This document shows, piece by piece, positions 1 through 26,164 of a stretch of 26,164 nucleotides of DNA (the stretch's first letter is position 1; every line of letters begins with the position of its first letter). The DNA is from a virus, in the IMG/VR virus record IMGVR_UViG_3300012012_001804, positions 18,767 to 44,930 of that record, one strand, 5' to 3'. The translations under genes were made by a program, and so were the position numbers. The notes beneath the pieces are model-generated. The model had not been told where the DNA came from, made no database searches, and was given only the letters and a program-made list of their open reading frames with translations.

Positions 1-42
1 TCCTTAATGATTCCTTCCCTCTACCCGTCTATTCGTCAGCCA

Positions 43-46
43 TATC
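43..46 (-). other. Possible start of the next downstream gene (cut by window edge)
   Basis: An ATG at 43-41 follows the conserved promoter-like motif (47-58) by three bases, the spacing seen at other genes here. It reads Met-Ala-Asp-Glu and then an in-frame TAG, after which the frame stays open to the window edge. An alternative ATG at 51-49 gives only 15 codons. A gene probably begins near here, but its frame and product cannot be settled from 43 bases. Confidence 0.25.
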
Positions 47-58
47 TTCATAAATATT
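47..58 (-). promoter_or_regulatory. Late-promoter-like motif copy 1
   Basis: The coding strand reads AATATTTATGAA, a variant of the recurring AATATTTATAAC motif. It lies directly after the 60-85 hairpin and three bases before an ATG at 43. Confidence 0.5.
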
Positions 59-59
59 T

Positions 60-85
60 GAAGGCATCATTTTTTAGATGCCTTC
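60..85 (-). terminator. Hairpin at end of the tail-chaperone reading frame
   Basis: A perfect 9-bp stem (60-68 with 77-85) encloses an 8-nt loop. It overlaps the TGA stop at 67-69. The following coding-strand sequence is AT-rich but lacks a clean U-run, so this may be a weak terminator or an mRNA 3'-end hairpin. A promoter-like motif starts immediately beyond it. Confidence 0.55.
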
Positions 86-342
86 GTTACATATGTTGGT
101 ACTTTAACTTGTTTATTTTTTGCTGCTTCCTCTTTTGTACTACCTTGTGTCCAACTATCCTCGTTTTTATTGTCTTTAGGAGTGTAATATTCTTTTAATT
201 TGTTGAAAGTAAACTTTCTTAACCAAATAGGCATATTATAAACTGTATCATAATCATAACCTCCTTGGCCGTGAAAAAGTATTTCGTGAATTTGACCAAA
301 TAGGTAGATTCTAAATTCAGATGAATTATTTAAGGTCAGGCC
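67..342 (-). CDS. Frameshift-expressed C-terminal extension of the gp26-like protein (tail assembly chaperone, GT-type)
   Basis: This open frame of 91 codons overlaps the last codons of the gp26-like gene in the +1 frame and has no ATG, GTG or TTG near its 5' end. It looks protein-coding, with segments such as QIHEILFHGQGGYD and MPIWLRKFTFNKLKEYY, then a charged Lys-rich tail ending at TGA (67-69). A T7 run on the coding strand (349-343) sits where a +1 slip, or equally a -2 slip, would join the two frames into a protein of about 330 residues. Many tailed phages make a tail assembly chaperone pair by programmed frameshifting from genes next to the tail tube, and this position fits. The alternative is a separate small protein of 55 residues starting at the internal ATG at 234. 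A sequencing error in the T-run is also possible. Confidence 0.6.
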   Translation of the reverse strand, partial: GLTLNNSSEFRIYLFGQIHEILFHGQGGYDYDTVYNMPIWLRKFTFNKLKEYYTPKDNKNEDSWTQGSTKEEAAKNKQVKVPTYVTKASKK

Positions 343-1060
343 AAAAAAAGTTTAGATTAATAGGAATGTCGATGTCCTCCTCAACACCATCAACAGTTAC
401 TTTAGTACTTAAATCAACATCCGGAGAAACTGTCTTAATATAGTTTCTTAGATATCTTGAATCAGCGGCTAATAAATAATTGTCAACAAAATCTTTTATT
501 GCATTCTTATCTGAGTTTCCATCAATTGAAACTAATTGATTTTTTAAGCGAGTAGTAACATCTGTTGAAGATTCTTTATTTATTTTTTTAAGGCCTTCAA
601 TTTCTTGTTTTATTTTTTCTTCATCTTTTTCGGTCAATAATTTGAATTCTACTTCGGTGTTTGAGGTAGGAAGAATACATTTGAAGGTTCCTTTTGGGGT
701 AATTAAAGATTCATCAAAAAATTTATTTTCTAATTTTGATAAATCAACATTGTATTCTTTACCACCATAAGAAAAAGAATAATCTTTACCATAACCTAAG
801 ATACGAGATGCTATCAAAATAGCATTTTTATCTCCTGTTACTAAATCCTTAACATCAAATTTTCCTAATGTTAAAGATTCAACTAATTTATCTAAAACAA
901 TACCTTTTGAGATATAGTTTTGGTTTGATAAAATGTCTTCTTCTTTTGCGGTCATGTATTTCATTTCAACTTTACCGCTTCTTAAATAATGATCACTTGG
1001 ATAGACTAGACCTTTTGAAGGCAACTCCACAACTTCTGTTGGAAACTTAAATTCGCTCAT
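326..1060 (-). CDS. 26: gp26-like baseplate hub / tail assembly protein
   Basis: A 244-residue protein starting MSEFKFPTEVVELPSKG. The N-terminal pattern (hydrophobic-Pro-Ser-Lys-Gly-Leu-Val-Tyr-Pro, then a KVEMKYMTAKEEDIL segment at about residues 30-45) is what I recall for the T4 gp26 baseplate-protein family and related tail assembly chaperones. T4 gp26 is about 208 residues, so this one is somewhat longer. It lies directly downstream of the tail tube gene, from which a terminator separates it, and it has its own promoter-like motif at 1072-1083, 11 nt before the ATG. Its 3' end overlaps a start-less +1 frame at a T7 run, suggesting it is the short (G-like) product of a frameshift pair. 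The family call is by motif and position; the exact role is inferred. Confidence 0.7.
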   Translation of the reverse strand: MSEFKFPTEVVELPSKGLVYPSDHYLRSGKVEMKYMTAKEEDILSNQNYISKGIVLDKLVESLTLGKFDVKDLVTGDKNAILIASRILGYGKDYSFSYGGKEYNVDLSKLENKFFDESLITPKGTFKCILPTSNTEVEFKLLTEKDEEKIKQEIEGLKKINKESSTDVTTRLKNQLVSIDGNSDKNAIKDFVDNYLLAADSRYLRNYIKTVSPDVDLSTKVTVDGVEEDIDIPINLNFFWPDLK

Positions 1061-1071
1061 AAACTTATTTT

Positions 1072-1083
1072 GTTATAAATATT
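1072..1083 (-). promoter_or_regulatory. Late-promoter-like motif copy 2
   Basis: An exact AATATTTATAAC on the coding strand, 11 nt before the ATG of the gp26-like gene and just after the gp19 terminator. The terminator-then-motif arrangement supports a promoter role. Confidence 0.6.
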
Positions 1084-1086
1084 ATA

Positions 1087-1118
1087 GAAAAAAAGAAGCT
1101 CGCAAAAAATGCGAGCTC
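1087..1118 (-). terminator. Rho-independent terminator after tail tube gp19
   Basis: A 7-bp GC-rich stem (1098-1104 with 1110-1116) with a 5-nt loop is followed on the coding strand by a T-rich run (1097-1087). It lies in the 80-bp gap between the gp19 stop and the gp26-like start. Confidence 0.8.
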
Positions 1119-1140
1119 TTTTATGATTTTCTTTTTTAGA

Positions 1141-1629
1141 TTAGAAGTTCAATACACAGTAATCTGGTTGAACTGTCATAGTAATGTTTACAGCAGTATC
1201 AACAGTATCCCAGTTGTAATCACCAAAGTTAGCTTCTGTAATTAAAGCACCTTTGATAATCCATTCTGATACGATATCACCCACAGGACCTAATACATCA
1301 AAAGTTAAATCTTTCTTGTAGAAATCCGAGTAACCATCTCTACCAGTTACTGATTCGTGATGTAAACGTACCCATTCCATTACTGCTTGAGCGCCTGAAG
1401 GAGTAATAGGGTCAAACAATGTGAATTGGATAGTACCCCATGTTGTTTTACCTTTAACAAAGCGTTGTACGTTTATATGGTTTAAAGGAACAGTACCTTG
1501 GGATAATGTGACTGCACCAACACCTTTGATTTCATACGCTGGTATACCGTCTATATACATGATAAAGCGGTTTGCCTGTTTTGGTTCAAAGGCTGTGAAA
1601 AATATTTCGTTTGGATTTAATACTGCCAT
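1141..1629 (-). CDS. 19: Tail tube protein gp19
   Basis: A 162-residue protein, essentially the length of T4 gp19 (163). It forms the hexameric rings of the inner tail tube. It starts MAVLNPNEIFFTAFEPKQANRF and continues with a YIDGIPAYEIKGVG segment and a beta-rich C-terminal half (TFDVLGPVGDIVSEWIIKGA), the pattern of the T4 tube and VgrG-related fold. It lies immediately downstream of the sheath gene, the canonical 18-19 order. A promoter-like motif lies 21 nt upstream of the ATG and a terminator follows the stop, so it may be made as a separate abundant transcript, which suits a high-copy virion protein. Confidence 0.92.
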   Translation of the reverse strand: MAVLNPNEIFFTAFEPKQANRFIMYIDGIPAYEIKGVGAVTLSQGTVPLNHINVQRFVKGKTTWGTIQFTLFDPITPSGAQAVMEWVRLHHESVTGRDGYSDFYKKDLTFDVLGPVGDIVSEWIIKGALITEANFGDYNWDTVDTAVNITMTVQPDYCVLNF

Positions 1630-1650
1630 TTTATTTATCTATTTTATTTT

Positions 1651-1662
1651 GTTATAAATATT
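1651..1662 (-). promoter_or_regulatory. Late-promoter-like motif copy 3
   Basis: An exact AATATTTATAAC on the coding strand, 21 nt upstream of the gp19 ATG, in the short gap after the gp18 stop codon. Confidence 0.6.
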
Positions 1663-1676
1663 CTATCTTTAAAAAA

Positions 1677-3425
1677 TTATTCAAAAGAAACTCCAGTTGG
1701 TAAAATGTTGAAGTTTAAGTAAATGAATTCAGCTGTTTTGGTTGGTTGTAAGTAAATAGCACCTACTAACTGATTTCTATCAATTACATCAGGAGTGTTA
1801 TTTGAATCATCCATTACTACTCTGAAGGCATATAAACCTTGTCTCTGTTGAACTGATTCCAAATATGGATTAACTTGGTTTAAGAAGCTAGTACGAGTAG
1901 CTATTGTGTTTTGTTCAAACACCAAGTTTTGAGCAACTTGAGAGATATAAGATTTAAGAGCAATTAACAATCTTCTTACATTCACACGATCAAGTGCAGA
2001 TGCTTTAGTTTGTAATGTTTTCTGACCATATACTACAACTCCGTTTCCAGGGAATGTTGCAATTGGGTTAACTTTATTTTGGTATAAAGTATCGCGGTTA
2101 GCTTGAGATAATTTCTTTTCAGCTCTTACTACTGTGCTTAATCCACCTCTGTTAATACCAGCAGGAGCAAACCAAGGTTCTGAAACTGAATCGTTAAATG
2201 CATACACACCACCAATCATTGTTGAGGCAGGTACCCATACTAATTGAGCAGAATCAGGATCAATTACTTGAACCCAAGGCCAGTAAGCAGCAGCATATGA
2301 AGTATTTTTAGCATTTGCTTGAGTAGTTACTGATGAAATACTTGAGCTAAAAGGTACTAAATCGCTTATGTAGATATTATCACCTCTATTTTCAGTGTTT
2401 GAAATGATTGAAGTTACTTGAGAAGAACCAAGTGGAGCTTCAGAAGCAAACAAACCAGGAGTCATTAATGCATTGAATCTATAATCATCTTGGTTTGCTA
2501 ATAAAGCAATCATGTTGTCATAGCTTGAACTTAAAACACCCTGAATGTTTGTTACACCAGAAACTATATTGCTATAGAATTTAGCATTATTTCCAAATAA
2601 ATTACCAGTAGCTCCTACAAAAGAACCACTTGCATTTCTAGGAATAGAACCAGTTAAATTAGATTTAGCTATACCATTGTTATCAAAATAGAAAGGAGTG
2701 GCTGTTGGTACACTAGATACATAAACGTATCTTGAGGCATTAGGATAAGTACCTAAAACTTCAATTTGGTTATCGGCTGCATTGTATTGTCTGTATTGAT
2801 CACCAATTACTCTTGCTACGTAGTTAGGAGCTGTAGGATCCATTGATAAGTTGGTCCATGTTTCTAATACTGTAGGAGTAAGAGTAGTATCACTACCTTG
2901 TCTAATTAATAATGAGAAAGTACCTGATGCTGTATCAGCATTAGCAATTTGCCATCTGATGTTATCTGCTGAACCTGAAGCTAAAGCACCTGCTGAATCT
3001 AAGGAACTTGAACTGTTCATAATAGTTCCTTGAGAAATGGTGTTTAATACTAAAGATTGAGAAGTATTAAAGTTAAGAATAGATACTCCACCACCATTAG
3101 GACCAGTTACAGAAGCGGTTGCTGTAGTAGCTGAAGTGAATGAACCACTTACTACTCTTGCTACCAATAATGTTTCACCACCGTTTGCAAAATAATTGTA
3201 AGCGGCAATAGAAGTGAAATAAGTATAAACTTGGCTGCTACTTAAAAAAGTAGTACCAAATTTATTCTGATAATCACTGTAAGAGGTAACAATTGTAGGA
3301 ACTTCTACAGGACCTTTAACTGTAGGACCAATGATAGCGGCACCAACGGTAACTGGTTGTTGGGATACAAATGACTGGTCGTTTTCTAATGCTAGTACGC
3401 CAGGTGATATTAATGTTTCTGCCAT
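1677..3425 (-). CDS. 18: Contractile tail sheath protein gp18
   Basis: A 582-residue protein (T4 gp18 is 659). It begins MAETLISPGVLALENDQSF; the Ser-Pro-Gly-Val motif close to the N-terminus is typical of contractile sheath proteins and contributes to inter-subunit strand exchange. Next come an AAIIGPTVKGPVEVP segment, a long Ser/Thr/Gly-rich variable domain (about residues 110-330), and a conserved C-terminal part containing AYWPWVQVIDPDSAQ and VNVRRLLIALKSYI. The C-terminal region is the most conserved part of sheath proteins and forms the inner sheath contact layer. The tail tube gene follows directly. A promoter-like motif lies 28 nt before the ATG. Confidence 0.93.
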   Translation of the reverse strand: MAETLISPGVLALENDQSFVSQQPVTVGAAIIGPTVKGPVEVPTIVTSYSDYQNKFGTTFLSSSQVYTYFTSIAAYNYFANGGETLLVARVVSGSFTSATTATASVTGPNGGGVSILNFNTSQSLVLNTISQGTIMNSSSSLDSAGALASGSADNIRWQIANADTASGTFSLLIRQGSDTTLTPTVLETWTNLSMDPTAPNYVARVIGDQYRQYNAADNQIEVLGTYPNASRYVYVSSVPTATPFYFDNNGIAKSNLTGSIPRNASGSFVGATGNLFGNNAKFYSNIVSGVTNIQGVLSSSYDNMIALLANQDDYRFNALMTPGLFASEAPLGSSQVTSIISNTENRGDNIYISDLVPFSSSISSVTTQANAKNTSYAAAYWPWVQVIDPDSAQLVWVPASTMIGGVYAFNDSVSEPWFAPAGINRGGLSTVVRAEKKLSQANRDTLYQNKVNPIATFPGNGVVVYGQKTLQTKASALDRVNVRRLLIALKSYISQVAQNLVFEQNTIATRTSFLNQVNPYLESVQQRQGLYAFRVVMDDSNNTPDVIDRNQLVGAIYLQPTKTAEFIYLNFNILPTGVSFE

Positions 3426-3453
3426 GTTCTTTAAATTATAATTGTTTTATTCT

Positions 3454-3465
3454 ATGATAAATATG
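3454..3465 (-). promoter_or_regulatory. Late-promoter-like motif copy 4 (variant)
   Basis: The coding strand reads CATATTTATCAT. The core ATATTTAT is kept but the flank differs from the consensus. It lies 28 nt before the gp18 ATG, the longest spacing of the set. Confidence 0.45.
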
Positions 3466-3482
3466 GCAGGGAATCTCAAAAA

Positions 3483-3734
3483 TTAGTCTACAGAAGTGAT
3501 TTCTCCTGTTTCTATATTTACTGAGATTTTTCCATATTTGTTTTGCATCATTGTACCTAATTGTGCTTCTTCTGCTTTTAAAGCCGAAAGACTTTCAACT
3601 AGGGTTTCTTTTACCAATTCTAGCTCTTGAATTTGGAGTTCAATGTATCCAAAATCGGCCATAATTTGATCTCTTTTTGCGCGTAAGTTTGTTAATTCTT
3701 GTAACTCTTCTTGTGTTAAAACTTGTTTTTCCAT
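3483..3734 (-). CDS. Small coiled-coil protein, function unknown
   Basis: An 83-residue protein. Residues 5-65 are strongly alpha-helical and rich in Gln, Glu, Leu and Lys with heptad-like hydrophobic spacing (TQEELQELTNLRAKRDQI, then ELQIQELELVKETLVESL), so a coiled coil is likely. The tail is KYGKISVNIETGEI. From memory, similar small proteins with a Gln-Glu-Glu-Leu start and a KYG...TGE end are common near structural genes of T4-like phages, but I know of no assigned function. It starts two bases after the stop of the preceding fibre-like gene, so the pair are probably co-transcribed. Confidence 0.75.
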   Translation of the reverse strand: MEKQVLTQEELQELTNLRAKRDQIMADFGYIELQIQELELVKETLVESLSALKAEEAQLGTMMQNKYGKISVNIETGEITSVD

Positions 3735-3736
3735 GT

Positions 3737-4435
3737 TTATGTATAAATTATATGATAATAAAAATCTGTGTTTGCGTTTTGGGATATAAAAGTTAGAGAA
3801 GGTCCTGCTAATCCAGCTACTGTAACTAAATCATTTGCTGCACTTCCTGTTACTCCTATTGTTACAAAGCAATTTTGTCCTAAAGTTTTTCCTGCTAAAG
3901 CAGGTAATGCAACTATTGCTGTTGGAGTAGGTGAAGCATCTGTTTTTGTTGCTCCTGCTATAAAATTTAAATTAGCTGTAACAGGTGTACTTCCACTTGG
4001 TACTGCTGTACCAACTAAATTAGTGGCTGAATTAGCAGATACTACGTAACTTGCTGTTGTTGCTAATGAAGCTGTTCCTACTAAATTTGTAACATACAAT
4101 GTATTGTTTGAAGGTTGATATTTTAAATCATCGTTATCAAATCTAAAAGTAGCATTGTTTGAAGAAGTACTATTAAATAATGCTATAGCTAATGGGGAAG
4201 TTGCTACAGAAGAAGTAATATAGGCACTATCAGCAAAAGTAGCATCTATTGCTCTTGAAGATGATACTGCATTTGAAATACTACCTGTTATAATAGAACC
4301 TGTGGTATTTAATGAACCGGAGATTGTTAAATCATAAGCATAAGCACCTGTTAAGGCATCAATACTTTGGGTAACGTGCCATGCCTCAATGGTTTGGGTT
4401 GTTGCTATACCTGTTTTCGAGAGATTTAAAGCCAT
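3737..4435 (-). CDS. Fibre-like virion protein with ASY repeats
   Basis: A 232-residue protein of low-complexity Ser/Thr/Ala/Gly composition. It has ITGSLNTTGSIITGS and GTASLATTASYVVSANSA repeats like those in the large fibre-like protein at 9411-11489. The C-terminal part (about residues 150-232, with TANLNFIAGATK and ALPALAGKTLGQNCFVTIGVTG) looks like a beta-structured head domain. This is probably a tail-fibre or virion-surface component, judged by composition and neighbours; no catalytic motif is visible. A promoter-like motif ends five bases before the ATG, leaving no room for a Shine-Dalgarno site. Confidence 0.7.
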   Translation of the reverse strand: MALNLSKTGIATTQTIEAWHVTQSIDALTGAYAYDLTISGSLNTTGSIITGSISNAVSSSRAIDATFADSAYITSSVATSPLAIALFNSTSSNNATFRFDNDDLKYQPSNNTLYVTNLVGTASLATTASYVVSANSATNLVGTAVPSGSTPVTANLNFIAGATKTDASPTPTAIVALPALAGKTLGQNCFVTIGVTGSAANDLVTVAGLAGPSLTFISQNANTDFYYHIIYT

Positions 4436-4440
4436 GTTTT

Positions 4441-4452
4441 GTTATAAATATT
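4441..4452 (-). promoter_or_regulatory. Late-promoter-like motif copy 5
   Basis: An exact AATATTTATAAC on the coding strand, only five bases before the ATG of the 3737-4435 gene. A transcript starting here would be leaderless or nearly so. Confidence 0.55.
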
Positions 4453-4462
4453 ATTAAATTAA

Positions 4463-4898
4463 TTAAGATACACTGATTAAAATACCGTTGTCAAAAGTTA
4501 AGGTTTGAAATCCAGGAGGATTTCCAGCAATAGGAACAGGACCTGTATATCCAACAGGTTTTAAATCTGTTCCAGCACTTGCACAACCCTATTGGACTTA
4601 AATTTGTTCCTACACTTGCACTTCCTGATGGCATCTCAAGGTAATACCCATTAGTTGATCCACCTTGTTCAAATATTCTAAGTCTATTTTGATAAACATC
4701 TATAGTTACACCATTAGGTATAGTTGTATTAGTAGCAGGAGTACTAAGAAAAATTTCTCCTCCTTCATCTCCAGCTTGATACATTGATTTTAGGTTGGTT
4801 CGTGCTACAACGTCTCCTGTTGCTGTTACCGAACCGGTTATTGTGGTTGTACCACTTTCAACAATGAGACCATTTCTTATTATAAATTCGTTTGGCAT
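4463..4898 (-). pseudogene. Fibre-like protein gene interrupted by a frameshift
   Basis: The intact frame (4491-4898) gives 135 residues starting MPNEFIIRNGLIVESGTTT, a typical fibre N-terminus with ITGSVTATGDV repeats. After residue 105 it degenerates into an implausible Cys/Trp-rich tail. Moving +1 near 4583-4590 restores a credible tail, ASAGTDLKPVGYTGPVPIAG..., ending ILISVS at a TAA at 4463-4465. The breakpoint lies between two imperfect copies of a roughly 32-bp repeat 37 bp apart, a spacing that is not a multiple of three. A repeat-associated indel, an assembly error or deliberate recoding could explain it. The start has a GAAAGGT Shine-Dalgarno-like site five bases upstream and a promoter-like motif 25 nt upstream. 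Confidence 0.65.
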
Positions 4899-4903
4899 AA
4901 GTT

Positions 4904-4910
4904 ACCTTTC
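4904..4910 (-). promoter_or_regulatory. Shine-Dalgarno-like site for the 4463-4898 gene
   Basis: GAAAGGT on the coding strand, five bases before the ATG at 4898. It supports this start; the promoter-like motif lies about 14 nt further upstream. Confidence 0.5.
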
Positions 4911-4923
4911 ACTTTCCAGGTTT

Positions 4924-4935
4924 GTTATAAATATT
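4924..4935 (-). promoter_or_regulatory. Late-promoter-like motif copy 6
   Basis: An exact AATATTTATAAC on the coding strand, 25 nt before the ATG at 4898, between that gene and the stop of the LamG gene at 4937. Confidence 0.6.
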
Positions 4936-4936
4936 A

Positions 4937-5653
4937 TTAGATTCCAAAACGTGCTCGAGTGGCTTGGAAGTTTTGGTTGATTTCTGTTGAGGAGAGGGTT
5001 CGGTTATATAATATATAATTATACCATGAACCTTTATATGTATTCCTAATATTATAACTTGTTCCCGTGTAAGTTATAGAACCTGGGTTGTTATTTCCTG
5101 ATAATCCAGCACTTAAGGTTCCATTAACGTATAAAGATAGTACTCCATTAGTAGCAACAAAACTAATAATATAGATATTATTTCCATTTGTTATTACTGA
5201 ATTTTGGGCTGAATAAAGATAAGTGTTATCAGCTCCTATTGAGATAAATACTGTGTTAGCAACATTAATAGCTGGTCGATTATCTAATCCTAAATAAAAT
5301 CCATTTCTCCCACTATAACTAAATTGAAAATCACTTATTGTACTAAAATTTCCTGAAGTTATAGTGTTAGGTTTTATTGTTATTTGTAATGTAAAATTAT
5401 TAGTTATTAAAGCACTAGTAGAAGAACCTAAAAGAGTATCATCAGCACCATCAAACACAATTGAACCTCCATTTGCAGAATTGTAAGTTGGTCCATTGGT
5501 TAAAGTACCGTTATTACCAAATCCTGAAATATCTTTCCAGGTTGTTCCAGCAGTTGGTGAATAAAAAGAGTTAGGTGAACCAGCATCTAAATACAATACC
5601 AGTCCATCTTTAACTATTGCAGGACCATCCCAACCACCACTTACTGTACTCAT
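4937..5653 (-). CDS. LamG-domain (concanavalin A-like) virion adhesin, copy A
   Basis: A 238-residue, single-domain protein. The N-terminal signature GLVLYLDAGSPNSF, the WKDISGFGNNGTLTNGP segment and GSIVFDGADD, plus the C-terminal ILYNRTLSSTEINQNF...RFGI, mark it as a member of the laminin-G/concanavalin A-like jelly-roll family (LamG_3 type). Such domains usually bind glycans or other cell-surface ligands. There is no signal peptide or transmembrane segment, as expected for a phage virion protein. This is the most divergent of the six paralogues: its ends are recognisable but carry many substitutions (ends RFGI rather than RFGL). An AGGAG site lies six bases before the ATG. The adhesin role is inferred. 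Confidence 0.8.
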   Translation of the reverse strand: MSTVSGGWDGPAIVKDGLVLYLDAGSPNSFYSPTAGTTWKDISGFGNNGTLTNGPTYNSANGGSIVFDGADDTLLGSSTSALITNNFTLQITIKPNTITSGNFSTISDFQFSYSGRNGFYLGLDNRPAINVANTVFISIGADNTYLYSAQNSVITNGNNIYIISFVATNGVLSLYVNGTLSAGLSGNNNPGSITYTGTSYNIRNTYKGSWYNYILYNRTLSSTEINQNFQATRARFGI

Positions 5654-5654
5654 A

Positions 5655-5945
5655 TTAAACTCCTAAAGGAAATGGGTTTGGATCTGTCCACTCAGGGGTA
5701 GATAAAATTTGTAAAATTTCTTCATAGGTGTAAGGACCTTCCTTTGTAGTTAAAGCCTCTACTGATGAAGGAATAATAGGTCCATCCCATTTTACAAATG
5801 TTTTTAATCCGTCAACAGATTTTCTTACTGTGTCGATTGATGTTTCTAAAACTTGAGTAAAGTCTATTTGATCTAATTCGGTAACGGAGAAAATCATAAA
5901 TTCTCTGTTGTCGTACTCTTGTAATTCTAATGTTGTTTCTTCCAT
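5655..5945 (-). CDS. Hypothetical acidic protein embedded in the LamG array
   Basis: A 96-residue acidic protein (MEETTLELQEYDNREFMIFSV) that I do not recognise. It has no LamG, repeat or membrane features. The middle (about residues 25-50) is predicted helical, and the C-terminus is Pro-rich (TPEWTDPNPFPLG). It sits between LamG copies A and B. A promoter-like motif ends six bases before its ATG, and its stop is one base from the next ATG, so it should be co-transcribed with copy A. A chaperone or attachment factor for the LamG proteins is possible but speculative. Confidence 0.65.
   Translation of the reverse strand: MEETTLELQEYDNREFMIFSVTELDQIDFTQVLETSIDTVRKSVDGLKTFVKWDGPIIPSSVEALTTKEGPYTYEEILQILSTPEWTDPNPFPLGV
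5660..5664 (-). promoter_or_regulatory. Shine-Dalgarno site for LamG copy A
   Basis: AGGAG on the coding strand, six bases before the ATG at 5653, inside the last codons of the upstream gene. Clear SD sites are uncommon in this window and appear mostly where genes abut and no promoter-like motif intervenes. Confidence 0.6.
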
Positions 5946-5951
5946 TGTTTT

Positions 5952-5963
5952 ATTATAAATATT
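5952..5963 (-). promoter_or_regulatory. Late-promoter-like motif copy 7
   Basis: The coding strand reads AATATTTATAAT, six bases before the ATG at 5945. It fills the entire gap after the TAA stop of the upstream LamG gene. Confidence 0.55.
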
Positions 5964-6641
5964 TTAAAGTCCAAATCTGGATTTTTGAGCATTGTAGTTT
6001 TGGAGGATTTCTGTGGAGGAGAGGGCGCGGTTGTAGATTTGTACGTTTGCTATATTACCATTAAAAACACTACTACCACCTGCTGAACCTATATAATTAA
6101 CATTAGTACTGTTATTTACCCAGTTTCCTGTACTTCCTAAATTCCATGTAAGAGTTTGGTTTATACTATCTACATAGATTTTATAATCATTAGTTTTCAT
6201 AACAACAACAGCATAGTGCCATAAACCATCTCCAAAACTTGTTGTTGTTAAGGGTTGATTAGTTCCATCATAACCTCCTAAAACATTATTAGCTCCACTT
6301 CCTACATATCCCATACTAAAATTTCTAAAATTTGAAGTTGAAGCATTAATAAGTCTTCTATTATCGTTGTTAGCCGATGTTTTGAACCACAAAGCATAAG
6401 TTGTATCTCCACTGGTTGATACTGTTAAATCAACACGATCATCCACCCCATCAAAAACAATACTTCCTCCATTCCCACTATTAAACGTAGGACCATTGGT
6501 TAATGTTCCATTGTTTCTATTTCCACTAATATCATTCCAAGCTGTTCCTGTACCGGGATAAGAATCTTTTTTGGCTGCATCCAAATCTAGGACTAAACCA
6601 TTTGTTACTATTCCACCGTAATATGCTATTCTGCCTGCCAT
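5964..6641 (-). CDS. LamG-domain virion adhesin, copy B
   Basis: A 225-residue LamG/concanavalin A-like protein with the shared N-terminal block GLVLDLDAAKKDSYPGTG, then NDISGNRNNGTLTNGP and GSIVFDGVDDRV, and the C-terminal block VQIYNRALSSTEILQNYNAQ ending RFGL. The centre (about residues 70-195) is unrelated to most siblings and probably carries the ligand-binding face. Its 3'-terminal DNA is close to that of copy E (8050-8736), so B and E form one end-type while C and D form another. It starts three bases after the stop of copy C. An adhesin or receptor-binding role is inferred from the fold and location. Confidence 0.82.
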   Translation of the reverse strand: MAGRIAYYGGIVTNGLVLDLDAAKKDSYPGTGTAWNDISGNRNNGTLTNGPTFNSGNGGSIVFDGVDDRVDLTVSTSGDTTYALWFKTSANNDNRRLINASTSNFRNFSMGYVGSGANNVLGGYDGTNQPLTTTSFGDGLWHYAVVVMKTNDYKIYVDSINQTLTWNLGSTGNWVNNSTNVNYIGSAGGSSVFNGNIANVQIYNRALSSTEILQNYNAQKSRFGL

Positions 6642-6644
6642 TGT

Positions 6645-7373
6645 TTATAATCCGAATCGTGTTTTTGTTGCGTTGTAGTTTTGGTTGATTTCTGTGGAGG
6701 AGAGGGCTCGGTTGTAGATCTGGGTATTATAAACATTACCATTCCATCCTAATGTTGGAGTAGTAGCACCAGTTTTATTACTGGCTATCCAAAAAGGTGT
6801 TGTTGCTACTGTAGCAGTATTAGTTGTAGTACTATATGTGTTATTATCTAATACTCCATTAACATACATAAATATTTTTTGTGATGCATCTTTCCCAAAA
6901 GTTATATTATATATTGTGTTTCTTAAAAAGGTTGTTGTTGATATTGATGCATATCCAGAACCAACCCCATTATTGGTTACTACTCCTTGGACTTTAAAAT
7001 AAGCATATAATTTATTGTTAGTATCTATAAAAAACCCAATATCGTCCTGAGAAGCATTGAAATTTTTAATACTAAATAAATCACCTCTATTACTTCCAGC
7101 CATTCTAACCCAGTAGTTTGCTGTAAATTGATTATTTGATAATATTAAAGATGATATATTTCCACAATTTACATAATCATCAACCCCATCAAAAACAATA
7201 CTACCACCATTCCCAGAATTAAACGTAGGACCATTGGTTAAAGTTCCTGTGTTATTATTTCCTGATAAATCAAACCAAGAGGTACCACTGCCTGGATATG
7301 AATTTTTATCGGCAGCATCTAATTCTAATACTAACCCATCTTGTACTATATCTGGTCCACCTGATATTCCCAT
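6645..7373 (-). CDS. LamG-domain virion adhesin, copy C
   Basis: A 242-residue LamG/concanavalin A-like protein. The N-terminal block contains GLVLELDAADKNSYPGSG, SWFDLSGNNNTGTLTNGP and GSIVFDGVDDYVNCG; the C-terminal block is TQIYNRALSSTEINQNYN, ending RFGL. About 75 bp at its 3' end and an 87-bp block in its 5' part (7185-7271) are almost identical to copy D, although the roughly 450 bp between them are unrelated. That pattern points to recombination or gene conversion through conserved ends. One base separates it from copy D upstream, so the two are co-transcribed. It probably binds surface glycans as part of the virion, by inference. Confidence 0.82.
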   Translation of the reverse strand: MGISGGPDIVQDGLVLELDAADKNSYPGSGTSWFDLSGNNNTGTLTNGPTFNSGNGGSIVFDGVDDYVNCGNISSLILSNNQFTANYWVRMAGSNRGDLFSIKNFNASQDDIGFFIDTNNKLYAYFKVQGVVTNNGVGSGYASISTTTFLRNTIYNITFGKDASQKIFMYVNGVLDNNTYSTTTNTATVATTPFWIASNKTGATTPTLGWNGNVYNTQIYNRALSSTEINQNYNATKTRFGL

Positions 7374-7374
7374 A

Positions 7375-8037
7375 TTATAATCCGAATCGTGTTTTTGTTG
7401 CGTTGTAGTTTTGGTTGATTTCTGTGGAGGAGAGTGCTCGGTTGTAGATTGATACTTGTGCTATATTACCTTGCCAAAAACTACTAAGAGGAATGTTGGT
7501 ATTATCATAATAAGCACCCAAACCTGTACCTGTTGAAGAAGATAATGTAGTTGCTCTAGTTCCTAAGGAAGTGCCATTTACAAAGCCTTCGTATTCTGTT
7601 GAGGAATTAATTCTTATACCTAATAAAAACCATAAATTTACAGTTAAGGTTACTCCTGAAATATAACTAGAATCTGATCCTACTCTAAGATATACATCGG
7701 TATTATTAACACCTAAATATACACGATCTGGATCTCTGTGGGAATATGCTAATCTTAACCCCGAGGATACCGAAGTATTTTTTACCCATATCAAATATGT
7801 TTTTCCATCACTTGTATTGATATTAGGTAAGTTTACTGCATCATCTACTCCATCAAAAACAATACTACCACCATTCCCAGAATTAAACGTAGGACCATTG
7901 GTTAAAGTTCCTGTGTTATTATTTCCTGATAAATCTCTCCAAGAGGTACCACTGCCTGGATATGAATTTCTATCGGCAGCATCTAGTGCCAATACTAATC
8001 CGTTTGTTATTGTGGTTGGTCCGTTTGAAAAACTCAT
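7375..8037 (-). CDS. LamG-domain virion adhesin, copy D
   Basis: A 220-residue LamG/concanavalin A-like protein with GLVLALDAADRNSYPGSG, SWRDLSGNNNTGTLTNGP and GSIVFDGVDDAVNLP at the N-terminal end, and VSIYNRALSSTEINQNYN ending RFGL at the C-terminal end. The end blocks match copy C nearly base for base; the central region (about residues 70-190, with HRDPDRVYLGVNNTDVYLRV) differs. A promoter-like motif ends two bases before the ATG, so the message would be nearly leaderless. This motif may drive copies D, C and B as one transcript, as no other motif separates them. Confidence 0.82.
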   Translation of the reverse strand: MSFSNGPTTITNGLVLALDAADRNSYPGSGTSWRDLSGNNNTGTLTNGPTFNSGNGGSIVFDGVDDAVNLPNINTSDGKTYLIWVKNTSVSSGLRLAYSHRDPDRVYLGVNNTDVYLRVGSDSSYISGVTLTVNLWFLLGIRINSSTEYEGFVNGTSLGTRATTLSSSTGTGLGAYYDNTNIPLSSFWQGNIAQVSIYNRALSSTEINQNYNATKTRFGL

Positions 8038-8039
8038 TT

Positions 8040-8051
8040 GTTATAAATATT
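8040..8051 (-). promoter_or_regulatory. Late-promoter-like motif copy 8
   Basis: An exact AATATTTATAAC on the coding strand, two bases before the ATG at 8037 and overlapping the TAA stop of the upstream LamG gene. It is the tightest spacing in the set, shared with copy 9. Confidence 0.55.
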
Positions 8052-8736
8052 AAAGTCCAAATCTGGATTTTTGGGCATTGTAGTTTTGGAGGATTTCTGT
8101 TGAGGAGAGAGCGCGGTTGTAGATTTGCATGTTTGCAATTCTTCCATTAAAAAATTGTGATGATGGTGCTTCTTGTTCATTTCCTATTATTCCATTATAT
8201 GATGTAGCTCCTTCAGCAGAAAATCCTGTTGATGTTGATCCTATCTGGTTTCCATTTTTGTATAAAGCAGCAGTAGCGGCAGTAGCATTATACACTATTC
8301 CTACTTGAATCCAAGTGTTATTAGTTAAACTTGCTGCTGTTTCTATTAAACTGCCTCCTGTATGGTAATATGTTAAGTCTCCGGCTGATATTCTGTTAGT
8401 TGTAAAACCAAAACCACCTCCACTTAAAGATCTTGTTCCACATATACCTGCTCTTAAAGTTGTTGTTAAATAGATAAAACAAAGTATTGTTTTTGTTCCA
8501 ACAGGTGATATAGAAGAAGTAAAAGAACTTACGTAATCATCAACCCCATCAAAAACAATCGAACCTCCATTCCCACTATTGAAAGTCGGTCCATTAGTTA
8601 AAGTACCATTGTTACCATTTCCCGACATGTCTCTCCAGGTTGTTCCTGAACCAGGATAAGAATTTGGGTCGGCTGCATTTAGTGCTAAAACTAAACCGTC
8701 TGTAACTATTTTTCCGAATGCGTATTGGGTTGCCAT
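8050..8736 (-). CDS. LamG-domain virion adhesin, copy E
   Basis: A 228-residue LamG/concanavalin A-like protein. Shared blocks: GLVLALNAADPNSYPGSG, WRDMSGNGNNGTLTNGP and GSIVFDGVDDYVSS at the N-terminal end, and MQIYNRALSSTEILQNYNAQ ending RFGL at the C-terminal end. Its 3' end closely matches copy B. The central region (about residues 70-200) is distinct. It starts six bases after the stop of copy F with an A-rich leader and no clear SD site, so it is presumably translated from the same message as F. A surface-ligand-binding role is inferred from the fold. Confidence 0.82.
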   Translation of the reverse strand: MATQYAFGKIVTDGLVLALNAADPNSYPGSGTTWRDMSGNGNNGTLTNGPTFNSGNGGSIVFDGVDDYVSSFTSSISPVGTKTILCFIYLTTTLRAGICGTRSLSGGGFGFTTNRISAGDLTYYHTGGSLIETAASLTNNTWIQVGIVYNATAATAALYKNGNQIGSTSTGFSAEGATSYNGIIGNEQEAPSSQFFNGRIANMQIYNRALSSTEILQNYNAQKSRFGL

Positions 8737-8742
8737 ATTGTT

Positions 8743-9411
8743 TTATAATCCGAATCTGCCTTTGGTTGCGTTGTAGTTTTGGGTGATTTCTTGGGAGGAG
8801 AGTGCTCGGTTGTAAACTTGAACTAAAGCTATATTAGCATCTGAGTTATCAAGAGTATCATATTCTGCTCCTATTATAAGATTGGAAGTATTTCCTGAAA
8901 TAGTACCTGTTTGGGAATATGTGGTTGTACTAATAGTAGTGTTTAAATAAGCTCTCATTGTTTGTCCATCCCACGTTGCTGTATATAATTTCCATCCCGG
9001 TGTGGGATTTATTCCAATATTCCCACCAATTTGGGAACTTGTAAATGTAAAAAATTGTAAAGTTCCTGCTACTTCTCTAAGAATATAACATAGTCCACCG
9101 GGGTTTTTCCATTTTCCTACAACTTTTATATTTTTTGTTTTTTTATTTACCCAAGCAGATATTGTAAGTCCTGTCATTTGATTTAAAGTAGAACTACTAG
9201 GTGCACTAACATAATCATCCGATCCATCAAAAACAATCGAACCTAAGTTAGCCGAATTAAAAGTAGGTCCATTAGTTAATGTTCCATTGTTTCCACTTCT
9301 ACTTAAGTCACTCCATGTTGTTCCTGAACCAGGATAAGATCTTGTATTGGCAGCATCTAAATACAAAACCAATCCATTTGTAATTATACGAGGGCTGTAA
9401 CCAAAAGCCAT
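8743..9411 (-). CDS. LamG-domain virion adhesin, copy F
   Basis: A 222-residue LamG/concanavalin A-like protein, first in transcription order of the array. It has GLVLYLDAANTRSYPGSG, WSDLSRSGNNGTLTNGP and GSIVFDGSDDYVSAP at the N-terminal end, and VQVYNRALSSQEITQNYN ending RFGL at the C-terminal end. The centre contains TISAWVNKKTKNIKVVGKW, WKLYTATWDGQTMRAYLN and NLIIGAEY, matching the canonical LamG_3 pattern, so this copy best supports the family call. Its ATG overlaps the TAA of the large fibre gene (TAATG), and an AAGGAG site lies six bases upstream, indicating coupled expression with that fibre. Confidence 0.85.
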   Translation of the reverse strand: MAFGYSPRIITNGLVLYLDAANTRSYPGSGTTWSDLSRSGNNGTLTNGPTFNSANLGSIVFDGSDDYVSAPSSSTLNQMTGLTISAWVNKKTKNIKVVGKWKNPGGLCYILREVAGTLQFFTFTSSQIGGNIGINPTPGWKLYTATWDGQTMRAYLNTTISTTTYSQTGTISGNTSNLIIGAEYDTLDNSDANIALVQVYNRALSSQEITQNYNATKGRFGL

Positions 9412-11489
9412 TATATACTCCTTATTATTGTTTTAATTGTCCAAGAACCTGTTGCTGAAGAACCTGTTAATACCATATTTGATCCTGATACTATAACTGT
9501 AAAATTTATTGCCGAAGTACTACCAAAAGATGTTGTAGTTGTTTCTGTAAAGTTTACTGAAGAACCACTCCAAATAGCCATAATTTGACCTGCTCTTGCA
9601 TTAGAGCCTGATCTTACTGTGTAATCATAAAATGCTCCATCGTAAGAGGATGTTGGTAAACTGTAAACAACAAACGAACCTGAATTGGTTTGTGTTATTT
9701 TGTTTGTTGTGTAAAGGGCTGGAGCCAAATAGTTACCCATATTTGTGGTACTATCTGAAAATACTTCCAAGATTGGTAAACCTGAAATATCGTTTACACT
9801 GAATAAGGAACCTGTTAGTGAATCTGTTACTGAGAATAATTCACCTTGAGAACCTTGAACAGTGAAAATTGGTTGTGTAGAGCCTGATCCTATTACTGTT
9901 AAAATAGTTCCTGAAATTGCTGTGTTGAAAGAACCTGAAAGACGGGTTTGTCCTGCAACTTGTAGAGAACCTGTTAATGTGCTGACATCGGTTGAAGCGT
10001 TTCCTATTTTTACTCCTGTATTTGTAACTTGGAATTCAACTAAAGAGCCTGTTATTACTGTAAGAGAGCCTGTTATTACTACGTTTTGATTTAAAGGATT
10101 TACAAAAGATGCAGTTGAGGCAAATGAGGAACTTACAGCATTTAACACGTAAGAAGCTGTTGTTGCAAAAGAAGCACTAACAGCATTTAACACGTAAGAG
10201 GATGTTGTTGCTAATGAAGCAGTTCCTAATAAAGAGCCTGTAAATGAAGTAGCAATAACACTACCTGTTACAGTAACACTACCACTAACATCTAAAATAC
10301 CATTTAAAGCAGATTCTTTACCAATTCCAACTTTAGATTGAGAAACAAATAATGCTCTTTGACCAAACTGTCCTATTCTAACAGTGTTATCTGAAAATGC
10401 CTCTATTACAGGTAAACCTGAAATTGTATTTACTGAGAATAAAGAACCGGAAAGTGTATCTGTAATTTGGAATAAATTACCTAAACTACCATTTACTGTT
10501 AAAACAGTTGAACCTGATCCTTGTAAAGTGGCTGCTACTGTTGAGGCACTTACTGTAAGAGAGCCTGTTACTGTAGAGGGTCCAATAACACTTAAACTTC
10601 CTGTTATTATTGCTGAGCCTGTAAATGGGAAAGATGAAGCATTTGCAACATAAGAGGCAGTAGTTGCAAATGAAGCACTAACAGCATTTAATACGTAAGA
10701 GGCTGTTGTTGCATAAGAGGCACTTGTTGCTTGAGAGGAACTAACTGCCCAACTTGAAGTACCAAATAAAGAACCTGTTATTGTTGGGGCATTTAACGAA
10801 CCTGTTACTAAAACAGGACCTGTTTTTATATCTACTGTACCCCATAGAGTTTGGGTATCATTTGAAGCATCACCAAATTGGTTTGAACCAGATGAATATA
10901 TTACAGATGCTGATTCTATATTAACATTTAAATAAGAAATAGAGGCTGTACCATTTATAGATAAATTACCTGTTATGGTAAGATTTTGATTTAAATTATT
11001 TAAATAAGAAGCGGTAGAGGCAAACGATGCACTAACAGCGTTTAATACATAAGAGGCAGTTGTTGCAAATGATGAACTAGTTGCTATTGAGGCAGTAGAG
11101 GCAAACGAGGAACTTAAAGCATTTGTAGCATACGAAGCACTTACAGCATTAGACGAACTAACAGCAAAAGAAGATGTTAGTGCATATGAAGAACTTAATG
11201 CATAAGAAGAACTAACAGCAAAAGAGGAAGTTAGGGAAGAGGGGGAGTAAGAGGCTGTTAAAGCATATGAAGAACTAACAGCAAAAGAAGATGTTAGTGC
11301 ATATGAAGAACTTACAGCATATGAGGAACTTATTGCAAAAGAGGAAGAATTAAATTCTTTTACAACACCCGCAGAACCACTTCCGTAATATAATTTACCA
11401 TCAAAAACGTTAATTGCTAATTCTCCTTGTACTAGAGTTGAAGGTTTACTTCCAGAATTTGCACTATTTTTGGTTATTATTGTAGACAT
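9411..11489 (-). CDS. Large repeat-rich tail-fibre-like protein
   Basis: A 692-residue protein. The N-terminus MSTIITKNSANSGSKPSTL...GELAINVFDGKLYYG is a common phage fibre start (SKP...L..GELAIN...DGKLYY). Residues of about 50-165 are short repeats of the SSYALTSSFAVSS type. Two copies of a larger module follow, containing GSLFSVN-ISGLPVIEAFSD (about residues 340-365) and GSLFSVNDISGLPILEVFSD (about 545-570), separated by ITGSL/TASYVLNAVSASF repeats. The C-terminal roughly 90 residues (YSLPTSSYDGAFYDYTVRSG onward) look like a receptor-end or trimer head domain. It is probably a fibrous virion appendage, and the LamG genes immediately downstream may encode partners. A promoter-like motif ends two bases before the ATG. 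Confidence 0.8.
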   Translation of the reverse strand: MSTIITKNSANSGSKPSTLVQGELAINVFDGKLYYGSGSAGVVKEFNSSSFAISSSYAVSSSYALTSSFAVSSSYALTASYSPSSLTSSFAVSSSYALSSSYALTSSFAVSSSNAVSASYATNALSSSFASTASIATSSSFATTASYVLNAVSASFASTASYLNNLNQNLTITGNLSINGTASISYLNVNIESASVIYSSGSNQFGDASNDTQTLWGTVDIKTGPVLVTGSLNAPTITGSLFGTSSWAVSSSQATSASYATTASYVLNAVSASFATTASYVANASSFPFTGSAIITGSLSVIGPSTVTGSLTVSASTVAATLQGSGSTVLTVNGSLGNLFQITDTLSGSLFSVNTISGLPVIEAFSDNTVRIGQFGQRALFVSQSKVGIGKESALNGILDVSGSVTVTGSVIATSFTGSLLGTASLATTSSYVLNAVSASFATTASYVLNAVSSSFASTASFVNPLNQNVVITGSLTVITGSLVEFQVTNTGVKIGNASTDVSTLTGSLQVAGQTRLSGSFNTAISGTILTVIGSGSTQPIFTVQGSQGELFSVTDSLTGSLFSVNDISGLPILEVFSDSTTNMGNYLAPALYTTNKITQTNSGSFVVYSLPTSSYDGAFYDYTVRSGSNARAGQIMAIWSGSSVNFTETTTTSFGSTSAINFTVIVSGSNMVLTGSSATGSWTIKTIIRSI
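9418..9423 (-). promoter_or_regulatory. Shine-Dalgarno site for LamG copy F
   Basis: AAGGAG on the coding strand, six bases before the ATG at 9411, within the last codons of the fibre gene. It is the strongest SD site seen in the window. Confidence 0.65.
11155..11314 (-). repeat. Direct repeat inside the fibre gene
   Basis: An identical 43-bp stretch occurs at 11155-11197 and 11272-11314, 117 bp (39 codons) apart and in frame. It encodes part of the SSYALTSSFAVSS repeat tract. Further degenerate copies of the same unit flank it. The in-frame period means expansion or contraction would change fibre length without breaking the gene. Confidence 0.8.
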
Positions 11490-11491
11490 TT

Positions 11492-11503
11492 GTTATAAAT
11501 ATT
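11492..11503 (-). promoter_or_regulatory. Late-promoter-like motif copy 9
   Basis: An exact AATATTTATAAC on the coding strand, two bases before the ATG of the large fibre gene and overlapping the TAA stop of the preceding gene. Confidence 0.55.
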
Positions 11504-11867
11504 AAAAAGTTCCTCCATCTATTATACCAACAAAATAAGAAGCAGTCACAGCTCCTGTAACTTTAATTGAACCTGTCACTATTAAACTACCTGTTATTTC
11601 TGCTGAACCTGTATATGGAAAAGAGGAAGCGTTTGCTACGTAGGAGGCTGTTAAAGCATAAGATGAACTTGTTGCATAATCTGCAAAGGAAGCTGTTCCG
11701 AATAAACTTCCTGTAAAACTACCTGTAAAAGATCCTGTAGGAGATGCTCCTGAACCAGATATTACAAATAAAGAACCTGTACCATCATAAACATTAACTC
11801 CATCAGTTTGAAGGAGTCTTTGATAGGTGTAGCTTATTGCTGATCCTGATAGGTTTAATGATGGCAT
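11502..11867 (-). CDS. Short fibre-like protein with ASY/TGS repeats
   Basis: A 121-residue Ser/Gly/Thr-rich protein. It contains ASPTGSFTGSFTGSLFGTASFA, then ATSSSYALTASYVANASSFPYTGS and ITGSLIVTGSIKVTGAV, and ends DGGTF. The repeats match the neighbouring large fibre, which contains the same ASYVANASSFPFTGSA segment. The GGTF end is shared with the short protein at 12886-13218. It is probably a small virion or fibre-base component. It starts 11 bases after the previous stop with an A-rich leader. Confidence 0.65.
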   Translation of the reverse strand: MPSLNLSGSAISYTYQRLLQTDGVNVYDGTGSLFVISGSGASPTGSFTGSFTGSLFGTASFADYATSSSYALTASYVANASSFPYTGSAEITGSLIVTGSIKVTGAVTASYFVGIIDGGTF

Positions 11868-11878
11868 TAGTTTTCAAC

Positions 11879-12451
11879 TTAAAATTTATCTACAAGATAG
11901 CTTAAAGTTGATTCTAATACTTTACCAGAGATTTTGTTTTCTAAAATGTGGTTTTTAACGATATTTTTTGCTGTTTTATTTGTTTTTAACATAACATCCA
12001 ATGAGGAATATTTTGTAAAATCAATATTTTCTTTAACTAGCTTTTTATATATCTTTTCTCCGTCGGTATCAGAATTAACTTTTTTAGTATCGTAATCAAT
12101 ATAAGAAACCTCTGTTACTTCTACAAGTGGTTTTGAAGAAGTTTTTTCCTCTATCATTTCAACAAATACATTTCTAGATTGTTCTATGATATAATCTGAT
12201 TTCCAGGGAGTAAAATAAACATCATCAGCAATAACTTCTAGTTTGATGTTGCCTTTGTCTTTAAATTCACCAAAGTTTTTAAATTTACCAATGTTTACTT
12301 CACAAATTCCATCCTTAATTTTGCCATCAAACATTAAGTTGTGGCTTTGTCCTTCTATCACCAAACGAGCTAATGCTGTTGATTCGGATGCTCCTTCTAA
12401 AGTTACTTTACATTTGAAAGTATTTATTTTATCTGTGTATAATTTGAACAT
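11879..12451 (-). CDS. Conserved hypothetical virion-region protein
   Basis: A 190-residue protein beginning MFKLYTDKINTFKCKVTLEG. The N-terminal half (residues 1-95) is beta-rich and ends in a YFTPWKSDYII segment; the C-terminal half is helical and Lys/Glu-rich (about residues 140-190). From memory, proteins starting LYTDKIN-F and carrying an IKLEVIADD-YF-PW segment occur in structural regions of T4-like marine phages, but I know of no assigned function. It overlaps the upstream gene by 23 bases, indicating co-transcription and perhaps translational coupling. No enzymatic motif is visible. Confidence 0.7.
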   Translation of the reverse strand: MFKLYTDKINTFKCKVTLEGASESTALARLVIEGQSHNLMFDGKIKDGICEVNIGKFKNFGEFKDKGNIKLEVIADDVYFTPWKSDYIIEQSRNVFVEMIEEKTSSKPLVEVTEVSYIDYDTKKVNSDTDGEKIYKKLVKENIDFTKYSSLDVMLKTNKTAKNIVKNHILENKISGKVLESTLSYLVDKF

Positions 12452-12860
12452 TTTCTAGTACTACTTTTTGGCCTATTTTTTCTGTTAGGATGTTTTCAAC
12501 TTTGTCTTTGAATTGGGCTTTAACCTCAAGGTTTTTATCCTTTTCAATGACCTTAGTTAAATCATCTATCATAAATATTATCTTTATCTTTTTCTTTCGC
12601 TTTTTACGACCTGCTTGTTGATCTTGATAATCGTAACCTGAAGGAAAAGCAACAGTAAGTAGTACAGCATGATTCCATAAAACAGCAAAAGGAGGAGGAA
12701 TCTCTATTTCAAATGCCTCATAAAGATAAGAGGCATAAACATTGTCTCCAAAATATTGGTCCCAGGTAACATCGGCTTGATCCCAGTTAACCAGTTCTAC
12801 TTGCGTTATAACACCAAGAGGATTGTTTATGTTGATATTTACCGGGGTAATTTCTCCCAT
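12429..12860 (-). CDS. Hypothetical protein with internal basic patch
   Basis: A 143-residue protein I do not recognise. The N-terminal 80 residues are Asp/Tyr/Trp-rich and hydrophobic (NWDQADVTWDQYFGDNVYAS, then FAVLWNHAVLLTVAF). A very basic patch, GRKKRKKKIKI, follows at about residues 84-94, then an acidic/Lys-rich helical C-terminus. The patch could contact nucleic acid or acidic partners, but that is speculation. The start follows a degenerate form of the promoter-like motif (coding TATATTGTATATAACAA). The 3' end overlaps the next gene. Confidence 0.6.
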   Translation of the reverse strand: MGEITPVNININNPLGVITQVELVNWDQADVTWDQYFGDNVYASYLYEAFEIEIPPPFAVLWNHAVLLTVAFPSGYDYQDQQAGRKKRKKKIKIIFMIDDLTKVIEKDKNLEVKAQFKDKVENILTEKIGQKVVLENVQIIHR

Positions 12861-12885
12861 TTGTTATATACAATATAATACCATT

Positions 12886-13218
12886 TTAAAACGTACCCCC
12901 ATTAATGTATGAGGCTGTTTGAGCATAAGAGGCACTTACAACTGTTAAAGTAGATAAATTTACTAAAAAAGTACTTCCATCTCCTTTAGTGAATGTTAGA
13001 TTAGGATTTGAAAAAGAGGCAGTAACCAATAATGAACCTGTGTTGGTTGATCCTCCTCCCCCTGAAAAGTCTAATGTTAGATTATTGAAATCTCCTATTG
13101 TAACTCCTGCTCCGGAACCTGTTATAACTAATTCATTTAGATAAGTAGTTAATAAAACACTTCCACTATAAACCTTTAAAAAGGTTAAACCAGTATTAGA
13201 GTTATTTAATATAGCCAT
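12886..13218 (-). CDS. Short fibre-like protein with Gly-rich linker
   Basis: A 110-residue protein with a beta-rich N-terminal part (LTFLKVYSGSVLLTTYLNEL), a GGGGSTNTGSLLVTASF linker at about residues 53-69, and a C-terminal VVSASYAQTASYINGGTF. The ASY repeats and GGTF end link it to the protein at 11502-11867 and to the large fibre, suggesting one family of fibre or fibre-adaptor subunits. It begins seven bases after the stop of the gp15-like gene and opens the fibre island. Confidence 0.6.
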   Translation of the reverse strand: MAILNNSNTGLTFLKVYSGSVLLTTYLNELVITGSGAGVTIGDFNNLTLDFSGGGGSTNTGSLLVTASFSNPNLTFTKGDGSTFLVNLSTLTVVSASYAQTASYINGGTF

Positions 13219-13225
13219 TAACTAT

Positions 13226-14164
13226 TTATAAAGAAGTTTCTGTTGATGGGGGATCAATAAAAGTAGTACTATTTCTATTGTTGGTGTCTATAAATCTTGA
13301 ATCAGAGGGAATAGAATCTATGCTAGAGGCCTCAAGACTAAATACTGTTTTAGTTTTATTGGAGAATTTCTTCAAAGCAGTAACATCTTTCTGTATTGTA
13401 TCAGGAATAATGTAACCATTTAATTTAACACTGAATGTACTTCTTACAATTTTTTCATCATCTTGTGCTAATTCGGTTTGGAATCCAAACGAATCAATCA
13501 TTGCCTTAAATTGATAACGTTGAGGATCACCCCAGTAAGCATCTGAAGCATATTCCATTGCTTCAACTATTTTATTTAATTGTTCTACATAATAAGTAAA
13601 CACTGCTACCTCATAAGTTACAGTCAAATAATCAGGCATAATAACAGCATAATATTCTTTTTGAGGAACTCTATTATTTAATACCTTAAAATTATCGTAA
13701 GCATTTTTAGGACTATAGTTTTTAGTGAAAACCTGGAATAGATTAGGGTTATTTGCATCTAATTTATTTGCAATAGCTCTATTTTTGGTTATGTCTGTTC
13801 TTTTAAACATAATCAAAGGAGCCATGATTTTACCTTTTTGGTCTCTATAATAACCATCCTTTTGAAATGATTTCCATTTTTCAGGAGAACCATAGATTAC
13901 AGGAACAGGTAAACGAGAGCCATTTTGTATTACAGTTGGTTTAATTACATTTTGAAAATAATAAAAAACAGATTCATCAATATCTTGAATACCAACCGAA
14001 AATGGTTTTGTAGTATCTCCTTTAAAAGAGGTATTTAATGCTCTATTGGTTTGAGGAGTTTCTATAAAATCATTAGGATTACCTGCCTGTGGATAATAAG
14101 GTGTATGCTGTTCTTTAGACAGCTGTTGTTGGGTTTTTGGTATTGGTTTTCTATTATTAGGCAT
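13226..14164 (-). CDS. 15: gp15-like tail terminator / sheath stabiliser protein
   Basis: A 312-residue protein (T4 gp15 is 272). Gene order after gp13-like and gp14-like proteins, a VPVIYGSPEKWKSFQ segment (about residues 92-106), and a central EYYAVIMPDYLTVTYEVAVFTYYVEQL-type region followed by DSFGFQTELAQDDEKIVRSTFSVKLNG all suit the T4 gp15 tail completion family. That family caps the tail and binds the neck. The N-terminal 50 residues are Pro/Gln/Asn-rich and probably flexible; the C-terminal about 50 are Ser/Thr/Asn-rich. The start codon overlaps the previous stop (TAATG). The family call is by order and remembered pattern, so a gp3-like terminator remains possible. Confidence 0.65.
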   Translation of the reverse strand: MPNNRKPIPKTQQQLSKEQHTPYYPQAGNPNDFIETPQTNRALNTSFKGDTTKPFSVGIQDIDESVFYYFQNVIKPTVIQNGSRLPVPVIYGSPEKWKSFQKDGYYRDQKGKIMAPLIMFKRTDITKNRAIANKLDANNPNLFQVFTKNYSPKNAYDNFKVLNNRVPQKEYYAVIMPDYLTVTYEVAVFTYYVEQLNKIVEAMEYASDAYWGDPQRYQFKAMIDSFGFQTELAQDDEKIVRSTFSVKLNGYIIPDTIQKDVTALKKFSNKTKTVFSLEASSIDSIPSDSRFIDTNNRNSTTFIDPPSTETSL

Positions 14165-14685
14165 TATAATCTTGATAATTGGATATTTAATCTGTCTGAA
14201 GGAACGTAATGGGCACTACAAATTACTGAAACACTGTATCCGAATTGTCCTAAGTCTTCTTCATAAGGATTGTTTCCAGCAGCATCCAAATAAGGATATT
14301 CAGGATCTTTACCCATAAAGAATTGAGCAGTACTTACATTATCTATTTCCCAATAACCATTTTGGAAATAAATTACATCTCCTACATCAGGATAAACATT
14401 AGCATCAACTAAATCATCTTTTAAAAATTTGTAAGTTACTTGCCATCTAAAATCAGGACCAAAATCACTTACAGGATATTCAAATTGACTTGTTTCAATT
14501 AATCCAAATAATAAAACAGGATCAGCAAAGTTTCTACCTTCGGATGCCTCTCCATACATGTTTACTTTGGTGGTTGTGGTATTGTATTTGTAAAAGGCTA
14601 ATTGTTGAGAAATAATCTTCTGCATCAATTCACGATTAATGAATCGAAACATAGAAATATCTCTCATTTGTCCGTATAGTGCCAT
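14164..14685 (-). CDS. 14: gp14-like neck protein (head closure)
   Basis: A 173-residue protein (T4 gp14 is 256). It begins MALYGQMRDISMFRFINRELMQKII, then YKYNTTTTKVNMYGEASEGR, a pattern I recall for the T4 neck protein family, with a C-terminal beta-rich part (VYPDVGDVIYFQNGYWEIDNV, GYSVSVICSAHYV). The neck protein closes the filled head and provides the tail docking site. It sits between the gp13-like and gp15-like genes, as in T4. An AGGA site lies four bases before the ATG, and its stop overlaps the next ATG. It is shorter than the T4 protein, so it may be a core version of the fold. Confidence 0.75.
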   Translation of the reverse strand: MALYGQMRDISMFRFINRELMQKIISQQLAFYKYNTTTTKVNMYGEASEGRNFADPVLLFGLIETSQFEYPVSDFGPDFRWQVTYKFLKDDLVDANVYPDVGDVIYFQNGYWEIDNVSTAQFFMGKDPEYPYLDAAGNNPYEEDLGQFGYSVSVICSAHYVPSDRLNIQLSRL

Positions 14686-14686
14686 A

Positions 14687-15919
14687 TTATCCTATAAAAA
14701 TTGTCATTGGTACTTGTAAAAGTTCGGTTTGTCGAGCTGTACTTTCTGCGGCTCTTCTTTCAAGTAATGCTTGACGTGATGTCGAATCTAAATATTCTCT
14801 TAATCTTGCAATTAATGCTTCTTTTTCAGTAGCAGCTGATGATACTAAATTATCACCATTTAAAGTAACTTCGGCTCCTGGTACGGGAATTTGGGAATAT
14901 TTATTTCTTACTAAACCTAATACCTCTTTTGATTTTGCTAAAGCATATTCAAAAATCCAGCTTCTTCCTACAGAATTTATTTTGGAATAAATAGGATTTA
15001 TATAAGGAACATCAAAAGTGTTTGTAATTTTATTTGTTCCGTCTGAAAAAGATGCATCAATTCTATCTTGTATTTTTATGAAATCAAAGATTAGATATTC
15101 ACCATAATATAAAGCATCATCTCCATCAAATTCTCCTCCTGCTAATCCTGTACCAGGAATAGGAAACACTGTTAAAACATTGTTTATAACATTGAAGGTA
15201 TAGTTTGAAAGAGTTACTGTGTTTTGCATTTCAATTGCTTGAATGTTTTGCATAGTAAAGCTGGTAGGCATCATAAGATAGTTTGTGTATCCATATCCTA
15301 AACCATATATACCGGCTGCAGGAACACCTCCTAAACCACCAGGACCAGTTCCTAAAAACGGAGAATATAATTGGTTGATTGCAGGTGGTGGTTGATACCA
15401 AACATTTTTAATTTCAATACCACCTGAAATGCCTTGTTCTAGAGCCCAAGCAGACAAATCATATCTTTGTTGACCTGGAGTTAAATCAAGTCTTCCTTTA
15501 TACCAAGTTACATTACCACCTGCTCCTGCTTCTTCTCCATATTGTTGAGATAATCTAACAATACCGTCCATTGAGGGAGTAAATATTGAATCATTTACAT
15601 CAATAAAAGATGAAGCACCTTCTAAAGATAAGTAATTATCTCTTAATTGATATGCATAAACCTCATTTCCGTAAACTGTTACTGCTTCTTCAAATCCAGC
15701 CCAAAAGTTAATATCTTGTAATTCTACGTTTTCAATAGGATAACCTAAACGTAAAGCACAAAAATTAGCTACTTTGTTAGCATCAGATTGAAATTGGGGG
15801 TCATTATCATAAAACCCAAAAGGAGTAGGAGGAGGCCAACTCCCTGTCAAGTAATAATTATCATATACTTGAGCAAATGATGAGGAGCCAGGCCAAATTG
15901 GAATTACTGTTGATGCCAT
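14687..15919 (-). CDS. 13: gp13-like neck / head-completion adaptor protein
   Basis: A 410-residue protein (T4 gp13 is 309). The conserved part at about residues 48-90 reads NKVANFCALRLGYPIENVEL, then DINFWAGFEEAVTVYGNEVY. This is the helical adaptor pattern (RLG-P--NVEL...F-----EA---Y) shared by T4 gp13 and other connector proteins that bind below the portal. The segments DLTPGQQRYDLSAWALEQG (about 146-164) and DFIKIQDRID suit a family in which the helical core carries inserted beta domains. A large Gly/Pro/Tyr-rich insertion (about residues 185-230) may explain the extra length. Gene order 13-14-15 is kept. It starts six bases after the previous stop. Confidence 0.72.
   Translation of the reverse strand: MASTVIPIWPGSSSFAQVYDNYYLTGSWPPPTPFGFYDNDPQFQSDANKVANFCALRLGYPIENVELQDINFWAGFEEAVTVYGNEVYAYQLRDNYLSLEGASSFIDVNDSIFTPSMDGIVRLSQQYGEEAGAGGNVTWYKGRLDLTPGQQRYDLSAWALEQGISGGIEIKNVWYQPPPAINQLYSPFLGTGPGGLGGVPAAGIYGLGYGYTNYLMMPTSFTMQNIQAIEMQNTVTLSNYTFNVINNVLTVFPIPGTGLAGGEFDGDDALYYGEYLIFDFIKIQDRIDASFSDGTNKITNTFDVPYINPIYSKINSVGRSWIFEYALAKSKEVLGLVRNKYSQIPVPGAEVTLNGDNLVSSAATEKEALIARLREYLDSTSRQALLERRAAESTARQTELLQVPMTIFIG
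14690..14693 (-). promoter_or_regulatory. Shine-Dalgarno site for the gp14-like gene
   Basis: AGGA on the coding strand (within ATAGGATA), four bases before the ATG at 14685 and overlapping the end of the gp13-like gene. Confidence 0.45.
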
Positions 15920-15925
15920 AATTTA

Positions 15926-16348
15926 TTAATTTGTTGCTATGTAATATTCAATTGAAGCAGAACTTCCTGAGGGTTCTACTTTAACTGATTTGATATCATT
16001 GAAATTGAATCCTGAGGTACTTCCTGTTACTTTGGTAGTAGACAACATATAAGAGCTACCAGTAGCAATTAAATAACTCATTGCCTCTACTGAAGAGGAA
16101 ATAATTAATTTAACAGGAACAGCAGTTGAATTATTTGTTACTCTAACATATTGAACACTGCTTGTTACAAAAGTACCAGCACCAGGTAAAGAATCAAATG
16201 AAAATAATGTTGTTACTGATCCTGAAGGAGCGTTTAAAACTCTATTATCAACATAATTTATATTATTAATTACGTTAACAACAGAGGCATTTATTTTGTC
16301 TCCATTTAAAGTTAAGGATTCAATTATTTGTGAAGTAAAAGTTGCCAT
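15926..16348 (-). CDS. Hypothetical Ser/Thr-rich virion protein
   Basis: A 140-residue protein starting MATFTSQIIESLTLNGDKIN. After a short helical start it is mostly predicted beta strand with many Ser/Thr/Val residues (SSVQYVRVTNNSTAVPVKLIISSS, then SVKVEPSGSSASIEYYIA). It has no Cys and no signal peptide. Composition suggests a small virion decoration or fibre-related protein, but I recognise no family. It begins the neck operon: a promoter-like motif lies nine bases before the ATG, and the gp13-like gene follows after six bases. Confidence 0.65.
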   Translation of the reverse strand: MATFTSQIIESLTLNGDKINASVVNVINNINYVDNRVLNAPSGSVTTLFSFDSLPGAGTFVTSSVQYVRVTNNSTAVPVKLIISSSVEAMSYLIATGSSYMLSTTKVTGSTSGFNFNDIKSVKVEPSGSSASIEYYIATN

Positions 16349-16357
16349 GCTTTTTTG

Positions 16358-16369
16358 GGTATAAATATT
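16358..16369 (-). promoter_or_regulatory. Late-promoter-like motif copy 10
   Basis: The coding strand reads AATATTTATACC, nine bases before the ATG at 16348 and just after the phoH stop. It probably opens the neck operon. Confidence 0.55.
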
Positions 16370-16388
16370 AAAAAGCTATGGCTTCGTC

Positions 16389-17114
16389 CTATTTTTTAGA
16401 ATTTCCGTTTGTGTTTAAACTGAAACCTTGTTCGTAGGCATCATTGTACAAATTAATCAAATCTTCCACAATAGGATCTCGGTGATTTTGTTTTAAAGAT
16501 ATGGCACACAAGTTTTTTATCTTTTTAGCTGCCGCATATAAAAATTTAAATCCTGAGTCTCTCTTTTGTTTTAAATCTACTTGAGCATCATCACCACAAA
16601 TCATCATTTTAGATCCTTTACCAATACGGGTAACAATCATTTCCATTTGTTCGTGTGTAACGTTTTGAGCTTCATCCACAATTACTACACAATTTACAAA
16701 TGTTCTACCTCTCATAAATGAAACAGGAACAATTTCAATTTGACCTTCGTTTATACATTTTTCAATTTTTTCTTTATCGTAAAGTATAAACATGTTTTGG
16801 TAAATAGGTTGTACCCAAGGATCCATTTTTTCTCTTAAATCACCTGGTAGAAATCCAATATCCTCTTTTGAAACTGTTGGTCGAGTAATGATTACTTTAT
16901 CAACATCTCTCATAAAAAGTTTTTCTAAAGCAATTTGACAAGCTAACATTGTTTTGCCTGAACCTGCTGCTCCAGCTAATAATGTTATAGTGTTTTCTAG
17001 AATTTTAGCTTTGGCTTCTTTCTGTTCCTCGTTTAATTGGATTTTAAACTTAATAGGATTTTTTGGTTTTCTTTTTTCTTTGAAGATATCATCTTCATGA
17101 CTTATGGTTGTCAT
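16389..17114 (-). CDS. phoH: PhoH-like P-loop ATPase
   Basis: A 241-residue protein with Walker A GAAGSGKT (residues 48-55), Walker B VVIVDEAQN (about 143-151), a VIITRPTVSKEDIGFLPGD block (74-92) and a C-terminal sensor-like NHRDPIVEDL. This matches the PhoH ATPase domain, related to superfamily-1 helicases, with no extra N-terminal PIN domain. PhoH-like genes are widespread auxiliary genes in marine and other T4-like phages; their biochemical role is not settled, with links to phosphate stress or RNA metabolism. The start overlaps the end of the phosphatidylserine decarboxylase gene by 20 bases, making it the third gene of a cassette. It ends at TAG, whereas nearly all other genes here end at TAA. 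Confidence 0.93.
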   Translation of the reverse strand: MTTISHEDDIFKEKRKPKNPIKFKIQLNEEQKEAKAKILENTITLLAGAAGSGKTMLACQIALEKLFMRDVDKVIITRPTVSKEDIGFLPGDLREKMDPWVQPIYQNMFILYDKEKIEKCINEGQIEIVPVSFMRGRTFVNCVVIVDEAQNVTHEQMEMIVTRIGKGSKMMICGDDAQVDLKQKRDSGFKFLYAAAKKIKNLCAISLKQNHRDPIVEDLINLYNDAYEQGFSLNTNGNSKK

Positions 17115-17835
17115 AATCTTTAAAATTGATTTTTATTAACTTGTCCAGGCCAGCATTCACATGCATAGCATCCTCTAAACATAACTCGAAGTCAAATCTA
17201 TTATCTAAAGGTAATACAAGATCAACTTGTGAACCCCATCTAATTAAAGAAAATCTTTCATTTTGTGCAAAAATATCATTTTGTGAGTTTGTAAAAGGAG
17301 CAATCACATTTACATCCTCATCCGCAATTTGGATTAAATAATATTTGTAATCCAATGAAGGAACATAGATTTGGTTCCACATTCTTTCATTGTATTTTAA
17401 GTACTCCATATTGGCAGGATTAATCTTTTTGTTTAAGATATCCTTTTCTACAGCCAACATAGGTTTGTTAGTTGATTGTATCGCGTCTAGTGGTTTATAT
17501 TTTAAAATACCTCCATAAGGTATACGATTTATATGAACATCGTAGAACGACATGAATATACCGATGACTAATGAGGGGGTATTGTATTCATCATCGCCTA
17601 CGACGTCTTGTAGAGTGTAGTTTATTCCTTTGATCTCAACTATAGGTTCAGTAGGATCTTTAATAAACTTTTGGTATAAAATAGTACCATCAGCCGGGCT
17701 ATAAAAATGCTCATGGTCTATAAAATTTGGACGGATAGGATCTCTAAAAAAGAAAGTATTAGATAGATCACCTACCGGCATCTTTTGAAGTTGTTTAACT
17801 TCAGTGCTTAACCATTCTTGTAAAGTCTGTGCCAT
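17095..17835 (-). CDS. psd: Phosphatidylserine decarboxylase (short, soluble type)
   Basis: A 246-residue protein. It would decarboxylate phosphatidylserine to phosphatidylethanolamine, the last step of bacterial PE synthesis. Family marks in order: FFFRDPIRPNF (28-38), YSPADG with Asp49, VEIKGINYTLQDVVG (66-80), DVHINRIPYGG with His101 (99-109), the NER-type segment at 149-151, and SLIRWGSQVDLVLP (196-209). Gly201-Ser202 there is the expected self-cleavage site where serine becomes the pyruvoyl cofactor. The Asp/His/Ser set needed for self-processing is therefore present. Length and the WGSQVD-type cleavage site (rather than LGST) fit the short archaeal/Bacteroidota form. No membrane segment is visible, so any membrane contact would be peripheral. 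The start overlaps the amidinotransferase stop (TAATG). It could alternatively act on another serine-headgroup lipid. Confidence 0.85.
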   Translation of the reverse strand: MAQTLQEWLSTEVKQLQKMPVGDLSNTFFFRDPIRPNFIDHEHFYSPADGTILYQKFIKDPTEPIVEIKGINYTLQDVVGDDEYNTPSLVIGIFMSFYDVHINRIPYGGILKYKPLDAIQSTNKPMLAVEKDILNKKINPANMEYLKYNERMWNQIYVPSLDYKYYLIQIADEDVNVIAPFTNSQNDIFAQNERFSLIRWGSQVDLVLPLDNRFDFELCLEDAMHVNAGLDKLIKINFKDYDNHKS

Positions 17836-18749
17836 TATAGTAATACTTTGTTATGGTCTACTCTATTCAAATGCATTACCATACAAGACAACATAGCACC
17901 TGATTTCATGTATTCTGATAGGTTGAAGATAACAGGTTCCATACCAGCATCACCACAAATCTTTTCTAATGTTTTTAGTTTATGTACTTCACCTTCATAA
18001 TATTCATGTGATTTTTTCAATTCTGAAATGTTTGAGGCACATAAAATCATGTTTCCATATTTAACTGAATTGGTTAATCCACACAAAGCATCATCAACAT
18101 CAATATCAATAATTTCTGTTTCTTTTTCTATTAACGCGAGTTCCTCAGGATCGAATAACTCTGTACATACCAATGTTTGGTCTGCGTTTAGAGCAAATAT
18201 AGAACAGTCTAAATGGTAAAGATATTCATCAACCATAGCCACCTTAAGGATGTCCATATTGTATTGTTCTTCCATCCATTCATAAGATTTGATGTTAGAA
18301 CGAATACCATAACCACCAATGTATTTGTTACCGTAAAGATATTTTAAATCGGCTTCACCTTCCCATTTGTAAGGACAAATTGCTGTTTTGTAACCCATTT
18401 GTTGAAAGAATTTTTCACCAACCAATTCTTCACCTTTACGAGGGTCAGAAGAAAAGTTTGATAAAATAATGTGGTTTTCGTTTTTAATATGGGGTAATTG
18501 AATACCTAAATTAGCTACATAAACTTGGTCTTGGAAATTACCTTCTGAAGGTAATAAATAAACCAAAGAACCTCCTGCCATAAAATTGTACAGGTCCATA
18601 AATTGTTTATAGGCTTTAGGTTTATTAATTGATAATTCCTCATCTGTTAATTCCTGCATCCAAATATTATTTGGGTCTGAGGTTGATAAGGTGAAGGGAA
18701 AGTTCATTACATAACTTTGAATAGGTAACTGACTTGGTGTTTGTTTCAT
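17835..18749 (-). CDS. Amidinotransferase / dimethylarginine dimethylaminohydrolase-family enzyme
   Basis: A 304-residue protein of the guanidino-group modifying superfamily (DDAH, glycine/inosamine amidinotransferases, arginine deiminase). It has VYVANLGI (77-83), SSDPRKGEE with Arg104/Glu107, WEGEADLKY with Glu130/Asp134, GYGIRSN (147-152), YHLDCSIFAL with His179, and SGAMLSCMVMHLNR with Cys289. His179, Cys289 and an acidic residue at 130-134 correspond to the family triad, so it is probably active. The substrate cannot be read from sequence. A longer frame begins at 18806, but that start lies upstream of the promoter-like motif (18776-18787); the Met at 18749 (MKQTPSQLPIQ) is 26 nt downstream of the motif and is preferred. 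It heads the cassette with psd and phoH. Confidence 0.78.
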   Translation of the reverse strand: MKQTPSQLPIQSYVMNFPFTLSTSDPNNIWMQELTDEELSINKPKAYKQFMDLYNFMAGGSLVYLLPSEGNFQDQVYVANLGIQLPHIKNENHIILSNFSSDPRKGEELVGEKFFQQMGYKTAICPYKWEGEADLKYLYGNKYIGGYGIRSNIKSYEWMEEQYNMDILKVAMVDEYLYHLDCSIFALNADQTLVCTELFDPEELALIEKETEIIDIDVDDALCGLTNSVKYGNMILCASNISELKKSHEYYEGEVHKLKTLEKICGDAGMEPVIFNLSEYMKSGAMLSCMVMHLNRVDHNKVLL

Positions 18750-18775
18750 AAAATTTATTTTTATAACTGTGTTTC

Positions 18776-18787
18776 CTATAAATATAG
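18776..18787 (-). promoter_or_regulatory. Late-promoter-like motif copy 11
   Basis: The coding strand reads CTATATTTATAG. It lies between the gp23 terminator and the amidinotransferase ATG (26 nt away) and is the only such motif before the three-gene metabolic cassette. Confidence 0.55.
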
Positions 18788-18797
18788 TAGGAGTACC

Positions 18798-18835
18798 TAA
18801 AAACAAAGAGGGCCTAGAAAAATCTAGGCCCTTTT
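18798..18835 (-). terminator. Rho-independent terminator after major capsid gene
   Basis: A perfect 9-bp stem (18810-18818 with 18823-18831) with a 4-nt loop is followed on the coding strand by CTCTTTGTTTTTA. It separates the highly expressed capsid gene from the metabolic cassette. A short T-run on the other side may make it bidirectional. Confidence 0.85.
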
Positions 18836-18861
18836 GTGAGTTGTTTATCCTTTCTCTAAGA

Positions 18862-20625
18862 TTAGATAGTGTTTAATCCACTAATATAGATCTTAGCGTA
18901 GAATTCAGGACGTAACATCTTCTTAGCGTAGCGAGTCAAGAGACCTTTACGAGGAGTGAAGGTATCAGGATCGTACACTAGAGGAGTCATGATCAAGGGG
19001 ATGTAAGGAGCGAACACAGCACCTGTTTCAAGGAACTGGCTACCTCTGTAACCCAACAAGATCAAGTTTTCAGTCATATATGGGTTTTTGTAAACCTTGT
19101 AACGACCATTAACCTGACCAACTTTCTGTACTCCGAAAGCATATTCCATTTGATCAGCTTCACCGTTGTTAGTAGAAGCAAATCCAGGGATAGATTCAAG
19201 AATAGTAGCGATAGTTGGAGAAGTTACTAAGAAGTTAGCGCCTCCACGAAGAGTTAACTGGTGGATTTTGTTGCTTAACTTCTGGATCTTAGTTCCTAAA
19301 GTTTGGAACCACTGACCTTGAGTGTTGTAGAAACCTTGAGCATTGTTCACGAAAGCACCGTTGCTGTAGATTTGGTTGTTAAGAGCTGACCAGTATTCAG
19401 TACCAGCGGCAGCATCTTCAATCAACATATCAAGAATTTCGAGATCAATTTCCATAGAAATGTACTCGCTCATGATATTGGTTAATTCAGCTTCAGCATC
19501 GATGTTTTGGTAAGCAGCTAAGTCTTGAGCAAATTCAGGAGTCCATACAGCTTTCAATTTCTTAGTTTTAGCTGTGATAGGCTGTGACTGCATTCTAACG
19601 TTGATCTCAGGGATAACGATTTGAGTAGCAGAAGCAGCGTTAGGGATTGAGAAAGCACCATCGGCTTCGAAATCACCACGACCTGAGAATAAACCTGAAC
19701 CACCGTTGTTACCTGAAGTTACATCAAGACCATCTCTTGAAGTTGACTTCTGATAGAATACTGTGAAAGAACCAGAACAAGTAGCGGTAGCAGAAGCAGT
19801 ATAGAACAAGCTAATGCTGTTAGCGCTGTAGTTGTAGGTAGTAAACTGAGATAATAAGTTATCAGGAGTAAAAGCAGTACCGAAACCAGCTGTGCTACCT
19901 GAACCTACGAAACCACGAACTGCATCTTGGTCAAAGCTTGGTAAGGTTGAGTTAGAAGCAGTAATAGTTACTTTATAGATTCGGTTAGCAAGTACTGAAG
20001 CTGAGTAATCAGAATCGAAATTCAATTCAGCCCAAGAAGCTGTAACTACAGTAGCGTTACCAGCAGTAACTGTAGGTAAAGTACCACCACCAAGTGAACC
20101 AGTTGCTGTGAATGAAGCAGAGAATTGGTTAGTAGAGTAGGTGAAACGACCTTCAGGACCACCATAAAGACCACCTTCGGCAGCAGGAGTAGAGAATGGG
20201 AACTGAGAAGCAGTGTTTCTGTTACCATAGATTGAAGAACCTGCAGTGTAAGGAGTCTTGTTGTTTCCGTATTGGAAATCTAAGAAGAACACGAGACCTG
20301 AAGGCATGTTCATAGGCTGAACTGAAACGAATTCTTTAGCAACGATAGTTCCGAATACCTTACGAACTAAAGGCAAAGCAATACCGGCCCAGTTTTCACC
20401 TTGACCACCTGATGTGAATGATGAGTTAGAAGCGATAGTGTTAGTTTCAGTTACCAACTGTTTAGCTTGGTTTTCTAACAAGATAGACATGTTGTTTTTG
20501 TCAACTTCACCTAATCCTTCTAACAATCCAGTTCTTGACCATTTACCGGCCAATTTAGCAGCATCGCTCTGGAGTGACTTCCATGAGCCAGCTGCACTTT
20601 CGAGTAATTGTTGTACTTGTGACAT
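18862..20625 (-). CDS. 23: Major capsid protein gp23
   Basis: A 587-residue protein (T4 gp23 is 521). The N-terminal region has LLEGLGEVDKNNMSILLENQ (34-53), then GENWAGIALPLVRKVFG (76-92) and VSVQPMNMPSGLVFFLDFQYG, which correspond to T4 gp23 landmarks (LLEG, ENQ, VRR, GVQPMNSPTG). An LVTE at 57-60 is a plausible gp21 cleavage point, matching T4's LTE-A65 site, and is followed by TNTIASNSSFTSGGQGEN. The conserved C-terminal HK97-type core includes FLVTSPTIATILESIPGF and FAPYIPLIMTP. Residues of about 150-330 form a Ser/Gly/Thr-rich insertion. A terminator follows; upstream is a 41-bp T-rich gap with no motif, so it is probably transcribed with gp22. Confidence 0.95.
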   Translation of the reverse strand: MSQVQQLLESAAGSWKSLQSDAAKLAGKWSRTGLLEGLGEVDKNNMSILLENQAKQLVTETNTIASNSSFTSGGQGENWAGIALPLVRKVFGTIVAKEFVSVQPMNMPSGLVFFLDFQYGNNKTPYTAGSSIYGNRNTASQFPFSTPAAEGGLYGGPEGRFTYSTNQFSASFTATGSLGGGTLPTVTAGNATVVTASWAELNFDSDYSASVLANRIYKVTITASNSTLPSFDQDAVRGFVGSGSTAGFGTAFTPDNLLSQFTTYNYSANSISLFYTASATATCSGSFTVFYQKSTSRDGLDVTSGNNGGSGLFSGRGDFEADGAFSIPNAASATQIVIPEINVRMQSQPITAKTKKLKAVWTPEFAQDLAAYQNIDAEAELTNIMSEYISMEIDLEILDMLIEDAAAGTEYWSALNNQIYSNGAFVNNAQGFYNTQGQWFQTLGTKIQKLSNKIHQLTLRGGANFLVTSPTIATILESIPGFASTNNGEADQMEYAFGVQKVGQVNGRYKVYKNPYMTENLILLGYRGSQFLETGAVFAPYIPLIMTPLVYDPDTFTPRKGLLTRYAKKMLRPEFYAKIYISGLNTI

Positions 20626-20666
20626 TGTTTTAATTGTTTAATTTTTTAGTTTTGTTTTTGTTTGTT

Positions 20667-21734
20667 TTACTTAATTCCAGCCAATTTCTGCCAACGGGCA
20701 AATTGGTCATTTACTTCCATGATTGGTTTTCTTTCTTTAACTACACCAGCAGGTTTAGAAGCACCACCTCTTAACATTGATTCGTTAACAGGAGCTTTCT
20801 TTTCATTGAATCCTTCTGAAAGGGTTTCATAAACAAGTTTTGCTTCTTTAACACTAGTGGCTTTATCAAAGCTAGCCAATACTTTTACTTTTTGACTTTC
20901 AGTCAAGTTTTTAGTTCTGAAGATTTTGTTAGTGTAAAGTAATTTTGCGTTGAATAAGTTAACTTCATTCAATTCAGATTTGATGGTTTCTAATGCAGAA
21001 TAAGCTTCGTCTAACTCTTTCTTCATTGTTGCCATTTTCTTCTTCATTTCTTCGGTTTTCTTTTTAGCTTCAGCAACTTCTTCTTTTTCAGTTGCTGTAA
21101 CTTCTACACCAGCTTCTTCATCTTTTTCTTCGCCTTTTTCTTCAGCACCTTCACCGGCTTCTAATTCACCAGCTGATACCATGTCAGCGATTACATCTTC
21201 GATAAAAGATTTAAGATCATCTTCTGACATGTTTTCAAGATCGATTTCTTCATCGTCAGAAACAGTTACATCCTCTTCTTCAGCTACGTTATCGTGGGCT
21301 GTAGGAGTGTCAGGATCGTTGATTGTTCCTAAAGCTTCTTCAACTTCTTCTAATGATTTTTTCTTCTCGTCTTCTTTTTTAGCTTCGTCCATGGTTTCTT
21401 CTTCCATAGATTCAAGCTCTCTTAAAAGTTCGTCAAGATCAACTTCATCCATTTTTTCAGCTTCTTTCATTTCTTCAGCTTCATCCATTGTATCAGCTTC
21501 GTCCATGTAATCAGCTTCGTCCATGCTGTAAGTTTCCTCAACTTCCTTCTTTTTCATTTCGTCCATCTCTTCAGCTTCATCCATTACATCCATTTCTGCT
21601 AACTTTGCAGATAGCATTTCTTTCATGCGTGGAGCGAAAGCTTCTTCAAGAGCGGCCTTTGCATTGGCGATGGCTGTTTCCTTAACAGCTTTAGCATCGG
21701 CAATGGCTTCTTTAAGTAAGTCTCTGTTTGCCAT
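20667..21734 (-). CDS. 22: Prohead core scaffolding protein gp22-like
   Basis: A 355-residue, extremely charged and helical protein located between the protease and capsid genes, the T4 gp22 position. Residues 45-120 form a Met-Asp-Glu-Ala repeat tract (MDEAEEMDEM, YMDEADTMDEAEEM). An acidic middle and a Lys/Glu coiled-coil segment (about 220-265) follow. The C-terminal ending MEVNDQFARWQKLAGI matches the short conserved tail seen in T4-type scaffolds. T4 gp22 forms the internal core around which gp23 assembles and is then degraded by gp21. This protein is longer than T4 gp22 (about 269), mainly because of the acidic repeats. The leader is long (about 110 nt) and carries a hairpin. Confidence 0.85.
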   Translation of the reverse strand: MANRDLLKEAIADAKAVKETAIANAKAALEEAFAPRMKEMLSAKLAEMDVMDEAEEMDEMKKKEVEETYSMDEADYMDEADTMDEAEEMKEAEKMDEVDLDELLRELESMEEETMDEAKKEDEKKKSLEEVEEALGTINDPDTPTAHDNVAEEEDVTVSDDEEIDLENMSEDDLKSFIEDVIADMVSAGELEAGEGAEEKGEEKDEEAGVEVTATEKEEVAEAKKKTEEMKKKMATMKKELDEAYSALETIKSELNEVNLFNAKLLYTNKIFRTKNLTESQKVKVLASFDKATSVKEAKLVYETLSEGFNEKKAPVNESMLRGGASKPAGVVKERKPIMEVNDQFARWQKLAGIK

Positions 21735-21825
21735 TTTGTTTTTTTGTCCTCAAATAATTTTTGTTGGAAGTACGCTTATTGATGACTGACGAAGGTCGAA
21801 GCGTAATAGAATATTTTCAATAAAT

Positions 21826-21847
21826 GCGATATAGAGATCGCATATTC
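21826..21847 (-). promoter_or_regulatory. Leader hairpin upstream of gp22
   Basis: A 7-bp inverted repeat (ATGCGAT/ATCGCAT) with a roughly 6-nt loop, in the presumed 5' leader of the gp22-gp23 message. It lies immediately downstream of the TATATTTG box. It could stabilise the transcript 5' end or affect translation; no direct evidence. Confidence 0.4.
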
Positions 21848-21854
21848 AAATATA
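21847..21854 (-). promoter_or_regulatory. Candidate promoter (-7-like box TATATTTG) for gp22-gp23
   Basis: The coding strand reads TATATTTG, an exact match to the TAnnTTTG -7 element of Bacteroidota promoters. A TTTG lies upstream (21880-21883), but 25 nt away, longer than the roughly 19-21 nt usual there, so the match is partial. It follows the gp21 terminator, where a promoter is expected. It also resembles the ATATTTAT core of the recurring motif. Confidence 0.45.
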
Positions 21855-21888
21855 CATATATGGAAATTTCTAAAGGTCGCAAAATGAA

Positions 21889-21910
21889 ACCCTCCTTTTT
21901 AGGGGAGGGT
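21889..21910 (-). terminator. Terminator after prohead protease gp21
   Basis: A 7-bp GC-rich stem (ACCCTCC/GGAGGGT) with an 8-nt loop, about 30 nt after the gp21 stop. The coding strand then reads TTCATTTTG, a weak U-run. With the adjacent promoter-like box it divides the portal-protease genes from the scaffold-capsid genes. Confidence 0.7.
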
Positions 21911-21939
21911 CGGTCCAGGGATACTATCCAAGGAGGGGG

Positions 21940-22542
21940 TTAAAATATTGGGCAAGATCCGTTTGCACAAAGGATCTCGGTTAGTAAAGAATTTACTTTA
22001 CCATATTTGTATGCTTGAACTTCTTTACCTTCTTTAACCAATGTCATATATGAGCCCGGATTTGAAGGGGTTGATACGAAGTCCCAACACAATAATTCAA
22101 AATCGTCTTGTACCTCTAATGTTTCTCCAATTTGTTTTAGAGAACCCATTCCTCTAGAGGATACACCTACTGTAACTCCATTATCAATAAGTGCTTTTAA
22201 GATGTTACCTGATACTGTAGGTAAAATTTCTATTTTACCCATTACTTTATCACCATCCCACCAGCATTTTCTGATGATATGGGAAACGTTTTTTAAAGAG
22301 ATAATTGAGGAATCAGGGTGATCTAGCTCACCTGTTGAAGTATTACTATCAATCATTTGTTGATACTTGTCAATTTCTCTTTCCCATAACTCTTTTGAAT
22401 AATAACGACCATTACCATTTTTTACCTCGGCTGTAGCAAGTATTCCTTCAACCAAAGGATTGCCAGATGATGCTTTAAGACCCTCGTGTAATTGTTCACG
22501 TGAGACTTTAAATGGTATGGTTTCAATTAGTACTTGTTTCAT
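21940..22542 (-). CDS. 21: Prohead core protease gp21
   Basis: A 200-residue serine protease (T4 gp21 is 212) that cleaves scaffold and capsid proteins during head maturation. NGNGRYYSKELWEREIDKY (43-60) is the family N-terminal signature. GELDHP (71-76) carries the catalytic His75, and VGVSSRGMGS (125-134) the catalytic Ser at 128/129. WDFVSTPSNPGSYM (about 169-182) is the conserved substrate-site loop. The order scaffold-after-protease is as in T4. The stop is followed by a terminator. The ATG is one base from the previous stop, with no SD site. Confidence 0.95.
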   Translation of the reverse strand: MKQVLIETIPFKVSREQLHEGLKASSGNPLVEGILATAEVKNGNGRYYSKELWEREIDKYQQMIDSNTSTGELDHPDSSIISLKNVSHIIRKCWWDGDKVMGKIEILPTVSGNILKALIDNGVTVGVSSRGMGSLKQIGETLEVQDDFELLCWDFVSTPSNPGSYMTLVKEGKEVQAYKYGKVNSLLTEILCANGSCPIF

Positions 22543-22543
22543 T

Positions 22544-23158
22544 TTATTTTTTATCTAAATCACCGTATCCTGAGGATTTGTATTTGCCTTTTGGTGCTTT
22601 TGGCTCACCTAATCCTGGGGCTTCTTTAGTGTATCCAATTCCTTTAACACCAAAAGATGTTTCTGTGTGATAGTAATTAATGTCTTTATCCATGTTTTTT
22701 AAAACAATGGCTTTTAGTTCATCAACTGTTTTATCAGCATTTTTAGGATCTTTCATTTCGGTGTAGTAACCTAACAAAAATGATTGACCATAAACATTAT
22801 CTATGTTTTTAGGATCAGCATTGTCGTAATTGGTTTTTTTCAAAGTTTCTTCTGTTTCTTTGCTAGCTTTGAAAGTGTTAACGTCACCGTATTCTTCTTT
22901 GTCTTTAACACCTACAGCTTCTTTCAAGTTTTCGTTGAAAATTTTAAACCAATCTGGTTTGTTTGGGTTTTGAGTAGCTATTCCTCCTATGCCTTCAGAT
23001 AAAACACTTTTACCTTTTAGAATATGAACTGCTGTTTTGTAGTCAGTCAAAGGAGAAATGTATTCAGGAAATACACGACGAGCGCTTTTCAAAAAGTCAT
23101 CTTTGTTTCCTTTTCCTTCTTTAATAAGGATGTATTGTTGTTGCAATGTTTTTTCCAT
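22544..23158 (-). CDS. Hypothetical head-core region protein
   Basis: A 204-residue Lys/Asp/Glu-rich protein I do not recognise. The N-terminus (residues 1-50) looks helical (MEKTLQQQYILIKEGKGNKDDFLK). A middle region has DAD-type acidic repeats and GQSFLLGYYTEM (about residues 127-138), and the C-terminus is Gly/Lys/Pro-rich (KAPKGKYKSSGYGDLDKK). In T4 the genes between portal and protease encode small core proteins (gp67, gp68), so an internal core role is possible by position only. The gene sits four bases after the previous stop and one base before gp21. Confidence 0.65.
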   Translation of the reverse strand: MEKTLQQQYILIKEGKGNKDDFLKSARRVFPEYISPLTDYKTAVHILKGKSVLSEGIGGIATQNPNKPDWFKIFNENLKEAVGVKDKEEYGDVNTFKASKETEETLKKTNYDNADPKNIDNVYGQSFLLGYYTEMKDPKNADKTVDELKAIVLKNMDKDINYYHTETSFGVKGIGYTKEAPGLGEPKAPKGKYKSSGYGDLDKK

Positions 23159-23162
23159 TATA

Positions 23163-24101
23163 TTAATCTTTAAATAATTGTAATAAGTCGTCTAAATAAT
23201 CTTGTGCTAAATCTGTTCCATAAACAATGGAATAAGATTCAGGATTTTCTCTGTAATAATCAACAGTTTTGTGTTTGGCTTGTTGCATCATAGGAACTAA
23301 TTGATTTAGTTTATCCTCTATGGCATCAAAAGCCATTAAACGAGATGCAACAAATTTTCTTCTTTTAGGATCATTTATTTGCATATCATCTAAAAACTGT
23401 TCAATATCTTCTGCCTCCCATAATTTTTTAACCTCAATTCCTTTGGCTGCTTTATTTAAGGCAGGTCTGTCAACTAATTTGTATTTGAACTTCTTCACAT
23501 ACATATTGTCTTTAACACCTTCAGGACCAGCTTTAGGACCAGGACCTAATGTTGCTCCAGGACCTTCTTTTACTGGTTTGAATCCGGCTTGTGTATAAGC
23601 TCCGTAAGTAGATTTACGTGGGGAAGGACCTGTATGGTTTTCTCCCTCACCACCTGAAGTAAAAAAGGAATTTGAAGCTATTGAAGATATTTCATCCAAT
23701 TGTGATTTAACAGCTTCATATTGGTCAGGATAATACTTACGAAGGTAAGTTCTATAAGCATTAAAAAGATCTTTTAATTTAACTAAAGTATCATTTACTA
23801 CCTTATCGTTTTTACCTTCAGGGGAAGTTAATAAATTTTTAAATGCTTGTACTGTAGAATATAATTTAGTAAAACTTTCAGTAAAAGAAGCCAATTGAAT
23901 CAATTCATGACTAATTGAGCCTGTTTCTGGGTTAATATTATCTGTTTTAAAATAAGTTTTTAGGTCACTGGAAAAGAAATCATTTACCATATCAACAGGA
24001 CCGTATTGGGTTTCTATTCTTTTAATTAAGGCAGGGTCAACATCCTTTGGTTTAAGGACTTTTCTATCAACTTCGCTTAATTTGAATTTATATTTACCCA
24101 T
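23163..24101 (-). CDS. Head-core region protein sharing a motif with the capsid protein
   Basis: A 312-residue protein, mostly helical and charged. Residues of about 139-155 read SSIASNSFFTSGGEGEN, nearly identical to NTIASNSSFTSGGQGEN at 62-78 of the major capsid protein. In both it follows a likely gp21 cleavage site (LDE here, VTE in gp23). Downstream is a Gly/Pro-rich linker (about 170-195), then a helical C-terminal half (FLDDMQINDPKRRKFVASRL, YLDDLLQLFKD). By location between portal and protease it may be an internal head protein processed during maturation. Function is otherwise unknown. Its start overlaps the upstream gene by eight bases. Confidence 0.72.
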   Translation of the reverse strand: MGKYKFKLSEVDRKVLKPKDVDPALIKRIETQYGPVDMVNDFFSSDLKTYFKTDNINPETGSISHELIQLASFTESFTKLYSTVQAFKNLLTSPEGKNDKVVNDTLVKLKDLFNAYRTYLRKYYPDQYEAVKSQLDEISSIASNSFFTSGGEGENHTGPSPRKSTYGAYTQAGFKPVKEGPGATLGPGPKAGPEGVKDNMYVKKFKYKLVDRPALNKAAKGIEVKKLWEAEDIEQFLDDMQINDPKRRKFVASRLMAFDAIEDKLNQLVPMMQQAKHKTVDYYRENPESYSIVYGTDLAQDYLDDLLQLFKD

Positions 24102-24951
24102 TTGCTTTTGTAAGTTCTTCTAAAAGTTCGTAATATTGTAATAAATTTACTAAATCATCATTACCCACATTAGATATTTTACCTAATGGAGTCAATAAGT
24201 TAGTAACCTCATTTAATTTAATTTGAATTACTTTTTCAGTAACTTTTTTAGATAACTTATTTAATTCTTCTTTAATTTCTTCAACTTTAGTATTATAAAA
24301 TTCTCTTAATTTTGGAGTTGAGTCAACTGAATTAATGAATTCTTTTAGTACCATTTTTTGGTTATCATTCAATGTAGAATATTTACCATTGAATTTTTCC
24401 AACATTACTTTGTAAGTTAAAATACGTAAGTCTTTATCGTAAGATTGGAACTCGGTTATTAAATCATCCTCAACCTTTTGTTTATTAACCTGTTTGGTTG
24501 TTAAACTTTCTAAAATAGCAATTTTGTTTGAAATTAGTTGGTCGGGGTTGGATAAGTTTTCGCTGTTATAAATCTCTATCAACGTATATAATGCAGCGTG
24601 AGTTTTGTAGTTAGGTAATTTAGTTTTAAAGAACTCTTCCAAGTTATAGTGGTTTTGGATTTCTTTAATCAGATTGTATTTTTGTCTTTTTAAAGCTCCT
24701 CTATTTAAATGTTTAGAGGACTCAATAACTGAATTAATTACAACCTCGGCTTTACCTTCTGTTAAGTTTTTGTGTTTGGTAAGAGTTTCATACAATTTGT
24801 ATTCTCTACCTAACTCGGTTTTTACAAAGTATTTTTTAAGGATACTTGATGCTTTTGAATCTTTACCTGATAAAGTATCAGAGGTAATTTGTCTTACTAA
24901 AAGCTCAAACAAGATTCCCGTATTTTTATACTTAGAGTGTTTAATGTTCAT
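24094..24951 (-). CDS. Conserved hypothetical protein downstream of portal
   Basis: A 285-residue protein starting MNIKHSKYKNTGILFELLVRQ. It is almost entirely alpha-helical and Lys/Glu/Leu-rich with probable coiled coils (about residues 205-255), and has no Cys, signal or membrane segment. From memory, proteins with the KYKNTGILFELLVRQ start occur next to the portal gene in many T4-like phages from aquatic sources, without assigned function. A head-assembly or core role is suggested by position. A promoter-like motif lies 13 nt before the ATG, so this gene likely starts a transcript running to the terminator after gp21. Confidence 0.78.
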   Translation of the reverse strand: MNIKHSKYKNTGILFELLVRQITSDTLSGKDSKASSILKKYFVKTELGREYKLYETLTKHKNLTEGKAEVVINSVIESSKHLNRGALKRQKYNLIKEIQNHYNLEEFFKTKLPNYKTHAALYTLIEIYNSENLSNPDQLISNKIAILESLTTKQVNKQKVEDDLITEFQSYDKDLRILTYKVMLEKFNGKYSTLNDNQKMVLKEFINSVDSTPKLREFYNTKVEEIKEELNKLSKKVTEKVIQIKLNEVTNLLTPLGKISNVGNDDLVNLLQYYELLEELTKANG

Positions 24952-24964
24952 CCCTAAAGATTTT

Positions 24965-24976
24965 GTTATAAATATA
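24965..24976 (-). promoter_or_regulatory. Late-promoter-like motif copy 12
   Basis: The coding strand reads TATATTTATAAC, 13 nt before the ATG at 24951, in the short gap after the portal stop. Confidence 0.6.
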
Positions 24977-24985
24977 TGAAAATTT

Positions 24986-26164
24986 TTATTCCTTCAACTT
25001 ACTTTCATCTAACAATGAATCCCCATCATTTGTTTTTTCAGGATTGGTATTCTTAAATAAACCCTCAATCAAAGTTTTATTTTTAAGGTAAATTTGATTT
25101 GCCTCTAGAGCTAAGGGTGAACCTCCTTTATAGTTTGGTTTGATTCCTCCTTGCTCATTTTCGTTATCTTTACCATTCATACCTTTAGAACCTAATCTAT
25201 CTTTACCAAAATTATCATCTTGTGTATTACGATTAGTTGATTTTTCTTCAGGACGACCTAATTTCAAATCATCACCATATCCTACAGGAACATTTTCTGG
25301 TTCAGAATACATTCTTCCTTTACCATAAAGTGATGCTAAATCGTGGGGTGTACCATATGATTTACCTGTTACTTTAGGATCATTACCTTCTTCAGAAATT
25401 TGTTTTTGTCTGAATGCACGTTTTTGGTCTTCAACGATCAAATCTCTATATTCATCGTATTGATCTTCACTCAAATGGAATATATTATCGTAAATCCAAT
25501 CAGTAGGTAATAATTTAGTATCCATAATCTTTTGAGCCAAGTCTACCTTTTGAGTTAATAAAGCAATTTTTTCTTGGTCGTAAATGATTGATGGAGTTGT
25601 TAAATCTAATTCGAAATTAGTTAACTGTTCACCTGTATAACCCTGAGAATATAAATGTACTAAAGCTATTTTGTATAATTCTGATAATACAATACGTTGG
25701 ATTCTGTTAATTGTACGAGCAAAACGAATATCTTCGGCTGCTAATGTTGCTTTACCAGTTAAATCTTTTTCATAACCCATAAATGCTTTAGGAACTTTAA
25801 GGGCAGCAAATAATTTATCTCTTAAGTAAGTAACATCTTGAATACCATCATATTGTAAACCTGGTGAAGTTTCAATTTTAGTTGATACATCATTTCCACG
25901 AATTGGAATATAAAAGTCTTCCAATAAGTTTTGCATGTTGTATTTTAAGTTATAATCACCTGTCTTTTGGTCCATTAAAGGAGTACGTTTCATTGTAGAA
26001 ATAGTTTTCTGCATGAAATTTTCTACTTCATTTGGAGGAATAGAACCAACGTTAATATAGAAAATACGACGATCTGGGCTACGAGAAATTCTATGAATCA
26101 ACATAGCATCTTCCATTAACACATATTGTTTAAAGATACGACGAGCTGGTTCCAAATATGAACG
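24986..26164 (-). CDS. 20: Portal vertex protein gp20 (C-terminal part; 5' end outside window)
   Basis: The frame is open to the window edge (at least 392 residues; T4 gp20 is 524), so the true start lies beyond 26164. The first visible residues read RSYLEPARRIFKQYVLMEDA, then IHRISRSPDRRIFYINVG, matching the most conserved block of T4-type portals. LPG-like SPGLQYDGIQDVTYLRDKLFAALKVPKAFMGYE and TLAAEDIRFARTINRIQ follow, forming the portal stem and wing. The C-terminal about 130 residues are Gly/Asp/Asn-rich with several charged stretches. The portal forms the twelve-subunit DNA entry ring and starts head assembly. A TTG near 26155 is internal, not a start. Confidence 0.95.
   Translation of the reverse strand, partial: RSYLEPARRIFKQYVLMEDAMLIHRISRSPDRRIFYINVGSIPPNEVENFMQKTISTMKRTPLMDQKTGDYNLKYNMQNLLEDFYIPIRGNDVSTKIETSPGLQYDGIQDVTYLRDKLFAALKVPKAFMGYEKDLTGKATLAAEDIRFARTINRIQRIVLSELYKIALVHLYSQGYTGEQLTNFELDLTTPSIIYDQEKIALLTQKVDLAQKIMDTKLLPTDWIYDNIFHLSEDQYDEYRDLIVEDQKRAFRQKQISEEGNDPKVTGKSYGTPHDLASLYGKGRMYSEPENVPVGYGDDLKLGRPEEKSTNRNTQDDNFGKDRLGSKGMNGKDNENEQGGIKPNYKGGSPLALEANQIYLKNKTLIEGLFKNTNPEKTNDGDSLLDESKLKE

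Follow-up and report, generated by a model that had tools for sequence, protein, structure and literature searches.

Conserved ends and putatively exchanged centres in an array of LamG genes from a T4-like phage

Six neighbouring genes in a viral genome fragment encode proteins that begin and finish alike and differ in between. This raises the question of how the middle of a single domain could have changed so thoroughly while both of its ends were kept, and what such a set of proteins might do for the phage.

Six LamG genes and a small companion gene

The window analysed here (the whole stretch of 26,164 nucleotides) covers 26 kb of a 44.9-kb virus record, an IMG/VR fragment. Its tail sheath, PhoH-like and head-tail-adaptor-like genes lie in an order close to that of Flavobacterium phage immuto, and judged by this gene order the virus is a T4-like phage, with Immutovirus the nearest among cultured phages. 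The array occupies positions 4937-9411 within the tail/neck gene block, between a fibre-like gene and the tail sheath gene, and consists of six intact open reading frames of 220-242 amino acids, all on the minus strand and numbered C1 to C6 in transcription order (Table 1). A search of the virus's own genome gave exactly six matches, and the six proteins score 30.7-63.2 bits as whole proteins to PF13385 (Laminin_G_3, LamG_3; concanavalin A-like lectin/glucanase superfamily), all over the Pfam gathering cut-off of 27.6 bits.

Table 1. Positions of the LamG genes, their end blocks and neighbouring genes in the window
Feature	Position	Strand	Basis or remark
692-aa repetitive fibre-like protein	9411..11489	-	ORF; directly upstream of array, flank of putative exchange region
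LamG copy C1, 222 aa, first transcribed	8743..9411	-	ORF; PF13385 59.0 bits
LamG copy C2, 228 aa	8050..8736	-	ORF; PF13385 63.2 bits
LamG copy C3, 220 aa	7375..8037	-	PF13385; ends near-identical in DNA to C4
LamG copy C4, 242 aa	6645..7373	-	PF13385; AF2 model pLDDT 87.5
LamG copy C5, 225 aa	5964..6641	-	PF13385; C block 96% nt identical to C2
Companion protein, 96 aa, uncharacterised, partner of LamG arrays	5655-5945	-	between C5 and C6
LamG copy C6, 238 aa, last	4937..5653	-	PF13385; same protein in near-identical strain L036/L117
C4 N-terminal end block, codons 1-66, example of candidate left homology arm	7176..7373	-	direct repeats D1/D4; breakpoints
N-block equivalents in other copies	~9214-9411, 8536-8736, 7840-8037, 6438-6641, 5438-5653	-	
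C4 C-terminal end block, ~24 codons, example of candidate right homology arm	6645..6716	-	direct repeats D7
C-block equivalents in other copies	8743-8814, 8050-8121, 7375-7446, 5964-6035, 4937-5008	-	
Tail sheath (gp18-like), putative downstream anchor of module	1677..3425	-	53% identical to annotated tail sheath of phage immuto

It is evident from the open reading frames, the Pfam matches and the alignment that the six paralogues share the N block (GLVL...SYPGSG...NNGTLTNGP...GSIVFDG.DD) and the C block (YNRALSS.EI.QN...RFGL/I) described in the original prediction. These blocks cover ~67 N-terminal and ~23 C-terminal residues in all copies, and nearly all invariant columns of the six-protein alignment fall within the first ~72 and the last ~23 positions. 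Amino acid identity among the six copies is 61-83% in the N ends and 65-100% in the C ends, and 11-27% in the centres. The centres had been called unrelated, which holds for their sequences, but the PF13385 match runs through them and C4 is predicted to form one single LamG jelly roll. Their length, put at about 120 residues in the original prediction, is 131-167 residues by the boundary used in this analysis.

The array of six genes is not strictly contiguous: an open reading frame of 96 codons, which belongs to the unit, separates the last two copies. The original prediction had overlooked this companion gene and had not considered the ends as recombination arms. The companion has no Pfam or PHROG match at E 0.01, nor a Pfam match even at E 5, and one scan yielded about 200 contig matches to its family. 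A LamG gene adjoins it at 80 of 86 sites, often with the companion just ahead of the last LamG copy or at the array end; since these loci were retrieved with the companion itself as query, the association is not an artefact of LamG searching. Companion homologues are also found beside LamG genes in immuto and in Synechococcus phage S-SKS1. A cellular origin was considered and rejected, as genome contigs searched with a single companion protein gave one weak match in one MAG contig; on this search the companion appears essentially phage-borne. Its AF2 model (pLDDT 81, pTM 0.64) had no match at useful significance in the PDB, and a search of BFVD returned uncharacterised viral proteins only. From its position and conservation, we would guess that the companion serves as an attachment or folding factor for the LamG proteins.

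Ends and centres compared within the locus and between phages

Recent sharing of ends is seen between C3 and C4, which are 87% (N block) and 99% (C block) identical in DNA at their ends and have centres of 22% amino acid identity. In a codon comparison, their synonymous-site difference is 0.20 in the N block, 0.06 in the C block and 0.57 (saturated) in the centre; for C2 and C5, the synonymous difference is 0.17 in the C block against 0.53. Profiles in steps of 15 codons drop from ~100% to ~45% at FDG.DD and recover at YNRALSS, so the breakpoints are abrupt. Because synonymous sites are little changed in the ends and saturated in the centres, the ends are alike beyond what conservation of the protein would bring about. 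C3 and C4 have an exact run of 86 nucleotides in common, so this pair, and this pair only, may be the product of an assembly misjoin; the comparisons between phages given below are independent of it. N-block dN/dS between copies is 0.18-0.53, which together with the six intact open reading frames points to selection on function.

The same tendency is found in a larger sample. Among 218 distinct single-domain proteins, synonymous identity of the ends within a locus was higher than in all 500 label shuffles. The centres were also slightly above the shuffles in this test, which shared codon use would lead one to expect, but the ends showed the larger excess. It could be argued that the copies are ordinary old paralogues, in which the LamG_3 fold has retained its slowly evolving core, the end motifs, and has lost similarity elsewhere by drift, with no special recombination. 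The end motifs do resemble the general LamG_3 signature, N-block dN/dS is well under 1, and most pairs are near-saturated at N-block synonymous sites. Such a history, however, predicts equal synonymous divergence in ends and centres within a pair, which was tested and is not what was found, with synonymous sites little changed in the C3/C4 ends and the C2/C5 C blocks. The sister phage described next, which keeps the orthology of the ends and has no centre in common with the window, speaks against it as well, and we regard it as very improbable.

The sister phage (contig IMGVR_UViG_3300032296_003307, sampled as both L120 and L196) carries three LamG copies against the six of the window. Its flanks are 88% identical in nucleotides to those of the window over 5 kb downstream and 92% identical (blastn) over the end of the 692-aa fibre-like gene upstream, and its companion protein is 100% identical. 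Copy 1 of the sister opens with a C1-type N block and has an end collinear with that of C4; copy 2 opens with a C5-type N block and has a C5-type end; copy 3 follows C6 collinearly at its start as well as its end. The ends are orthologous at 83-92% nucleotide identity. The matches between the two phages break off ~200-215 nucleotides past the start codon and resume ~40-110 nucleotides before the stop codon, and all three sister centres are at about chance identity to the window centres.

We then compared LamG genes at orthologous positions, starting from 105 distinct companion sites and requiring at least 80% nucleotide identity of the companion. The resulting 55 comparisons, which are non-independent as some loci recur and near-identical strains are included, show a bimodal distribution of amino acid identity in the centre: 48 pairs are below 0.5, none lies between 0.5 and 0.8, and seven are at 0.8 or above. 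In the 48 pairs with replaced centres, mean nucleotide identity is 0.73 in the N block, 0.46 in the centre and 0.76 in the C block. As far as these alignments go, a distribution with such a gap is expected under replacement but not under gradual divergence.

Three pairs of loci bear on transfer. L139 and L186, with no blastn match outside their arrays (>120 nucleotides, E 1e-8), each hold one copy in which ~150 centre codons are common at ~99% nucleotide identity, preceded by an N block at ~75-86% and followed by a C block down to 72%. Metagenome contigs could be chimeric at repeats; a simple misjoin appears unlikely for this swapped centre because the bounding end blocks differ enough. L014 and L122, which have some flanking sequence in common, show the same pattern at lower identity (centre 94% in amino acids, N 74%, C 78%). 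In L267 and L268, a whole copy is at position 2 in one phage and at position 1 in the other, despite unmoved flanking and N-block sequence. Donors of the window's own six centres were not found, the best full-length matches outside the near-identical strain L036 being ~30-40%.

These observations also concern the possibility that no cassettes are transferred, the ends being kept alike by gene conversion and the centres accumulating point mutations where they stand, under diversifying selection. Concerted evolution of this kind accounts for ends that are more alike at synonymous sites within a locus than between loci. It does not account for the lack of intermediates in centre identity at orthologous positions, for near-identical centres in phages with dissimilar ends (L139/L186, L014/L122), or for a whole copy that changes position (L267/L268), and we consider it improbable. 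A diversity-generating retroelement (DGR), with a reverse transcriptase hypermutating a lectin fold, would fit a lectin-like fold made of variable and constant parts, but the differences here take in the whole centre, including changes of length, instead of scattered adenine sites. DGR was rejected when no reverse transcriptase (RVT_1) was found in eight large related records of 103-373 kb, some of which may be fragments, and its probability is close to nil.

Copy number varies too. In 48 loci where 7 kb or more of sequence lies upstream of a homologous sheath gene (some being overlapping views of one contig), the LamG gene count ranges from 0 to 9, and one array elsewhere (L174) has 11 copies. 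LamG genes are absent upstream of the sheath in 20 of these 48 loci, and in LamG-free relatives the same slot carries a tail-spike-like protein or glycosyltransferases. The relatives therefore do not have six fixed, orthologous copies, and the earlier idea of interchangeable modules is borne out by centres that have been exchanged among copies and among phages, the breakpoints falling at the end blocks. Since the ends were recently common and the centres appear to have been replaced whole between copies and phages, it is well supported by these comparisons that the end blocks function as homology arms, with the centres as exchangeable cassettes between them.

Predicted fold and possible role on the virion

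C4, the one copy modelled, is predicted by AF2 to fold into one jelly roll with a helix at its end (pLDDT 87.5). The model matches solved jelly rolls at Z of about 21-22.5, with rmsd of 2.1-3.1 over 192-212 residues, and would thus belong to the concanavalin-like jelly-roll fold. Among solved structures it comes nearest to the jelly-roll part of clostridial neurotoxin binding domains and the related NTNH proteins, and to domain 4 of the arabinanase AbnA, a sugar-binding domain solved with sugar and matched at Z 22; on the model, this likeness is one of common fold and not of common function. Profile searches matched pentraxins, neurexin LamG and a sialidase CBM. Across 391 distinct LamG proteins, the C-terminal motif QN[YF]..RFG was counted 225 times, in every case no more than 6 residues from the C-terminus and never internally, even in 66 longer proteins. 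Because the motif is found only at protein C-termini, its distribution suggests a role for the tail that depends on its lying at the chain end, such as attachment. It is also the one observation in favour of the common docking face proposed in the original prediction.

We consider it probable that the centres are exchanged by recombination and that the proteins are displayed as adhesins, with the common ends attaching and the centre binding a ligand. The array consists of stand-alone LamG (concanavalin-like jelly-roll) proteins, with both end blocks alike in every copy and the centre different in each, and homologous recombination between end blocks probably swaps centres and adds or removes copies. 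The proteins would be carried on the virion. There the shared ends, and chiefly the C-terminal tail, would fix every variant at one common site, possibly assisted by the 96-aa companion. The ligand-binding surface would lie on the exchanged centre, so that a swap would alter the surface glycan or receptor bound.

Receptor or glycan binding is likely, because it fits the fold, homologues are annotated as structural, the array is located in the tail module, spike-like genes replace it in relatives, and the centres are exchanged fast. The two single LamG proteins of immuto carry the annotation 'structural protein' (a label by annotation), as does, in the form 'virion structural protein', the homologue in Synechococcus phage S-PM2, whose protein 176 has two such LamG domains. 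The neighbouring gene product S-PM2d175 is described as a component of a putative adhesin block and as under selection, and one of its alleles swept in three chemostats (PMC9910659). The available part of a jumbo-phage survey reports Laminin G3 domains with tail fibres and other virion components, and makes no mention there of arrays or exchange (PMC7824862).

Alternatively, the exchanged modules could decorate the particle, as Hoc-type decoration proteins do, and bind glycans of the environment, such as those of particles or biofilm matrix, in place of a host receptor. The fold is a generic one among domains that bind glycans or proteins, 11 copies are more than most receptor-binding sets have, and 20 of the 48 sheath-bearing loci do without LamG genes in this place. 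The array lies beside fibre and tail genes, however, and a slot filled in LamG-free relatives by a tail-spike-like gene or glycosyltransferases is what would be expected of a host-recognition slot; decoration is in our view rather unlikely, though by some way the strongest of the alternatives. The adhesin reading might be carried further, to a common exchange of adhesin cassettes between phages. The end blocks would serve at once as attachment ends and homology arms, any LamG centre from the aquatic pool would fit any array, and the companion, as a dedicated small protein of a new family, would assemble or attach every variant regardless of its centre. We put this forward tentatively, as a possibility that falls somewhat short of an even chance.

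Comparison with known systems

Phages swap tail-fibre and tail-spike tips, and the LamG arrays would be a new variant of this known shuffling of adhesins. Their unit is a compact single domain with constant ends in multi-copy arrays, and its middle appears to be traded even between phages that are otherwise unrelated nearby. Hundreds of arrays amount to a natural experiment on how far the concanavalin fold tolerates replacement of its middle, and they offer a way to predict the part that decides ligand choice. The role of the conserved, uncharacterised companion is approachable in the cultured Flavobacterium phage immuto, which has LMO8 as its laboratory host. No paper on this LamG arrangement was found in the open-licence literature.

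A close likeness is found in immuto (Immutovirus, MW353176). Its immuto35A_219 and immuto35A_220 are homologous single LamG genes that carry these end blocks. After them come a 458-aa LamG gene and a companion homologue, product 222, and the whole set lies upstream of the tail sheath, as in the window. Unlike the array, immuto has two single copies and one longer one, and its two single copies do not show recent sharing of ends. LamG domains of the same end type occur in multi-LamG proteins of S-SKS1 and S-PM2, and in S-SKS1 the companion homologue (60% identical) adjoins a 960-aa LamG protein; there, in contrast to the array, LamG is the C-terminal domain of long proteins and not a stand-alone gene.

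Among better-known adhesins, the tail spike sets of Ackermannviridae (PMC8432352) resemble the array in having several receptor-binding paralogues per phage, up to four, with receptor-binding modules swapped among them. The array differs in consisting of single LamG domains of 220-240 residues in six (up to 11) copies and in having both ends constant, the middle of one domain exchanged and a conserved small companion. The T-even long-tail-fibre adhesin gp38, compared by description only, similarly has constant motifs that bound variable receptor-binding segments; it is a single gene with conserved glycine-rich motifs between several short hypervariable segments (PMC12529663), whereas the array has separate genes of the LamG fold, each with one large variable centre.

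Repetitive fibre-like genes around the array

Four proteins encoded in the neighborhood of the LamG array have short TASYV / GSLFGTAS-type repeats in common, and their genes are linked to one another by many direct DNA repeats. None of the four was matched in a comparison with PHROG. They look like a single family of repetitive, fibre-like proteins.

Features beside the LamG array
Feature	Window position	Strand
Protein with common short repeats	9411-11489	
Protein with common short repeats	11502-11867	
Protein with common short repeats	3737-4435	
Protein with common short repeats	12886-13218	
ORF with altered 3′ end (compared with L036 and L196)	4491-4898	minus

An ORF with an altered 3′ end

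Close to its 3′ end, this ORF has ~37 nucleotides more than its counterparts in L036 (a near-identical strain) and L196 (a sister phage). The frame is thereby shifted, and the C-terminal residues, which are rich in Cys/Trp, differ from those of both counterparts. The extra nucleotides represent either a strain-specific insertion or duplication, or an assembly error.

LamG genes in related viral loci

The longest array observed, in L174 (IMGVR_UViG_3300042484_002676), contains eleven single LamG genes, from ~1563-8035 and beyond. In the LamG-free relatives L060 and L067, two or three glycosyltransferase genes, one heptosyltransferase-like, are found near and upstream of the tail sheath gene, where the array would be.

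Three relatives (L046, L056, and L057), whose sheaths share 81-82% identity with that of the window, encode long proteins (~800 aa) containing fused LamG domains, with copies of the companion, the conserved partner of LamG arrays, situated between them. Thus, split and fused LamG forms are both present among the relatives.
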